Origin: Micromonospora sp. U21
GTDB lineage: Bacteria; Actinomycetota; Actinomycetes; Mycobacteriales; Micromonosporaceae
DNA: 64,000 nt
NCBI RefSeq assembly: GCF_018070045.1
Contig: NZ_JAGPYK010000010.1
Coordinates: 1-64,000 of the forward strand
Direction of reading: 5' to 3'
The notes under the pieces are model-generated. The model saw only the letters and a list, made by a program, of their open reading frames with translations. It made no database searches and was not told the origin of the DNA. Positions 1 through 64,000 of the stretch are shown piece by piece. Made by a program: the position numbers and the translations under genes. Position 1 is the first letter of the stretch, and each line of letters starts with the position of its first letter.

Positions 1-92
1 GACTTGACTACTAAGCTGCTACGCGTCCACTGTGCAACTCTCGATGAACGAACAACAGACCACTGTGTGGTGTTGTTTGACATGTCGATAGA
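1..92 (+). other. 23S-5S internal transcribed spacer
   Basis: This stretch precedes the 5S gene and codes for nothing. AACTCTCGAT near 35-44 can pair with ATCGATAGAGTT near 84-95, as in an RNase III-type processing stem before 5S rRNA. The 16S and 23S genes should lie just left of the window. Confidence 0.6.
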
Positions 93-209
93 GTTACGGC
101 GGTCATGGCGGAGGGGAAACGCCCGGTTACATTCCGAACCCGGAAGCTAAGCCCTCCAGCGCCGATGGTACTGCACTCGTGAGGGTGTGGGAGAGTAGGA
201 CGCCGCCGG
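93..209 (+). rRNA. rrf: 5S ribosomal RNA
   Basis: The sequence shows the 5S hallmarks: GTTACGGCGG at the 5' end pairs with CCGCCGGAC at the 3' end, CCGAACCCGGAAGCTAAG forms the loop B/C region, and GATGGTACTGC lies in the loop E arm. The length of about 117 nt is normal. A strong terminator follows after about 11 nt, so this is the last gene of an rrn operon. Confidence 0.95.
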
Positions 210-220
210 ACAAACATTCG

Positions 221-252
221 TCAGGGCCACCCCAGAAATGGGGTGGCCCTGA
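221..252 (+). terminator. rrn operon terminator
   Basis: TCAGGGCCACCCCA and TGGGGTGGCCCTGA form a perfect 14-bp stem around a GAAA tetraloop. It ends the rRNA transcript. No U-tract follows, as is usual in high-GC actinobacteria. Confidence 0.9.
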
Positions 253-296
253 CGCATTTCGGCACCCAGAACCGGAGCCGGCCTGGACGCCAGTGG

Positions 297-660
297 CTAT
301 CCGATCCGGGAGAGAGCCGCCTGACTCCGCGGGCACTGCCAGCAGGCGACGCCGTCGACCACAGCCGCGGTAGGTGGATGGGTGTGGCCAGCCGTGCAGT
401 CGGGCCAGGTCGTGTCGCCCTCGTCGAACTCCTTCTCCTGCAACGTGTCCGCCAACTCGACGACGGCCTGCTCGAGGTCGCTGGTCACAGGGAGGCTGAG
501 GGCGCCGTCCCCCGCCTGCCCCCGCAAGCTTGTAGCTCACCATCACGTTGTCGAGGTCGTTCAGATCCACGCTCAGCGGCTCCACCACGGCGCCGCGCTG
601 GGCGAAGTCGTCCGCCACCCGGCGTACCACACGCTGGTAACCCTCCAACGAGCCGAGCAC
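297..660 (-). pseudogene. small hypothetical gene broken by a frameshift
   Basis: Two reading frames on the minus strand join into one plausible small acidic protein. The first part starts at a GTG (MLGSLEGYQRVVRRVADDF...) and runs to SYKL. The rest (RGQAGDGALSLPV... ending QAALSRIG) is in the next frame. Removing one base near 525, in a C/G-rich run, restores a single protein of about 120 residues. The C-terminal part has a CTAGHTHPP...CWQC pattern with possible metal ligands. The family is not recognised. The break may be real decay or a homopolymer sequencing error. In the upstream frame a TAG near 697-699 limits how far the gene can extend 5'. Confidence 0.45.
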
Positions 661-779
661 CAGGTCGTCGTAGTCATCGGTCGCCGGCGTGGCGCCAGGC
701 TACTGGTCAGGGGCTCCCCGACCCTGCCCGTGGCCACAGCGGTCCTCAGCACCCGGGTCGTGCGACGGTTCACCGACGC

Positions 780-2597
780 TCAGGACGGCTTCGGGCCGCA
801 GACGTAGCGGGGCTCCGCGTCGTAGCGCCAGGTGAACTTCTCCCGCTTGACCATCGCCCCGCCCTTCTTGATGACCCGGAAGGCGTCCTGGGTGAAGCCG
901 TTGATGCCGTTGCTCGGGATGCACGTCGGGCCTGGTTCGAGGTGGATGAGCTTCGGCGTGGTGATGTTGCGGCGCGGGCCGTACTCCGTCTTCACGCTGT
1001 CGTAGATCTTCGTGCTCCAGATCGACACGGTGATCGTGCTCGACGTGTAGGAGGTGTCGATGAGCAGGCCGTACTGGGTGTTGTTGCGGAACTTGAAGTC
1101 CAGGTTCGGCCAGAAGATGGTCGACTCGATGACTGCCGGGTACCGGTCGAACCAGTACGAGTGCGGCTTGTGCTCGACGTCCTCCAGCCCCGCGTAGTAG
1201 GTGGCGTTGAACAGCGTGGTCGTGAACTGCGAGGTGCCGCCCCCGACCCCCGGCACCAGCTTGCCGTCCAGGATCACCGGTGCGTCCCGGTAGCCCTGCG
1301 CGTAGCCGCGTTCGCCGGTGTGACCGTTCAGTGAGAACGTCTTCCCCGGCAGCACGAGCGTGCCGTCCACCTCCCTGGCGATCGTGGCGATGTTCTGGCT
1401 GCGCGAGGAGGCCATGCCCCCGGTGAACCGGGTGGTGAAGGTGGACACCCGCTCCTTGATGCCCAGCCCGGCCAGTTTCTCCGCGGTCAGCTCGGGCGGC
1501 GTCGGCTTCAGCTCGCCGGTCACCTCGCGGCCGTCCGACTTCGGCAGCACGGCCAGCAGGTCACGGCCCAGGGTGGCGGTGTCCAGCTGCTGCCCGGGTC
1601 GCCCCTCGGTGACCTTCGGCCGGCCACCGGAAATGGTCATCGTCGCGTCCTTCGGCGGCACCTCGATGGCGTCCAGGTCGTCGCCGAGAGCCGAGCGCAG
1701 CCGCTTGACGTCCACCGTCGGGGTCAGCTTGCCGGCCTTGTCGGCGCTGAACCGCAGGCTCTTCGCGATGGCGGAGGGCGGGATCTTCACCGAACCCTTG
1801 TTGCTGCGCAGGGTGACCGGTGCGGCCACCGCCGGCTTCGCCAACTCGGTGACCAGCCGGTTCAACTCGTCGGCGGTGGTCGCCGGCTGGCTCTCCACCA
1901 GCGGAACGGTGACCGGGGCGCCGGTCAGCCACCCGGCGCGAACAGCGTCGGCGGAGCGCTGCGGGTCGAACGCCAGCCCCGGCTTGGGCTGGACCACCTT
2001 CGGCGTGGTGCCCTGGTAGGTGATCGCCGGCATCGTCATCGGGCGGGCCTGGTCGCCGAGCACCTTGCGGAGCGCGGTGTCCAGCCGATCCACGTCGACG
2101 GTGACGACCGGGTCGACGGTGCGGGAGCCGACCAGCCGGCTGACCGGGTGCGCGTCGGCCTCGGCGGCGGCCGCCACGGTGGCCGCGACGTCGACGACCA
2201 GCCCCACGTCGGTGGGGTTGATCTCGGCCGTGCGCTCCCCGACGGTGACCCCCAGCGGCGCGGCGAGGGTAGCCGCCCGCCGGTCCAGCTCCGCCCGGAG
2301 CTCCCGGTGGGCATCGGTGCGGCTCCGGCCACCCAGCTCGGCGCCGAGCACGCTGGTGCCGCGGGGAACGTCCCCGGCGTACGCCCAGGCGCCAGCGCCC
2401 GCGACGGCGGCGAGCACGCCGCCGGTGACGCCGGCGGCGAGCAGCATCCGCACCCGCCGCGGACGGCGCGGGTCGCCCTCCGGCTTCCCGGTGGGCACCG
2501 TGTCCGGCCCCGGCCCGTCGTCCGGCCAGGTGACCGCGGTGACCTGCACGGTGGGCCGGTCGTCGGCGGGTGGGCTCTTTTCGCCGTACAGCGTCAC
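780..2597 (-). CDS. VanW family membrane-anchored protein with peptidoglycan-binding-4 repeats
   Basis: A protein of 605 residues. A proline-rich cytoplasmic start of about 50 residues precedes one transmembrane segment (about 50-72). Then come repeated domains of the kind found before VanW (PG_binding_4-like, about 80-400), and a C-terminal VanW domain (about 420-560) with GGGTSQFTTTLFNATYYAG and the HKPHSYWFDRYP stretch. Family members sit outside the membrane and are thought to act on the cell wall; VanW itself has no proven activity. The GTG at 2597 is preferred because residues beyond it have the composition of an antisense reading of nudC. It is divergent from nudC, with a 180-nt shared promoter region. 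Confidence 0.85.
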   Translation of the reverse strand: MTLYGEKSPPADDRPTVQVTAVTWPDDGPGPDTVPTGKPEGDPRRPRRVRMLLAAGVTGGVLAAVAGAGAWAYAGDVPRGTSVLGAELGGRSRTDAHRELRAELDRRAATLAAPLGVTVGERTAEINPTDVGLVVDVAATVAAAAEADAHPVSRLVGSRTVDPVVTVDVDRLDTALRKVLGDQARPMTMPAITYQGTTPKVVQPKPGLAFDPQRSADAVRAGWLTGAPVTVPLVESQPATTADELNRLVTELAKPAVAAPVTLRSNKGSVKIPPSAIAKSLRFSADKAGKLTPTVDVKRLRSALGDDLDAIEVPPKDATMTISGGRPKVTEGRPGQQLDTATLGRDLLAVLPKSDGREVTGELKPTPPELTAEKLAGLGIKERVSTFTTRFTGGMASSRSQNIATIAREVDGTLVLPGKTFSLNGHTGERGYAQGYRDAPVILDGKLVPGVGGGTSQFTTTLFNATYYAGLEDVEHKPHSYWFDRYPAVIESTIFWPNLDFKFRNNTQYGLLIDTSYTSSTITVSIWSTKIYDSVKTEYGPRRNITTPKLIHLEPGPTCIPSNGINGFTQDAFRVIKKGGAMVKREKFTWRYDAEPRYVCGPKPS

Positions 2598-2777
2598 TGC
2601 AACCTCGATCGCCAGGTGCTGCGGGAGGTCCCCCCTCCCGGAGGCCCTACGGTAACGAATGCCGGGCCGTCCTCGCGGGCTGCGCCCACCGGTGCCGGTA
2701 CCGCGTGTCGTCCCGGCGTGTCGGGCGGGGCGGGGGGTGGCCCCCGCGGGGGACCGCTGACGTGGCACGGTGACGCT

Positions 2778-3704
2778 GTGAACACTGCGGAGCGGGTGTT
2801 GGCGTACGGCGGCGGGTGGTTGGACCGGGCGGGCGAGTTGCGCACCGATCCGGTCCGGCTGAGCGCACTGCTCACCGATGCGACCACCGTGGTGCTGCCG
2901 CTGTGGCGGGACCGCTGTCTCGTCGACGGGAACGGCCCGGTGCGGCTGACCGCGGAACGGGCGTCCCTCGTCCGGTCCGCCGCCGGCGAGGCAGTCTTCC
3001 TGGGGCTCGACGGGGCCGCCGCCGTGTTCGCCGCGGACCTGTCCGCGCTCAGCGAGCAGTCCGCCATCGAGATGGCTGGTGCGGCGCGGGCCGTCGACGT
3101 ACGGGCGCTGGTCGGGCGGCTCGAGCCGGGAGAGGCAGCCGTGCAGGCGTACGCGCGGGGGTTGCTGCACTGGCACCGGCAGCAGAGGTACTGCGGCGCG
3201 TGCGGTTCGCCGGCTGTCGCTGGCGGCGGCGGGCACGTCCGGACGTGCACCGGCGACGAGTGCGGGCGGCTGCTGTTTCCCCGGATCGAACCGGCGATCA
3301 TCGTGCTGGTCGAGGCGCCCGGTCGGCCGGGTGTGCCGGAGCGCTGCCTCCTGGCCCGGCACGCTGGTGCGCCCGAGGGTTCGTACTCGACGCTGGCCGG
3401 CTTCGTCGAGGTGGGCGAGAGCCTGGAGGACGCGGTCCGCCGGGAGATGGCCGAGGAGGCGGGTGTCACCGTCACCGACGTGACCTACCAGGGATCGCAG
3501 GGTTGGCCGTTCCCCGCGGGCCTGATGGTGGGCTTTCGGGTCACCGCCGGGTCCGAGGAGATATGCGTCGACGGCGTCGAGCTGCTGGAGGCACGCTGGT
3601 TCACCCGGGCGGAACTGCGGGAGCGGATCGTGGCGGGTCGTCCGCTCGGTCGGGTGGACTCGATCGACCACCAACTGCTGCACGACTGGCTCGCGGACGA
3701 CTGA
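2778..3704 (+). CDS. nudC: NAD(+) diphosphatase (NADH pyrophosphatase)
   Basis: A 308-residue Nudix hydrolase that cleaves NADH/NAD(+) to NMN(H) and AMP. In other bacteria NudC also removes NAD caps from RNA. The order is the NudC one: an N-terminal domain, a zinc ribbon with Cys139, Cys142, Cys157 and Cys162, then a Nudix box at about 208-230 (GFVEVGESLEDAVRREMAEE). After the box, SQGWPFPAG (240-248) matches the NADH-specific SQPWPFPxS signature with two changes. The start is a GTG. The last 104 nt overlap the 3' end of the convergent flippase-like gene. Confidence 0.93.
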   Translation: MNTAERVLAYGGGWLDRAGELRTDPVRLSALLTDATTVVLPLWRDRCLVDGNGPVRLTAERASLVRSAAGEAVFLGLDGAAAVFAADLSALSEQSAIEMAGAARAVDVRALVGRLEPGEAAVQAYARGLLHWHRQQRYCGACGSPAVAGGGGHVRTCTGDECGRLLFPRIEPAIIVLVEAPGRPGVPERCLLARHAGAPEGSYSTLAGFVEVGESLEDAVRREMAEEAGVTVTDVTYQGSQGWPFPAGLMVGFRVTAGSEEICVDGVELLEARWFTRAELRERIVAGRPLGRVDSIDHQLLHDWLADD

Positions 3705-4968
3705 CCCGGTCAGCCCGACGGGGTGCGATGACCGGTTCCATGGACGCCGGCGCCGGCGCCGGACCGGACCGACGGGCGGTCACCGCCATGATCAAGGTCG
3801 TGAGGAGTGCCGTGCCGAGAGCCGCGAGCAGGAGATCGGAGACGGTGCGCGGCCGTACGGTCGCCACGATGGTCACCAGGCCGGCCGCGCCCACCCACAG
3901 CGGTGCGGCTGCCCACCGTACGCCGGCCGCCAGGCGAGCGTTGAGCAGCACGAACGCTACCGCGTAGAGCGCACCGACCGCGGCGAAGATCGGCGCGTAC
4001 CGGCCGAGGTGGGTGTAGTCGGGTCCGCCGACGAGGCGGAAGGCCAGCCCACCGGCGAGCGTCGACGCGAGCACCAGAACCAGGCCGCACCCGCCGGTCA
4101 CCGCGAGCGCCACCGTGTGACTGCGGCGGTCGCCTCGCGCCAGGCGTGGCAGGGCCAGGACGGCGGCGACCTGTGGCGCCCAGAGCGCGCCCTTGCTCAA
4201 TACCGTGCCCATCGAGTAGGCACCTGCCCCTGACGGGGAAAGCAGTTGCCGGGCGAGGAAAAGATCGGCGTAGGAGATGACGAGCATCGCCAGGGTCGCG
4301 CCGCAGCCGGCGACCACCTGGGCGGCGGTCAGCCGTGGCACGGCCGGTGCGGTGGACCGGCGTCCGGGTGTGCGCGCGAGTCGCGCCAGCACCGCAGGGG
4401 CGAGCGCGGCGGCGAGCGCGCCGGCGGCGAGCGAGCCGGTCAGTCCCGCATCGAGCAGCAGCCCTGCCACCACCCCGCTGTAGCGGCCCACGGCGAGGAG
4501 GGCCATCCCGGCGGCGAGTCGCAGGAAGCGCTGGCTGCCTTGCAACTCCCCCAATGGACGGGAGGAGAGTACGACCGCCGCCGTGGTGACCGCCAGCAGC
4601 GTGGGCACCTCGACCGGGAGGTCCAGCGCGGCGACCAGCAGTGGAGTGGCCAGGACCAGCGTTCCCGCGCACACAGCCGCGGTCACCGCGGTGAGTCGCC
4701 GGGTGTCGGACGAGCCGTGCCGCGCGTGATGCACGGCGACGGCCAGTTGCAGACCGAGCCCGGGCACGCCGGCGATGGCCACCAGACCGAGGGCGGTGGC
4801 GAGCGCGCTGAGGTCGGCCGGGTCGAGCCGTCGGGCAGCCAGCACCGGCACCAGGTACGCCAGGCCGTTGACGAGGACGCCGGCCAGGGTGACGGCGGCC
4901 CCCGCCACGCCCAGGCCGGTGTCGCGTCCTCCCGCCCGCTCCGAACGCGCCGGTCGCCGAGGGCTCAC
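3601..4968 (-). CDS. polytopic membrane protein, polysaccharide flippase (MOP)-like
   Basis: 455 residues with about a dozen hydrophobic segments and a Pro/Arg-rich cytoplasmic tail of about 50 residues. The spacing of helices, and stretches such as SSRPLGELQGSQRFLRLA and YADLFLARQLLSPSGAG, resemble polysaccharide export flippases. The GTG start lies in a GTGA overlap (4965-4968) with the stop of the AftD-like gene, so the two are probably translationally coupled. Mycobacteria also have a transmembrane protein gene directly downstream of aftD. A lipid-linked sugar flippase role is inference from context. The tail overlaps nudC by 104 nt on the other strand. Confidence 0.75.
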   Translation of the reverse strand: MSPRRPARSERAGGRDTGLGVAGAAVTLAGVLVNGLAYLVPVLAARRLDPADLSALATALGLVAIAGVPGLGLQLAVAVHHARHGSSDTRRLTAVTAAVCAGTLVLATPLLVAALDLPVEVPTLLAVTTAAVVLSSRPLGELQGSQRFLRLAAGMALLAVGRYSGVVAGLLLDAGLTGSLAAGALAAALAPAVLARLARTPGRRSTAPAVPRLTAAQVVAGCGATLAMLVISYADLFLARQLLSPSGAGAYSMGTVLSKGALWAPQVAAVLALPRLARGDRRSHTVALAVTGGCGLVLVLASTLAGGLAFRLVGGPDYTHLGRYAPIFAAVGALYAVAFVLLNARLAAGVRWAAAPLWVGAAGLVTIVATVRPRTVSDLLLAALGTALLTTLIMAVTARRSGPAPAPASMEPVIAPRRADRVSRPRASRAAVGGRSSPPDRADDPPRSAPAVPPG

Positions 4969-7900
4969 GTGATCTGGGAGAGGTTGGGAACATGCCCGTC
5001 GGCCGGAGCCGAGGAGGCCTCGTCCGGCGTCTGCTGCTCCGGCACCACGGGAGCCGCCGACTTCGCCGAGCCGGCCGGATCGGTCGGAGGCGCCAGCGGC
5101 CCGCCCGTGGTCGGTACGGGTCGTCGCCGGGCGGCTGTGGAGAGCCAGAGAGCACCCAGGGCGACGACGATCGCGAGCTGCGAGAAGGCGTCGGTGTGCC
5201 GTTGCTCCGAACCGAGGTAGAGCCACCCGACAAGCAGGACGAGTGCGCCGGGGAGCCACGTCTCGACCGCTCGGCTGATCATCCTGGCCCGCCGTGGGTC
5301 AGCCGTCCAGGGCAGGCGGCGCGGGCCGGGTACGGCCAGCATGAACCCCGCCGCGACCAGCAGGCCGCCGATGAGGCCGCTCGACAGCACCAGCGCGGTG
5401 GCTCCCACGGCCAGCAGCGGCAGCGACCGGGTGACCCGGCGTCGGCCGCGTGGCACGGCGGCCGACGGGGTGAGCCCGGTGGGCCGTCGGGCGGGCAGTA
5501 CCGCGAGGAGGACCACTGCCGCCAGCAGGATGCCGCCGACCAGCAGACCCGCCTGGTACGTCGCGTCCGGGGCGAAGCGCAGCACCACCTCCCCCGACGT
5601 GCCGGCGGGAAGAATCCAGCCCTGCTGCCAGCCGTCCACGACCACCGGCTTCAGCGTCCGCCCGCCGATGGTCGCCCGCCAGCCGGCATTGGTGTTCTCC
5701 CGGACGGCGAACACACGGTCGACGGGGTGGTCGGACACCCGTACCCGTCGTTCAGTGGCAGCCCAGGACCTGACCTCGATGGCGCTGGAAGCCACCGCCG
5801 GGGCCGGGGCGGCCGCCTGCGGCACCAGGGCGACCAGGGTGGGCGCGGCCAGCGCGCTCGGTGTGGTGACGAGGCGATGCTCGCCACGGCCCAGCTTCAG
5901 TTGCCGGGGCGTGTCCAGTCCGCAGGGCGCGACCGCCATCTCCCGCAGCTCCAGCAGGTCGCGCAGCGTGCCGCGGAGCGTCGTGGTCACCCGGGCCCGG
6001 CCGACCCCAAGCGTCGGACCTGATCCGCACGCCAGCTTCAGCGGCGCGTCGAGGCGTGGCCGAATCGTCGGCGCCCCCGGCAGCACGGTCACCTCGCCGA
6101 CCGCGACTGGCAACGACTCCGGCAGCCGCAACCGGTACGGGTCGGTGCTGGAGGCGGACGGCTTGTCGAGGAACTGGATGGTGACCTCGTCGGTCCGCAT
6201 CGGTGGGTCCAGGGTGAGCACGCCGTCGTCGCCCAGCAGGCTACTTCGGAAACCGTCGTCACCGACCACCCGGACGCTGCCGAGCCGGGTGGCGGCGGTC
6301 GCCTGATCGACGGAGAAGCGGAGCCCGCTGATGACCCGCGGCTTGAGCCACTTGAGGCGCAGGATCGGTGCCTCATCGCTGACCGCCGGCGACCAGTTGG
6401 TGGTGGGGTCCCCGTCGAGCACCGCGCCGGGCCGGCCAGTCGGGTCGGATACGGCCGTCGAGGAGGCGCTGACCTGTGGTGCGAGGCGCAGCGACTGGGC
6501 GTCGGTCACCAGCTCGTCGAGCGCCGCGTCCAGGGCCGGGCCGGGCGTCGGCCGCGCCCACAGCGTGGGGGCGTACGCCCCGTCGGCGGGCAGGGTGAGC
6601 GTCCGGTCGATGGTGGACCCGTCCTCGGAGCCGCGGACGGCATCGTTGGAGCAGCGGGGCCGCCCGTCGACGGAGAAGCAGGCTGGTGTGGTGGGGGCCG
6701 CCGACACGACGACGGTCGCCGGCCGATTGGTGGCCGGCGCGGCGGGAAGTTGGAGCGTACGGCTGGTCCGGATGCCGGGGATGCTGATCTCGGCGATGCC
6801 CACCGTCCCGGCGCCGAGCGGGCGGAGGCCGAACGCGGCGTCGACCGAGATCTCAACCTCGCGGGTCGCGTGGACACCGGGCAGGTCGAAGACCATGTGA
6901 TCGGTGAACTGCTCGATGGTCCTGCTCTCGTAGCCGGCCGTGACGGTCACCGCCGTCGGCAGGGAGTCGGCCTTCAGGTCGAACCGAACTTCCACCCGGG
7001 TGACCCGCGTCGGGTTCGCGAGGCTCACCTTGATCCACTGTTGGTCGCTCGGCGAGTGCGGCGCGGACTGCCAGGAGGTTGCCGGGTCGCCGTCCATCGC
7101 CGCGTACGGCTGGTGTTCAGGGCGGGCGCCACCGGGGGAGTCCACCTGCGAGCGCGCGGTCGACGCGCGGATCGTGCTGATGCCCTCGAAACGGGCGACG
7201 GTGGACTGCTCCGCCCCCCACTCGGGCAGGTAGTCGTGCGCGGGCGCCGACACCTCGAAGGTGTCTTCGGCGGTGAGGGTCTGAGAAGCGTTGTCGCGGA
7301 GCCGGCCGAACGACACGTCCCGCTTGCGGAGCCCGTCGGTCATGACGACCGACCCGGTGACGTCACCGGCCGGTGCGTCGCCCGCCAGGATCGTGGGCGC
7401 CGCGCTCAGTTGGCCCGCCTCGGCGAGGTCGAGGAGTGACTCCGGGCCGCCCACGACGGTGGTCACATCGTCACGGTCGTAGGCGACCACCGGCTCGACA
7501 CGCCGGTCGACCTGGTAGACCTCCAGCGCCCGTACGGGTACGTCGAGTCCCTGGTCGCGGAACTCGTCGGGGGCCGAGGGTCCGCCGCGTAACGGGCCGA
7601 AGCCGGTGACGCGGGTCAGCCCGGGTGAGCGTTCCAACGCCTGGCGGACCACCGCCGGGCGGGCCGTGTCGGAGCGGCCGTGGTCGAGGTCGGCGCGGAA
7701 CAGGACGTGGCTGATTCCGGAGCGGGCGAGCAGGTCGGCCAGGCCGGTGGACCCGGAGCCGGTGGCAAGCGTCGACTCGATCGCGTCCAGGAGTCGGATC
7801 GTGGTGGGTGGGGTGAAGGGGATGGCGTTGCGCACCGCCCACCGGCTGTCCAGCAACGGCTGGGTGATCTCGTCGGTGGTGCTACCCCAGTCGTATGACG

Positions 7901-9320
7901 GGAAGCGTGCCCCGGGGACGACGAGCACCCGCCCCCGCCCCGCGTGCGCGTCGAGCCAGTCGGTGGCTTCGTGCCAGTAGCCGGGCACCTCCTTGACACC
8001 ACCCGGCGTGGCGAGCCCGCCGGCGAGCGCTGGCGAAGCGACCGCCGCGACCGCCGCCATGGCCGCTACGGCCGTGACCCAGGCGCGTGCGACGGTTCGC
8101 GGGCGGTGCTGCGCGGGCGCGGTGCGCGCCGCGCGGACGACCAGGCCGATCAGGTGCGCCACGCCGAGCGCCAGCGGCAGGCGGAGCAGGACATCGAACT
8201 TGTGCACGTTGCGCAGCGGGGCGCCGGCGCTGTCGAGAAACTCCTGCTGCGGCCCTGCGAGGATGTTCGGCAGGTCGCCGACGTGCCCGAGACCGACGAG
8301 CGCGGCGCCGAGCACCAGGCCGGTGACCAGGAACCGGCGGTGCGGCATGCCGCGCCGGGACAACCCGAGGATACCGAGGGCCGCGACCGCCAGAGTGGCG
8401 GCGATCAGCAGCGGCTCGTTGGCGAGCCGTGCGCCGGCCGGGATGGTCGCTCCGAACGGGCTGCCCAGGTAGGCGACCCAGTACGAGGCGCCACGGAGCG
8501 TGGTCACCCCGTCGGTGACGCTGGTGGTGTTCCGCGCGGTTTCGATGTAGTCCAGGAACGGTGGGCTGTACCGCCCGAGGATCAGCAGCGGAACCAGCCA
8601 CCACGCCGTGGCCAGGGCGACCGCGCCGCACCAGGCGGCGATGGCGGTTACGCGGCGGCGTACGGGCTGGAGGGTGGCGAGCCAGAGCAGGGCGAGTGGC
8701 ACCACCGCGGCCACGGCCGTGGCGTTGACTCCGCCAGCGCAGGCGACGGCGACGGCCGACCCGGCGACGGCGCGCCGCAGCGGCGTGCCGCGGGCGAGGC
8801 CCACCAGCGGAATGAGCACCCACGGGGCGATGGCGCTCGGCCAGGACTCCACCGAGGCCCAGCCGAACTGGGTGAGGATCCGGGGCGACAGTGCGAAGGC
8901 GACACCGGCGATCATGCGGCCGGCGGGTGTGCCGATGCCGAGCCGCCCGGCCAGCCGCACCGCACCCAGGTACGCGACACAGAAGAGCAGTGCCCACCAC
9001 AGCCGCTGGACCACCCACGGCGCGAGGCCGGCTTCCGTTCCGAGCAGGAAGAACGGACCCATCGGCCACAGATATCCGTACGCCTGGTTCTGGAGCTGCC
9101 CGAACGTGCCGGTGGGGTCCCACAGGTGCAGCGATCGGAGCAGCCAACCGGCCGGGTTGACGCTCAGATCAACCTTGGTGTCCGGGACGATCAGCCCCGG
9201 GGCCTGCTGGAAGGCGAGGGCGGTGAGCGCGATGCAGATGGCCAGGTGCCGGAACCGCCGGGCTGTACGCCGGGTGCGACTGGATCCCGGAGCAGCACCG
9301 TTGGTGACCTCTGCACGCAT
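4965..9320 (-). CDS. AftD-like alpha-(1->3)-arabinofuranosyltransferase family protein (DUF3367)
   Basis: A 1451-residue protein of the size and plan of mycobacterial AftD. N-terminal helices carry a GT-C fold; the first exported loop includes PDTKVDLSVNPAGWL. A long exported part has two discoidin/CBM-like modules, each marked by DGDxxTxW (DGDPATSWQS at about 740, DGDPTTNWSP at about 968). Further helices follow at the C-terminus. AftD uses decaprenyl-phosphoryl-arabinose to branch cell-wall arabinan. Micromonosporaceae have arabinose in their cells but no mycolyl-arabinogalactan, so the acceptor here is unknown. The ATG at 9320 is chosen because AGGAG sits 8 nt upstream and residues further out look non-coding. 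It is divergent from the next gene. Confidence 0.85.
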   Translation of the reverse strand: MRAEVTNGAAPGSSRTRRTARRFRHLAICIALTALAFQQAPGLIVPDTKVDLSVNPAGWLLRSLHLWDPTGTFGQLQNQAYGYLWPMGPFFLLGTEAGLAPWVVQRLWWALLFCVAYLGAVRLAGRLGIGTPAGRMIAGVAFALSPRILTQFGWASVESWPSAIAPWVLIPLVGLARGTPLRRAVAGSAVAVACAGGVNATAVAAVVPLALLWLATLQPVRRRVTAIAAWCGAVALATAWWLVPLLILGRYSPPFLDYIETARNTTSVTDGVTTLRGASYWVAYLGSPFGATIPAGARLANEPLLIAATLAVAALGILGLSRRGMPHRRFLVTGLVLGAALVGLGHVGDLPNILAGPQQEFLDSAGAPLRNVHKFDVLLRLPLALGVAHLIGLVVRAARTAPAQHRPRTVARAWVTAVAAMAAVAAVASPALAGGLATPGGVKEVPGYWHEATDWLDAHAGRGRVLVVPGARFPSYDWGSTTDEITQPLLDSRWAVRNAIPFTPPTTIRLLDAIESTLATGSGSTGLADLLARSGISHVLFRADLDHGRSDTARPAVVRQALERSPGLTRVTGFGPLRGGPSAPDEFRDQGLDVPVRALEVYQVDRRVEPVVAYDRDDVTTVVGGPESLLDLAEAGQLSAAPTILAGDAPAGDVTGSVVMTDGLRKRDVSFGRLRDNASQTLTAEDTFEVSAPAHDYLPEWGAEQSTVARFEGISTIRASTARSQVDSPGGARPEHQPYAAMDGDPATSWQSAPHSPSDQQWIKVSLANPTRVTRVEVRFDLKADSLPTAVTVTAGYESRTIEQFTDHMVFDLPGVHATREVEISVDAAFGLRPLGAGTVGIAEISIPGIRTSRTLQLPAAPATNRPATVVVSAAPTTPACFSVDGRPRCSNDAVRGSEDGSTIDRTLTLPADGAYAPTLWARPTPGPALDAALDELVTDAQSLRLAPQVSASSTAVSDPTGRPGAVLDGDPTTNWSPAVSDEAPILRLKWLKPRVISGLRFSVDQATAATRLGSVRVVGDDGFRSSLLGDDGVLTLDPPMRTDEVTIQFLDKPSASSTDPYRLRLPESLPVAVGEVTVLPGAPTIRPRLDAPLKLACGSGPTLGVGRARVTTTLRGTLRDLLELREMAVAPCGLDTPRQLKLGRGEHRLVTTPSALAAPTLVALVPQAAAPAPAVASSAIEVRSWAATERRVRVSDHPVDRVFAVRENTNAGWRATIGGRTLKPVVVDGWQQGWILPAGTSGEVVLRFAPDATYQAGLLVGGILLAAVVLLAVLPARRPTGLTPSAAVPRGRRRVTRSLPLLAVGATALVLSSGLIGGLLVAAGFMLAVPGPRRLPWTADPRRARMISRAVETWLPGALVLLVGWLYLGSEQRHTDAFSQLAIVVALGALWLSTAARRRPVPTTGGPLAPPTDPAGSAKSAAPVVPEQQTPDEASSAPADGHVPNLSQIT

Positions 9321-9481
9321 TTCGGCTCCTGTCTGCGCCGGCCGGACGCGCACCGGCAACCGACGACTGTCGCGCGACGTTATCCGGACCGGGCACGGAC
9401 GGGCGACCTGGGGCACTGCGGTGGCGTTATCGGGCGAACGGCCGTCCCCACGGCGTGTAAGCGTGTGGCAGGCTGCCGACC

Positions 9482-11365
9482 ATGTCAATGCCAGAAGCTG
9501 AGGCCGAGACGCATCCGGTAGCCGCCGCCTCCGATGGCGACGGACCGGGGCCGTTCGGCCGGTGGCTCCGGGCCGACCGGGTGCGTGCGGTCGCGATGGC
9601 CCTCATCGTCGTGTCCGTCGCCTGGCGCGCCGGCCTCGCCACCCGTGGCTGGTTCTCCCAGGACGAGTTCGTGATCGCCGCCCAGGTCCTCGACACGCGG
9701 CTGGACGCGGATTACCTCCTGCGTACCTTCAACAACCACCTCATGCCGGGCGGCCTGCTGGTTGCGTGGGCGATGGTGCGAGCGGCCGGCTTCGTCAGCT
9801 GGCCGTGGGTGCTGCTGTTGGCGGTTGGCCAGGCGGCGGTCGGCATCGCCCTCTACCGGTTGCTGCGTGACCTGCTCCGGCCGGGTTGGGGCCTGCTCAT
9901 CCCGCTGTGCCTGTACGTATTCAGCCCGCTGACGCTGGAGGTGTCCTCGCTGTGGCTGGTCGGGCTGCTCGTGCTGCCGGTGCAGTTGGCCCTGGTGCTG
10001 GCGGTGGCGGCCCACGTCCGGTATGTGCGAACCGGCCGCCTGCGGCACCTCGTGGTGGTCGCCCTCTGGGTGGTCTTCGGCCTGCTCTTCGACACCAAGG
10101 CACTGCTCATCGTGCCGTTGCTGTTCCTGCTGAGCGTTTTCCTCTTCACGTCGGGCGGCGCGTGGCGCAGCCTGGTGACGGCGATCCGCCGGCACTGGCC
10201 GGCGTGGCTCGTGCTCGGCGTGCTCTCGGGGGCGTACCTGGCGTTCTACCTGACCCGCCCGGCTCGCGAACTGGACGAACCGACATCGGTTGGTCAGGTC
10301 CTCAGCTTCCTCGGTGACCTGGTCGGCGACACCGTCGTACCGGGTCTGCTCGGGGGGCCCTGGCGCTGGACGTACGCCGGCGACGGGCCTCCGCTCGTCT
10401 ACCCGTATGACGTCGCCAAGTGGCTGTCCTGGGCGGTGCTGGTGGCGCTCGTCGTGGTCACTGTCCGGCTGCGCCCGTCGGCCGGTCGGGCCTGGCTGCT
10501 GCTCGTGTGCTACCTCGGGCTGGTCGCCACGCTCTTCGCCGTCACCCGGCTCGGCGGCCCGCTCGGCCCACTCGTCGGCATCATCCCCCGGTACGTCGCC
10601 GACGTGATGCTGGTCGCGGCGATCTGTGTCGGTGTGGCCCTGCTCGGGACGAGGGACGCCAACGAGGACGACGTGGCTACGTGGCCGGTGCCCACCGTCC
10701 TGCGGGAACCGGGCGCCTTCGCGGTCGGCCTGGTCTCGATGATCGTCCTTCTGGCCACCATCGGGGTGGGCACCCTGTGGAGCACGGCCCGATTCGGGGA
10801 CAACTGGAGTACCAAGCACGGACGGGAGTACCTCGCGACGGCGCAGGCCGAGCTGGCCGCCGCGCCGCCGGGGACGGTCTTTCTGGACGCCACCGTCCCG
10901 GACCGTGTCGTCGCCGGGTACTTCTGGCCGGACAACCTCCAGTCGCACTTCTTCCGCCCGGCGGACCGCCGGCCCACGTTCGTGACGGAGGCCGAGAAGC
11001 CGTCGATGTTCGACGAGAACGGCCGGATCCGTCCGGTCGCGGTCCAGGGGCGAAAGATCCTGCCCGGTCCGGTGCCCGACTGTGGGCACCTGGCGGAGAG
11101 CGGCCGGCCCGCCCGGATCCCGCTGGACGGGTACCTGGAGGAGTGGCCGTACGTGCTGCACTTCGGCTACCTCAGCTCGGGCGACTCCACCGCAGTGGTC
11201 CGGCTCGGAAACGCCGCCCGGGAGATCACCCTGCGGCGCGGGCTGAACGAGGTGTTCTTCCTGCTGGAGGGTGCCGGGAGCGCCGTCGAGGTCACCATCC
11301 AGGGCCCGGCAGTGGGGGTGTGCACCAATCTGCTCACCGTCGGCCGGGCGGTGCCGGCACCGTGA
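9482..11365 (+). CDS. polytopic membrane protein, GT-C glycosyltransferase-like
   Basis: 627 residues with about ten transmembrane helices in the first 430, then a soluble exported C-terminal domain of about 200 residues. The first exported loop holds WFSQDEFVIAAQ, with the Asp-Glu pair typical of the catalytic loop of polyprenyl-phosphate-sugar (GT-C) transferases. The C-terminal part (FWPDNLQSHFFRP...) matches nothing I recognise. The stop codon abuts the ATG of the next gene with no gap, so the pair forms an operon. It reads away from the AftD-like gene across a 161-nt promoter region. Sugar transfer on the outer membrane face is inference. Confidence 0.7.
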   Translation: MSMPEAEAETHPVAAASDGDGPGPFGRWLRADRVRAVAMALIVVSVAWRAGLATRGWFSQDEFVIAAQVLDTRLDADYLLRTFNNHLMPGGLLVAWAMVRAAGFVSWPWVLLLAVGQAAVGIALYRLLRDLLRPGWGLLIPLCLYVFSPLTLEVSSLWLVGLLVLPVQLALVLAVAAHVRYVRTGRLRHLVVVALWVVFGLLFDTKALLIVPLLFLLSVFLFTSGGAWRSLVTAIRRHWPAWLVLGVLSGAYLAFYLTRPARELDEPTSVGQVLSFLGDLVGDTVVPGLLGGPWRWTYAGDGPPLVYPYDVAKWLSWAVLVALVVVTVRLRPSAGRAWLLLVCYLGLVATLFAVTRLGGPLGPLVGIIPRYVADVMLVAAICVGVALLGTRDANEDDVATWPVPTVLREPGAFAVGLVSMIVLLATIGVGTLWSTARFGDNWSTKHGREYLATAQAELAAAPPGTVFLDATVPDRVVAGYFWPDNLQSHFFRPADRRPTFVTEAEKPSMFDENGRIRPVAVQGRKILPGPVPDCGHLAESGRPARIPLDGYLEEWPYVLHFGYLSSGDSTAVVRLGNAAREITLRRGLNEVFFLLEGAGSAVEVTIQGPAVGVCTNLLTVGRAVPAP

Positions 11366-13075
11366 ATGGTTGAGCCACACGTCGGCGTCGACCCCCCACC
11401 GAGCCGGCCGGCCCGGGACACGCTGCCGCTGTACGCCGTCGCGGCGGTCGTCACGGTGCTGGTGCTCGCCCCGCTCGCGGCACCGGGGTACGCGTTGCTG
11501 TACGACATGGTGTTCGTACCCCGCCAGCCGCTGAGCTGGGATCTCGTCGCCCCGGCGCAGAGCCTGCCCCGGGCGGTGCCGATGGACGCGCTGGTCTCGC
11601 TGGTCACTCAGCTCGTCCCGGGCTGGTTGGTGCAGAGGCTGGTGCTCGGAGGGGCCATCGTCCTGGCCGCGGTCGGCGCCGGCCGGCTGGTGCCGACCGA
11701 TCGGCGTGCGGTCCGGCTGTTCGCCGCGGTGGCGTACGCGTGGGCGCCCTACCTCGCCGAGCGGCTGCTGATCGGGCAGTGGGGGCTGCTCATCGCGTAC
11801 GCCGCCCTGCCCTGGTTGGTGCGGGCCGCGTTGGACCTGCGGGCGGGACGCGACGGCGCGCTCGCCCGGGTGGTGCTCGCCGCGGCGCCGGCCGCCATCA
11901 CCCCGACCGGCGGGTTGATCGCGCTGGGCACGGTGATCCTGCTCGTTCCCGACCGGACGCGCCCGCGCCGATCGGCACTCGCGGTGGCCGGTGTCGCGCT
12001 GCTGAACGCCCCCTGGGTGACCGCAGCCCTGGTGACCGGTGCCGGCGGTTCCTCCGACCCGGCCGGGGTGGCGGCGTTCGCGACGCGCTCCGAGAACTGG
12101 GCCGGCCCGCTGGTGGCGCTCGCGGGTACCGGCGGCATCTGGAACGCGCAGGCCACGCCCGCCAGTCGCGCCGCCCCGCTGGTGCCGCTGGCGACCCTGG
12201 TACTGCTGATCCTGGCCGGCGTCGGTGCCGGGCTGCTGCGCCGCCGGCTGCCCCCGGGCGCGGCGGTGCGGCTGGCGCTGCTCGCCGGCACCGCCTACCT
12301 CCTGGCCGCCCTCGGGGTGCTCCCCGGCGGGGACGCCGCGCTGCGCTGGGCGGTGGTGCACCTGCCGGGGGCGGGGTTGCTCCGCGATGGCCAGAAGCTC
12401 CTGGCCCCGTACGCCTTGCTGCTGGTGGTCTGCGCGGCGCTGGGTGCCGAGCGGCTGGTGGCCCGGATCGACCGGGAGGTGGCGGGGGTGGTCCTGGTCG
12501 GCCTGCTGTTCCTGCCGGTGGCCGTGATGCCGGATCTCGCGTTCGGCGGTGCCGGTCGGCTTCGTCCGGTGAACTATCCGGCGGACTGGCGGGTGGTCGC
12601 CGAGCGTGTGGCCGACGAACCGGGTGAGATCCTCGCGCTGCCGCTGAGTGCCTACCGGGCGTACCCGTGGAACCCCGGCCGGGTCGTCCTGGACCCGGCG
12701 CCCCGCTACCTGCCCGGGACGGTGCTGACCGACGACACGCTCCGGGTCGGCGACGTCGCGGTGGCCGGTGAGAATCCACGGCTTCGTGAGGTGCGCCGGC
12801 TGCTGGCCGACGGACGGCCCGTCTCGGCCACCGGCGTGCGCTGGGTGGTGGTGCAGCACCATCTCCCCGGCAGCGTGGACCCGGCCGCGCTCGCCGACCT
12901 CCAGATCGTCCACGAGGGACCGTTCCTGACGCTCTACCGCAATCCGGCTGTGTCGTCCGGGCCGGTGGCGTCGGGGCACGCTCGGTGGGCTGTGGTGGCG
13001 GCGCTGGGTGCTGCCCTCTTGTTGTGCGTGGCTGCCATCTTTTCGGCGCTACACCGGCGGCCTACCGCGTGGTAA
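11366..13075 (+). CDS. polytopic membrane protein of the envelope glycan locus
   Basis: 569 residues with about 12 hydrophobic segments and a short exported part (about 390-530) before a last helix. The start ATG follows the previous stop TGA directly. Size and position fit the conserved transmembrane proteins near aftD in mycobacteria (the 576-residue Rv0226c is of similar size), though homology could not be tested. Helices in pairs with WDLVAPAQSLPRAVPMDALV in the first loop suggest a GT-C or flippase-type fold. No catalytic motif is certain. Confidence 0.65.
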   Translation: MVEPHVGVDPPPSRPARDTLPLYAVAAVVTVLVLAPLAAPGYALLYDMVFVPRQPLSWDLVAPAQSLPRAVPMDALVSLVTQLVPGWLVQRLVLGGAIVLAAVGAGRLVPTDRRAVRLFAAVAYAWAPYLAERLLIGQWGLLIAYAALPWLVRAALDLRAGRDGALARVVLAAAPAAITPTGGLIALGTVILLVPDRTRPRRSALAVAGVALLNAPWVTAALVTGAGGSSDPAGVAAFATRSENWAGPLVALAGTGGIWNAQATPASRAAPLVPLATLVLLILAGVGAGLLRRRLPPGAAVRLALLAGTAYLLAALGVLPGGDAALRWAVVHLPGAGLLRDGQKLLAPYALLLVVCAALGAERLVARIDREVAGVVLVGLLFLPVAVMPDLAFGGAGRLRPVNYPADWRVVAERVADEPGEILALPLSAYRAYPWNPGRVVLDPAPRYLPGTVLTDDTLRVGDVAVAGENPRLREVRRLLADGRPVSATGVRWVVVQHHLPGSVDPAALADLQIVHEGPFLTLYRNPAVSSGPVASGHARWAVVAALGAALLLCVAAIFSALHRRPTAW

Positions 13076-13110
13076 CGTCCGCTCGCACGTCTCGCCATTG
13101 GAGGATTGGC

Positions 13111-13305
13111 ATGCGTAGAACCCTGACCCTGGTCGTGTCCGGCCTGGTGGCGGCGTTGCTGGGGATCCTGGCCCTCGGTGGGCTCTCGGCCGCCGCGACC
13201 GCCACCGACGACGAGGCCGCCACCGAGGCCAGGAACGTTTCGGAAGCGGCCAAGCGGGCCGGAAAGCAGGACCCGTACGCCCCCGAGGTTTACGGCACCA
13301 GGTAG
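13111..13305 (+). CDS. DUF2613 small membrane-anchored peptide
   Basis: 64 residues: a basic start, one transmembrane segment (about 7-28), and a short outside tail ending DPYAPEVYGTR. The terminal YGxR and the size fit DUF2613. In M. tuberculosis a DUF2613 gene (Rv0236A) lies beside aftD, so presence here supports the AftD assignment. GGAGGA lies 7 nt before the ATG. The function of the family is unknown; an accessory role for the arabinosyltransferase is inference. Its 3' end overlaps the convergent glycosyltransferase by 16 nt. Confidence 0.75.
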   Translation: MRRTLTLVVSGLVAALLGILALGGLSAAATATDDEAATEARNVSEAAKRAGKQDPYAPEVYGTR

Positions 13306-14486
13306 GACGGCTCGCCCCGCCGCTGTACCGGGCGGGGCGATTCCGCGCCCTCCAGCAGGGCCGCGAAGCGTCCACCCGCGGCCTGCCAGGTGAAGCTCGC
13401 CGCGTGCTCCCGGGCCTCGACGCCCATCTCTCGCCGCATCTCGTCCTCGTGCAGCAGCAGGCGCACCTTCGCGAGGTAGTCGTCGATGTCGTCGGCCAGC
13501 AGGCCGGTGCGTCCGTCGACGACCGCTTCGGCGACGCCGCCGGCTTCCCGGAACGCCACCGTGGGCGTACCCGCCGATCCCGCCTCCACGATCGTCAGAC
13601 CCCAGCCCTCCTTGAGCGACGGGGTCAGCGCCACCCAGGCCGAGGCGAGCAGGGCGGCCTTCTCCTCCTCCGTCACGAAGCCCCGGAAGTCCACCCGCTC
13701 GGTGATGTCCAGCTCTGCGGCGAGCTCTCGCAGGTGCGGCTCCCACCAGCCCTGGCCGGCGACGACCAGCCGTAGCTGAGGCAGGTCGTCGGTCAGGGCG
13801 GCCACCGCCCGCAGCGCCACCTCCACCCGCTTGTGCGGCACCAGCCGGCCCAGCGTCACGAGCAGCGGGAACGGCGACCGTTCGGCGTCGGTGCGGGGCA
13901 GCCCGGGCGTGCCGTTGTACACCACCGCGCACTGCTCCGGCGGTACGCCGAGGGTGGCCAGCTCCCTCCGGGTGGCCTCGGAGACGGTGACGTAGCGGCA
14001 CCGCCGGTAGAGGCGTACGGCGAGCGACGACTCGACCCACCAACCGATCCGGGCGGCCCACTGCGGGAGGACCACCGGCCACTGCTCGCGGTGCACGTGG
14101 TGGATCAGCCGGACCACCGGTCGCCGTGCCCACAGCGGAGCGAGGAACGGCAGGCCGTTGCAGACGTCGACCAGGACGTCGGGCCGGCCGCCCCGACGCG
14201 CCGCCAGCGGACCCAGGCCCAGCGCGCCGGCCAGGTAGCAGAGAGCCGCCCAGAGGTAGACCGTGTGCCGGCCGCCGCGGCGCACCAGCCGTACGCCCGC
14301 CCCGTTGACCTCGTCTGCGGGGGCCTGGGTGTGGGCGGCGCAGAACAACGTGGCGCGGAAACCGCGCGCCACGAGCTCGGCGGCGACGCGTTCCACGTAC
14401 ACCTCAGAACCGCCACCCTCAGGGTTGCGGGTGTCCCGCCAATTGAGAAACAGCACGTGCCCCGGCACGTCGACGCAACGCTGCAC
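13290..14486 (-). CDS. GT4 family glycosyltransferase
   Basis: 398 residues with two Rossmann-like domains. The N-terminal loop is NWRDTRNPEGGGSEVYVE (glycine-rich, acceptor side). The C-terminal donor site has TLGRLVPHKRVEVALRA and the E-x7-E pair in PSLKEGWGLTIVEAGSAG (about 310-330). These enzymes transfer a sugar from a nucleotide donor with retention, in the cytoplasm. The GTG at 14486 gives the family's usual short lead before the first strand. Mycobacterial aftD regions also hold a GT4 gene (Rv0225) near the methyltransferase and DUF3068 genes. The sugar is not predictable. Confidence 0.85.
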   Translation of the reverse strand: MQRCVDVPGHVLFLNWRDTRNPEGGGSEVYVERVAAELVARGFRATLFCAAHTQAPADEVNGAGVRLVRRGGRHTVYLWAALCYLAGALGLGPLAARRGGRPDVLVDVCNGLPFLAPLWARRPVVRLIHHVHREQWPVVLPQWAARIGWWVESSLAVRLYRRCRYVTVSEATRRELATLGVPPEQCAVVYNGTPGLPRTDAERSPFPLLVTLGRLVPHKRVEVALRAVAALTDDLPQLRLVVAGQGWWEPHLRELAAELDITERVDFRGFVTEEEKAALLASAWVALTPSLKEGWGLTIVEAGSAGTPTVAFREAGGVAEAVVDGRTGLLADDIDDYLAKVRLLLHEDEMRREMGVEAREHAASFTWQAAGGRFAALLEGAESPRPVQRRGEPSYLVP

Positions 14487-14574
14487 GCGAACCCTACTCT
14501 CAGGTAATTTAGCGACGCGCGTCACACTAGGGGCTGGGAGTCGCGGCCGGCAATCCCCGAGAAGCCAGCGCCGC

Positions 14575-15834
14575 TCAGCCTGACGTGCCGGCCGTCGGTG
14601 CCGCAGCGCCCGTTTCGACGGTGGGCGGAGGGCCCGGGGAGGCCGCTGCGGCGGCGGACACCGGCTCGGGCCCACGCGGCCCGGGGCCCCGCTGCGAGCC
14701 GAGGAGCTGGATGGGTCGCTCGACGCCGTAGTAGCTGGCCGCGGCGTACGCCAGACCGAAGAGCATGGTGAGGGCGAAGGTGCTGAGCAGCCCGCCGGTG
14801 AACAGCGGCCGGTCGTCCAGCAGGTAGATGAGCTCCAGGACCAGCGGGTGCCAGAGGAACAGGCCGTAGGAGACCACGCCGAGCCACCGGGAGGGGCCGC
14901 TGCTGAGGGCCTGCTTGACCCGGGTCGGCCCACCGAATGCCACCGGAATCAGGATCAGCGACGCGATCGCGACGTACAGAGTCAGCTTGACGGCGAACTC
15001 GGCGACTGTCGGTCCGGCGAGGTCGCGGGGGCCGGCGACGGGCGTCGTTGCGATGGCCAGCAGGCCGGCGGCCGCCACCCAGCAGGCGACCGGCGCCGAG
15101 GCGAGGTCGTCCAGTACCCGGAAGACGGCGGGCGCGGTCCCGGTCCGCAGCGCGACGTGCGCCGCACCCAGGGCCATGCCCGCGCTGAACCAGCCCGCGT
15201 ACGAGGGGAACCACGTGGTGTGCAGGCCCATGTCGAGCCGGCCGATCGCCATCAGGGTAAGCCAGCCCGCCGTCACCAACACTCCCGCGCCGGCAATCAT
15301 GACGGTCCGGACAGGACGCCATGACCGCCCCACGGCGAGCGCGGCGACCAGCGGCAGGATCAGGTAGAACACGACCTCGGTGGCGAGGCTCCAGGTCTGG
15401 CTGAGCCCGTAGCGCAGCTGACCGGCCTCGTAGATCTGGGTGAAGGTGAGGTGCCGGATCCAGTCACCGGCGGAGACCGGCCGGTTCTGCGGCAGGACGA
15501 TCAGGCAGACCACCACCGCCAGCCAGTAGGCCGGCAGGATCCGCAGACCCCGACGCCAGAGATACCGCGCGGCGCGCGGCCGGGGCCGGCCCGTCGCGAT
15601 GTTGGAAGCCCAGGGCCGGAACAGCAGGAATCCCGAGAGCACGAAGAAGATGGCGACGCCGACGTCCAGCCGAGCGAGCCAGCCGCCCCACTGGGCGTTC
15701 ATGGTGACGGCGGTCTGGAATCCGACGTGGTGACCGACGACCGCAATGGCGCCGATCGCACGCAGCGCGTCGAGCGCGGGGAGTCGGCCGGTGACCGAAG
15801 GCTCCGACGCGGTTGGCGCGGCGGCTGTGGACAT
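14575..15834 (-). CDS. acyltransferase 3 family membrane protein (OafA/YrhL-like)
   Basis: 419 residues with about ten helices. The first helix begins RLPALDALRAIGAIAVVGHHVGF, the typical acyltransferase-3 start with the conserved His. FFVLSGFLLFRPWA, RRGLRILPAYWLA and SLATEVVFYLILPL are further family landmarks. The Ala/Pro-rich tail of about 50 residues is cytoplasmic. Such proteins O-acylate envelope sugars or lipids. Neighbours point to an acyl group on the locus's glycan. The equivalent mycobacterial gene is Rv0228. It is divergent from the DUF3068 gene with 111 nt between. Confidence 0.88.
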   Translation of the reverse strand: MSTAAAPTASEPSVTGRLPALDALRAIGAIAVVGHHVGFQTAVTMNAQWGGWLARLDVGVAIFFVLSGFLLFRPWASNIATGRPRPRAARYLWRRGLRILPAYWLAVVVCLIVLPQNRPVSAGDWIRHLTFTQIYEAGQLRYGLSQTWSLATEVVFYLILPLVAALAVGRSWRPVRTVMIAGAGVLVTAGWLTLMAIGRLDMGLHTTWFPSYAGWFSAGMALGAAHVALRTGTAPAVFRVLDDLASAPVACWVAAAGLLAIATTPVAGPRDLAGPTVAEFAVKLTLYVAIASLILIPVAFGGPTRVKQALSSGPSRWLGVVSYGLFLWHPLVLELIYLLDDRPLFTGGLLSTFALTMLFGLAYAAASYYGVERPIQLLGSQRGPGPRGPEPVSAAAAASPGPPPTVETGAAAPTAGTSG

Positions 15835-15945
15835 CTGGACATCCAGGGGGTCGCTTTGAAGGTGACCGGGGAGTAACCTCCCGCCATGTTAAGGATCGGG
15901 TGCCCCGGACAACAGGTCGTAGGGCGGCAGGTTACAGGAGGATGA

Positions 15946-17154
15946 GTGAAGCTTCGCGTGGGCGCCGCGCTCTTCGGGCTCGGCGTCTTATTGCTGGTCT
16001 TCGCGGCCGGGCTGCCGTTCTACGTGGCCCCCGCCGTGACAAAGCTCCCCTATGACCTCGAACCGACGACGTCCATCGCCGAAGCGAAGGACGCCAGGTT
16101 CCTGAAGATCACCGCCACCGGAAGCTCGGTGAGCATCGAGGTCCCGCAGGCCACCCTGCTGTCCAACGTGGAGGTCATTCCGCAGCCGGACGACACGAAG
16201 GAGCGGCTGCCGAAGGAACTCAAGGGCGACGCGGTGATCTGGGACGTTTACCAGACGGTCAGGCGTGCCGACAACGAGGATGTGGTCAGCCAGTACAGCA
16301 CCGAGCTCGCGCTCTACCGAATCTCCGGTGCCGCCGCCCCGTGGAAGGACCAGTGGCTCAACGAGACCGGGGCAGATGAGACACCGGTCGGCAACGTGAG
16401 TTACTCCGGCCAGATCTACAAGTTCCCGTTCGGCACTGGAAAGCGGGACTACCAGGTCTTCGACCGTGATCTGAAGCGGGCACTCCCGGCGAAGTTCACC
16501 GGTACCGAGAAGGTCAAGGGCGTCGAGGCGTACCGCTTCGAGCAGCGGATCGAGAACGAGGCGCTGACCACCCCGGAGAGCAGCCTCCAGACGTTGATCG
16601 GCAAGTTCGCTCCCGGCGCCACGAGCGGCCAGATCGTCTACAGCAACACCCGGACGCTCTGGGTCGACCCGGTGACCGGCTCGTACCTGAACGTTCGGGA
16701 GCAGCAGCGCAAGGAGCTGCGCCCGAACACCGGCAGCCCCACCGTTCTGCTGGACGCGGACTTCAACTACACCGACGAGACGGTCAGCAACAGCGTCAAG
16801 ACGGCCAAGGACAATCGTTTCAAGATCGGCCTGATCAGTCTCTGGGGCCCGATCGCCGCCGGTGCCCTCGGCCTGCTCGCTCTCGTCGTCGGCGTCTGGC
16901 TGGTGACGCGGGGCAACGGCGGTAACGCCCGGCACCGCGCCGCCGCGGCGGCCGCCGCACCGGCCGCCGACCCCGCCGAGACTCGGGTGGACCAGGAACC
17001 GGTACGTGACACGGAGACCGCCGGGCAGCCCAGGACCGAGGCCGCGGGCGGTCCGCTGACCGACGAGATCCCGCCAGCGTCAACGAACTGGAAGTCCGAG
17101 GATCCGACGGTGCCGACCCAGCGCCCGGCGCCCGGCGAGGTAGAGCAGCGCTAA
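15946..17154 (+). CDS. DUF3068 (PorA-like) membrane protein
   Basis: 402 residues. A signal-anchor helix (about 7-28) leads to a beta-rich exported domain of about 260 residues, then a second helix (about 297-320, ISLWGPIAAGALGLLALVVG) and an acidic, proline-rich cytoplasmic tail. This two-helix plan is that of DUF3068, sometimes named porin PorA family. AGGAGG lies just before the GTG start. The mycobacterial counterpart (Rv0227c) also lies beside an acyltransferase and a GT4 gene. A role in export or assembly of the envelope glycan is inference. Confidence 0.85.
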   Translation: MKLRVGAALFGLGVLLLVFAAGLPFYVAPAVTKLPYDLEPTTSIAEAKDARFLKITATGSSVSIEVPQATLLSNVEVIPQPDDTKERLPKELKGDAVIWDVYQTVRRADNEDVVSQYSTELALYRISGAAAPWKDQWLNETGADETPVGNVSYSGQIYKFPFGTGKRDYQVFDRDLKRALPAKFTGTEKVKGVEAYRFEQRIENEALTTPESSLQTLIGKFAPGATSGQIVYSNTRTLWVDPVTGSYLNVREQQRKELRPNTGSPTVLLDADFNYTDETVSNSVKTAKDNRFKIGLISLWGPIAAGALGLLALVVGVWLVTRGNGGNARHRAAAAAAAPAADPAETRVDQEPVRDTETAGQPRTEAAGGPLTDEIPPASTNWKSEDPTVPTQRPAPGEVEQR

Positions 17155-17173
17155 CGGGTACGACAGGAAGTAC

Positions 17174-17211
17174 GACTCAGGGGTGGACCGCGATTGGTCC
17201 ACCCCTGAGTC
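17174..17211. terminator. bidirectional terminator
   Basis: GACTCAGGGGTGGACC and GGTCCACCCCTGAGTC form a perfect 16-bp stem with a 6-nt loop. It lies between the convergent DUF3068 and methyltransferase genes and can serve both. Confidence 0.9.
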
Positions 17212-17241
17212 GTCCAGCGGTACCAGCCATGTGTCCGGTCG

Positions 17242-18003
17242 TCAGAGGTGGTCCGGCGGGTGGATCGGTTGGGCGCGGCGCACCGCGTACCGCATGCTCA
17301 CCCAGTCTTCGCTGTACCGCAGATCCCGCCGATGCCCGACGATGTCCCCGTCGTGTGCGGCCATCAGCCGCACCATGTCGGCGTGCGGTACGGCCGTCAT
17401 GTTCATCGGCGCCGGATAGTTGAGCAGGTGGCGCTGCGCCCAGCTGATCAGGCGGAAGGGTGCCACCTGCCAGATGATGCCTCTGGCCGTACGCGCCGGC
17501 TCGGTGGGCAACCCCACGACGGCGATGCCGCCCGGTCGCAGCACGCGCAGGAATTCGGCCAGGTAGTGGTCGATGGCGTGACGCGGCAGGTGCTGCAACA
17601 CCAGGGCGCTGTAGACCAGGTCGAAGTGGCCGTCGGGGAACTGGCTCAGGTCCGGCGCATTGTTCAGGACGAACCGGATGTTCCCGGCGCTCCGGTTCAG
17701 TCGTCGGGCGGCTTCCAGCATGGGCGGGGCGATGTCCACACCGACAACTTCGCCTGCGTGCGGAGCGAGCGCCTGCGACAGCCGTCCGACGCCGCAGCCG
17801 AAGTCGAGCACCCGCTCCCAGCGATTCGGCAGGCCGAGCTCGCGAAGCCAGCCCGTCGTCTCCTCGACGTCGGCGCGGCCGGTGGCCAGGAACTCCTCGA
17901 CGTCCCACTGCCCGCCCCGCTTGCCGGGCTGAACGAGGACGGCCCACAGTGGATCCTCAGTGCCCAATTTGGTCCAGTCGCGTCGCACGTCGTTGAGATC
18001 CAC
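17242..18003 (-). CDS. class I SAM-dependent methyltransferase
   Basis: 253 residues. Motif I is VLDFGCGVGRLS (about 66-77), followed by VVGVDIAPPM (motif II acid) and FDLVYSALVLQHL (motif IV region), then RPGGIAVVGLP. The fold is a complete methyltransferase_11 type. The start is a GTG. The aftD region of mycobacteria has a methyltransferase (Rv0224c) next to the GT4 gene, so a sugar or lipid-sugar substrate is plausible. The substrate cannot be read from sequence. Confidence 0.82.
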   Translation of the reverse strand: MDLNDVRRDWTKLGTEDPLWAVLVQPGKRGGQWDVEEFLATGRADVEETTGWLRELGLPNRWERVLDFGCGVGRLSQALAPHAGEVVGVDIAPPMLEAARRLNRSAGNIRFVLNNAPDLSQFPDGHFDLVYSALVLQHLPRHAIDHYLAEFLRVLRPGGIAVVGLPTEPARTARGIIWQVAPFRLISWAQRHLLNYPAPMNMTAVPHADMVRLMAAHDGDIVGHRRDLRYSEDWVSMRYAVRRAQPIHPPDHL

Positions 18004-18399
18004 GCCGAAACCCTAGGGCACCCGGGCGTCCACCGGGGGCCGGCTGGTTCCCGGTTGCCGGGCTATGGGCGAGCGGGTCTCCGACCTGCGCACTTTACAT
18101 CCGTTACTTAATTGTAATCCGTCGATGCTCTGCGACTCTCCGTTTTTCCGACCCGAGGTTATGCCACCTTTGTCACTCCCTAGGGCTTCTCGCCGCATGG
18201 TGACTTCGACGTTCGGTGACGTCGTCCTGCTCGTGGGTCACCCTCGTGTTACCGCCCGGTAATCAGGGGGGTTGTGAGCTGCACCGCGACGGGTGCACGA
18301 TCAGGCTCGATCGTTACCCGCCGGTAACAGATGACGGGCCCGGTGCGGGCCGCCTGTCCGGGACCGGCCACCCGCGCGCATCCGGTTGAGGAGGAACCC
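18004..18399 (+). promoter_or_regulatory. 396-nt regulatory region with two TTACC/GGTAA palindromes
   Basis: No gene is seen here. TTACCGCCCGGTAA at 18249-18262 and GTTACCCGCCGGTAAC at 18313-18328 are two related palindromes with centres 65 nt apart, about six helical turns. A third repeat, TGCACC/GGTGCA at 18280-18297, lies between them. GAGGAGGAAC precedes the GTG of the DUF6230 gene. The paired sites look like operators of a TetR- or GntR-type regulator for the DUF6230/DUF6114 operon. Confidence 0.55.
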
Positions 18400-19023
18400 G
18401 TGCAGGATCGGTTTGACAATCAGGGTCGTACCCGGTGGCGGCGGTTCGCCGCCATGATGGTGCCCGCCACGGCCGCCGCCGGCGCCATCCTGTTCGGGAT
18501 GTCGACCGGCGCGATCGCCTCCGACATCACCGTGTCCGGGCAGACGTTCAAGATCGGCGCCGAGCGCCTCGAGGGCGACGGCTTCAAGCAGTACGGCGGC
18601 ATCGTCCGGGAGAAGGGCAAGGACGGTAAGGCCGGCGAGGTCCACCCGATCGCCCTCTCCGAGATCAGCAGTGCCGAGCTGTACAGCCTCTGCCAGTCCG
18701 TCCGCGCCGACCTGCCCGGCCTGCCGGTGGTGCTCACCATCAACGCCGGTGAGGGCAAGGACCCCGCCCGGGCCAAGGACCTGCTGATCGCGATGGACTC
18801 GCTGAACGGCAACGCGACGTTCACCAACATCAAGATCGGGCGGGACGCGACCGACCTGAACCCGACGGCGAAGGCCGGTTCGTTCGGTCAGAACTCCGAC
18901 CACGTCACCATCACCAACCTCCGGCAGGTGTCCCGGTACACCACGGCGGCGACCTTCAACCTGGTCGGACTCCGGCTGAAGGTGAACGTGGGCGACGACG
19001 CCAAGGGCAAGGAGTGCTTCTGA
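18400..19023 (+). CDS. DUF6230 family exported protein
   Basis: 207 residues. An Arg-rich start (GRTRWRRFAAMMVP) is followed by one hydrophobic segment (about 16-38) and a soluble domain that begins DITVSGQTFKIGAERLEGDG. The C-terminus is ...AKGKECF. The anchored, outward-facing plan and the DUF6114 gene 77 nt downstream fit the DUF6230/DUF6114 pairs common in actinobacteria. No biochemical role is known for either. The GTG start is set by GAGGAGG 8 nt upstream. Confidence 0.8.
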   Translation: MQDRFDNQGRTRWRRFAAMMVPATAAAGAILFGMSTGAIASDITVSGQTFKIGAERLEGDGFKQYGGIVREKGKDGKAGEVHPIALSEISSAELYSLCQSVRADLPGLPVVLTINAGEGKDPARAKDLLIAMDSLNGNATFTNIKIGRDATDLNPTAKAGSFGQNSDHVTITNLRQVSRYTTAATFNLVGLRLKVNVGDDAKGKECF

Positions 19024-19100
19024 GCTGAGCCGTGGCCCGCGGTGCCCGACCATCGCGGGCCACGTCCGTGTCCCCGTCCCCGCTCCGCCAGGAGGAGTAC

Positions 19101-20567
19101 GTGACCACCGACAACCCGTCCCACGCCCGGCCCGGCGGTCCGGTTCAGGCGTGGCGGATCTTCCGCCGCTGGCAGCGGAGCCGGCCGTTCTGGGGCGGTC
19201 TGTTCACCGTCCTGGCCGGGGTGGAGATGTTCGCCTCCACCCGGATGACGCTGAACGGCCTGAGCTTCCACAGCGGAGCCACCGGCCTGCTCTCGCTGCT
19301 GATCCCGGTCATCCTGGTGACCTGTGGCCTGCTGCTCTGGCTCAGCCCGGCGCAGCGGCTGTTCTACTCGATCGTCGCGGCGGTCACCACCGTCTACGCA
19401 CTGATCGGGCTCAACCTCGGCGGCTTCTTCGTCGGTCTGCTACTCGGCATGATCGGCAGCGCACTCGCCTTCGCCTGGACGCCCACCCGACCCGCTCCGC
19501 CCGTCACGGAACAGTCCGACGCCGAGCAGTCCGACGTGGGACAGGACGGAGCCGAGCAGTCCGACGTCGAGCCGGTCGACCCGGAGCGGGCCGGCGGGGC
19601 CCACGCGCGGCCGGACCAGCCGACGGCCGACGCTGGGGCACCGCCCGAGTGGCCGGGACGCTCCGTCGATCCGCGTTCCTTCGGCGTCGCCCTGGTGGTG
19701 CTCGGCCTCGCCGCCGCCGGACTGGCCACCCAGCCCCGACCCGTGCAGGCTGCCCCGAGCCGGCCCGCCGCGACCGCCTGTCCCACCCCGTCCCGGACCG
19801 TCACCCCGTCGCCGAGCCGGAGCGCGCCCACGGCGACGCCCACGGCCAGCCCGAGCCCGGAGCCGGAGCGCAGCTCGGACGGCAACCTGATCACCGACAT
19901 TCTGGACGGGATCGGGGACCTCTTGACCGGTGGACGCGGAGAGGACACTCCGACTCCATCGGCGAGTCCGACCGCCACGCCGTCGGCGAAGCCAACCGGC
20001 ACGCCGTCGGCCACCCACCCGGGGGCCACCGCGTGCCCGCCGTCGACTCCGGGCCGACCGGGCAAGCCGGGCGGCGTGGACCCGGGCAGGCCGGGCCCGG
20101 TGGAACCGGGCAGGCCGCTGCCGCGTATCGCCGCCGATCCAGGCCTGCCGAAGGTGGCGCAGACGCCGTCCAAGCTCACCGGGTCCTCGGTGACCATGAC
20201 CGGGCTTCGGTTCGAAGGGACCACCGAGCTGCAGTCCGAGAAGGGCTACCTCAAGGTGCTGAAGTTCAGCATGCGGGAGGCGGTGACCGACGACTTCCTG
20301 CTGCGCGCGGACGGTCCCGACGGGCGCAGCCAGCGGTACGCGACCGACCGGCTGACCGTGCGCGGTGACGTGGCCTTCTACGCCACCCGGTTCGTCGGCA
20401 AGCTGCTCGGTGTCAAGCTGACTCTGACCCCGGACCTGCCGTTGCCGGACGGCATCCCGGTCACCCTGCCGTTCTCGATCACGTTCACCGAGCCCGTCAT
20501 GGACCTGGCGTACGTCAGCAGCGACACGCTGACCGCCCGGCCGTCGTTGGCGCTGACCCTCGGCTGA
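19101..20567 (+). CDS. DUF6114 membrane protein with long linker and extra C-terminal domain
   Basis: 488 residues. The first 120 form the DUF6114 part, with four hydrophobic segments (FWGGLFTVLAGVEMFA, LLSLLIPVILVTCGLLLWL, LFYSIVAAVTTVYALIGLNL, FFVGLLLGMIGSALAFAW). An acidic segment, EQSDAEQSDVGQDG, has a repeated EQSD unit. Another helix follows near 200, then a Ser/Thr/Pro-rich linker. The last 120 residues form a beta-rich exported domain that recalls the DUF6230 partner (SVTMTGLRFEGTTELQ). GGAGGAG precedes the GTG start. The extra C-terminal domain makes it longer than a bare DUF6114 protein. Confidence 0.78.
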   Translation: MTTDNPSHARPGGPVQAWRIFRRWQRSRPFWGGLFTVLAGVEMFASTRMTLNGLSFHSGATGLLSLLIPVILVTCGLLLWLSPAQRLFYSIVAAVTTVYALIGLNLGGFFVGLLLGMIGSALAFAWTPTRPAPPVTEQSDAEQSDVGQDGAEQSDVEPVDPERAGGAHARPDQPTADAGAPPEWPGRSVDPRSFGVALVVLGLAAAGLATQPRPVQAAPSRPAATACPTPSRTVTPSPSRSAPTATPTASPSPEPERSSDGNLITDILDGIGDLLTGGRGEDTPTPSASPTATPSAKPTGTPSATHPGATACPPSTPGRPGKPGGVDPGRPGPVEPGRPLPRIAADPGLPKVAQTPSKLTGSSVTMTGLRFEGTTELQSEKGYLKVLKFSMREAVTDDFLLRADGPDGRSQRYATDRLTVRGDVAFYATRFVGKLLGVKLTLTPDLPLPDGIPVTLPFSITFTEPVMDLAYVSSDTLTARPSLALTLG

Positions 20568-20589
20568 GCGGCGCACCCCGTCACCTCGG

Positions 20590-20631
20590 CTCCGGGTGCC
20601 AGCGGACCTGTCGCACCGCCGGCACCCGGAG
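20590..20631. terminator. possible bidirectional terminator
   Basis: CTCCGGGTGCC and GGCACCCGGAG form an 11-bp stem across a 20-nt loop. It lies between the convergent DUF6114 and DUF885 genes. Confidence 0.55.
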
Positions 20632-20642
20632 TCGTCACCGGC

Positions 20643-22313
20643 TCAGAGCCGGGCCAGCGCCTTGCGCAACGGGTCGAGGCCCAGTGCACCCAGGTCCAAC
20701 GCCTGCCGGTGGAACTCCCGCAGGTCGAAGTCCGCGCCCTTGCGGGCCTTGGCATCCTCGCGGGCCTGGAGCCAGATCCGCTCACCGACCTTGTACGAGG
20801 GCGCCTGCCCCGGCCAGCCCAGGTAGCGGTTCAGCTCGAAACGCAGGTTCTCGTCCGGCACCCGGCAGTGCGCCCGCATGAACTCCCAGCCCAGCTCCGG
20901 CGTCCACCGCTCGCCGGGGTGGAAGCCGAACGGGTTGTCCTTCGGGATCTCCAGCTCCAGGTGCATGCCGATGTCGACGATCACCCGGGCCGCGCGCATC
21001 GCCTGGCCGTCGAGCATGCCCAGCTTGTCGCCCGGGTCCTCCAGGTAGCCCAGCTCGTCCATCAGCCGCTCCGAGTAGAGCGCCCACCCCTCGCCGTGCC
21101 CGGAGACCCAGCAGAGCAGCCGCTGCCAGCGGTTGAGCAGGTCGGCGCGGACCGCGGTCTGCGCCACCTGGAGGTGATGACCCGGCACGCCCTCGTGGTA
21201 GACCGTGGTCACCTCCCGCCAGGTGGAGAAGTCGGTGATGCCCTGCGGCACCGCCCACCACATGCGACCCGGGCGGGAGAAGTCCTCGCTCGGCCCGGTG
21301 TAGTAGATGGCGCCGTCGCTGGTCGGGGCGAGGCAGCACTCGATCCGGCGGACCTGCTCCGGGATGTCGAAGTGGGTGCCGTGCAGCTCGCTGATCGCCT
21401 TGTCGGCGAGCGCCTGCATCCAGTCCCGGAACGCCTCCTTGCCCTGGATGGTCCGCGCCGGGTCGGCGTCCAGCGCGGCCACGGCCTCGTCGACGCTGGC
21501 GCCGGGGCCCGCGATGCGCCCGGCGACGACGCGCATCTCCGCCTCCAGGCGGGCCAACTCCGCGAAGCCCCAGGCGTACGTCTCGTCCAGGTCGACCTTG
21601 GCGCCGAGGAAGTACTGCGAGGCGAGCTCGTAGCGTTCCCGGCCGGCAGCCTGTTTGTCCCGCCCGTGCGGCGCCAGTTCGGCGCGCAGGAACTGGCCGA
21701 ACTCCGCGGTCGCCGCGGTGGCCGCCGCCGCGCCCCGGCGCAGCTCGGCACCGAGCGTGCCGTCCGCGCCCAGCCGCTCGACCAGCCCGTGGAAGAAGTT
21801 GTCCCCGGTCGGGTCGACCCAGATGTCGCACTGCTTGGCCACCTCGACCAGCTGCACCTTCGAGCTGATCTGGCCGGCGGCGAGCGCCTCCCGCAGAGTG
21901 GTCTTGTAGCCCTCCAGCGCGCCGGCGAAGCCGTTGAGCCGGGCGGCGATGTTGGCCTGCTCGTCGGACGTCGCGGTCGGCATCAGGTCGAACACCATGC
22001 GGATGTCGTGCAGCCCGCTGGCGATCACGTTGACCTCGCTGGTGGCCTCGCCGGCCTCGTACCGGGCCAGGTCCAGGCCGAGCCGTTCCTGCATGGCCTC
22101 CTTGGCGGTCCGTTCCGCCTCGGTGTCCGGCTCGGTCACCTCCAGCTCGGAGAGCGTCCGGCGGGTCAGGTCTGCGCGCGCCCGGTAACCATCGGGCGAG
22201 AGGTCGTCCAGCTGATCGTCATGGCCGGCGATGCCGACGTAGGTGGCGCCGGTCGGGCTCAACGGCGCCCACTCGGCGACGTAGCGGTTGGCGAGTTCAT
22301 CAATTCGTCCCAC
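20643..22313 (-). CDS. DUF885 family protein, probable metallopeptidase
   Basis: 556 residues, full length for DUF885. The putative zinc site is YHEGVPGHHLQ at about 371-381, the HExxxGHH form seen in this family instead of HExxH. Downstream SGHGEGWALYSERLMDE supplies a conserved Glu. There is no signal peptide, so it acts in the cytoplasm. Some relatives have carboxypeptidase-like activity; the substrate here is unknown. It is divergent from the EamA transporter, with a perfect 16-bp palindrome in between. Confidence 0.85.
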   Translation of the reverse strand: MGRIDELANRYVAEWAPLSPTGATYVGIAGHDDQLDDLSPDGYRARADLTRRTLSELEVTEPDTEAERTAKEAMQERLGLDLARYEAGEATSEVNVIASGLHDIRMVFDLMPTATSDEQANIAARLNGFAGALEGYKTTLREALAAGQISSKVQLVEVAKQCDIWVDPTGDNFFHGLVERLGADGTLGAELRRGAAAATAATAEFGQFLRAELAPHGRDKQAAGRERYELASQYFLGAKVDLDETYAWGFAELARLEAEMRVVAGRIAGPGASVDEAVAALDADPARTIQGKEAFRDWMQALADKAISELHGTHFDIPEQVRRIECCLAPTSDGAIYYTGPSEDFSRPGRMWWAVPQGITDFSTWREVTTVYHEGVPGHHLQVAQTAVRADLLNRWQRLLCWVSGHGEGWALYSERLMDELGYLEDPGDKLGMLDGQAMRAARVIVDIGMHLELEIPKDNPFGFHPGERWTPELGWEFMRAHCRVPDENLRFELNRYLGWPGQAPSYKVGERIWLQAREDAKARKGADFDLREFHRQALDLGALGLDPLRKALARL

Positions 22314-22410
22314 GGTGCGACCCTACGTGACCAACCCGCCCCGGTGTCGACGACGTTTGTCGTGTTCAGCCAGCGGTTGGCGGCACCGTGGTGGCCGGAG
22401 ATGGTGTCCG

Positions 22411-22426
22411 AAAGTCGCGCGACTTT
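22411..22426. promoter_or_regulatory. perfect 16-bp palindrome, putative operator
   Basis: AAAGTCGCGCGACTTT is its own reverse complement. It lies in the 141-nt gap between the divergent DUF885 and EamA genes, 29 nt before the EamA start, where a repressor could act on either promoter. Confidence 0.5.
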
Positions 22427-22454
22427 GTCGTACGCCTCGGGCAGAGTGTCAGGG

Positions 22455-23435
22455 GTGAACACCGACATCACTCCTGACAAGGCGTCGCTGCGCGCCTGGC
22501 TGCCGGGATTCATCGCCCTGGCCGCCATCTGGGGCTCCAGCTTCCTGTTCATCAAGATCGGGGTGGCCGAGCTGCACCCGGTCCAGCTCACCCTCTACCG
22601 GGTCGTCGCCGGCGCGCTCACCCTGCTGGTGGTGCTCGCGGTGCTGCACGACCGACTGCCCCGCGAGCCCCGGGTCTGGGCGCACCTCTTCGTGGTCGCC
22701 GCGTTCGGCGTGGCCGTGCCGTTCACCCTCTTCGGCTACGGCGAGCAGCGGGTCGAGTCGATGCTCGCCGGCATCTGGAACGCCACCACGCCGCTGATCG
22801 TGCTGCCGCTGGCGGTGCTGGTCTTCCGCACCGAGCGGCTGACCGTGCGCCGCGCGGTCGGGCTCGGGCTGGGCTTCCTGGGCGTGCTCGTGGTGCTCGG
22901 GGTCTGGGAGGGCATCGGCGGGGCGCACTTCATCGGGCAGTTGATGTGCTTCGGCGCCGCCGCGTGCTACGGCGTCGCCATCCCGTACCAGAAGCGGTTC
23001 ATCGCGGGCAGCACCCACTCCGGGCTGTCGCTCTCCGCGGCACAGTTGCTGCTCGCCGCCGGCCAGTTGGCCATCGTCACCCCGTTCGTCGCGGGTGCGC
23101 CGCCGCTGCCCACCGACCTGTCGGCGAAGGTGGTGGCCAGCGTGCTGACCCTCGGTGCGCTCGGCACCGGTCTCGCCTTCGTGATCAACATGCGCAACAT
23201 CCGGGTGGCCGGGGCGAGCACCGCCTCCACCGTCACCTACCTGATCCCGATCTTCGCGGTGCTGATCGGAGCCGTCGCGCTCGACGAGCGGCTCAACTGG
23301 CACCAGCCGGTCGGCGCGCTGATCGTGCTGCTGGGGGTCGCGGTCTCGCAGGGCGTGCTCGGCCGGCGGCGTCCGCGACCGGTGGAAGGCATCGGCGCCC
23401 CCGCCGCCCCCGCTGCCGAACCGGTCAGCCGCTGA
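22455..23435 (+). CDS. EamA family (DMT superfamily) transporter
   Basis: 326 residues with ten transmembrane helices in two EamA halves. The first begins FIALAAIWGSSFLFIKIGVAEL, the second IGQLMCFGAAACYGVAIPYQK. The late signature TASTVTYLIPIFAVLIG ends repeat two. Such proteins export amino acids or metabolites. The GTG at 22455 gives the usual short cytoplasmic start; a GTG or ATG up to 18 codons upstream is also possible. Confidence 0.87.
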   Translation: MNTDITPDKASLRAWLPGFIALAAIWGSSFLFIKIGVAELHPVQLTLYRVVAGALTLLVVLAVLHDRLPREPRVWAHLFVVAAFGVAVPFTLFGYGEQRVESMLAGIWNATTPLIVLPLAVLVFRTERLTVRRAVGLGLGFLGVLVVLGVWEGIGGAHFIGQLMCFGAAACYGVAIPYQKRFIAGSTHSGLSLSAAQLLLAAGQLAIVTPFVAGAPPLPTDLSAKVVASVLTLGALGTGLAFVINMRNIRVAGASTASTVTYLIPIFAVLIGAVALDERLNWHQPVGALIVLLGVAVSQGVLGRRRPRPVEGIGAPAAPAAEPVSR

Positions 23436-23463
23436 CACACCGGCTGGCCCCCCGGCGGCCGGC

Positions 23464-24534
23464 TCAGGACCGGTCGCCGGCCCACTCCACGAGGTGTTTC
23501 GCCGACCAGGTGTTGACCACCCGGTCGGCGGGCACGCCGCAGCGGGCGGCCCGCTCGCAGCCGAACCGCTGCCAGTCGAGCTGGCCGGGGGCGTGCGCGT
23601 CCGTGTTGATCGCGAACAGGCAGCCGGCCTCCAGGGCGCGGCGGATCAGCCGCTTCGGCGGGTCCTGCCGCTCCGGCCGCGAGTTGATCTCGACGGCGGT
23701 GTCGTGCTCCACGCAGGCGGCGAAGACCGCGTCCGCGTCGAAGTCGCTCTCCCCCCGGGTCCGGGCCCGGTGCCCCCGGTCGCCCGGCCCGGTCACCCCG
23801 GCCGGGCGGGACGACACCATCCGGCCGGTGCAGTGACCGAGGATGTCCAGGTGGGGGTTGGCGACCGCGGTCAGCATCCGCCGGGTCATCTTCGTCCGCT
23901 CGTCGTTCAGCCCGCTGTGCACCGAGCCGACCACCACGTCCAGCCGGGCCAGCAGCTCCTCGTCCTGGTCCAGCGAGCCGTCGGCGAGGATGTCCACCTC
24001 GATCCCGGTCAGAATCCGGAAACCCTCCGGCAGCGCCGCGTTGACCTGCGCCACGTGGTCGAGCTGACGGCGCAGCCGATCGGCGGTCAGCCCCCGGGCC
24101 ACCTTCAGCCGGGGCGAGTGGTCGGTCAGCACCATGTACTCGTGGCCCAGCTCCACCGCGGCCAGCGCCATCTCCTCGATCGGCGAGCCGCCGTCGGACC
24201 AGTCCGAGTGGGTGTGACAGTCGCCGCGCAGCGCGACGCGGAGCGCCGTCGCCTCGGCGTCCAGGTCGCTGCCCTCGGTCGCCACCAGCCGGCGCAGGTA
24301 GACCGGCTCCTCACCGGCCAGCGACTCCGCCACGCAGCGGGCCGTGACGTCACCGACCCCGGCCAGCTTGGTGAGCGTGCCGTTGCCGGCCCGCTCGGTA
24401 ACCTCGGCCGCCGGCAGGCCGGCCAGCGCCTTGGCCGCCGACCGGAACGCCCGCACCCGGTAGGTGGCCTCGTTCGCCCGCTCCAGCAGGAACGCGATCC
24501 GGCGCAGGTCGGCGATGGGGTCCCGGGCCTTCAT
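23464..24534 (-). CDS. PHP domain phosphoesterase (PolX C-terminal-like)
   Basis: 356 residues. The first 90 are helix-hairpin-helix-like (AAEVTERAGNGTLTKLAGVG) as in PolX-type proteins. The PHP domain follows with metal ligands in CHTHSDWSDGG (about 105-114), VLTDHSPRL, GIEVDI, GSVHSGL, LGHCTGRM and NTDAHAPGQ. All expected His/Asp positions are present. There is no polymerase domain, so it is a stand-alone HhH-PHP protein. The substrate is unknown; nucleic-acid 3' ends or a small phosphoester are possible. It ends 29 nt from the convergent EamA gene. Confidence 0.85.
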   Translation of the reverse strand: MKARDPIADLRRIAFLLERANEATYRVRAFRSAAKALAGLPAAEVTERAGNGTLTKLAGVGDVTARCVAESLAGEEPVYLRRLVATEGSDLDAEATALRVALRGDCHTHSDWSDGGSPIEEMALAAVELGHEYMVLTDHSPRLKVARGLTADRLRRQLDHVAQVNAALPEGFRILTGIEVDILADGSLDQDEELLARLDVVVGSVHSGLNDERTKMTRRMLTAVANPHLDILGHCTGRMVSSRPAGVTGPGDRGHRARTRGESDFDADAVFAACVEHDTAVEINSRPERQDPPKRLIRRALEAGCLFAINTDAHAPGQLDWQRFGCERAARCGVPADRVVNTWSAKHLVEWAGDRS

Positions 24535-24563
24535 CCCACCGAACCTAGCCGTTGCGGGGCCAC

Positions 24564-25328
24564 TCAGGGAGCCTTCGGGCAGCCGTGTTTGCGCTGCCAC
24601 GCGGTCACCTCGGCGGCCGGTTCGCGATTGTCGCCACGCCGCCAGGAGTCCAGGTAGCGCGCCGGCCAGAGCACCCCGCGCCGGATCCACCAGCCGTCCC
24701 TGCCCGTGCACGGCGGCGAGATGCCGAAGTGCACATGGCAGACGTTGTTCGCGTTGCCGGTGCGGCCCACCTTGCCGAGCTGCTGCCCGGCGCGCACCCG
24801 CACCCCGGCGTCGATGCCGGTGGTCACCACGCTCAGGTGCGAGCCGTAGTACCGCACCCCGTCATCGCCGAGCAGGGCGACCGACAGGCCACCGTTCTCC
24901 GGACCCTGCGGCCCGCGCTTGTCGTACCGGTCGGTGCGACTTACCTCGAGCACCGTCCCGTCGGTCACCGCGACGAACGGCTCACCGCAGTCGGCGAAGA
25001 GGTCCGTCGCCGGGTACGCGCCGTGCGTCGGGTGATACGCGACGTCGTCGGCGCGTACCGGAAAGACGTGCCGCAGCCCGGCCCGGGGTGCGGTTGCCGG
25101 CGGCCCGGCCGAGGACGGCGCCGGTCGGGCGGGGCCGGTCGGCGCCGGCACGGCCGACGGGGCCGCCGGCTGCACGGTGGTCGCCCAGACCGCCGGCGGC
25201 GTCGGCGCGGCGCCGTCCGGTGACACGCCGGGCCGGGTGGTCGCGCAGCCGGCGGCCAGCACCGGGGCGAGCAGCAGCAGGATCGGGTACGCCGGACGCG
25301 CGCGGCGGCCGATCGTCGGCGAGGGCAT
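24564..25328 (-). CDS. M23 family peptidase lipoprotein
   Basis: 254 residues. The signal peptide ends in lipobox LAAGC (about residue 28), so the protein is attached to the outer membrane face. A Pro/Ala/Ser linker leads to an M23 (LytM) domain. HPTHGAYPATDLF gives the first His and the Asp; CHVHFGI gives the HxH. The set of zinc ligands is complete, so it can be active against peptidoglycan cross-links. The gene is 29 nt upstream of the PHP gene start on the same strand. Confidence 0.85.
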   Translation of the reverse strand: MPSPTIGRRARPAYPILLLLAPVLAAGCATTRPGVSPDGAAPTPPAVWATTVQPAAPSAVPAPTGPARPAPSSAGPPATAPRAGLRHVFPVRADDVAYHPTHGAYPATDLFADCGEPFVAVTDGTVLEVSRTDRYDKRGPQGPENGGLSVALLGDDGVRYYGSHLSVVTTGIDAGVRVRAGQQLGKVGRTGNANNVCHVHFGISPPCTGRDGWWIRRGVLWPARYLDSWRRGDNREPAAEVTAWQRKHGCPKAP

Positions 25329-25392
25329 CCGGTCATCCTGGCAGACCGGTACCGTGGGCACGAGCGACGCGAGTGAGGGAGGGGCAGCGACG

Positions 25393-25785
25393 GTGACCAT
25401 CGCCCGGCCCGATCCCGGCCCGGATCCCGGCGCCGTCGCACGCCCGGCGTCGCGTACCCCCTCGGGGCTCTTTCCGGCCGGGCCACCGACCCGCCCCACC
25501 TACCGCGAACCGCACCCGGTCACCGGCGGCGGTGTCGCCGTCGGCGGTGGGGCGGCAGCCGCCTGGCTGGTGTTGTTCGGTCTGCTCGGCACCGACGTGG
25601 CCAGCTACGCGTGGTGGACGGTGATGGCCGGTCTGCTGGCCTGGCTGACCGCCCTGGTGCTCGTGCGCTTTGGCGACCGGGGGGTGGCCACCGGGGTGGC
25701 CATCGTCACCGCCGGTGGCTGGAGCATCGCCGCCGCCGTGGTGGCGGTCCGGTGGGCGACCGGTGGTGACTGGCCGCTGTGGTGA
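25393..25785 (+). CDS. small membrane protein of unknown function
   Basis: 130 residues. A proline-rich cytoplasmic start of about 50 residues ends in PTRPTYREPHPV. Three hydrophobic segments follow (about 53-72, 78-97, 103-125). GAGGGAGGGG lies upstream of the GTG. It is divergent from the M23 gene. I do not recognise the family. Confidence 0.65.
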   Translation: MTIARPDPGPDPGAVARPASRTPSGLFPAGPPTRPTYREPHPVTGGGVAVGGGAAAAWLVLFGLLGTDVASYAWWTVMAGLLAWLTALVLVRFGDRGVATGVAIVTAGGWSIAAAVVAVRWATGGDWPLW

Positions 25786-25896
25786 CCGGGCCCGGTGGCG
25801 CCAATTCGGGTCGCCGGTGACTGCGCCGTGTGCCCGGTTGGCTGCACAGCGAACGCCGTCTTGACGTGGCCGCCGAGACTCGGCACGCTCGGCACT

Positions 25897-26064
25897 ATGG
25901 TCTGGACCACCCCGCGGCAGGACCCCGATCGAAGCCGCCGCCGCCTGCAGCTGCTCGCCGAATTGGCGGGGGCCCGGGCGGTACGCCAGCGCAACCGGCC
26001 CCAGCGGCTGCGCACCGAGCGTCTGCGCCAGCTCATCGCCACCCGCCGTCGGGTCGCCGGCTGA
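25897..26064 (+). CDS. possible Arg-rich small protein
   Basis: 55 residues, MVWTTPRQDPDRSRRRLQLL... ending RLRQLIATRRRVAG. About a quarter of the residues are Arg, and the sequence predicts one long helix. No strong ribosome site is visible. It fills part of a 396-nt gap between genes. It could be a real basic peptide or chance in a GC-rich spacer. The rest of the gap (25786-25896 and 26065-26181) shows nothing clear except the promoter side of the next operon. Confidence 0.35.
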   Translation: MVWTTPRQDPDRSRRRLQLLAELAGARAVRQRNRPQRLRTERLRQLIATRRRVAG

Positions 26065-26181
26065 TCCGACTTTGTCAGGAATGACCGGCCCTTCGGGGCG
26101 TTGACCGGTCGCCTGCCGACCCGACCGGCTAACGTGCACGCGTAACGAGTCGGCGCAGTGCCGAGGGCTATTGGGGGGACC

Positions 26182-26709
26182 GTGTCGTACTTCGCTGCGG
26201 CCGTGGTGCGCGACGACAGCGGCTGGACCGCCGCCGAGGTCAGCTTGCGTGGCGCCACCGACATTGACGAGGTCGCCGACCGGCTGCGTGACGTCGACCA
26301 GGAGGCCGACATCTCGCTGCTCTTCGTCGAGGCGGACGACGCCTACCTGGTGATCCTGCGCCTCGACGAGGGCGAGGACCTGCGGGTGTTCGGATCGGAC
26401 TCCGCGTTCGCCGAGGAGTCCCGGCTGGGTTCGCTCCTGGTCGGTGATCTGAAGACCTCGGTCACGGGTCTCGACGACGGCGACGAGCCGCGCCCGGCGA
26501 CCAGCGGCGACGAGGAGAGCGAGCAACCGGTCGTCGACCCGGAGGCCGACCCCGTGGGCGATGCCGACCTGCTGGCCAACCTGGGCATCTCCGCGCAGAA
26601 ACTGCTGACCCTGTGTACGCACGAGGGAATGCTGCCGGCCGATGTCACCGCAGAGATCTGCCAGGTGCTCGGCTGCGCCGACGAGGTCGAGGACCTGCGT
26701 GAGGTCTGA
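26182..26709 (+). CDS. tRNA adenosine deaminase-associated protein
   Basis: 175 acidic residues. It starts VSYFAAAVVRDDSGWTAAEV, the typical opening of the actinobacterial protein encoded just before tadA. The middle is rich in Asp and Glu; the end (LLTLCTHEGMLPADVTAEICQVLGCADEVEDL) looks like a small helical domain. It overlaps or abuts tadA, so the two are made together. What it does for TadA is not known. Confidence 0.85.
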   Translation: MSYFAAAVVRDDSGWTAAEVSLRGATDIDEVADRLRDVDQEADISLLFVEADDAYLVILRLDEGEDLRVFGSDSAFAEESRLGSLLVGDLKTSVTGLDDGDEPRPATSGDEESEQPVVDPEADPVGDADLLANLGISAQKLLTLCTHEGMLPADVTAEICQVLGCADEVEDLREV

Positions 26710-26737
26710 TCCCACCGGATCGGGATCGGGCGGTGGG

Positions 26738-27352
26738 ATGCCGCCCGTGGGCGGCGGGGAGCCTGCCGACGCCACCGATCCTCGGCTCGAGACGATCCGG
26801 CCGGGGCAGCCGACCCCCGGCGCGGTGAGCCGCGCCGGACCGGGCGCCCACGAGGGGTTGGCCGACCCGGGCGGGGCCGGCCGGCGACAGCGGCACGAAC
26901 TGTGGATGCGCCGTGCCCTGGAGGTCGCGGTCACCGGCCCCGCCGTCGACGACGCGCGCTCTGCCGATGTGGACGACGTGCCGGTGGGCGCGGTCCTCTA
27001 CGGCCCGGACGGCACCGAACTGGCGATCGGGCGCAACGAGCGGGAGCTGACCGGCGACCCCACCGCGCACGCCGAGGTGCTGGCACTGCGCCGGGGCGCC
27101 GAGCGGGCCGGCCGGTGGCGACTGGACGGCTGCACCCTGGTGGTCACTCTGGAACCGTGCACGATGTGCGCGGGAGCGCTCGTGCTGGCCCGGGTCTCCA
27201 CCGTCGTCTTCGGCGCCTGGGAGCCGAAGACCGGCGCGGCCGGCTCACTGTGGGACGTGCTGCGTGACCGTCGGCTCAACCACCGCCCCGAGGTCTACGG
27301 CGGCGTGCTGGAGGCCGAGACCGCAGCCGTGCTGCGCGCCTTCTTCCGCTGA
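26738..27352 (+). CDS. tadA: tRNA-specific adenosine deaminase
   Basis: TadA deaminates A34 to inosine in tRNA-Arg(ACG). The zinc site is His111 and the catalytic Glu113 in TAHAEVLAL, with Cys141 and Cys144 in EPCTMCAGAL. FGAWEPKTGAAGS and the C-terminal helix are also normal. The start is uncertain. The ATG at 26738 gives 204 residues with a disordered lead of about 50; a GTG at 26699 overlapping the upstream stop, or one at 26825, are alternatives. The conserved helix 1 (ELWMRRALEVA) rules out the internal ATG at 26906. Confidence 0.9.
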   Translation: MPPVGGGEPADATDPRLETIRPGQPTPGAVSRAGPGAHEGLADPGGAGRRQRHELWMRRALEVAVTGPAVDDARSADVDDVPVGAVLYGPDGTELAIGRNERELTGDPTAHAEVLALRRGAERAGRWRLDGCTLVVTLEPCTMCAGALVLARVSTVVFGAWEPKTGAAGSLWDVLRDRRLNHRPEVYGGVLEAETAAVLRAFFR

Positions 27353-27422
27353 CCCCCGCCCCCGCGTCGCCCCCGCGTCGCCCCCGCGTCGCCCCCGCGT
27401 CGCCCTCCGCGTCGCCCTCCGC
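27353..27422. repeat. 11-12 bp C-rich tandem repeat
   Basis: After the tadA stop, the unit CGTCGCCCCCG repeats about four times and then CGTCGCCCTCCG twice, ending against the first 62-nt palindrome. It is non-coding and of low complexity. Confidence 0.85.
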
Positions 27423-27484
27423 GTCGATCTAGGGCTCATCGGCGTTAGTTGACCTTCATGGGCGGCGCTTTGCCCTAGATCGGC
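27423..27484. repeat. 62-nt palindromic element, copy A
   Basis: CGATCTAGGGC (27425-27435) is inverted at 27472-27482 as GCCCTAGATCG. Total length is 62 nt, the same as copies at 28551 and 61147. This copy is the most diverged inside. It sits between convergent tadA and the DUF559 gene and includes the last 29 nt of the latter, so the DUF559 protein ends within the element. It could act as a bidirectional terminator. Confidence 0.8.
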
Positions 27485-28376
27485 GAGCGGCGGCGATGGT
27501 GGAAAGGACGTTTTCGGGGGAGTAATACAGGTCTGCTGCGGTGAAGTAACGCATAGCCCACCCCTGTTGCTCAAGCCAGTTGTGGCGTGACCGGTCCCGT
27601 CGCAGAGCGTGGCGGTTGAGGTGGGAAGAGCCGTCGTACTCCGCTGCGATCATGCGGCATGGATCGCCCAGGTCAAGGCGGCACCGGACTCGACCCGTGC
27701 CGTCGCGTACCGGCAACTGGGGTACGAAATCCCTGATGCCGGCATCAATGAGGAGCAGCCGAAGCTCGGTCTCCTGCCTGCACTCCGCGCGCCCGTCCGC
27801 GATCGCCACCAGTTCGCGAGCCTGACGCACACCGCGCAGACCGTCGTGCCGGCTTACCTCGACGAGCAGTTCCTCCGGTGTCACCGCACCGGCGAAGAGC
27901 GCGGCGTCGAGGACCGGCAGTGCGTCGAACCGGGGGAGCGTCCGGACCAGATCAACGGCGACGCGGGGTGCTCTCGCACAGGGGACGCCAAGGATGCAGA
28001 CGGGTGGGGCAGTCGACAAAACTGTCTGGTGTGAGGTGATCCCTCGCCGTTGAGGGAACGGCCTTCCCGCGGGCGTGAGCAGGTGAACGTTGTCAGTCGG
28101 TGCAATCCCGAAGCCGTGGAGTTGGGCAGCGCTGTGAAAGCCCAGCACCGCGTCCGGGTTGTCCATCAGTGCGGCTCGCGCCCGCCCCCACAGCCCGGGC
28201 ACGTCCGGGCCGGAGATGTACCTGCCGTGGTACGGCCGGTGCAGTCGCCCTCTGTTCGAGCGCCACCTGATCGCGCCCGCTGACAGCCCCGCATCCAGTA
28301 GCTGGCGGTAGCGGGTCGGCTGTAGGTCGATTGGGATTCGCCAGGGTAGCTCAGCCGCTTGCGAGTAGAGGTCCAC
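27456..28376 (-). CDS. DUF559 (Vsr-like nuclease fold) protein with AbiEi-like N-terminus
   Basis: 306 residues. The N-terminal 90 (YRQLLDAGLSAGAIRWRSNRGRLHRPYHGRY) resemble the helix-turn-helix start of AbiEi-type antitoxin and related proteins. The C-terminal 110 are DUF559, a PD-(D/E)XK relative of the very short patch repair enzyme, with QETELRLLLIDAG, RCRLDLGDPCRMIAAEYDGSSH and a final WAMRYFTAADLY. The Asp and Glu residues in those blocks could bind metal. Family members are numerous and varied in actinobacteria; function is unproven. The 3' end lies in palindrome A; palindrome B lies 175 nt upstream. The start GTG is weak. Confidence 0.75.
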   Translation of the reverse strand: MDLYSQAAELPWRIPIDLQPTRYRQLLDAGLSAGAIRWRSNRGRLHRPYHGRYISGPDVPGLWGRARAALMDNPDAVLGFHSAAQLHGFGIAPTDNVHLLTPAGRPFPQRRGITSHQTVLSTAPPVCILGVPCARAPRVAVDLVRTLPRFDALPVLDAALFAGAVTPEELLVEVSRHDGLRGVRQARELVAIADGRAECRQETELRLLLIDAGIRDFVPQLPVRDGTGRVRCRLDLGDPCRMIAAEYDGSSHLNRHALRRDRSRHNWLEQQGWAMRYFTAADLYYSPENVLSTIAAARRSRAKRRP

Positions 28377-28550
28377 GAGGGGGAAGGCTTCCCCCGCTTA
28401 CCGTCGCTGCGCTCACCCACGGCCTCCACCTGTGGATAACCCGCAGCCCTGTGCACAATCCCCGTCAACTCCACCCCTGTGCTACCCCGCCCCTCCGGCC
28501 CCCACCGCCCCTCCGGCCCCACCCCTCGCCCCCGCCGCCCGCCGCCCGCC

Positions 28551-28612
28551 GTCGATCTAGGGCATGTCGTCGCAAGTGAAGATCCACTAGTAGCGAGATG
28601 CCCTAGATCGAC
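28551..28612. repeat. 62-nt palindromic element, copy B
   Basis: GTCGATCTAGGGCAT is inverted at the right end as ATGCCCTAGATCGAC. The inner TCGTCGC and GCGA also match copy C. A C-rich tract of about 70 nt precedes it, and a G-rich run with four GGGG blocks one base apart (28619-28637) follows. It lies 71 nt beyond the deoD stop, where it could end deoD transcription. The rest of the 306-nt gap (28377-28682) holds TGTGGATAA and GTGCACAA motifs of unknown meaning. Confidence 0.85.
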
Positions 28613-28682
28613 GAGGCTGGGGCGGGGCGGGGCGGGGTACGGGGTGGCGGGCGGGCGACGGGGCGGTGGGTACGACGAAGGG

Positions 28683-29390
28683 TCAGGCGACGATGGTGTC
28701 CAACGCGATCTCCACCATCTGGCTGAAGGTCTGCTCCCGCTCCGCCGAGGTGGTCTTCTCGCCGGTCTTGATGTGGTCGCTGACGGTCAGCACGGTCAGC
28801 GCGCGCGCCTTGAACCGGGCGGCGATCGTGTAGAGCGCCGCGGACTCCATCTCCACCGCCAGCACGCCGTAGTCGGCGAGGGTGTCGTAGAGGTCCGGCC
28901 GGTCCGTGTAGAAGGCGTCCGCGGCCAGGATCGGCCCGACGCGCATGGTGATGCCGCGACGCTCGGCCACCTCGACCGAGGTACGCAGCAGCCCGAAGTC
29001 GGCCACCGGGGCGTAGTCGATCAAGCCGTCGAAGCGCATCCGGTTCATGTTCGAGTCGGTGGACGACCCGATCGCGGCGACCACGTCGCGCAGTTGGAGG
29101 TCGGTGCTGAGGGCGCCGCAGGAGCCGACCCGGATCAGCGTCTTCACGCCGTACTCGTTGATCAGCTCGTGGGCGTAGATGGAGGCGGACGGCATGCCCA
29201 TGCCGGAGCCCTGGACGGAGACCTCGACGCCGTTCCAGCGGCCGGTGAAGCCCAGCATGCCCCGGACCGTCGAGTAGCAGGTGGCGCCCTCGAGGTAGGT
29301 CTCCGCGATCCACTTGGCCCGCAGCGGGTCGCCCGGCATCAGGACCCGCTCGGCGATCTCTCCCGGCTTCGCGCCGATGTGCGTACTCAT
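28683..29390 (-). CDS. deoD: purine-nucleoside phosphorylase
   Basis: 235 residues, the bacterial hexameric type. It splits purine (deoxy)nucleosides with phosphate to base and (deoxy)ribose-1-phosphate. [15 protein letters not shown] binds phosphate; RVGSCGAL, the loop [12 protein letters not shown], and [11 protein letters not shown] (nucleoside ribose site) are intact. The active-site Asp is in [10 protein letters not shown]. It is a stand-alone gene read toward palindrome B. The next gene upstream is tRNA-Ser on the other strand. Confidence 0.93.
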
Positions 29391-29465
29391 GGCAAAGATC
29401 CTGCCAGGCCGCTGCGGGTGATACCGGTTCGGCGTCCCAACCGGGGGTCCTGTACCCTCGTCGGC

Positions 29466-29552
29466 GGTGGCGTGTCCGAGCGGCCTAAGGAGCACGCCTC
29501 GAAAGCGTGTGAGGGTTAACGCCCTCCGAGGGTTCAAATCCCTCCGCCACCG
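29466..29552 (+). tRNA. serU: tRNA-Ser(CGA)
   Basis: A class II tRNA with a long variable arm. The acceptor stem is GGTGGCG with CGCCACC. The anticodon stem-loop is CACGC-CTCGAAA-GCGTG, giving anticodon CGA. The T-loop is GGGTTCAAATCCC. No CCA is encoded. Its last eight bases begin the 64-nt direct repeat that is found again at 31342. Confidence 0.93.
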
Positions 29553-29608
29553 CTCCTGAGATGCGAAAACGCCCGGTTGATCCGCGAGGATCGACCGGGC
29601 GTTTCTGC
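29545..29608. repeat. 64-nt direct repeat, left copy: tRNA-Ser 3' end plus terminator
   Basis: The repeat runs from CGCCACCG at the tRNA 3' end, through CTCCTGAGATGCGAAA, to a strong hairpin at 29567-29604 (AAACGCCCGGT with ACCGGGCGTTT). It matches 31342-31405 at 63 of 64 positions (T29578 versus C31375). The hairpin is the natural terminator of the tRNA gene. Confidence 0.92.
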
Positions 29609-29780
29609 ATGTGGTCTCGCTGGGCGATGTCCCGACGGACCTGGGCGGTCAGGTGTTGATGTACTGAGGTGCGACGGTCGGCAGACTGGGTCGCCGGTTG
29701 CAGTAGATGGTGGGACGCGCAACAGGCGGATTCGGTCCAGGTCCCGTAACCTCCGGCCGCTGACTGACACAAGTAGGGGT

Positions 29781-30314
29781 ATGAGGGAAGTCAACGCCCG
29801 GGGAGCCGACTGGTTCCGCGGGATCTACGCACGGCACTATCCAGACGTCGTGCGCTACGGACTGCGGCGACTCGAAGGCCTGACGGCGGCGGAGGAACTC
29901 GCCCAGGAGGTCTTCCTGGTGGCCTGGCGGCGCCGGTCGGAACTGCCCCCGCGGACGTTGCCCTGGCTGTATGGGGTCGCTCGTCGGCTGTTGGCCAACC
30001 ATTGGCGTGCCCAACGGGCCGTACCGCCGCCCGTGGAGCTGACCGAGGCTGTCGTGTTGGACCGCCATGACGGCGTGGTGCGGCTGGTCGATGTGCGTGC
30101 GGCGCTCAGTCGGCTCTCGGACGACGATCAGGAGATCCTGCGGCTGGTCGGCTGGGAGCAGTCGTCGCTGAGCGAGGCGGCGCAGGTCTTGGGCTGCGGT
30201 GCGGCCACGGCCAAAGTGCGGCTGCACCGGGCTCGACGGCGGCTGACCGAGATGCTGCGGGAGCATCCCGAACAGACCCCCTCACTCGACGGCCAGCTAG
30301 GAGGGGCGCGATGA
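29781..30314 (+). CDS. ECF-type RNA polymerase sigma factor
   Basis: 177 residues. Region 2 is at about 10-75 (YARHYPDVVRYGLRRLEG, AEELAQEVFLVAWRR) and region 4 at about 105-165 (LSRLSDDDQEILRLVGWEQ, LSEAAQVLGCGAATAKVRLHRARRRL, a helix-turn-helix). It redirects RNA polymerase to a small set of promoters. Its ATG is the first in frame after the weak GTAGGGG site. The stop overlaps the next start by 4 nt (ATGA), so it is coupled to the CU044_5270-type partner, a common pair in which the partner may restrain the sigma factor. Confidence 0.87.
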   Translation: MREVNARGADWFRGIYARHYPDVVRYGLRRLEGLTAAEELAQEVFLVAWRRRSELPPRTLPWLYGVARRLLANHWRAQRAVPPPVELTEAVVLDRHDGVVRLVDVRAALSRLSDDDQEILRLVGWEQSSLSEAAQVLGCGAATAKVRLHRARRRLTEMLREHPEQTPSLDGQLGGAR

Positions 30315-31312
30315 ACAAGCGTGCGCGGGAATTGCTGGAGGCCGCTGACCCGGCCCGTGGGATCCAGTTGGGGGCCGGTGACGTCGAGGAAGTGTTGCGG
30401 CTCGCCAGCAACGACGTGACGTCCTACGACGCCGTGGTACCTGCTCAGCGGGCGCGCCGACTCGTTGCCGTCGGGGCGGCCTTCGCCGTAGTCGCCGTGG
30501 CGGCGATGACGGTCACGGTCCTCCGATCCACCGCCGGACCCGTCGAATCATCCCGGCCTTCGGCTGTTCCGGGTGCCGCTGGCGTTCCGGCCCACTGCCT
30601 GGCCACGATCGCGAACCGGATGCGAGCCACCTCGTACGACGGGCAGACCGGACGGTATGAGTACCTGCACAGGAGGGGGCGGGGTGGCAGTTCGGCATTG
30701 CACGGTGATCCCGCCTGGTCAGCGACCGTCCAGTTCAGCGAGGAGACGTCGCGGTGGCTCGCCGCCAACGGCTCGGGACGCATGCGCATCGTGCGAGGAG
30801 CACCGACCTATCCGGACGAAGCGTCGCGGGATTTCTACAACCGGCACCCAGGCATGATCCCGAAGGAAGGTTCCGAGACGGACGACCTGCGCCCCGGAGA
30901 CCTCAGTGTCCTGCCGCTGCCGGCGGCGGAACCTGCGGCAATGGGTCAGGCGCTGTACCAGCCGCGGGAGAACGGGCCATCGCAGGTGCTTGTCAGCGTC
31001 GCGGAGCTGAACAACGAGCGGGTCGTGGGCTTTGCGCATCGGGTTGCGGTGCTGCGGTTCCTTGCCGGAACGGAGGGGGTGACCTGTCGCGATGAGCAGA
31101 CTGATCCGGCGGGACGGACCGGGGTCGTGGTGTCGGCCGACTTCGGCCGAGGTCCCCGGCCGAGCCCCGGCGATTGGGGCAGGGAGTATCTGCTTTTCGA
31201 CCCGCAGACCGGGGAGTTGCTGGCCAGGGGTGGCGGCGCCAACTCCGCAGCCGGCGGTGTGACGTGGTCGACCGTGTACCTGGAACGGGGTTACACGGAC
31301 GTGCTCGGCTGA
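30311..31312 (+). CDS. CU044_5270 family membrane-anchored partner of the sigma factor
   Basis: 333 residues. A cytoplasmic start of about 50 residues (MNKRARELLEAADPARG) precedes one transmembrane helix (about 54-75). The outer domain of about 250 residues includes YEYLHRRGRGGS and ends TWSTVYLERGYTDVLG. The plan is that of CU044_5270 proteins, encoded after SigE-like ECF genes in actinobacteria. The start of the cytoplasmic part could bind the sigma factor; this is inference. The right direct repeat begins 30 nt after its stop. Confidence 0.78.
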   Translation: MNKRARELLEAADPARGIQLGAGDVEEVLRLASNDVTSYDAVVPAQRARRLVAVGAAFAVVAVAAMTVTVLRSTAGPVESSRPSAVPGAAGVPAHCLATIANRMRATSYDGQTGRYEYLHRRGRGGSSALHGDPAWSATVQFSEETSRWLAANGSGRMRIVRGAPTYPDEASRDFYNRHPGMIPKEGSETDDLRPGDLSVLPLPAAEPAAMGQALYQPRENGPSQVLVSVAELNNERVVGFAHRVAVLRFLAGTEGVTCRDEQTDPAGRTGVVVSADFGRGPRPSPGDWGREYLLFDPQTGELLARGGGANSAAGGVTWSTVYLERGYTDVLG

Positions 31313-31341
31313 CGACGTGACGGCGACATGCGGTTGGCGAT

Positions 31342-31405
31342 CGCCACCGCTCCTGAGATGCGAAAACGCCCGGTCGATCCGCGAGGATCGACCGGGCGTT
31401 TCTGC
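31342..31405. repeat. 64-nt direct repeat, right copy
   Basis: 63/64 identical to 29545-29608, including the last eight bases of tRNA-Ser and the whole terminator. There is no tRNA here, only its 3' stub. It ends exactly before the stop codon of the convergent SDR gene, so its hairpin can end both transcripts. Confidence 0.92.
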
Positions 31406-32155
31406 TCAGAGCTGTTGCTGGCCGCCGTCGACGAAGAGCTCGCCGCCGGTCATGTAGCTGCTCTGGTCGGAGGCGAGGAAGAGCGCGGCGTTGGCGATCT
31501 CGTCCGGTTGGGCCATCCGACGCATGGGCACGCCCGAGGCGATGGCCTGCAACAACCCGGGTGCCTCCTCCGGGCTGGGCGCCAGGCCAGCGACGCCCGG
31601 GGTCTCGGTCGGGCCGGGGATCAGGGTGTTGACCCGAATGTTCCGGCCGACCAGCTCTGCGGCCCAGGTGCGGCCGAACGAGCGGATCGCGGCCTTGGAG
31701 GCGGCGTAGACGCTGAACGCCGGGGTGCCGTTGACCGCGGCCGTCGAGCCGGACAGCACGACGGAGGCGCCCTCGTTGAGCAGGGGCAGGGCCTTCTGCA
31801 CGGTGAAGAGGGTGCCGCGCACGTTGCGGTCGAAGGTGCTCGCGAAGTGCTCGACCGTGATCGAGCCCAGGGGGAGGAACTCCCCGCCTCCGGCGTTGGT
31901 GAATACCACGTCCAGCCCCGCGCCCCGGGCCTGGATCTCCTGCATCACGCGGTCCAGGTCGTCGAGATCGCTCACGTCGCTGGCGACGCCGGTGGCGTTG
32001 GCGCCGATGCTCGTCACGGCCTCGTCTAGCTGCTCTTTGCCCCGTCCGGTGACGAAGACGTACGCGCCTTCGGCGGCGAAGCGGCGGGCGGCGGCCAGGC
32101 CGATGCCGGCGGTGCCCCCGGTGACGAGGGCGATCTTGCCGTCAAGCTGTCCCAC
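31406..32155 (-). CDS. SDR family oxidoreductase
   Basis: 249 residues, a classical short-chain dehydrogenase. The NAD(P) site is TGGTAGIG (12-19), with TNAGG near 90, the catalytic Ser in VVLSGSTAAV, and YAASK near 152-156. PGPTETPG and the C-terminal YMTGGELFVDGGQQQ complete the fold. An Arg after strand 2 (VTGRGKEQ) hints at NADPH. It begins at a GTG, 60 nt downstream of the decayed LLM gene, and probably belongs to the TetR-controlled unit. The substrate is unknown. Confidence 0.9.
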   Translation of the reverse strand: MGQLDGKIALVTGGTAGIGLAAARRFAAEGAYVFVTGRGKEQLDEAVTSIGANATGVASDVSDLDDLDRVMQEIQARGAGLDVVFTNAGGGEFLPLGSITVEHFASTFDRNVRGTLFTVQKALPLLNEGASVVLSGSTAAVNGTPAFSVYAASKAAIRSFGRTWAAELVGRNIRVNTLIPGPTETPGVAGLAPSPEEAPGLLQAIASGVPMRRMAQPDEIANAALFLASDQSSYMTGGELFVDGGQQQL

Positions 32156-32215
32156 GATTGGTCTCCTGTTGTTTGTGGTGCGGTTGTCCTGCCGGGCTGT
32201 TGTGCCGGCCGGTGG

Positions 32216-32873
32216 TCAAGGGGTTGCGGGGGTGGAGGCGAAGCTCGGTAGGAGGGTCGCCAGGTCGCGCCACTGCGGCAGGGGCAGCGCCGGCCGATCC
32301 GGACCGTCGGGCCGCAGCACGTGGAGGGCGACGTGGTCCGCGCCCGCGTCCAGGTGCTCGTGGATGCGCGTGGCCACCGCGTCCAGGTCGCCCCAGGCGA
32401 TCAGGGCGTCGATCAGGCGGTCGCTGCCCCCGGGGATCAGGTCGTCGTCGGTGAACCCCAGGCGGCCGGGGCGCCGCATCGAGGGCGTCCAGCCAGCGGC
32501 CCATCGTCTCCACCGGCCGGCCGTAGTCCTGGCCTGCCTGTGCGGCTGAGTGGGCGTTGCTCACCCCGAAGCCGAAAATCGTCCGGGGCCCGTGTGCGGC
32601 GTCCAGCGCGGCGAGCCGGTCACCGAGAACCACCGGGTCCTGGCCCCAGATCGCCAGCACACCCAGCGCCACCGTGGCCTGCGGCGCGGCCGTCAGCAGG
32701 TGCCCGACGTCGTCGACGGCGCCGCCACCGTCGAGGCCCGGCACCCACAGCGCCCGGAAGCCTCGCTCGTCGAGTTCGGCCGCCGCGTCCCGGACGGCCG
32801 GGTTCGCGGCGCCGCGTAGCTCCATGCTCCAGAGCCCGACCGCAGGCAGCGAGGTGTTCGGTCGAGTCGCCAC
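32216..32873 (-). pseudogene. F420-dependent LLM-class oxidoreductase (TIGR03620-like), internally deleted
   Basis: The N-terminal part (VGLWSMELRG... YGRPVETMGRWLDALDAA) and the C-terminal part (RRPGRLGFTDDDLIPGGSDRLIDALIAWG...) belong to one luciferase-like protein but lie in different frames. They meet near 32478. Intact relatives have roughly 90-110 more residues between these parts, holding the strands that complete the barrel and the cofactor site. So an internal out-of-frame deletion has destroyed the enzyme. The start GTG at 32873 has GGAGGA upstream and is followed by TetR-type operators, so the promoter side remains. Confidence 0.8.
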
Positions 32874-32892
32874 ACCATCCTCCAAGAATTCT

Positions 32893-32960
32893 GTACCGAT
32901 CGGTACTGATCTGACCGTAGCAACCCCTGGCCTGGTTCGCAAATTTCTGTACCGATCGGT
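32893..32960. promoter_or_regulatory. two TetR-type operators
   Basis: GTACCGATCGGTAC at 32893-32906 is a perfect palindrome. TTCTGTACCGATCGGT recurs at 32945-32960 as a second site with the same left part. They fill the gap between the divergent LLM/SDR unit and the tetR gene, as expected for an autoregulated TetR repressor that also controls the neighbouring oxidoreductases. Confidence 0.8.
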
Positions 32961-33001
32961 TGCGCCGCGGGGTAGTGTGGCTGGCGGGAGGTGGTGGAGC
33001 C

Positions 33002-33634
33002 GTGCCGCAGCGAGGACGACCACGGGGTTTCGACGCCGACGCGGCGCTGGAACGCGCGGTGGAGGTGTTCTGGCGTCAGGGGTACGAGGGAGCGTCGGTG
33101 AGCGACCTCACCGCCGCCATGGGCATCAACAAGCCCAGCCTCTACGCCGCGTACGGCGGCAAGGAGGAGCTGTTCCGCAAGGTCGTGGCCCGCTACGCCG
33201 AACAGGACATGGGGTACGCGCGAAACGCTTTCGCCCAACCCACCGCGTACCAGGTCGTCGCCACCCTGTTGCGCGACAACGTGCTCGCCGTGACCCGGCC
33301 CGACCGTCCGGCCGGCTGCCTGTCGATCCAGGGCGGCACCGCCTGCTCCACCCAGAACGCGCCGGTCGCCGGGTTCCTCGCCGCCAGCCGCCTGGCCGGT
33401 GAACGCGCCCTCGCCGACCGGTTCGCCAGCGCCGTCGCCGAAGGCGACCTACCCGCCGACGCCGACCCGGCCGCGCTCGCCCGCTTCGTCATGATCGTCA
33501 CCGAAGGCCAGTCGGTGCACGCCGCCGCCGGGGTCACCCGGGAGGCCCTGCAGCAGGCGGCCGAGATCGCGCTCGCCGGGTTCGCCGCCGCGTCGGGGGC
33601 ACGGCTGCCCGAACACGCGACCGACACGGCCTGA
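33002..33634 (+). CDS. TetR/AcrR family transcriptional regulator
   Basis: 210 residues. The N-terminal DNA-binding domain is complete: GRPRGFDADAALERAVEVFW, then helix-turn-helix ASVSDLTAAMGINKPSLYAAYGGKEELF (shown in part; about 32-58). The C-terminal domain has CLSIQGGTAC, seen in the AcrR group of short-chain-dehydrogenase-linked regulators. GGAGG precedes the GTG start. Two palindromes upstream are the likely binding sites; the divergent SDR gene is the likely target. Confidence 0.9.
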   Translation: MPQRGRPRGFDADAALERAVEVFWRQGYEGASVSDLTAAMGINKPSLYAAYGGKEELFRKVVARYAEQDMGYARNAFAQPTAYQVVATLLRDNVLAVTRPDRPAGCLSIQGGTACSTQNAPVAGFLAASRLAGERALADRFASAVAEGDLPADADPAALARFVMIVTEGQSVHAAAGVTREALQQAAEIALAGFAAASGARLPEHATDTA

Positions 33635-33651
33635 GCCCCGGCGACGGGCGC

Positions 33652-33858
33652 TCACCGTTGGAGCAGCGCCGCCACCCCGTCGAGCAGCCGTTGCAGGCCG
33701 AATTCGAAGAGGCTCTCGACGTTGAGGTCGACCGCCGATCGGGTGAGCCGGGCCAGGTGCGCAAACTCGCCCGCCGCGAGCAGCGCGGTCAGGTCGGGCA
33801 CGACGGATTTCGCGGAGGCCCACTCGTACGACTTCTGGCGGTCGTTCCGCGACTGACG
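33652..33858 (-). pseudogene. C-terminal fragment of a second TetR regulator
   Basis: In one frame the minus strand reads about 68 residues, including KSYEWASAKSVVPDLTALL and NVESLFEFGLQRLLDGVAAL, and ends in a TGA at 33652-33654. This is the last part of a TetR_C-type ligand domain. There is no start codon, an in-frame TAG lies just upstream near 33890, and the DNA-binding domain is gone. It is a remnant beside the intact tetR. Confidence 0.7.
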
Positions 33859-33875
33859 CCATGGCCCGGCATGCC

Positions 33876-33908
33876 GAGCGGGCCGGTCCTACGTGGACCG
33901 ACCCGCTC
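33876..33908 (-). terminator. terminator of the secreted hypothetical gene
   Basis: GAGCGGGCCGGTCC and GGACCGACCCGCTC form a 14-bp stem with one mismatch and a 5-nt loop, 11 nt past the stop at 33919. Confidence 0.7.
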
Positions 33909-33918
33909 GACACCCGGA

Positions 33919-34449
33919 TCAGCAGGGGCCGGTGCCCTCGTCGAAGAGGCGGCGGGCCCAGTCGGCGTAACCGGCGATGGTCTTCCGGACCGTGCGCCCG
34001 TCGTGCAGGAAGAGGTACGCGCGGTCGCCGCGGCGGGCGAGCAGCCCGTCGAGCCGGTACCTCCCCTGTGGAGCCCGCAGCCGGGTCACCGACGGATAGC
34101 GGGACCAGACCTGGTCGACGGGTGAGCCAGCCGTGATGCCCTCCGGTGTCCGCATCGGGTCGCCAACCCACAGCAGCACCAGTTTGTCCTCGGCGAAGAC
34201 CGGGCTGACCGTGTCGTGGCCGGCGAGCATCGGCCCGCAGGCGTCCAGGTCGGTACGCAGGATGCCCCGGCGGGTCAGTTCAGCCTCGGTGTCACCGAAC
34301 TCGATGTTGCGCAGGCCGTTCAGGTCGATGATCTCCACGCTGCCGGCGGGCCGGCCGTCCGGGACCGGTCCCGGTGGCGGCACGCCGCTGCCGGCGATCG
34401 AGGCAGCCGTCAGCAGCGTGGCAATAAACGCAAATTGTCGCAATTTCAT
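33919..34449 (-). CDS. secreted protein of unknown function
   Basis: 176 residues. A signal peptide (MKLRQFAFIATLLTAASIAG, cleavage near 22) is followed by a 150-residue domain with GLRNIEFGDTEAELTRRGIL and SPVDQVWSRYPSV. These two pieces recall small extracellular proteins of actinobacteria with paired threshold-type repeats, but no family name can be given. Cys at LDACGPM and at the last residue could form a disulfide. GGGG and a T-rich stretch lie upstream; no clear operon partner. Confidence 0.7.
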   Translation of the reverse strand: MKLRQFAFIATLLTAASIAGSGVPPPGPVPDGRPAGSVEIIDLNGLRNIEFGDTEAELTRRGILRTDLDACGPMLAGHDTVSPVFAEDKLVLLWVGDPMRTPEGITAGSPVDQVWSRYPSVTRLRAPQGRYRLDGLLARRGDRAYLFLHDGRTVRKTIAGYADWARRLFDEGTGPC

Positions 34450-34662
34450 GGAATCCCCCAGTCCCCAACGGAACCGGGGCGTTCAGGTTGCTGCCGGTCG
34501 CCGGATTTCTGGAGCGGCGTGGAGACTCTGTGGCCGCCAGCCCACGGATTCCGTTTGGTCGACGGGGATGCCCGGTCGGCGCCCGCCCTGCCCGTTCGCC
34601 TTATTGGAGCAATCCAATCGTCCGCCTACTGTGTCCAGGCGCCTAACGGAAGCGGGGTTCCC

Positions 34663-36321
34663 TTGCAGCGAAGTGCACCGATTCTAGTTGTTTCCACCAT
34701 TCTGGCCAGCCTGGCACTCAGTGTCCCGGCAGAGGCTGCGCAAGGCGTCCGGACCATCACCCGGGAGGGCGTCGTCCTCCAGCACCACCGGGTGTCGTTG
34801 CCGAGGACGATCACCCCGGTGCGGGGCGCGGGCGTCGGCCGCTCCGACTTCGACGGCGACGGCGTCGATGACATCGCGGCCACCGGCGATCCGTTCAACT
34901 ACAACCTGCCCCAGACCCCGGCCGGCGTGGTCACCGTGCGCTACTCGTCGGCCGCGCAGGTCGACTACCTCATGGGCGTCGTGCCACCCGACGGCGGCTG
35001 CAGCTGTTTCGGTCTTGCCCTGGTGGCGGGGGACTTCAACGGCGACCGTTACGACGACCTGGCGATCGGCAACAGTGACGAGGAGGATGCCCGGACCAAG
35101 ACCCACGCCGGCGGGGTCTGGGTCATCCCAGGCAGCCGTACGGGCCTGGTCGTCGACTCGGCAGTCCACTTCAACCAGGATTCGCCGGGTGTTCCGGACA
35201 ACCCGGAGAGCTACGACCGGTTCGGTGCCGCCCTCGCGGCCGGTGACATCAACGGCGATGGCCGCGAGGACCTCGCCATCGGCGCGTTCGGGGAGGCGAT
35301 CGGAAGCAAGGCGAGCGCAGGCGCGGTCACCGTCCTGTTGGGCGGGCCGACCGGTCTCACGGCCACCGGAGCGCAGCACCTCCACCAGGACCAGGCCGCG
35401 GTGCCCGGCGGGGCCGAGGTCAACGACCAGTTCGGCTTCACACTCGCGATCGGAAAGGTCGACAACAACGGTTACAACGACCTGGTCATCGGCGCTCCTC
35501 GCGAGAACGACGGCGTGAGCTGGGACGGCAGTGGCATGGTCACCCTGATGTGGGGCTCGGCGAGTGGTGTGTCGTCCACCGGGGCCACCTCGGTCACAGG
35601 TGCGGCGGTGCTGCCGAACGATGAAAGCGGCACCATCGCGTGGTACCTGGGTGACGCGCTCGCTGTCGGCGACGTGAACGGCGACGGGCTGGGCGAGGTG
35701 GTTGCCGGGGCGCCCGGCGCGCAGACCCCGCACATCAATGGCGGCCTCGTCGCGGTCTTCACCGGCCGCTCCGGCGGCCTGTCCAGCAGTGCGGTACAGG
35801 TCATCACACAGCGCACGGCCGGCGTACCGGGGGATCCTGGAGACGACGATCGCTTCGGTGGTGCGCTGGCGGCCGGTGACGTGACCGGCGACGGCAGAGC
35901 GGACGTGCTGGTCGGCGCCCCGGGCGAGGACATCGGCTCGCAGGCGGAGGCCGGCAGCCTCACCCTGCTCAAGGGCTCCGCCGCCGGGCTGACCGGGAGC
36001 GGTGCGCAGGGATTCGACCAGAACCACCCGGCCGTTCCGGGCGGGTCCGAGAGCGGAGACAAGTTCGGCGCCTCCGTCGCCCTGCTGAACCTCAACGGCA
36101 CCGGCGGGCTCGATGCCGTCGTGGCGTCGACCGGGGAAGAGGTGGGCGGTGACCTTGCCGGATATCCGTCCGGGGTCGTCATGCCGTTCCACGGTGCCGC
36201 CGGCGGGCTCGAACCGCTCAACAAGTCGTGGACTGGTCTGTCTCTGCGCACCGGGGTCGTCTGGCCCCAGCGCTACGGCCTCCGGATCGCCGGGCCGCAG
36301 AGTGGCGGCCCGCTGTACTGA
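34663..36321 (+). CDS. secreted FG-GAP repeat (integrin alpha-like) beta-propeller protein
   Basis: 552 residues from a TTG start that gives a good signal peptide (APILVVSTILASLALSVPAEA). Seven repeats follow, each with an EF-like calcium loop: DFDGDGVDD, DFNGDRYDD, DINGDGRED, KVDNNGYND, DVNGDGLGE, DVTGDGRAD and LNLNGTGGLD. Seven units make one closed seven-bladed propeller. The last loop has lost acidic residues. Such proteins bind ligands or act as carriers outside the cell; the partner is unknown. The 213-nt gap before it has only promoter-like AT-rich stretches. A terminator follows. Confidence 0.82.
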   Translation: MQRSAPILVVSTILASLALSVPAEAAQGVRTITREGVVLQHHRVSLPRTITPVRGAGVGRSDFDGDGVDDIAATGDPFNYNLPQTPAGVVTVRYSSAAQVDYLMGVVPPDGGCSCFGLALVAGDFNGDRYDDLAIGNSDEEDARTKTHAGGVWVIPGSRTGLVVDSAVHFNQDSPGVPDNPESYDRFGAALAAGDINGDGREDLAIGAFGEAIGSKASAGAVTVLLGGPTGLTATGAQHLHQDQAAVPGGAEVNDQFGFTLAIGKVDNNGYNDLVIGAPRENDGVSWDGSGMVTLMWGSASGVSSTGATSVTGAAVLPNDESGTIAWYLGDALAVGDVNGDGLGEVVAGAPGAQTPHINGGLVAVFTGRSGGLSSSAVQVITQRTAGVPGDPGDDDRFGGALAAGDVTGDGRADVLVGAPGEDIGSQAEAGSLTLLKGSAAGLTGSGAQGFDQNHPAVPGGSESGDKFGASVALLNLNGTGGLDAVVASTGEEVGGDLAGYPSGVVMPFHGAAGGLEPLNKSWTGLSLRTGVVWPQRYGLRIAGPQSGGPLY

Positions 36322-36333
36322 GCTGCGCACGGC

Positions 36334-36370
36334 AACGCCCGGCCGGTCCGTCAGGGACCGGCCGGGCGTT
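36334..36370. terminator. terminator after the FG-GAP gene
   Basis: AACGCCCGGCCGGTCC and GGACCGGCCGGGCGTT form a 16-bp perfect stem with a 5-nt loop, followed by CTG. Confidence 0.9.
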
Positions 36371-36424
36371 CTGCGAGTGCCGGCCGTCGGGCCTGGCCGG
36401 CGACGGTCGATGCGGTCCGGCGGA

Positions 36425-36979
36425 TCACCGGTCTTCCCACTGCTCGACAAGCTCATCCCAGTAGTCGGCGCTGAGCCGACGCCGCCCGTGCGCCAGCCAA
36501 CCATTGGTGTTCCGTTCCAGGTGCAACCCCAGTTCGGCGAACGGGTCGATCCACGTGCCCGGCTCGACGCCGAGCCGGGTGAGCGCCATGTTGATCGGCC
36601 ACTCCCCGCGCGGCGCGTCGAGCACGCCGTCGAACCGCGGCCCCCAGGACAGCGCGCCGCTCAGCCACACCGCCGCCGACTGGTAGCCGGCGCCGCCGCC
36701 GAACTCCGCCTCCAGGTACGCCACCGGTCCGGACTGCGACCAACGGGCCAGCACCTCGACCAGTGCCGGCGACAACACCAGGCCGAACGGGTGCTCGGCA
36801 CTCCGTTCGTCCACCGCGAAATCCGGCAGCGACCCGGTCAGCTCCACCACCAACTGTGGGGTGACCGGCAGCAGCGCGAAATCCTGGCGCAGCTCACCGA
36901 GCACCGCGTGATCCAGCTCCGTGGTCTGCTCGCGGAGCAGTTCCGCGTCCGCGACCACCGCGCTGAGCTGGTAACCCAT
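36425..36979 (-). CDS. hypothetical protein
   Basis: 184 residues starting MGYQLSAVVADAELLREQT. It is soluble and acidic with many Trp (9), for example PRFDGVLDAPRGEWPINMAL and NTNGWLAHGRRRLSADYWDE. No family is recognised. GGAGGGTTCG precedes the ATG. It is divergent from the MFS gene across a 154-nt region that has the shared 32-nt element. Confidence 0.65.
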   Translation of the reverse strand: MGYQLSAVVADAELLREQTTELDHAVLGELRQDFALLPVTPQLVVELTGSLPDFAVDERSAEHPFGLVLSPALVEVLARWSQSGPVAYLEAEFGGGAGYQSAAVWLSGALSWGPRFDGVLDAPRGEWPINMALTRLGVEPGTWIDPFAELGLHLERNTNGWLAHGRRRLSADYWDELVEQWEDR

Positions 36980-36992
36980 CGAACCCTCCGCC

Positions 36993-37024
36993 GTCCACAG
37001 CCTGTGGATAGAACATGTGTACGA
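36993..37024. promoter_or_regulatory. 32-nt intergenic element, copy 1 (palindrome plus SOS-box-like half)
   Basis: It has a palindrome, CCACAGCCTGTGG (36995-37007), followed by TAGAACATGTGTACGA (37009-37024). The latter matches 10 of 12 fixed positions of the actinobacterial LexA box TCGAAC-N4-GTTCGA. It lies 14 nt from the start of the minus-strand hypothetical gene and 110 nt before the MFS gene. A 30/32 match occurs at 62762-62793 on the other strand. Confidence 0.6.
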
Positions 37025-37133
37025 CGGATTCCGGGCCGGCCGGCGTCGATCCCCGGACCGTACCCGCCGGCCGGGGCGGGCACCCGCCGCGGCCACCGCT
37101 CGGGCAGAATCTGCCGCTGGTGGGGGAGGTGCG

Positions 37134-38369
37134 ATGAGCTGGGGTACGGCCAGGGTGCTGACCGACCGCGACGCCGGCCGCTATCTCGGCGGGGTGCTGG
37201 TGTCCGGCTTCGGCACCGCGGCGATGCTGCTGGTCGCCGGCATCTGGGTGAAGGAGCTGAGCGGGTCGAGCAGTCTCGCCGCCCTGGTGACCCTGGGGGT
37301 GTGGGCGCCCACCCTGGTCGGGCCGCTGCTGGGGCTGCTCGCCGACCGGTTCCGCCGACGGCCGCTGCTGATCGTCCTGCACGCGGTGATGGCGGCGCTG
37401 CTGCCGGTGCTGCTGCTGGTCGACTCGGCGACCCGGGTGTGGCTGATCTTCGTGGTGATGACCGCGTACGGAATCAGCTTCGTGCTGAGCGACGCGGCCG
37501 AGGCCGCGCTGGTCCCGGCGGTGGTGTCCGGCCCGCTGCTCGGCGACTTCAACGGGCTGCGGACCACGATCAACGAGGGGATGAAGCTGCTCGCCCCGCT
37601 GGCCGGAGCGGGCCTGTTCGCGGCGTACGGCGCGCATCCCGTGGTGCTGCTGGACGCGGCTACCTTCGTGCTGGCCGGCATCGTGTTCTGGTCGCTCCGG
37701 GTTCGGGAGCAGCCGCCGGGGCGCCCCGAGCGCTGGAGCCGGCAGCTCGCCGACGGGTGGGGACACCTGCGCCGGCATCGTGCACTGCGGCACATCGTCG
37801 GCTGCGCCGCGCTGACCATGGTGCTGATGGGGCTCAACGGCGCCGTCGCGTACGCCGTGGTGGACGCCGGCCTGGGGCGGCCGCCCGAGTTCAACGGCGT
37901 GCTCGCCACAGTGCAGGGCGTCGGGTCGCTCCTCGGCGGCCTGGCCGCCGGATCACTGCTGCGCCGCTTCGGTGACCGGCGGGTGGTGGCCGCGGCGGTC
38001 GCGGTCTTCGCCGTCGGGCTGGCCCTGCGGGCCACGACCTCGGTCGGGCTGGTGGTCGTCGGCGGGCTCGCGGTGGGGCTCGGCGTGCCGCTGGTGCTGG
38101 TCACCGTCTGGACGGCGATGCAGCGGGAGACGCCGGGCGAGCTGGTGGGCCGGGTGGCGTCCACGGTCAACACGCTGACCTTCGGCCCGTCCACCGTGGC
38201 CCTGTTGGCCGGCGCGAGCCTGCTCGAAATCGTCGACCACCGCCTGATCCTGCTGACCGCCGCGCTCGCCGCCGTACCCCTTGCGCTCTGGTCCCTCAGA
38301 GCCCCGCCTGTCCCGCCGGGCGGGCCGGAGGCGTCGGCCTCGGTCAGGGCCGTCGAGCGAGCCGGGTGA
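37134..38369 (+). CDS. MFS transporter
   Basis: 411 residues with 12 helices. LLADRFRRRPLLIVLHAVMA after helix 2 is the MFS signature loop (G/D-R-xxRR), and DAATFVLAGIVFWSLRVRE lies at the end of the first half. The type resembles macrolide-efflux (MefA/DHA3) proteins. ATG at 37134 has GGGGGAGG upstream. Its last 26 nt overlap the convergent DUF397 gene. The substrate is not known. Confidence 0.87.
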   Translation: MSWGTARVLTDRDAGRYLGGVLVSGFGTAAMLLVAGIWVKELSGSSSLAALVTLGVWAPTLVGPLLGLLADRFRRRPLLIVLHAVMAALLPVLLLVDSATRVWLIFVVMTAYGISFVLSDAAEAALVPAVVSGPLLGDFNGLRTTINEGMKLLAPLAGAGLFAAYGAHPVVLLDAATFVLAGIVFWSLRVREQPPGRPERWSRQLADGWGHLRRHRALRHIVGCAALTMVLMGLNGAVAYAVVDAGLGRPPEFNGVLATVQGVGSLLGGLAAGSLLRRFGDRRVVAAAVAVFAVGLALRATTSVGLVVVGGLAVGLGVPLVLVTVWTAMQRETPGELVGRVASTVNTLTFGPSTVALLAGASLLEIVDHRLILLTAALAAVPLALWSLRAPPVPPGGPEASASVRAVERAG

Positions 38370-38535
38370 CGAACGCGCGCCAGGTAGCCGGGGTGAAGGT
38401 CAGCGCCGGCCCGGCCGGGTCCTTGGAGTCCCGCACGGCCACCACGCCGGGCAGGTTGTCGGCGACCTCGACACAGTTGCCGCCGTTGCCGCTGCTGCGG
38501 CTGCTCTTGCGCCACCGGGCACCGTTCAGCTCCAT
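38344..38535 (-). CDS. DUF397 domain protein
   Basis: 63 residues, the standard size. It has GARWRKSSRSSGNGGNCVEVA, VAVRDSKDPAGPALTF and WRAFVTRL, all DUF397 landmarks. Such genes nearly always follow a DUF5753-HTH gene in actinobacteria, as here (10-nt overlap). The pair belongs to the WhiJ/BldB-type regulatory systems, where the small protein is thought to modulate the DNA-binding partner. Confidence 0.93.
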   Translation of the reverse strand: MELNGARWRKSSRSSGNGGNCVEVADNLPGVVAVRDSKDPAGPALTFTPATWRAFVTRLARRP

Positions 38536-39293
38536 GTCTCCGCCACTTCCGTGATGAGATCGACCGACTGCCAGTGGGACAGCGCCTCGCCGCGCACGTT
38601 CTCCCACGCTGCCATCATGGCCGCGATGTCCTCCGGGTCGCTAGCGACTTGTCCCTGGAGTTGGTTGTCCAAGTAACCCGCGACCCGGTGATCGTGGCTG
38701 TGGGCGATCACGAACGGTCCATTGAGGCCGGCGTAGGCGCCGACGGTGGCGGGCACGATGTGCACCCGGATGTGCGGCTCGGCGCAGGCCGCGACCACGG
38801 CCAGCAGTTGCTCGCGCATGGTCGACCGGCCACCGACCGGCCGGCGAAGGATGGCCTCGTCGATGACGGCCGTGAACTGCGGCGGGTCATCTCGCTTCAG
38901 CAAGCCCTGCCGTGCGAGCCGGGCCGTGAGGTGCCGCTCGATGTCCGCCCGGGGGATCAGGCCCGCGCCGCTAAGGACGGCGCGGGCGTACGCCTCGGTC
39001 TGGAGCAGTCCCGGCAGGACCACCGACTCGTAGGACCGCAGTGACACCGCCTCGCGCTCGATCTCCTGCCAGGGACGGAACCAGATGGGATCCCGACGTC
39101 TCGAAGTGTCCGGCCAGATGTCCGACACGTCCCGATGGAGGGCTTCGGCGGCTGCGAAGCGGTGTCGCGGATGCGGAATGCGGCCTTCGGTCAGCCAGCG
39201 CGCCACGGTCTTCGGGTCGACGCCGACGGTCTCGGCGAGGGATTCGGTGGTGTGCCCGGTGTCGCTGAGCGCCACCCGCAACGCGTCGTTCAC
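38526..39293 (-). CDS. helix-turn-helix regulator with DUF5753 domain
   Basis: 255 residues. The N-terminal XRE-like helix-turn-helix is TTESLAETVGVDPKTVARWLTEGRI; the rest is DUF5753 (ESVVLPGLLQTEAYARAVL, RRPVGGRSTMREQLLAV, LNGPFVIAHSHDH). WhiJ-type regulators of this form act in differentiation. The start is a GTG. It overlaps the DUF397 gene by 10 nt. A third member of the usual neighbourhood is the small gene at 39491 on the other strand. Confidence 0.92.
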   Translation of the reverse strand: MNDALRVALSDTGHTTESLAETVGVDPKTVARWLTEGRIPHPRHRFAAAEALHRDVSDIWPDTSRRRDPIWFRPWQEIEREAVSLRSYESVVLPGLLQTEAYARAVLSGAGLIPRADIERHLTARLARQGLLKRDDPPQFTAVIDEAILRRPVGGRSTMREQLLAVVAACAEPHIRVHIVPATVGAYAGLNGPFVIAHSHDHRVAGYLDNQLQGQVASDPEDIAAMMAAWENVRGEALSHWQSVDLITEVAETWS

Positions 39294-39490
39294 GGCCCCT
39301 CCATCGGATGTCTCGAATATCTGTTGACCATATCGCTACGCGGTGTATCTGTCTGGTGACGCGCGCGAGGGTGGTCCGCAGAAGACGGCGCGGTCGGTGG
39401 AGGCGAAAGAGCCCGGCGGTCGGCGCCAGTCAGGGGGCCGCCCGGGCGCGGAGGCCGGGTGGCCCCCTTCCACCGCGAAGGAGCCCGCCC

Positions 39491-39730
39491 ATGCCCCGCC
39501 GCCACCGGGATCACCTGCCGACCCGTCCCACCTGGCGCTGCGCGGCGTGCGGCATTGCCTGGCCCTGCTCGGCGGCGAAGCTGCGGCTGCTCGCCGAGTA
39601 CCGGCGCGACCGGGTGGCGTTGATGGTCTACCTGGCGACGCTCCAGGCCGAGGCCGGCGAACAGCTCACCGGGATCGATCCGGCTCGGCTGGCCGAGCGC
39701 TTCCTCTCCTGGGCCCGCCCCCGCGGGTGA
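39491..39730 (+). CDS. small CxxC protein of the DUF397/HTH neighbourhood
   Basis: 79 residues. It begins MPRRHRDHLPTRPTWRCAACG and has a CAACGIAWPC cluster that could hold a metal. The rest is helical (LLAEYRRDRVALMVYLATLQAEAGEQL). Genes of this type often sit beside DUF5753-HTH and DUF397 genes; some are labelled flavin reductase in error. GAAGGAG lies 7 nt before the ATG. Confidence 0.78.
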   Translation: MPRRHRDHLPTRPTWRCAACGIAWPCSAAKLRLLAEYRRDRVALMVYLATLQAEAGEQLTGIDPARLAERFLSWARPRG

Positions 39731-39738
39731 CGGGGTGG

Positions 39739-40575
39739 TCAGGGGCGCCAGATCGCGGCGGCGATCTCCCGTCTCCGCTCAGCGAAGCGGCCATCTCGCG
39801 CCGCCTCGGACAGGAGGTGCCGCAGATCCGCCTCGAAGGCGGGGAGCCGGTCGGCGAACAGGTGTGGTGCTGAGCTGGACAGGGAGAACACCGCCGAGAC
39901 GATCTCGTCCACAGGGCGCTCCACCAGCGTTCCCCCGTCGACCTCGATCCGGGCGGGGCCGGTGAAGCCGGCCTGCCGCATGATCTCCTCCTGCCCGCCG
40001 GGTGTGCCCGTCGGCAGCCACCCCTGACCGGCCCGGCGGACCGGTCCCAGGTAGCTGGCGACCAGGTCGTCGATCTGCCGCCACGGCGGCCGGGGGTACG
40101 GCAGCGTCTCGTCGTCGGCCACGCCCTGATGCGTGTTGGCGGAAACGTGGATCCACGCCCCGCCCGGCGCGAGCATGTCGCGGACGCGATGGACCACGAG
40201 AGGCCGATCCATCCAGTGGAACGACTGGGCGAACGTGGCCACCCGGAACGTGCCCAAACCTGCGGGCAGGGCCTCGGCGCGTAGGTGCCGCCACTCGATG
40301 GTGGTGGCTCCGACCTCGCTGGCTCTTCGTCGCGCCTCGGTGAGCATGTCCGGGTCGGCGTCGACACCCACCGCCGCCTCGAACAGGGGCGCGAGCAGGA
40401 GCGTCAGCGATCCGGGCCCGCAGCCGACGTCCAGGAGCCGGCCGGTGCCGTCGAGGCCGAGTTCGTCGGCTATGGCCTGGGCGAGCCGGGGCGGGTAGGG
40501 CATGCGTCCGATGCGGTAGTGGCTCGCGCTGCCCGCGTACAACGTCTCGTCCCACTGCCACGCCGTGTCCGCCAC
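39739..40575 (-). CDS. class I SAM-dependent methyltransferase
   Basis: 278 residues. Motif I is LLDVGCGPGSLTLL (about 47-60), with AVGVDADPDML, a downstream FAQSFHWMDRPLVVHRVRDML and LAPGGAWIHVSAN. It is a methyltransferase_11/25 type. The start is a GTG, and no RNA- or protein-specific domain is attached. The substrate is unknown. It lies 8 nt from the convergent small CxxC gene. Confidence 0.85.
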   Translation of the reverse strand: MADTAWQWDETLYAGSASHYRIGRMPYPPRLAQAIADELGLDGTGRLLDVGCGPGSLTLLLAPLFEAAVGVDADPDMLTEARRRASEVGATTIEWRHLRAEALPAGLGTFRVATFAQSFHWMDRPLVVHRVRDMLAPGGAWIHVSANTHQGVADDETLPYPRPPWRQIDDLVASYLGPVRRAGQGWLPTGTPGGQEEIMRQAGFTGPARIEVDGGTLVERPVDEIVSAVFSLSSSAPHLFADRLPAFEADLRHLLSEAARDGRFAERRREIAAAIWRP

Positions 40576-40667
40576 GACGTCGATGAGACCACAAGATCAA
40601 CGCCCGACGGACCGATTATGGTCTGCCGGGCGGCGGTCCTGTTCGAGTTGGCGGCGGGACTGAGGCC

Positions 40668-41261
40668 TCAGGGCGCGGGCATGACACCGAGGGCGGCCAG
40701 CAGCATGGGCACGGCCAGCAGGATCACGCCCAACGCCACGGGTGCGCCGAGCGCGCCGAGGACGACGACGCCCTTCCGGAGTCTGAAGCGCCGCGAGTAT
40801 GAGATCGCCAGGACGCCGAAGCCGGCCCCAACCAACAGGAAGAAGAGCACGTAAGCGACCCCGGCCAGGTCGATCTGGTCGGCGCTGCCAGCCAGGCCCG
40901 AGGCCATGCCGATCGCCTGCACCACGCTGCCCAGGGCGTACACGGCGAGCATCGCAAACGCTCCCCACAACAACACGCCCAGAAACACCGTAGGAAGAAA
41001 TCTCGGGCGGCTGGCGACCGACGACAGTGCCACAGCCGCGCCCACCGCCTTGAGCCCGACGACGAGCCAGTTCATCACGGCGATCCCGGTGGAATATTCG
41101 GCATAGGGACCGTCGGCGAAGCGGTCGGTCAGCTCGAAGACGATGTTGACGACCGCGAACCCGATGCAGCACAGCGCCACCAGACGGCCGGTCGCGGTGA
41201 TGCCGGTGCCGGGTCGCGCAGGGGCCTCGGGACGATCGGTTGCGAAAGCAGAGGCTGCCAT
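40668..41261 (-). CDS. four-to-five-helix membrane protein of unknown function
   Basis: 197 residues from the ATG at 41261. Hydrophobic segments lie at about 25-45, 60-82, 93-118, 130-150 and 165-190. The loop between the first two has TDRFADGPYAEYSTGI. No family is recognised. An upstream start is possible, but residues before this Met look non-coding. Between it and tRNA-Ser(GGA), 41262-41436 shows nothing clear. Confidence 0.65.
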   Translation of the reverse strand: MAASAFATDRPEAPARPGTGITATGRLVALCCIGFAVVNIVFELTDRFADGPYAEYSTGIAVMNWLVVGLKAVGAAVALSSVASRPRFLPTVFLGVLLWGAFAMLAVYALGSVVQAIGMASGLAGSADQIDLAGVAYVLFFLLVGAGFGVLAISYSRRFRLRKGVVVLGALGAPVALGVILLAVPMLLAALGVMPAP

Positions 41262-41436
41262 TCCGGTAGTCAACAGCAGTCCCGCAGTCAGGTCCTCCCT
41301 CCCGAAGGGGAGATCGGCAACATGGATTGGCGCTGAACTGCGAGTCGCGGTGGCGACCGGACCCGGGAGCGACGTAGAGACGACGAAGGGCCGGTCCCCG
41401 GTGGGGCGCCGACCCTCGCGTTTGTGATCAAGCGAG

Positions 41437-41521
41437 CGGAGGATACGAGATTCGAACTCGTGAGGGTGTAAACCCAACACGCTTTCCAAGCGTGCGCCCT
41501 AGGCCTCTAGGCGAATCCTCC
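41437..41521 (-). tRNA. serX: tRNA-Ser(GGA)
   Basis: On the minus strand: acceptor stem GGAGGAT with ATCCTCC, anticodon arm CACGC-TTGGAAA-GCGTG (anticodon GGA), a long class II variable arm, and T-arm CGAGTTCGAATCTCG. CCA is not encoded. It lies back to back with the SRP RNA gene. Confidence 0.95.
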
Positions 41522-41602
41522 GCGAGCCAGGATACAGGCCCCCGCCGGCCCGGCCACCCCACCACCCCCTGAAGATCGACGGACGGTCGGGTAGGCTTGG
41601 CG

Positions 41603-41692
41603 TCACCTCCCGTGCGGCGGTATCTCGTGAACCTCCCCAGGGCCGGAAGGCAGCAAGGATAAGCGAGCTCTGCCGGGTGCACGGGAGGCCTT
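41603..41692 (+). ncRNA. ffs: small signal recognition particle RNA (4.5S type)
   Basis: The core AGGGCCGGAAGGCAGCAAGG is the SRP RNA tetraloop and Ffh-binding region. CCTCCCGTGC at 41606-41615 pairs with GCACGGGAGG at 41679-41688 to close the hairpin. TTTTTGT follows as a terminator tail. It joins with Ffh for protein targeting to the membrane. Confidence 0.93.
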
Positions 41693-41887
41693 TTTGTCTG
41701 TGGGCCGGTTGATCCACTCGACATCCGTGATGTCGTGGCATCCCGGGCCTAGGGACACCGCGACTTTCAGGAAACTGAGTCGATCAAGCGGGGCAACCCA
41801 CGGCAACCCAGGCGCCGGGCCGGGGTGGTGGGTGGTCACCCGCGCCCGACCGGCGCAGAATGGCTCGGTCGAGAGGAGGCGGGACGA

Positions 41888-44635
41888 GTGACGCTGGCGC
41901 TCTACCGCAAGTACCGGCCGCGTACCTTCGCTGAGGTCATCGGTCAGGAGCACGTGACCGAGCCGCTGTCGCGGGCGCTGCGCAGCGGGCGGCTCAACCA
42001 CGCCTACCTCTTCTCCGGCCCGCGCGGCTGCGGCAAGACCACCAGCGCCCGGATCCTGGCCCGCTCGCTCAACTGTGAGCAGGGCCCCACCCCCGAGCCG
42101 TGCGGCAAATGTGACTCCTGCCGCTCGCTGTCGACCGACGGTGCCGGCTCCATCGATGTGATCGAGATCGACGCGGCCAGCCACGGTGGTGTCGACGACG
42201 CCCGCGAGCTGCGCGAGCGTGCCTTTTTCGCGCCGGCCAACAGCCGCTTCAAGATCTACATCATCGACGAGGCGCACATGGTCTCGACCCAGGGCTTCAA
42301 CGCCCTGCTCAAGCTGGTCGAGGAGCCTCCGGAGTACGTCAAGTTCATCTTCGCCACCACCGAGCCGGAGAAGGTCCTCGGCACCATCCGGTCGCGGACC
42401 CACCACTACCCGTTCCGGCTGTTTCCGCCGAAGGTGGTCCGCCCCTATCTGGAGCAGCTCTGCGAGGCGGAGGGGGTCACCGTCGAGCCGGCGGTCTTTC
42501 CGCTTGTGGTGCGCGCCGGTGGCGGCAGCATGCGGGACAGCCTCTCCGTGCTCGACCAGCTCATCGCCGGCGCAGGTCCGGAGGGGGTCAGCTACGCCCG
42601 GGCCGTCGCGCTGCTCGGGGTCACCGACTCCGCGCTGATCGACGAGATGTGCGACGCGGTGGCCGCCGGTGACGGCGCGGCCGCGTACGCCACCGTCGAC
42701 CGGGTCGCCGAGGCCGGCCACGACCTGCGCCGGTTCGCCTCGGACCTGCTGGAGCGGCTACGCGACCTCATCGTGATCCAGCAGGTGCCGGACGCCGCCG
42801 CGAAGGGCCTCATCGACGGCCCGGCGGACCAGATCGAGCGGATGGCCGCCCAGGCCGCGCAACTCGGTCCGGGCACCCTCTCCCGCTGTGCCGACATCGT
42901 GCACGACGGCCTGGTGGAGATGCGCGGCACCACCGCGCCCCGCCTGCTGCTGGAGCTGATCTGCGCCCGGATGCTGCTGCCCGGCGCGGACGACTCCACC
43001 GGTGGCCTGCTCCAGCGTCTGGAGCGGATGGAACGCCGGCTCACCCTGAGCGGCGCCGACGCGCCGTCGGCCACCGCCGGCTCGGCGCCAGCCACCCACC
43101 CGGGGGTACGCCCACAGCCGGCCCCTCCGGTCCCGGCTGCCGCCGCCCCGGCACCCGCCGCCGCCCCGACCTCCGCGCCCCCGTGGGCTGTCGACCCGGC
43201 GGCATCCCCGAACACTCCGTCCTCGGCCGCTCCGGCCCCGAGCACTTCCGCCTCGGCCGCTGGCACGCCCATCCCGGCGTCTCCCGGTGCGTCGGCGACC
43301 GCCGCCGGGCCGGCAACCGCCGACCGGTCCGCACCCGTCTCGCCGGCCGGGCCCGGCTCGCCCGGTGGGTCGCCGGCCCCCCGCCGTGCGGTGCCACCGT
43401 CGGCGGTGCTGCCCGACCCGGCGACGCCGGAGCCGCCCCGACCCGGTGCGCCGGCCGCTGCGCTGGACGCGGTCGCGGTCCGCCGGGTCTGGCCGGACGT
43501 GGTCGGCAAGGTCAACCGGACCAACAAGCGGATCGCGGCCCTGATGCGCGACGCGGTGGTGCGCGACCTCGACGGCGACACGCTGGTGCTGACGGTCAAG
43601 TCCACCGTGCTGGCCAAGATGATGGCCGACCACGCGGCGGTGCTCACCGACGCGCTCTACGAGGAGCTGGGCGGGCGCTGGCAGATCCGCTGCGACGTTG
43701 CCGGCGAGCGGGGCGGCGCGTCGCTGTCCGGCCCGCCGCGCTCGCAGGCCGCCGCGCCGGCCCGACCAGCTTCGTCGCCCACGCAGGCGGACGCCTCACC
43801 CACGCCGACGAACGCGATCGCCGGCGGCGGCGGCCCCACCGGCGGTCCGGAGGCCCGCGCCGGCCTGCCCGGCGGCCCGGCTGGTGCGCCGGGCGGACCC
43901 GGTGTCTCCTCCGGCGCGGGTGCCGGCGGGAGCACGTCCAGCGGTCGCGGTACGAGTCGGCAGCCCGGCGGGCAGCCGTCCGGGTCGACCCCGCCGGCCG
44001 AAGCCGAGGACGACTGGCCGGAGGCGGCCCGCCCCGGTGGCAGCGCCCCCGCCGCCGAGGCGACGGATGACGAGGACTGGCCGGAGGCTGCCCGGCCGGG
44101 CGGCGTCACCGCCGTGGCCGACGCCGCGCCGGCCGGCTCCGGCTCGGCACCCGCCCCGGCCGGCGCGAACGGTACCGACCAGGGCCGCACGGGTGGAAGC
44201 GGCACCGGCGCGAATGGCGACGGCCCGGCCACGGCGACCGGCGGCGGCAAGCCGAACGCGCGGGCCAATCCGACTCCGGCGGCCCGCCAGCCGGCCACCG
44301 GCGGTGCGCCGGTGAGCAGCGCCATCGCCGCCGCCCGCGCGGCGGCGGCGGGGCGCGGTCCGCGTACCGGAGCGGCGGCCCGGCCCACCGCGGACGCCGA
44401 ATGGGCCGGCGAACCGCCCTACGACCCGGATTTCGACGGTCCGTTGCGCGGCGCCAAGCCAGGTGGTGCGGCACCGGCGGCCACACCGACCTACGAGGGG
44501 TTTGACCCGGGCGACGAGCCGCTGGACGAGGTCATCGACGAGAAGACCGCCCGGGAGTCCAGCGAGGAGCAGGCGGTACGGCTGCTCCGCGAGACGTTCG
44601 GGGCCGAGAAGATCGACGAGGTCGACGCCCGCTAG
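41888..44635 (+). CDS. dnaX: DNA polymerase III gamma/tau subunit
   Basis: 915 residues. The AAA+ clamp-loader core is in the first 370: YRKYRPRTFAEVIGQ, Walker A GPRGCGKTTSA, a zinc site in CEQGPTPEPCGKCDSC, Walker B YIIDEAHMVS, and sensor FATTEPEKV. Domain IV-like sequence AVRRVWPDVVGKVNRTNKRI is at about 535-640. Ala/Pro/Gly-rich linkers separate these parts; the second contains a repeated DWPEAARPGG unit. It is far longer than the 578-residue mycobacterial form because of the linkers. The start GTG has GAGGAGG upstream. It begins a dnaX-ebfC-recR set. Confidence 0.95.
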   Translation: MTLALYRKYRPRTFAEVIGQEHVTEPLSRALRSGRLNHAYLFSGPRGCGKTTSARILARSLNCEQGPTPEPCGKCDSCRSLSTDGAGSIDVIEIDAASHGGVDDARELRERAFFAPANSRFKIYIIDEAHMVSTQGFNALLKLVEEPPEYVKFIFATTEPEKVLGTIRSRTHHYPFRLFPPKVVRPYLEQLCEAEGVTVEPAVFPLVVRAGGGSMRDSLSVLDQLIAGAGPEGVSYARAVALLGVTDSALIDEMCDAVAAGDGAAAYATVDRVAEAGHDLRRFASDLLERLRDLIVIQQVPDAAAKGLIDGPADQIERMAAQAAQLGPGTLSRCADIVHDGLVEMRGTTAPRLLLELICARMLLPGADDSTGGLLQRLERMERRLTLSGADAPSATAGSAPATHPGVRPQPAPPVPAAAAPAPAAAPTSAPPWAVDPAASPNTPSSAAPAPSTSASAAGTPIPASPGASATAAGPATADRSAPVSPAGPGSPGGSPAPRRAVPPSAVLPDPATPEPPRPGAPAAALDAVAVRRVWPDVVGKVNRTNKRIAALMRDAVVRDLDGDTLVLTVKSTVLAKMMADHAAVLTDALYEELGGRWQIRCDVAGERGGASLSGPPRSQAAAPARPASSPTQADASPTPTNAIAGGGGPTGGPEARAGLPGGPAGAPGGPGVSSGAGAGGSTSSGRGTSRQPGGQPSGSTPPAEAEDDWPEAARPGGSAPAAEATDDEDWPEAARPGGVTAVADAAPAGSGSAPAPAGANGTDQGRTGGSGTGANGDGPATATGGGKPNARANPTPAARQPATGGAPVSSAIAAARAAAAGRGPRTGAAARPTADAEWAGEPPYDPDFDGPLRGAKPGGAAPAATPTYEGFDPGDEPLDEVIDEKTARESSEEQAVRLLRETFGAEKIDEVDAR

Positions 44636-44977
44636 CGGCGGGGGGTGCCCCGGCGAGCAGGACACCGAGGCAGCAGGCCCAGAGCGGGAAGGGCAGGACG
44701 GCGACCCGTTCCATGCCGCCCACCCCGATGCCGAAACCCTGCTGGGCGAAGAACAGCACCGACCCGGCCGGTGCGGTTGAGGTTCATGCCCACGAGCAGA
44801 CCAGGTAGGCGATCTTCGCCGCACTACCCTCAGATGGTCGGTTCGGGGTGGTGGTAGCCGTACCCGGTCGTCGTCCTTCCGCCCCCGGCGTGGGCGGACG
44901 CACCGGGCGGGGCGGGGTCGGTCCCAGCGGATAGGCTGGGCGGCGGCCGAGCAGACGAGTGCGAGAAGGAGCCATCC
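44636..44977. other. 342-nt gap with a possible membrane-protein remnant
   Basis: No complete gene. On the minus strand at about 44645-44759 a short open stretch reads VLFFAQQGFGIGVGGMERV and then LPFPLWACCLGVLLAGA. It looks like the last helix of a small membrane protein, with no start or upstream part. The rest is the promoter side of ebfC, with AAGGAG before its GTG. Confidence 0.4.
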
Positions 44978-45310
44978 GTGCGCCCAGGTGGACAGCCGAA
45001 CATGCAGCAGATGCTGAAGCAGGCGCAGAAGATGCAGCAGCAGATCGCCGCCGCCCAGGCCGAGCTGGCCGAGGCCGAGCTGACCGGCACCGCCGGCGGT
45101 GGGTTGGTCACCGCGACCGTCTCCGGCTCCGGGGAGCTCAAGGCCATCAAGATCGACCCGAAGGCCGTCGACCCGGACGACGTGGAGACGCTGGAGGACC
45201 TGGTCGTCGCGGCCGTGCACAACGCCGCCGAGGCCGCGCGTGAGCTGACCGAGCGCAAGATGGGCCCGGTCACCGGTGGCATGGGCGGCCTCGGCCTGCC
45301 CGGTTTCTGA
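44978..45310 (+). CDS. ebfC: YbaB/EbfC family nucleoid-associated protein
   Basis: 110 residues. The helix [21 protein letters not shown], then [20 protein letters not shown] and a Gly/Met-rich tail are typical. It is a dimeric DNA-binding protein. It lies between dnaX and recR, the order seen in most bacteria. A Met at 45002 is an alternative start, but AAGGAG favours the GTG at 44978. Confidence 0.93.
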
Positions 45311-45318
45311 GCCGAGAG

Positions 45319-45912
45319 ATGTACGAAGGTGCCATCCAGGATCTGATCGACGAGCTGGGTCGACTGCCGGGCGTGGGCCCGAAGAGCGCCCAGCGGATCG
45401 CGTTCCACGTCCTGTCGGCGGATCCGGCCGACGTCAACCGGCTGGCCGGCGCGCTGCGCAAGGTCAAGGAGCTGGTTCGGTTCTGCACGACCTGCTACAA
45501 CGTGGCCGAGTCGGAGCAGTGCCGGATCTGCCGCGACCCACGCCGCACGGACGAGGTGCTGTGTGTGGTGGAGGAGCCCAAGGACGTGGTGGCCATCGAG
45601 CGGACCGGTGAGTTCCGCGGCCGCTACCACGTGCTCGGCGGCGCGATCAATCCGCTGGAGGGGATCGGTCCCGACAATTTGCGCATCCGGGAGCTGATGA
45701 CCCGCCTGAGTGGCGGCGCGGTGCGCGAGCTGATCCTGGCTACCGACCCGAACACCGAGGGCGAGGCGACCGCCACCTACCTGGCGCTGATGGTGAAGCC
45801 GATGGGGATCGCGGTGACCCGGCTGGCGAGCGGGCTGCCGGTCGGTGGTGACCTGGAGTACGCCGACGAGATCACCCTCGGCCGGGCGTTCGAGGGGCGC
45901 CGGGCGGTCTGA
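45319..45912 (+). CDS. recR: recombination mediator protein RecR
   Basis: 197 residues, full length. It has helix-hairpin-helix [18 protein letters not shown], a zinc site of four Cys ([16 protein letters not shown]), a Toprim domain starting [12 protein letters not shown], and a C-terminal Walker-like end. RecR acts with RecF/RecO to load RecA at gaps. It starts 8 nt after ebfC. Confidence 0.95.
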
Positions 45913-45935
45913 GCCCGTCCACGTACGGCCGGTGG

Positions 45936-45957
45936 TCGGCACCCTGTCCGGGTGCCG
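45936..45957 (+). terminator. terminator after recR
   Basis: CGGCACCC and GGGTGCCG flank TGTCC, 25 nt past the recR stop. The remainder of the 313-nt gap (to 46225) is AT-richer than its surroundings and shows no gene; it should hold the promoter of the peptide ABC operon. Confidence 0.6.
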
Positions 45958-46160
45958 GCCATCGCTTGTCACTGCCCGGAAATGATCTGACACCTGCTTC
46001 CTCCTGCGGCCCGTTCGACGTAACAGTTTGGCATCGCGGGTGCGGATTGCACGGTTTCAAGCCCTGTTGACCTTCGAATCGAATGTCAAGCGACGATTGA
46101 GGCACGATCCGATACCAACCGTCCACCCAACGGTTTCCGGCTGGACGCAACGGGAGCTAT

Positions 46161-46180
46161 GGTCACCGCCATCGGTGACC
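46161..46180. promoter_or_regulatory. GGTCACCG inverted repeat upstream of the peptide ABC operon
   Basis: GGTCACCG-CCAT-CGGTGACC is a perfect 8-bp inverted repeat 46 nt before the binding-protein start, and GTCACC recurs at 46184. It is placed where an operator or a 5' leader hairpin would be. Confidence 0.45.
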
Positions 46181-46225
46181 CCTGTCACCACGTTGTCCGT
46201 ACCCCCAAGGACGAGGTGAAGCACG

Positions 46226-47887
46226 ATGCGTGCACCCAGGCCGAAGGTCGCGATCGCGGCCGTCGCGGTCGCGGCCCTCGCGGTAGCAGGCTGCGCCGAG
46301 AGCAACCGCGACGACAGCTCCAGCGGTAGCAAGAAGGACACCCTCGTCTTCGGCGTTGCCGGAGACCCGAAGGTGCTCGACCCGAGCTTCGCCAGCGACG
46401 GTGAGTCGCTGCGCGTGGCCCGTCAGGTCTTCGAGACCCTGGTTCGTCCGGAGGAGGGTGGCACCAAGGTCACCCCCGGCCTGGCCGAATCCTGGACCCC
46501 GGACGCCGCCGGCACCACCTGGACCTTCAAGCTCCGCTCGGGCGTGAAGTTCCACGATGGCACCGACTTCAACGCCGAGGCCGTCTGCGTCAACTTCAAC
46601 CGGTGGTACAACGCCAAGGGCCTCATGCAGAGCCCGGACGTGACCGCGTACTGGCAGGACGTCATGGGCGGCTTCGCCACCAACGAGAACGCGGACCTGC
46701 CGCCGAGCCTCTTCAAGTCCTGCGCCGCCAAGGACGCGACGACGGTCGACCTGTCGTTCACCCGGGTCTCCAGCAAGATCCCGGCCGCGCTGATGCTCCC
46801 CTCGTTCTCCATCCACAGCCCGAAGGCGCTGCAGGAGTTCGACGCCAGCAACGTGGGCGGCACCGCCGAGGACATCAAGTACCCGGCGTACGCGACGGAG
46901 CACCCGACCGGCACCGGCCCGTTCAAGTTCAAGACCTGGGACGTCGCCAACAAGACGCTGACCCTGGAGCGCAACGAGGACTACTCGGGCGCCAAGGCCA
47001 AGCTGAAGACCCTCATCTTCAAGACGATCTCGGACGAGAACGCTCGCAAGCAGGCGCTGCGCTCCGGCGACATCCAGGGCTACGACCTGGTCGGCCCGGC
47101 CGACGTCGAGCCGCTGAAGGGCGAGGGCTTCAACATGCTCACCCGCCCGGCGTTCAACGTGCTCTACCTGGCGATGAACCAGAAGGGCAACCCGAAGCTC
47201 GCCGACATCCGTGTCCGGCAGGCGATCGCGTACGCGCTGAACCGTCAGCAGCTGGTCGACTCGAAGCTGCCCCCGGGCGCCAAGGTGGCGGACAACTTCA
47301 TGCCCGACACCGTCGAGGGCTGGAACGGTGACGTCACCAAGTACACCTACGACCCGGCCAAGGCGAAGTCGCTGCTGGCCGCGGCCGGCGCGTCGAACCT
47401 GACGCTGAAGTTCCACTACCCGACCGAGGTCACCCGGCCCTACATGCCGAACCCGAAGGACATCTTCGAGCTGCTCTCGGCGGACCTGAAGGCGGTCGGC
47501 ATCACGGTCGAGGCGATCCCGCTCAAGTGGAGCCCGGACTACCTCAACGCCACCACGTCCGGCAGCAAGCACGACATCCACTTCCTCGGCTGGACCGGTG
47601 ACTACGGCGACGCCTACAACTTCATCGGCACCTTCTTCGACCGGCCGAAGGACGAGTGGGGCTTCAACAACAAGGCCCTGTTCGACCAGTTCAAGGACGC
47701 GGACACCACCGCCGACGTGGCGGCCCGTACCGAGAAGTACAAGGCCCTGAACAAGTCCGTGATGGACTTCCTGCCCGGTGTGCCGATCTCGCACTCCCCG
47801 CCGGCCATCGTGTTCGGCAAGGACGTGACCGGCGTCAAGGCGAGCCCGCTCACCGACGAGCGGTACGCCAGCGCCGAGTTCAAGTAA
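46226..47887 (+). CDS. ABC transporter peptide-binding lipoprotein (SBP family 5)
   Basis: 553 residues. Signal peptide with lipobox AVAGC (Cys about 22). The family-5 pattern is present: SWTPDAAGTTWTFKLRSGVKF, YPTGTGPFKF-type segment, VRQAIAYALNRQQLV. It delivers peptides or similar solutes to the membrane permease. A hairpin after the stop may keep its mRNA more abundant than the rest of the operon. AAGGACGAGG precedes the ATG. Confidence 0.9.
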   Translation: MRAPRPKVAIAAVAVAALAVAGCAESNRDDSSSGSKKDTLVFGVAGDPKVLDPSFASDGESLRVARQVFETLVRPEEGGTKVTPGLAESWTPDAAGTTWTFKLRSGVKFHDGTDFNAEAVCVNFNRWYNAKGLMQSPDVTAYWQDVMGGFATNENADLPPSLFKSCAAKDATTVDLSFTRVSSKIPAALMLPSFSIHSPKALQEFDASNVGGTAEDIKYPAYATEHPTGTGPFKFKTWDVANKTLTLERNEDYSGAKAKLKTLIFKTISDENARKQALRSGDIQGYDLVGPADVEPLKGEGFNMLTRPAFNVLYLAMNQKGNPKLADIRVRQAIAYALNRQQLVDSKLPPGAKVADNFMPDTVEGWNGDVTKYTYDPAKAKSLLAAAGASNLTLKFHYPTEVTRPYMPNPKDIFELLSADLKAVGITVEAIPLKWSPDYLNATTSGSKHDIHFLGWTGDYGDAYNFIGTFFDRPKDEWGFNNKALFDQFKDADTTADVAARTEKYKALNKSVMDFLPGVPISHSPPAIVFGKDVTGVKASPLTDERYASAEFK

Positions 47888-47909
47888 GTCCTGATCTGAC
47901 GCAAGGAAC

Positions 47910-47942
47910 GCGGGCGGGCGCTGTCGCACAGCGCCCGCCCGC
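47910..47942 (+). terminator. intra-operon hairpin after the binding-protein gene
   Basis: GCGGGCGGGCGCTGT and ACAGCGCCCGCCCGC form a perfect 15-bp stem with a 3-nt loop. It can stop part of the transcripts or block 3' decay, so that binding protein outnumbers permease. Confidence 0.8.
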
Positions 47943-47969
47943 AACCCTCCGCACCCCTTCGAGGCCGCC

Positions 47970-48974
47970 GTGTTCCGGTTCATCGTCAGACGCCTGCTTC
48001 AGCTGATACCCACGCTGTTCGGGCTCTCCCTCCTGCTCTTCATCTGGCTCCGCCGGCTTCCCGGCGGCCCCGAGACCGCCATCCTCGGTGAGCGCGGCAC
48101 GCCCGAGATGCGTGCCGCCATCCGTCGCAACATGGGCCTCGACGAGCCCATCCTGGTGCAGTACGGACGGTTCGTCCGGCGGATGATCAAGCTCGACCTG
48201 GGCACCTCGACCTCCACCAAGCGGGCGGTCACCACGGAGTTCATCGAGCGCTTCCCCGGCACCGTCGAGCTGACCATCACCGCGATGGTGATCGCGATCG
48301 GTATCGGCATCCCGCTGGGCTATCTGGCAGCCCGCCGTCGGGGCCGGTTCCTGGACCACGCCTCCGTGGGCGGCTCGCTGATCGGAATCTGCATCCCGGT
48401 CTTCTTCCTGGGCTACGTGCTCAAGGCGATCTTCTCGGAGAACCTGCACTGGTTCCCGTCCAGCGGCCGGCAGGATCCGACGCTCGGGGCGACCCGTGTC
48501 ACCAACTTCTTCGTCCTCGACGGACTGATGACCCGCGAGTGGGACGCCGCGGCCGATGCCCTCTGGCATCTGGTGCTGCCCGCCATCGCGCTGGCCAGCA
48601 TCCCGCTGGCGATCATCGTCCGGATCACCCGGGCGAGCGTGCTGGAGGTGCTGAACGAGGACTTCGTCCGGACCGCCGAGGCCAAGGGCCTGACCGAGCA
48701 GACGGTCCGTAGCCGGCACGTGCTGCGCAACGCGATGCTGCCGGTTGCCACCTCGATCGGTCTGCTCGCCGGCGGCCTGCTCTCCGGCGCCGTGCTGACC
48801 GAGACCGTCTTCGCCTTCAGTGGCATCGGAGCGTTCGTCGCCGAGGCCATCGGCCAGCGCGACTATCCGGTGCTGATGGGCTTCATTCTGATCATCGCGG
48901 TGGTGTACGTGCTGGTGAACCTCCTGGTCGACCTCTCCTACAGCTTCATCGACCCGAGGGTGAGGGTGCGATGA
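47970..48974 (+). CDS. dppB: peptide ABC transporter permease (DppB type)
   Basis: 334 residues with six helices. It begins FRFIVRRLLQLIPTLFGLSLLLF, the DppB/OppB opening. The EAA loop contains ARTAEAKGLTEQ-type sequence (FVRTAEAKGLTEQTVRSRHVL), which contacts the ATPase. The start is a GTG without a strong ribosome site. It overlaps the next gene by 4 nt. Confidence 0.9.
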   Translation: MFRFIVRRLLQLIPTLFGLSLLLFIWLRRLPGGPETAILGERGTPEMRAAIRRNMGLDEPILVQYGRFVRRMIKLDLGTSTSTKRAVTTEFIERFPGTVELTITAMVIAIGIGIPLGYLAARRRGRFLDHASVGGSLIGICIPVFFLGYVLKAIFSENLHWFPSSGRQDPTLGATRVTNFFVLDGLMTREWDAAADALWHLVLPAIALASIPLAIIVRITRASVLEVLNEDFVRTAEAKGLTEQTVRSRHVLRNAMLPVATSIGLLAGGLLSGAVLTETVFAFSGIGAFVAEAIGQRDYPVLMGFILIIAVVYVLVNLLVDLSYSFIDPRVRVR

Positions 48975-49933
48975 CCCTCAGTCCGGGCAAGAAGCGCGAG
49001 AAGATCGACCGGCTCTCGGAACTGGCCGCCCGTGACGACGAGCGGGGGGTCAGCCTCTGGCAGGAGGCGTTCCGCCGGCTGCGCGGCAACCCGGCGGCGA
49101 TCGTCGGCGCGATCATCCTGGCGATCTTCGTGCTGGTCGCGGTGGTCGGGCCGTTCCTTGTGCCGTACGCGCCGACCGACACGATCGGCATCCGCGAAGG
49201 GCTGATCAAGCCGGGCGTCATCCCCGGCCCCACCGGCGATCACTGGTTCGGCTACGACCACCAGGGCCGCGACGAGTTCAGCCGGATGATCGTGGGTGCC
49301 CGGCAGACCCTGCTGGTCGGCGTGGTCTCCACCCTGATCGGTCTGGCGGTCGGCGCGCTGATCGGTGGCGTCTCCGGCGCCGCGGTCGGCCTCGGTGGCA
49401 AGTGGGGACGGTGGATCGACACCACCCTGATGCGGTTCGTCGACATGCTGCTGGCGATGCCGAGCCTGCTGCTGGCGGTGAGCATCGCCGCCCTGCTCGG
49501 GGCCAGCCTGACCACGGTGATGATCGCGGTCGGCGTGGTCTCGGTGCCGGTCTTCGCCCGGCTGCTGCGCGGCTCGATGATCTCCCAGGCCAACAGCGAC
49601 TACGTGCTGGCGGCCACCTCGCTCGGCGTGAAGAAGTCGAAGATCGCCCTGACCCACGTGGTGCCGAACTCGCTCGCCCCGGTGATCGTGCAGGCCACCC
49701 TGACGCTGGCCACCGCGATCATCGAGGCCGCGGCACTCTCCTTCCTGGGCCTGGGCAACCCCGACACCGCGGTACCGGAGTGGGGCGTGATGCTCGCCGA
49801 CGCGCAGCAGTACCTCGGCATCCGGCCGTCGCTGGCGATCTACCCGGCGATCGGGATCATCATCACCGCGCTCGGTTTCACCCTGCTCGGTGAGGCGATG
49901 CGCGAGGCCCTCGACCCGAAGCTCCGGAAGTAG
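48971..49933 (+). CDS. dppC: peptide ABC transporter permease (DppC type)
   Basis: 320 residues with six helices and the N-terminal OppC part (SLWQEAFRRLRGNPAAIVGAI). GPTGDHWFGYDHQGRDEFSR is a family hallmark; the EAA loop is YVLAATSLGVKKSKIALTHV. ATG overlaps the previous TGA. The 66 nt that follow have no gene. Confidence 0.9.
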   Translation: MTLSPGKKREKIDRLSELAARDDERGVSLWQEAFRRLRGNPAAIVGAIILAIFVLVAVVGPFLVPYAPTDTIGIREGLIKPGVIPGPTGDHWFGYDHQGRDEFSRMIVGARQTLLVGVVSTLIGLAVGALIGGVSGAAVGLGGKWGRWIDTTLMRFVDMLLAMPSLLLAVSIAALLGASLTTVMIAVGVVSVPVFARLLRGSMISQANSDYVLAATSLGVKKSKIALTHVVPNSLAPVIVQATLTLATAIIEAAALSFLGLGNPDTAVPEWGVMLADAQQYLGIRPSLAIYPAIGIIITALGFTLLGEAMREALDPKLRK

Positions 49934-49999
49934 GCCCGACATGTGTGAAGCGCGAGGAGTGAGCTTGCGAGCCCCGGAGTCGCGAACGGAAGGCCGATA

Positions 50000-51009
50000 A
50001 TGTCACTGCTCGAAGTGGACGATCTCTCCGTCACGTTCGCGCGGCGCGGCCAGCGTCCCGTGCACGCGGTCGACGGCGTGTCCTTCTCGGTCGACGCCGG
50101 TGAGGTGGTCGGCCTGGTCGGCGAGTCCGGCTGCGGCAAGAGCGTCACGTCACTGGCGATCATGGGTCTGCTGCCGAAGCAGCCCGGTCTGCGGGTCGGC
50201 GGCAAGGCCGTCTTCGACGGCACCGACCTGCTCCAGCTCGACGACCGGTCGCGGCGGGACATCCGCGGCCGGGACATCGCCATGATCTTCCAGGACCCGC
50301 TCTCCTCGCTGAACCCGGTGATCCCGATCGGGTTGCAGGTGACCGAGGTCCTCACCCGGCACCGGGGGATGAAGGGCGACGCTGCCGCGAAGGAGGCGGC
50401 GGCGCTGCTGGACCGGGTCGGCATCCCCGACCCGAAGCGCCGGTTGAAGGAGTACCCGCACCAGCTCTCCGGCGGGATGCGGCAGCGGGCGCTGATCGCG
50501 ATGGCGGTGGCCTGCCAGCCCCGGCTGCTGATCGCCGACGAGCCGACGACCGCGCTGGACGTCACCATCCAGGCCCAGATCCTGGAACTGCTCAAGGAGC
50601 TGGTCCGGGACTCCGGCACCGCACTGCTGATGATCACGCACGATCTCGGTGTGGTGGCCGGCATGGTCGACACGGTCAACGTGCTCTACGGCGGTCGGGT
50701 GGTGGAGACGGCCCGCCGTCGTCCGCTGTTCCGCGAGCCGCGCCACCCGTACACCGTGGGTCTGCTCGGTTCGGTGCCACGCCTCGACGCCGGGCGGGGC
50801 GAGAAGCTCAACCCGATCCCCGGATCGGTCCGCGACCTGCTGCCCTGGCCGGACGGCTGTGCCTTCGCCCCGCGCTGCGCCCGCCGGATCGACGACTGCG
50901 TCGGTCAGCCGCCGGAGCTGGTGCACACCTACGACGGGCGTAGCTACCGGTGCGTCAACCCGGAGCCGGTGCCTGGCACGGTGCCCGCCCCACGCGAGGA
51001 GGAACCAGC

Positions 51010-51013
<4 letters not shown>
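50000..51013 (+). CDS. dppD: peptide ABC transporter ATPase (DppD type)
   Basis: 337 residues. Walker A is GESGCGKS (about 40-47), signature LSGGMRQR, Walker [13 protein letters not shown]. The C-terminal oligopeptide domain has Cys in [14 protein letters not shown], as in DppD/OppD proteins that carry a cluster-like Cys set. Its stop overlaps the start of the second ATPase by 4 nt (GTGA-type). Confidence 0.92.
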
Positions 51014-52113
<1,100 letters not shown>

Positions 52114-52137
52114 AGCCGCGCGGCCAGTGCCCTTGGC

Positions 52138-52185
52138 GAGCGTGATACCTCTGCGGCATCAACATGCCGGAGAGGTATCACGCTC
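52138..52185. terminator. hairpin ending the peptide ABC operon
   Basis: Two 22-nt arms, GAGCGTGATACCTCT-GCGGCAT and its inverse with one mismatch, flank a CAAC loop. The unusually AT-rich GATACCTCT core stands out in this GC-rich region. It lies between convergent genes and can act both ways. Confidence 0.85.
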
Positions 52186-52249
52186 GACGTGGTTTCAGCG
52201 CCGGAGGCGGTCGCGACGCCGAGCCGTGCCGGGGGGCGTTCGAAGTGGG

Positions 52250-52744
52250 TCAGCCCTCGGGGCGGTGCAGCAGGGCCACCGCGACGCCGTGCACGGCGTC
52301 CAGGCCCGCCGGGTCGGGCAGCGGCACCGAACCGCCGGTCACCGCGTACCACTCGTCCGCGTCCTTGTACTGCACCCCCAGCGTGACCTTGCCGTCGGCG
52401 TAGCTGGTGCGCAGCGTCAGCTCCCCGGTCACCACACCCACCTCGTCGGTCATCACCCCGCCCGGCCCCGGCACGATGTCCGCCGTGCGGGTGGCGCCGC
52501 TGGCCGCGTCGGCGTCCATGCCGGCACCCGGCGACGCGGTGTCGGCCGGGTTGGGACCGTCCGCGCTCATCCCCGCGCCGGGGACCGTACCGGCGGTGCC
52601 GGTGCTGCCGTCCACGGTCATGCCCGCGGTCGCCGGCCCGACCGGCGCGCTGCCGGTCGCCGCCGCCGCGTCGTCGCCGCCCGCGTCCGGCGTCTGCTCC
52701 GGGGCGGGGGTGGCCCCGGCGCCCGTTACGGCTTGTTCGCCCAT
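52250..52744 (-). CDS. acidic Ala/Gly-rich protein of unknown function
   Basis: 164 residues. The first 90 are low in complexity with repeated GAGM units (VPGAGMSADG, SPGAGMDADA). The last 75 form a compact domain (GELTLRTSYADGKVTLGVQYKDADEWYAV and LDAVHGVAVALLHRPEG). No signal peptide. It overlaps the HNH gene end by 19 nt. The C-terminal part may be a small beta domain; the family is not known to me. Confidence 0.65.
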   Translation of the reverse strand: MGEQAVTGAGATPAPEQTPDAGGDDAAAATGSAPVGPATAGMTVDGSTGTAGTVPGAGMSADGPNPADTASPGAGMDADAASGATRTADIVPGPGGVMTDEVGVVTGELTLRTSYADGKVTLGVQYKDADEWYAVTGGSVPLPDPAGLDAVHGVAVALLHRPEG

Positions 52745-53382
52745 GTGCAGCCCTCCAACATGTCCGTCAGGGTGGCCTTCTCGGCACTGGTCACCGTCAG
52801 CCGCCAGTGGTGCTTGACCGTCACCCAGCTTTCGGCGTACTGGCACCAGTACGACCGGTTCGCCGGTTTCCACTGGGACGGGTCCTGGTCACCCTTTGCC
52901 CGGTTGGAGGACGCGGAAACCGCGATGAGCTGAGGCCGCGTGGTGTCGTTGGCGAAATCGCCGCGCTTCGCGTCGTCCCACTCGTCGGCACCCGAGCGCC
53001 ACGCGTTGGCCAACGGCACCATGTGGTCGATGTCCACGTCGGAGGGATCGGTGGCGCTGCGGCCGTCGTACACGCTCTCCCAGCGCCCGCCGACCACATT
53101 GCAGCCGGAGAGCTTCACGTCCTTGCCGTCGCGCTGGAGGATGGTGTCCCGCACGTCGCAGTTCTTGCCGGTGTTCCGCCAGTGCGGGAAGTGCTCCCGG
53201 CTGTAGCCCTTCATCGAGCCGGCGCTGGCGACCGTCAGCTGGCCCAACTGATCGACGGCGTTGCCACCGTCACTCGGTGGCGGCGAGTCCGGCTCACCCG
53301 ACGGGACGCAACCGGCCACGCCGAGCGCCAGCGCCGCGACGAGCGCGGCCACCGCCGCGCGCGGTCCTGATCTGGTACGCAC
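52726..53382 (-). CDS. secreted HNH-type nuclease (DUF1524-like) lipoprotein
   Basis: 218 residues. Signal peptide with lipobox LGVAGC near residue 25. The nuclease core is DIDHMVPLANAWRSGADEW, then NDTTRPQLIAVSASSNRAKGD, with the D-H and N/K positions of the HNH (GmrSD C-terminal) fold. Cys pair DVRDTILQ...SGCNVV could form a disulfide, fitting an outside location. The GTG at 53382 has GGAGAGG at good distance. It could feed on DNA outside the cell; this is inference. Confidence 0.85.
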   Translation of the reverse strand: MRTRSGPRAAVAALVAALALGVAGCVPSGEPDSPPPSDGGNAVDQLGQLTVASAGSMKGYSREHFPHWRNTGKNCDVRDTILQRDGKDVKLSGCNVVGGRWESVYDGRSATDPSDVDIDHMVPLANAWRSGADEWDDAKRGDFANDTTRPQLIAVSASSNRAKGDQDPSQWKPANRSYWCQYAESWVTVKHHWRLTVTSAEKATLTDMLEGCTWANKP

Positions 53383-53489
53383 AGACGACACCTCTCCAGC
53401 TTGCGGTCTCCCGGCGATTGCGCACAGTACCCGGGCATGGTTTCGGCGTTTCGTGGCGTCTCCCACATGCTGCAAGGAAGATTGGTGGG

Positions 53490-54983
53490 ATGACCACACC
53501 TGCACCGGCGCCCGCACTGCGGATGGGCACCGCCGCCGGCCGGGGCACCCTGCTCGCCGCGGTGCTCGCGTCCGGCATGGTCTTCCTGGACGGCACGGTC
53601 GTCAACGTGGCGCTGCCCAAGCTCGGCCAGGACCTCGGCGCGAACGTGGCGGATCTGCAATGGACCGTCAACGGCTACCTGCTGATGCTGGCGGCGTTCG
53701 TGCTGCTCGGCGGCGCGCTCGGGGACCGTTTCGGCCGGCGGCGGGTCTTCCTGATCGGGGTGCTCTGGTTCACCGCCGCCTCGGTGCTGTGCGGGCTGGC
53801 CCAGGACACCGGCTGGCTCATCGCGGCCCGGTTCCTCCAGGGCGCCGGCGGCGCGCTGCTCACCCCCGGGTCGCTGTCGGTGCTCCAGGCCAGCTTCCAC
53901 CCGGACGATCGGGGTCGGGCGATCGGTGCCTGGGCCGGGCTGTCCGGCGTGTCCACCGCGCTGGGTCCGTTCATCGGTGGCTGGCTGATCGACGCGTTGT
54001 CCTGGCGGTGGATCTTCTTCCTCAACCTGCCGATCGCCGTGCTGGTGGTGTTGGCCGCCCTGCGCTGGGTGCCGGAGAGCCGGGACGAGAACGCCTCCCG
54101 GACCGAGGGGCCGGGCCGGACCCGACGCCGGTTCGACGTGGCCGGCACGCTGCTCGGCGCGCTCGCGCTCGCCGGCGTCACGTACGCCCTGATCGACGCG
54201 CCGGCGCGTGGCTTCGACTCGGCGCCGGTGGTGGTCGCGGCACTGGTCGGGGTGCTGGCCGCGGTGACCTTCGTGCTGCTGGAACGGCGGCGCGGCGACA
54301 GCGCGATGCTGCCCACCGGGCTGTTCCGCAGCCGGCTCTTCTCGGTGCTGAACATCTTCACCGTCGTGGTCTACGCCGCGCTCGGCGGCTTCACCTTCTT
54401 CTTCGCCGTCTACCTGCAGAACGTGGTCGAGTGGTCGGCGTTCCGCACCGGGATCGCGCTGCTGCCGATGACGGTGCTGCTGCTGATCGGGTCGGCCCGG
54501 GCCGGCGCGCTGTCGGCGCGGATCGGCCCGCGGCTGCCGCTGGCCGTCGGGCCGGTGGTGGCGGCCGCCGGTCTGCTGCTGCTGCTTGGCGTCGGCCCGG
54601 GCGCGTCGTACTGGTGGGACGTGCTGCCCGGGGTGCTGCTCTTCGGCCTCGGGCTGACCCTGGTGGTGGCGCCGTTGACCGCGTCGGTGCTGGCCGCGGT
54701 GGAGGACCGGTTCTCCGGCGTGGCCAGCGGCTTCAACAACGCCGCGTCCCGGGCCGGCGGCCTGCTCGCGGTGGCCTCACTGCCGCTGCTGGTCGGCCTC
54801 TCCGGCGCTGGGTACGAGCAGAAGGCCGAGCTGACGCACGCGTTCCGGGGCGCGATGGTCTGGTGCGCCGGCCTGCTGCTGGCCGGCGCGGTGCTGGCCC
54901 TCGTCCTGGTCCACCGACCGCCCCGCTCGGCCCCGCCGTCGCAGCCCTGCCACTCGCTGCCCGTCGCCACACCCCCGAAGTAA
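53490..54983 (+). CDS. MFS drug exporter, EmrB/QacA (DHA2) family
   Basis: 497 residues with 14 helices. It has motif D1 LDGTVVNVALPKLGQDLG, motif A GALGDRFGRRRVF, and motif C around LSGVSTALGPFIGGWLID. It is a proton-coupled exporter of drugs or metabolites. AAGGAAG lies before the ATG. The strong 49-nt hairpin begins inside its stop codon. The substrate cannot be predicted. Confidence 0.92.
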   Translation: MTTPAPAPALRMGTAAGRGTLLAAVLASGMVFLDGTVVNVALPKLGQDLGANVADLQWTVNGYLLMLAAFVLLGGALGDRFGRRRVFLIGVLWFTAASVLCGLAQDTGWLIAARFLQGAGGALLTPGSLSVLQASFHPDDRGRAIGAWAGLSGVSTALGPFIGGWLIDALSWRWIFFLNLPIAVLVVLAALRWVPESRDENASRTEGPGRTRRRFDVAGTLLGALALAGVTYALIDAPARGFDSAPVVVAALVGVLAAVTFVLLERRRGDSAMLPTGLFRSRLFSVLNIFTVVVYAALGGFTFFFAVYLQNVVEWSAFRTGIALLPMTVLLLIGSARAGALSARIGPRLPLAVGPVVAAAGLLLLLGVGPGASYWWDVLPGVLLFGLGLTLVVAPLTASVLAAVEDRFSGVASGFNNAASRAGGLLAVASLPLLVGLSGAGYEQKAELTHAFRGAMVWCAGLLLAGAVLALVLVHRPPRSAPPSQPCHSLPVATPPK

Positions 54984-55030
54984 GGAAGGGCCCCTTATCA
55001 ACGCCAGGCGTTGATAAGGGGCCCTTCCTT
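54982..55030. repeat. perfect 49-nt hairpin, bidirectional terminator
   Basis: Two 24-nt arms (AAGGAAGGGCCCCTTATCAA and four more bases, with exact inverse) surround one unpaired A. It begins within the TAA of the MFS gene and ends 26 nt before the leuA stop. The ends AAGG/CCTT give U-rich tails in both directions. Confidence 0.93.
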
Positions 55031-55055
55031 TCACACGGGCGTCGGGAGCTTGCGG

Positions 55056-56948
<1,893 letters not shown>

Positions 56949-56993
56949 TCAGGCCTCGTCGCGGCGACCAAGGAGGAGGTGCGCCTGCCACAT
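56949..56993 (-). CDS. leucine leader peptide of leuA
   Basis: 14 residues, MWQAHLLLGRRDEA, with three consecutive Leu codons (CTC CTC CTT). The codons end within the first arm of the attenuator stem. The ATG is 9 nt from a TAGGGT -10 box, so the transcript is probably leaderless. Such short peptides with Leu runs upstream of leuA sense leucyl-tRNA supply. Confidence 0.75.
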   Translation of the reverse strand: MWQAHLLLGRRDEA

Positions 56994-57002
56994 GACAGGG
57001 TG

Positions 57003-57031
57003 ACCCTACGTGATGGGATCAGGTCTGGGAA
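57003..57031 (-). promoter_or_regulatory. promoter of the leu leader and leuA
   Basis: On the minus strand, TTCCCA (57026-57031) and TAGGGT (57003-57008) are spaced by 17 nt. They match four of six -35 positions and the actinobacterial TANNNT -10 pattern. Transcription would begin within or next to the leader ATG. Confidence 0.5.
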
Positions 57032-57091
57032 GGTCGGTCCGGAGTGTGGGACGGACTTCACGCGTACATCGACCGTCGACCCGGGCACGGG

Positions 57092-57643
57092 TCAGCCGAG
57101 CAGCAGGTCGGCCAGGGGTCGGCGGCGGCGTAGGCCGGTCTCCTCGGCGACCAGGTCGGCCGGGAGGCTGAGCGGGTCGCCGAGCTTCCCGACGGCGACC
57201 ACCGCGTACGGCCGCACGCCGGGCGGCAGTTGCAGGTCGGCGGCGAGGCCGACGCGGTCCACGGTCAGCACCTGGCGCACGTGCAGCCCGAGCGCGGTGG
57301 CCTGCACGGTGAGGTGGGCGACCGCCTGTCCCAGGTCGTACGCGACCCCGTCCGCCGGTGCGGCGTCCGGCTCGGCGTCGGTGTCGACGTGCGCGGCGAG
57401 CAGTAGCGCGGCGGCCCGGTGGGCCCAGCGCTGGTCGCGTTCGAGCAGGTTGACCAGGATCCGCTTCCAGGTCTCGTCGTCACGGTGACCGAGAGTGAAC
57501 CGCCAGGGCTGGCGATTGCGCAGGGACGGTGCCCAGCGGGCCGCCTCCAGCAGCGAGGCCGCCTCGGCCTCACCCAGCTCCTCGGTCGGGTCGAAGGCCA
57601 GCGGGCTCCAGCGGTAGGCGAGCAGGGGGGTGAGGTCGGTCAT
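57092..57643 (-). CDS. nitroreductase family protein
   Basis: 183 residues. It has YRWSPLAFDP (FMN phosphate region), LEAARWAPSLRNRQPWRF (the flavin-binding signature near 38-55) and a C-terminal PPGVRPYAVVAVGKLGDPLSLP. Such proteins reduce nitro-groups or quinones with NAD(P)H in dimeric form. It is read away from leuA's leader. The physiological substrate is unknown. Confidence 0.85.
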   Translation of the reverse strand: MTDLTPLLAYRWSPLAFDPTEELGEAEAASLLEAARWAPSLRNRQPWRFTLGHRDDETWKRILVNLLERDQRWAHRAAALLLAAHVDTDAEPDAAPADGVAYDLGQAVAHLTVQATALGLHVRQVLTVDRVGLAADLQLPPGVRPYAVVAVGKLGDPLSLPADLVAEETGLRRRRPLADLLLG

Positions 57644-57726
57644 ACGAGGATCGTCCTGTATGGGTGATTCGCCCTCAGCTCGGGGCTGTCTAAATGTGGG
57701 CAAACGCACCCGTAACGGGATGAAGA

Positions 57727-58512
57727 TCAGGGCGTTCCCGCGCTCGGGCTGCTCGACGGGTCGGGTGTCGGCGGAGCTGCGGTGTCGAGCGGCTCCTCGT
57801 CCACCACGGGCCCGGCGAGCTGCACGGTGGCCGGCGCCGGACCGGGCGGAGCCGCGAGCTTCAGCGTCCCGGTCGCCGTCCGCACGCCGGTCGGCGTGCC
57901 GTCCCGGTCGTAGCAGTAGATGCCGACGTCCAACGGGGCGTTGAGCGAGGCGGACGTGGAGTCCACCGAGTAGCAGGTGCCGGTGAGGCCCTTGGGCGTT
58001 TCGGCCGGAGCGACCGCGAGCGGCGCGCGGCGGTCGGTGAGCACGTCCAGCCAGTCGGTGAGCGGGTGCTGGATCCGGGGGTCCAGCCGGCGGGGGAGCG
58101 CGTCGTCACGCTCACCGAGGCGTACGCAGCGCGCCGGCTCCGGCCGGCCGGCCGACGGCAGGGCGCACTGGAACAGCCCGTCGGCGGTAGCGGCCAGCGA
58201 GACGTCGGCGGTGCCCCCCAGCGCGCCACCCGGCACGTCGACCCGCCAGCTGCCGTCGTTCGCGCTGGTGAACACGATGGTGCGGTCCGGTTGGTCGGCG
58301 CGGCTGAACACGTACTGCGCCACCAGGTGGCGGTCCTGGGCCGCAGCGGCGAGCGCGGCCAACTCGTCCCGGGTCGCGTCGACCTCTACTGGGCCGGGAT
58401 CGGTCGGTGGCGGGGGCGAGGGCTGCTCGCTGGTGCAGGCGACCAGGAGCGCCGGCAGGGCGAACACGAGCGGCCCGAGCACGCGGCCGGCCGAGCGGAT
58501 GAGGACGGGCAC
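57727..58512 (-). CDS. lipoprotein of unknown function
   Basis: 261 residues. Signal peptide with lipobox LLVAC near 24-28. A Pro-rich linker leads to a domain with [20 protein letters not shown] and [18 protein letters not shown]; Cys pairs probably form disulfides. The tail is Pro/Ser-rich. It lies between leuA and ask on the opposite strand to ask. I do not know the family. Confidence 0.7.
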
Positions 58513-58777
58513 CGACCCATTCTGGTGGGTGCCGGCGGCCGGCGGGGCCCCCGTACCCGGCTCGCCCCGGCGTGTCGGGCCCGGCCGCCCCGGCGTACCG
58601 CCCGACCTCGCGGACGGGGCCGCCCGCGCTGCCCCCGGCCCGGTCGGGCCGGATGGTGGGATCACCCGACCCGGCGCCGCGACCCGCCGGATACCCTCAA
58701 GGGGTCTGACACGCGCCGCCGGCCCCGGTGCCGGCGGCGTCGGCACGCTCAGGGTCACTGGGAGGGAGTGCACCGTC

Positions 58778-60043
<1,266 letters not shown>

Positions 60044-60048
60044 CGCCG

Positions 60049-61107
60049 ATGACGGCGCTGCCCACCCTCGCCGTGGTCGGAGCGACCGGTGCCGTCGGCA
60101 CTGTGATGTGTGAGCTGCTCACCGGGCGTCGCAACGTCTGGGGTGAGATCCGGCTGCTCGCCTCGGAGCGTTCGGTCGGGCGGCGGGTGCGCTGCCGGGG
60201 CGAGGAACTCGTCGTCCAGGCGGTGACCCCGGAGGCGTTCGACGGCGTCGACGTGGCGATGTTCGACGTACCCGACGAGGTCTCCGCCGAGTGGGCGCCG
60301 GTCGCCGTCGCCCGTGGCGCGATCGTGGTCGACAACTCCGGTGCCTTCCGCATGGACCGGGACGTTCCGCTGGTGGTCCCGGAGATCAACCCGGAGCAGG
60401 TCCGCAACCGGCCCCGGGGCATCATCGCGAACGCCAACTGCACCACCCTCGCGATGATCGTGGCGGTGGCCCCGCTGCACCGCGAGTACGGCCTGCGGGA
60501 GCTGGTGCTCGCCTCCTACCAGGCGGTGTCCGGGTCCGGTCAGGCCGGCGTGGACATCCTGCACGACCAGCTCGCCAAGGTCGCCGGAGGCCGCGGGCTC
60601 GGCTCGCGGACCGGTGACGTGCGGCAGGCGGTCGGCGACGACCTCGGCCCGTTCCCGGCGCCGCTGGCGCTCAACGTCGTGCCGTGGGCCGGCTCGCCGG
60701 CCGACGGTGGCTGGTCGTCCGAGGAGATGAAGGTCCGCAACGAGTCGCGGAAGATTCTCGGCCTGCCCGACCTGAAGGTCTCCGCCACCTGTGTCCGGGT
60801 GCCGGTGGTCACCGGCCACTCGGTGGCCGTGCACGCGGTCTTCGCCACCGAGGTCGACGCCGAGGGCGCTCGCGAGGCGTTGCGCAACGCACCCGGGGTG
60901 ATCCTGGTCGACGACCCCGCCGCAGGTGAGTTCCCGATGCCGATCGACGCGGTCGGCACCGACCCGTCCTGGGTCGGCCGGATCCGCCGCGCCCTCGACG
61001 ACCCGCGCGCCCTCGACCTCTTCATCACCGGCGACAACCTGCGCAAGGGCTCCGCCCTGAACACCGCCCAGATCGCCGAACTCCTAGCCAAGGACCTGAC
61101 CGCCTGA
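60049..61107 (+). CDS. asd: aspartate-semialdehyde dehydrogenase
   Basis: 352 residues. It reduces aspartyl phosphate with NADPH. The NADP site is VVGATGAVGTVMCELL; the catalytic Cys131 is in NANCTTLAM; SGSGQAGVDIL and HSVAVHAVF hold substrate and His residues. It follows ask by 5 nt, as in other actinobacteria. Confidence 0.95.
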   Translation: MTALPTLAVVGATGAVGTVMCELLTGRRNVWGEIRLLASERSVGRRVRCRGEELVVQAVTPEAFDGVDVAMFDVPDEVSAEWAPVAVARGAIVVDNSGAFRMDRDVPLVVPEINPEQVRNRPRGIIANANCTTLAMIVAVAPLHREYGLRELVLASYQAVSGSGQAGVDILHDQLAKVAGGRGLGSRTGDVRQAVGDDLGPFPAPLALNVVPWAGSPADGGWSSEEMKVRNESRKILGLPDLKVSATCVRVPVVTGHSVAVHAVFATEVDAEGAREALRNAPGVILVDDPAAGEFPMPIDAVGTDPSWVGRIRRALDDPRALDLFITGDNLRKGSALNTAQIAELLAKDLTA

Positions 61108-61137
61108 CCCTCCCTCCCTCCCTCCCTCCCTCCCTCC
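61108..61137. repeat. (TCCC)n tetranucleotide repeat
   Basis: About seven TCCC units follow the asd stop immediately. They end 9 nt before the third 62-nt palindrome and add to the C-rich tract that precedes each copy. Confidence 0.9.
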
Positions 61138-61146
61138 GGCCGCCCC

Positions 61147-61208
61147 GTCGATCTAGGGCATATCGTCGCGAGTTGATCTCCTGGCGCAGCGATATGCCCT
61201 AGATCGAC
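61147..61208. repeat. 62-nt palindromic element, copy C
   Basis: GTCGATCTAGGGCATATCG and its exact 19-nt inverse bound the element. It lies between convergent asd and the GGDEF gene. Length is equal to copies A and B; the arms match B nearly perfectly while the loop differs. Confidence 0.88.
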
Positions 61209-61251
61209 GCGGGCTGGGCGCGGACGGTGGAGGGCGGGGGCGTTGGGCGGG

Positions 61252-62679
61252 TTAGGCGGCGGCCAGGTGGACGCCGTCCCTTCCCTGGCGCTTTACCGCG
61301 TAGAGGGCCTGGTCGGCGCGGCGGAGGGTGAGGTCGGGAGACTCGCCTGGACGGGGCAGCGCGACACCCACGCTGATCGTGCGGCCGGTGCGCCGAGCCG
61401 CCTCGGTCAGCCGCTCGGCGATCCGGACCGCCTCCTCCGGGCGGCTCACCTCGATCACCGCGACGAACTCGTCTCCGCCGATCCGGTACAGCTCGTCGCC
61501 GTGCCGCAGCGCCCCCTCCAGCGCCCGGGCCAGCCCGACCAGCACCCGGTCGCCGGCCTGGTGGCCGTACGTGTCGTTGACGGTCTTGAAACCGTCCACG
61601 TCGATCGCGAGCAGGGCTGTACGGCCCGGGGTGGCTGCCGCGATCCGCTGCCCGAACGGGCCGGTGTGCCGCAGCCCGGTCAGCGGGTCGGAGCTGGCCT
61701 GTTCCCGAAGCCGGGCCAGCGTGCGCAGCCGGTCCAGGCTGGTCCAGGCCTGCCCGGCGAGCAGCTCCATCAGGCTGACCGTGGTCGGATCGGGGCGCAG
61801 CAGCCGCTCGTCGGCGACCAGCAGCACCCCGCCCGCGTCCACCGGTCCGACGGGAACGGCGACCAGCGTGCGCACCCCGGCCCGGGTCAACGGCCGGTAG
61901 TCCTCGGTAGGCGGCTGATCCGCCTCGCCCAGCGTGTAGCCGGCGCCGTACCGGTGCGCCCGATCGAGCATCCGACCGAGCGCCGCCGGACCCGCCTCGG
62001 TCAGCTCGGCGCGGATCCGGGTCTCCAGCTCGCCCGGGACCAGCGGCGACGGCCCCAGCAGAGCACCCTCCGGGCCGGCGATCAGCAGCACCGCCGTGGA
62101 GAGGGTGGAGACCTCCCGAGCGGCGCAGCTCGCCGCGCCCATCAGATCCCACTCGGTCGGCGCGGAGGACACCGCGGCGGCATGCCGGAGCAGCTTCTCG
62201 CTGCGGCTCTCCGCCGGCGGGCCGCCGAGCGCGACGATCCGCGCGCCGAGTCGGGCGGCCAGCCGCTGCGCGGTCTCCCGCCACGGCTCCAGGTCGACCG
62301 GCCCGCTCCACTGGAGGTCGAGCACGCCGATCGCCCGGCCGGACCGATCCAGCACGGGCACGCACAGCTCCGCGGTCACGTCGGGGCGTATCGGCAGGTA
62401 GTCCGGGTCGGCGGTGACATCCGGGACGACGGCCGCGGCGCCGGTCGCGTACACCCGGCCGACGATCCCGGTCTCCGGCGGCACGGTGGCGAAGACCTGC
62501 CATGCGCCGGTCGCCGCGACGCAGCGCAGCCGGTCGTGGACCTGGAGCAGCACGGAGATGGTCGCCGGGGTGTAGCGGGACAGCGCGGTGACCGTCCACC
62601 GGCAGGCCTCTTGCGCGCTCGACGCCATCGGCAGGCGGACGGTGACGTCACGGACGACTCGCTGATGATCCACTCGCAC
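61252..62679 (-). CDS. diguanylate cyclase with GAF domain (GAF-GGDEF)
   Basis: 475 residues. A GAF-like sensor region covers about 20-150 (VYATGAAAVVPDVTADPDYLP, DRSGRAIGVLDLQWS), a second GAF-like part about 160-300, and GGDEF about 315-475. The active site RIGGDEFVAV is intact, and RHGD five residues before it is the product-inhibition I-site, so the enzyme can make and sense c-di-GMP. SSDPLTGLRHTG is the usual GGDEF start. No transmembrane segment. GTG start. Confidence 0.92.
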   Translation of the reverse strand: MRVDHQRVVRDVTVRLPMASSAQEACRWTVTALSRYTPATISVLLQVHDRLRCVAATGAWQVFATVPPETGIVGRVYATGAAAVVPDVTADPDYLPIRPDVTAELCVPVLDRSGRAIGVLDLQWSGPVDLEPWRETAQRLAARLGARIVALGGPPAESRSEKLLRHAAAVSSAPTEWDLMGAASCAAREVSTLSTAVLLIAGPEGALLGPSPLVPGELETRIRAELTEAGPAALGRMLDRAHRYGAGYTLGEADQPPTEDYRPLTRAGVRTLVAVPVGPVDAGGVLLVADERLLRPDPTTVSLMELLAGQAWTSLDRLRTLARLREQASSDPLTGLRHTGPFGQRIAAATPGRTALLAIDVDGFKTVNDTYGHQAGDRVLVGLARALEGALRHGDELYRIGGDEFVAVIEVSRPEEAVRIAERLTEAARRTGRTISVGVALPRPGESPDLTLRRADQALYAVKRQGRDGVHLAAA

Positions 62680-62761
62680 GTCGTTCCAGGTAGGGGAGGG
62701 GCCGGCCGGCGCCAGGCCACACGATCAAGCGTACTCACGGCCGGCCGGGGTCGGCCGGGCT

Positions 62762-62793
62762 TCGTACACATGTGCCATCCACAGGCTGTGGAC
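62762..62793. promoter_or_regulatory. 32-nt intergenic element, copy 2
   Basis: On the minus strand it reads GTCCACAGCCTGTGGATGGC and then ACATGTGTACGA, 30/32 identical to 36993-37024. The SOS-like half is weaker here (9 of 12). It lies 83 nt before the GGDEF gene and 81 nt before the metallophosphoesterase gene on the other strand. A second CACAGCCTGTGG at 62793-62804 extends the palindromic pattern. Confidence 0.6.
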
Positions 62794-62873
62794 ACAGCCT
62801 GTGGGCGGCGCGGGTCCCCGGACGGTGCCGGCCGGCGATAGCGTGGAGCTTCCGGCACCGAGGAGGCGAACCG

Positions 62874-63653
62874 ATGCTCATCGCCCAGCTCAGTGACCCC
62901 CACCTGACCACCGGCGTGCTCGCCGCGGAGCCGGCCGCCGGGCTGCACCGCGCGCTCGGCCGGGTGCTGGCGCTGCGGCCCCGACCGGACTGCGTGGTGA
63001 TCACCGGCGACCTGGTCGACCACGGCCGGCCCGACGAGTACGCGGCGCTGCGCGAGCTGATCGGCCGGTTCCCGCTGCCGGTGCACCTGGTCGCCGGTAA
63101 TCACGACGACCGGGAGTCCCTGCTCGACGCCTTCGGCGGTACGCCCTGGCTCGGCGGCGGATTCTCCGCCTACTACCACGTCGACCACGAAGCGGCGACC
63201 GTCGTGGTGCTCGATTCGCTCATCCCCGGCAGCGACGGCGGCCAGCTCGGCGAGGAGCAGCTCGGCTGGCTCGACGGCGTGCTGGCCGGGCGGCCCGAGG
63301 TGCCCGCGATGGTCTGCCTGCACCACCCGCCGGTCGCGGTCGGCATCCCGGCGGCCGACGCCATCCGGCTCGCCGACGGGGACGCGCTGGCCGAGGTGAT
63401 CGGTCGGCACCGGCACGTCGTGCGGGTCGCCGCCGGGCACCTGCACCGCCCGGTCACCACGGGGTACGCCGGCACCGTGCTCACCGTGGCGCCCAGCACC
63501 TGGCGGCAGAGCACGCTCACCATGAGCGCCGACGAGCTGATCGGCTGGGTCGCCGAGCCGAACGCCTTCCTGCTGCACGCGGTCGAGCCGGGCGGCTGCG
63601 TGACGCACACGGTGCAGGTCAGCCACTCCGCCGGCCAGACGTGCGGCTTCTGA
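62874..63653 (+). CDS. metallophosphoesterase, CpdA-like (class III cyclic nucleotide phosphodiesterase)
   Basis: 259 residues. All calcineurin-type motifs are present: LSDPHLT (8-13), GDLVDHG, GNHDDRE, LHHPPV and GHLHRP. The order and size match CpdA/Rv0805-type phosphodiesterases. AGGAGG is 8 nt before the ATG. It is divergent from the GGDEF gene; whether it acts on cAMP or another phosphoester is open. Confidence 0.88.
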   Translation: MLIAQLSDPHLTTGVLAAEPAAGLHRALGRVLALRPRPDCVVITGDLVDHGRPDEYAALRELIGRFPLPVHLVAGNHDDRESLLDAFGGTPWLGGGFSAYYHVDHEAATVVVLDSLIPGSDGGQLGEEQLGWLDGVLAGRPEVPAMVCLHHPPVAVGIPAADAIRLADGDALAEVIGRHRHVVRVAAGHLHRPVTTGYAGTVLTVAPSTWRQSTLTMSADELIGWVAEPNAFLLHAVEPGGCVTHTVQVSHSAGQTCGF

Positions 63654-63667
63654 GGACGCCTCCGGTC

Positions 63668-64000
63668 GTGGTCGACACCGAAGAGCGGCTGGTCTGGTAC
63701 GTCGCGTACGGCTCGAACATGCACGCCGCCCGGCCGGCGTGGTACATCGGCGGCGGCTGCCCGCCCGGTGGGCGGCGGACCTACCCGGGCTGCCGGGACC
63801 GCCGTCCACCGAGCCGGTCGGTGCCGGTGTCGCTGCCCGGCGGGATCTACTTCGCCGGCGAGTCGGGCGCCTGGACCGGCGGATGGCGTTCCACGACCCG
63901 CAGCTGCCGGGCGTGGCCGCTGCCCGCGCGTACCTGGTCACCCTCGAGCAGTTCACCGACATCGCGGCGCAGGAGATGTACCAGCCAGCAGGTCACGCCG
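63668..64000 (+). pseudogene. gamma-glutamylcyclotransferase-like gene, frameshifted and cut by the window edge
   Basis: From the GTG at 63668 one frame reads WYVAYGSNMHAARPAW, the YGSN loop typical of this fold, through PGGIYFAGESGAWTGG. Then the frame is lost. In the next frame the protein goes on as MAFHDPQLPGVAAARAYLV and QEMYQPAGHA to the edge. One base appears missing near 63881-63884, where the expected GGC-GGG-ATG reads GGC-GGA-TGG. Similar genes in Streptomyces are often mislabelled histone deacetylase. A sequencing error at the G run is as likely as true decay. Confidence 0.75.

Follow-up and report, generated by a model that had tools for sequence, protein, structure and literature searches.

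Results

The locus lies in a stretch of 64,000 nucleotides from Micromonospora sp. U21 that was analyzed at its full length and is called the window here. It contains an intact tRNA-Ser(CGA) gene, the integration target, detected by ARAGORN at 29466..29553 (+ strand). A 64-nt direct repeat covers the end of this gene and the hairpin that follows it (29545-29608, + strand) and recurs at 31342-31405 (+ strand) with 63 of 64 positions identical, which confirmed the description given in an earlier note on this DNA. The first base of the tRNA's 3′ acceptor strand is also the first of the repeat, which includes 8 nt of the mature tRNA, or 9 by the ARAGORN coordinates. Its left, attL-like copy is made up of the acceptor strand, the discriminator and the hairpin, and it aligns with the left end of an element in a relative, G056. 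The right, attR-like copy lacks tRNA positions 32-79, which are kept by the fuller elements of relatives.

We searched the window's own genome with the repeat and obtained four matches at E<=0.001, all at the two sites, namely, the two copies (5.8e-27 and 9.2e-26) and the opposite-strand hits that their self-complementary hairpins produce. The search gave no third copy in this genome. With only two genomic sites, the repeat is neither a chance similarity nor a common terminator in this genome. A terminator common throughout the genome, which the earlier note had named as an outcome that would speak against it, is thus ruled out. The predicted hairpins of both copies are strong (−39.7 and −41.1 kcal/mol, z about −7.5). 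Neither is followed by a long T run, and a scan for consensus terminators reported none, so our label terminator refers to the hairpin and to where it lies. Transcription of the tRNA, and that of the operon and of the SDR gene beyond it, would stop at these two hairpins.

The insert between the repeats is 1.8 kb long and is mostly filled by two genes. The first (29781..30314, + strand) codes for an ECF RNA polymerase sigma factor of 177 aa, in which Sigma70 regions 2 (Sigma70_r2) and 4 (r4_2) both score above the cut-off in the profile search. The second (30311..31312, + strand), whose start overlaps the stop of the sigma gene (ATGA), codes for a CU044_5270-family protein of 333 aa that barely passed the threshold of NF038083 (100.5 bits for a cut-off of 100). 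The Pfam and NCBIfam profiles thus bore out the initial identification of the two genes as an ECF sigma factor and its CU044_5270 partner. Hydropathy analysis revealed one hydrophobic segment near residues 48-72 of the partner, which would fit a membrane-bound anti-sigma-like protein and suggests that the two proteins form a sigma/anti-sigma pair. No paper naming 'CU044_5270' was found in our literature search.

Upstream of the sigma gene, 29697..29780 (+ strand) aligns with the same region in G021 and presumably holds the promoter. Downstream of the operon, a short 3′ flank (31313..31337, + strand) aligns with the 3′ flank of the module in G105. The homology to G021 begins at 29697 and ends at 31324, and that to G105 ends at 31337, four bases before the right repeat. 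Given these limits on both sides, the operon fills the space between a scrap of element sequence at the left end and the trimmed right repeat. Compared with its G021 counterpart, the sigma gene appears to evolve under purifying selection (dN 0.016, dS 0.148), and the partner gene less so (dN 0.087, dS 0.169).

The left end of the insert holds traces of an integrative element. Directly after the left hairpin lies the motif (A)TGTGGTCTC (29609..29618, + strand), which by alignment is the same in G056 and is absent from the empty sites of G027 and G021. It is followed, on the − strand at about 29618..29680, by the C-terminal scrap of a tyrosine integrase gene, the rest of which is gone. The scrap was identified by tblastn, with 93.3% identity over 15 codons that correspond to residues 378-392 of the 409-aa integrase of G079, and by a nucleotide match of 87% to G056 DNA (query 10-72, E 1.5e-13), G079 being matched as well. 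In G056, G075, G079 and G092, the integrase tail is 63-76 nt farther from the tRNA, and in G133 more than 1 kb farther, which indicates a small deletion on the left side of the window's insert too. Search and alignment showed that the sequence 29609-29680 is not present in front of the sigma gene in G021 or G105.

In a functional AICE, an intact integrase adjoins the att site, whereas only the 15-codon tail is found here. Such an element would also have a replication gene (RepSA, RepAM or Prim-Pol) and a TraB-type transfer gene, but none of these was identified in the insert, in which the profile scan covered the sigma and CU genes. No integrase of the same family was detected in the window's genome at E<=1e-90. 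The absence of integrase and other mobility genes, as initially noted, therefore holds for intact genes but must be amended for the integrase tail.

The repeat is present as a single copy in close relatives. In G027 and G021, deoD is followed by tRNA-Ser, one hairpin and the SDR gene, and strains with one 64-nt copy and no module, which the earlier note had proposed to look for, thus do exist. By deoD identity, these two are among the closest genomes compared (97.7% and 96.9%, respectively; G105 also 96.9%). The SDR oxidoreductase gene, which is the native gene directly after the terminator at empty sites, lies in the window at 31406..32155 (− strand). By coordinate arithmetic, 56 nt separate it from the position in the right copy that is equivalent to the tRNA end, as in G027, and this location and spacing indicate that the right copy is in the native place. 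Among 37 tabulated genomes, 16 have the SDR gene 55-63 nt beyond the tRNA, including three that match part of the gene only (G007, G038 and G074) and two with a further, weaker repeat beyond it (G122 and G148). As for the remainder, some 340 nt precede the gene in G130 and G141, it lies behind a 7-kb element in G133, and the others show no SDR match in the stretch. A fixed arrangement throughout the family is ruled out by the empty sites in relatives.

We then surveyed the genus for repeats, integrases and end motifs at this tRNA. The tRNA-plus-terminator query matched in all 160 genus genomes, and the survey covered 144 of them, the window's included; the 16 left out had the weakest matches, and the sample is therefore not random. 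At most 11 kb downstream were read, and less at contig ends (G010, G015, G079, G105, G109, G116 very short, others too), so that farther repeats were missed and the counts are lower bounds. The measurable length of the repeats was limited by the query, which ended 60 nt after the tRNA. A second repeat starting at tRNA position 32-34 was present in 14 genomes of 144. It measured 107-117 nt in 12 of them and was shorter in G036 (63 nt) and G042 (57 nt). In G105, a second repeat starting at 34 was seen across two separate sequence pieces. Integrase-family matches toward the tRNA within 2.5 kb (E<=1e-3) were found in 27/144 genomes, again counting the window, at least one of them, in G102, being weak (27 residues at 63%). 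The motif TGGTCTC occurred 40-95 nt after the tRNA in 27 of the 31 genomes with an integrase match or a full-start repeat (position 32-36), the window among them, and also in 19 of the 113 genomes with neither. The survey assigned 101 of the 144 genomes to the class 'none'; the end motif is nevertheless present in 16 of these, where longer or decayed elements may lie. Similarities limited to the terminator were seen downstream of tRNA-Ser in several genomes.

Two relatives illustrate fuller elements. In G133, repeats of 107 nt that are 100% identical flank an integrase ORF without stops, the second copy lying 6.9 kb from the tRNA and immediately before the SDR gene; this element of ~7 kb (L152) is probably a recent insertion and would make a good positive control. 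In G079, a tyrosine integrase of 409 aa (Phage_integrase, PF00589) ends beside the tRNA and adjoins a RepSA replication gene of the pSAM2 type (PF20199, 5.6e-141), and a second repeat of this genome is found at the start of another contig. Taken together, the single-copy empty sites and the integrase-bearing elements at the same tRNA support the initial proposal of an insertion that left attL/attR-like repeats.

Other genomes show what appear to be stages of decay. G126 has a 58-codon integrase tail in 0.9 kb and an 87% repeat from position 32, and G051 has an integrase tail, an internal integrase piece and a repeat from position 39. In G020, a 32-codon integrase tail and one ORF of 135 aa are found in 0.87 kb, and the terminator part alone is repeated. 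The repeats start at position 72 in G122, 75 in G081 and 79 in G088, the latter (L075 10845-12759; 60 nt, 90%) nearly as in the window. One FG-GAP-like gene, identified by eye, lies between the repeats of G088, and the stretch shows no trace of an integrase. The end motif is missing from G088 and G122, which makes their link to this element family weaker. The repeat of the window starts at tRNA position 80 rather than 32 and is thus not a full-length repeat from the anticodon region. We read this start as a secondary loss that fits the series of G088, G081 and G122. The measured 8 nt of tRNA, on which the earlier note had remarked, would then be best explained if a longer att repeat had lost its 5′ part. 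As the tRNA half is lost abruptly while the rest is 98% identical, a deletion is likelier than point mutation. A gene resembling the FG-GAP-like gene of G088 was noticed, by eye only, in the window near 34216-36321.

We also looked for the operon at other loci. By DNA, relatives were found in 7/160 genus genomes, the window's included; the other matches listed among 61 genomes were short and nearly all in the sigma gene. At E<=1e-40, 15 of 354 family genomes, representing 4 of 44 genera, encode related CU proteins, and a scan of GTDB contigs with the CU protein yielded one relative, Micromonospora sp. BL4. The operon was not found on plasmids, nor in viral contigs, which were searched for close relatives; the att core, in one exact degenerate form, had no match in viral contigs.

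Four different contexts were seen for the operon, and the window is the only one of the seven genus genomes in which it occupies the tRNA-Ser site. It is located just downstream of tRNA-Pro(CGG) and its terminator in G021 and G105 (about 45 kb from tRNA-Ser in G021), beside an alcohol-dehydrogenase-like gene in G026 and G111, and beside a shared gene of about 440 aa in G088 and G156, both neighbors being named by eye. No tRNA was present near it in the stretches read of these last four genomes, nor near the copies checked in other genera (four of eight). The expectation that the module would be bounded by the same repeat elsewhere was not borne out, as the terminator query had no match in L067, L071, L072, L074, L076 and L084; this check covered the six other genus copies. 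The operon of G111 (L084 9690-10264) is internally deleted, with the start of the sigma gene and the end of the CU gene remaining. The sigma gene of G105 (L071 5656-6188) has 533 nt compared with 534, and its long ORF starts late, owing to a frameshift or a draft-assembly error.

The dS values of the operon relative to G021 (0.15-0.17) fall among those of deoD, TetR and SDR (0.10-0.27), and TMEM (G000-G021, 0.248) is in the same range as the other genes. These comparisons used the rows for deoD, SDR and CU, TetR for G000-G021/G105 and sigma for G000-G021, to the exclusion of all MPE rows, TetR with G027, LuxR, TMEM for G027 and sigma with G105. The earlier note had considered that a family-wide arrangement with divergence at the rate of the species tree would refute it; the arrangement is not universal, but the divergence of the operon from G021 is indeed close to that of its neighboring genes. 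As its dS is near theirs, import is not proved, and import and an older move within the lineage are both possible.

Discussion

The features of this locus very probably reflect a decayed AICE-type integrative element with a passenger operon. An element with a tyrosine integrase targeting tRNA-Ser(CGA) would have inserted in an ancestor and duplicated the 3′ part of the tRNA gene with its terminator. The left copy would have kept the tRNA working, and the displaced right copy would have stayed before the SDR gene. Deletions may then have taken away nearly the whole element: any genes for replication and transfer, all of the integrase but its C-terminal tail and, at the right repeat, the tRNA half. 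One operon, coding for an ECF sigma factor and its coupled membrane partner, would have remained between two hairpins. Several features expected of an AICE remnant were found: a repeat of the tRNA 3′ end flanks an insert, it is single at empty sites, and the ends retain traces of the element family, namely, the TGTGGTCTC motif and the integrase tail. Judging from where the fuller repeats begin, the crossover probably took place in the missing part of the right repeat, and as the right copy lacks that stretch, the remnant is probably immobile by site-specific recombination. We consider it somewhat more probable that the operon was cargo of this element than that it arrived later; no intact element carrying it was seen at the tRNA-Ser site, on plasmids or in viral contigs, and its status as cargo is thus inferred. 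Other observations count against this explanation. The integrase scrap is short, at 15 codons; the copies are 98% identical and yet the right tRNA half is wholly missing, which calls for a clean deletion; and the end motif also occurs in the 19 genomes mentioned above that have no integrase match or full-start repeat.

The earlier note had left open whether the module was a minimal element moved in trans or the remains of a larger one, and our data favor the latter. A minimal integrase-less element mobilized by the integrases of resident AICEs, with the 64-nt repeats as att sites, appears highly improbable. It is true that inserts with position-32 repeats and no integrase-family match exist in G131 (3.2 kb), G047 (5.2 kb), G036 (1.1 kb) and G134 (8.5 kb), that no recombinase was detected by Pfam in 7 proteins tested from G047, G131 and G036, and that the four contexts of the operon could be taken to indicate mobility. 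Nevertheless, tRNA positions 32-79, with which the fuller repeats begin, are missing from the right copy, so that the two copies would not make up a pair of att sites with the crossover region, the copies of the operon elsewhere in the genus are not bounded by the repeat, the integrase tail and element-end sequence are present at the left end, and this genome has no integrase of the family at E<=1e-90. A related proposal, which we also deem highly improbable, is that tRNA-Ser(CGA) hosts integrase-less, att-bracketed cassettes delivered in trans, and that the sigma operon was later fixed by losing the right crossover region; such cassettes would bring in regulators and defense genes by means of resident AICE integrases. 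The inserts of G131 (L083 4443-7815) and G047 (L198), with position-32 repeats about 90% identical and no integrase-family match, carry defense-like genes according to Pfam and PADLOC: a GmrSD-type restriction gene, and DUF5131 with a PDC-M30A-like neighbor.

A different order of events may be envisioned, in which the operon came late to an older AICE remnant already in place, having been picked up by illegitimate recombination, possibly from the tRNA-Pro locus at a distance of 44 kb. This possibility, about which we are doubtful, is a variant of the decayed-element explanation and overlaps with it in the credence given to both. It would account for the presence of the operon next to tRNA-Pro(CGG) in G021 and G105 and its absence from that place in the window's genome, for homology that stops close to the genes on both sides, and for a divergence compatible with common descent, but it requires two events at the same spot, and the aligned stretches show no tRNA-Pro flank beyond 84 nt upstream and about 25 nt downstream. 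Lastly, we give almost no credence to a scenario with no mobile element, i.e., a tandem duplication or a chance terminator similarity around a native operon. The terminator-only similarities of several genomes would suit it, but the 98% identity of the repeat continues into the tRNA, relatives have an empty site, and the insert contains sequences of an integrase and of an element's left end. The idea that the tail is a spurious match is opposed by the intact integrase genes beside the same tRNA.

On the favored reading, the locus is an ordinary kind of genomic fossil that is unusually well resolved here. Integration of AICEs into tRNA 3′ ends and AICE remnants are among the subjects of PMC3218068. 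As in the pSAM2-type AICEs covered there, a tyrosine integrase adjoins the att site at the tRNA 3′ end, and a RepSA-type replication gene is present as well, but in the relative G079; unlike such elements, the window's insert yielded no intact rep, tra or int gene. The decayed AICEs of Streptomyces described in PMC9513070 include, in different strains, an empty site, a functional element, and cargo remains with truncated integrases between direct repeats, and accretion is also described. Hence, AICE decay of this kind is already known, and this locus stands apart by its site, its cargo and its trimmed right repeat. The case illustrated in PMC9513070 involves a glycosyltransferase gene, whereas ours concerns tRNA-Ser(CGA) in Micromonospora and a single ECF sigma operon, with a right repeat that, compared with those Streptomyces elements, has lost its tRNA half. 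The operon itself resembles the CU044_5270/ECF sigma operons of Micromonosporaceae, with the same two genes in the genus copies, but of those examined it alone is bracketed by tRNA-Ser repeats.

This locus illustrates how a regulatory operon can end up on a chromosome in place of a former mobile element, and within a single genus several decay stages of the same element type can be seen at one tRNA. It also cautions that tRNA-tail repeats that are short and lack an integrase gene can be att sites that have been trimmed, and need not represent a new kind of minimal element. As the same operon lies beside tRNA-Pro in two relatives, the locus is well suited to studies of how passenger operons relocate. 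At its own tRNA-Pro(CGG) locus, the window's genome has no operon and harbors a RibD_C-family gene instead (L136, C2:64001-84000, 8797-9752, − strand). That gene is bordered on one side by the tRNA-Pro terminator and on the other by 26 nt that share 92% identity with part of the tRNA-Pro terminator of G021. It thus constitutes a second, smaller insert bracketed by tRNA-tail sequence, and it occupies the position of the sigma operon in G021 and G105.
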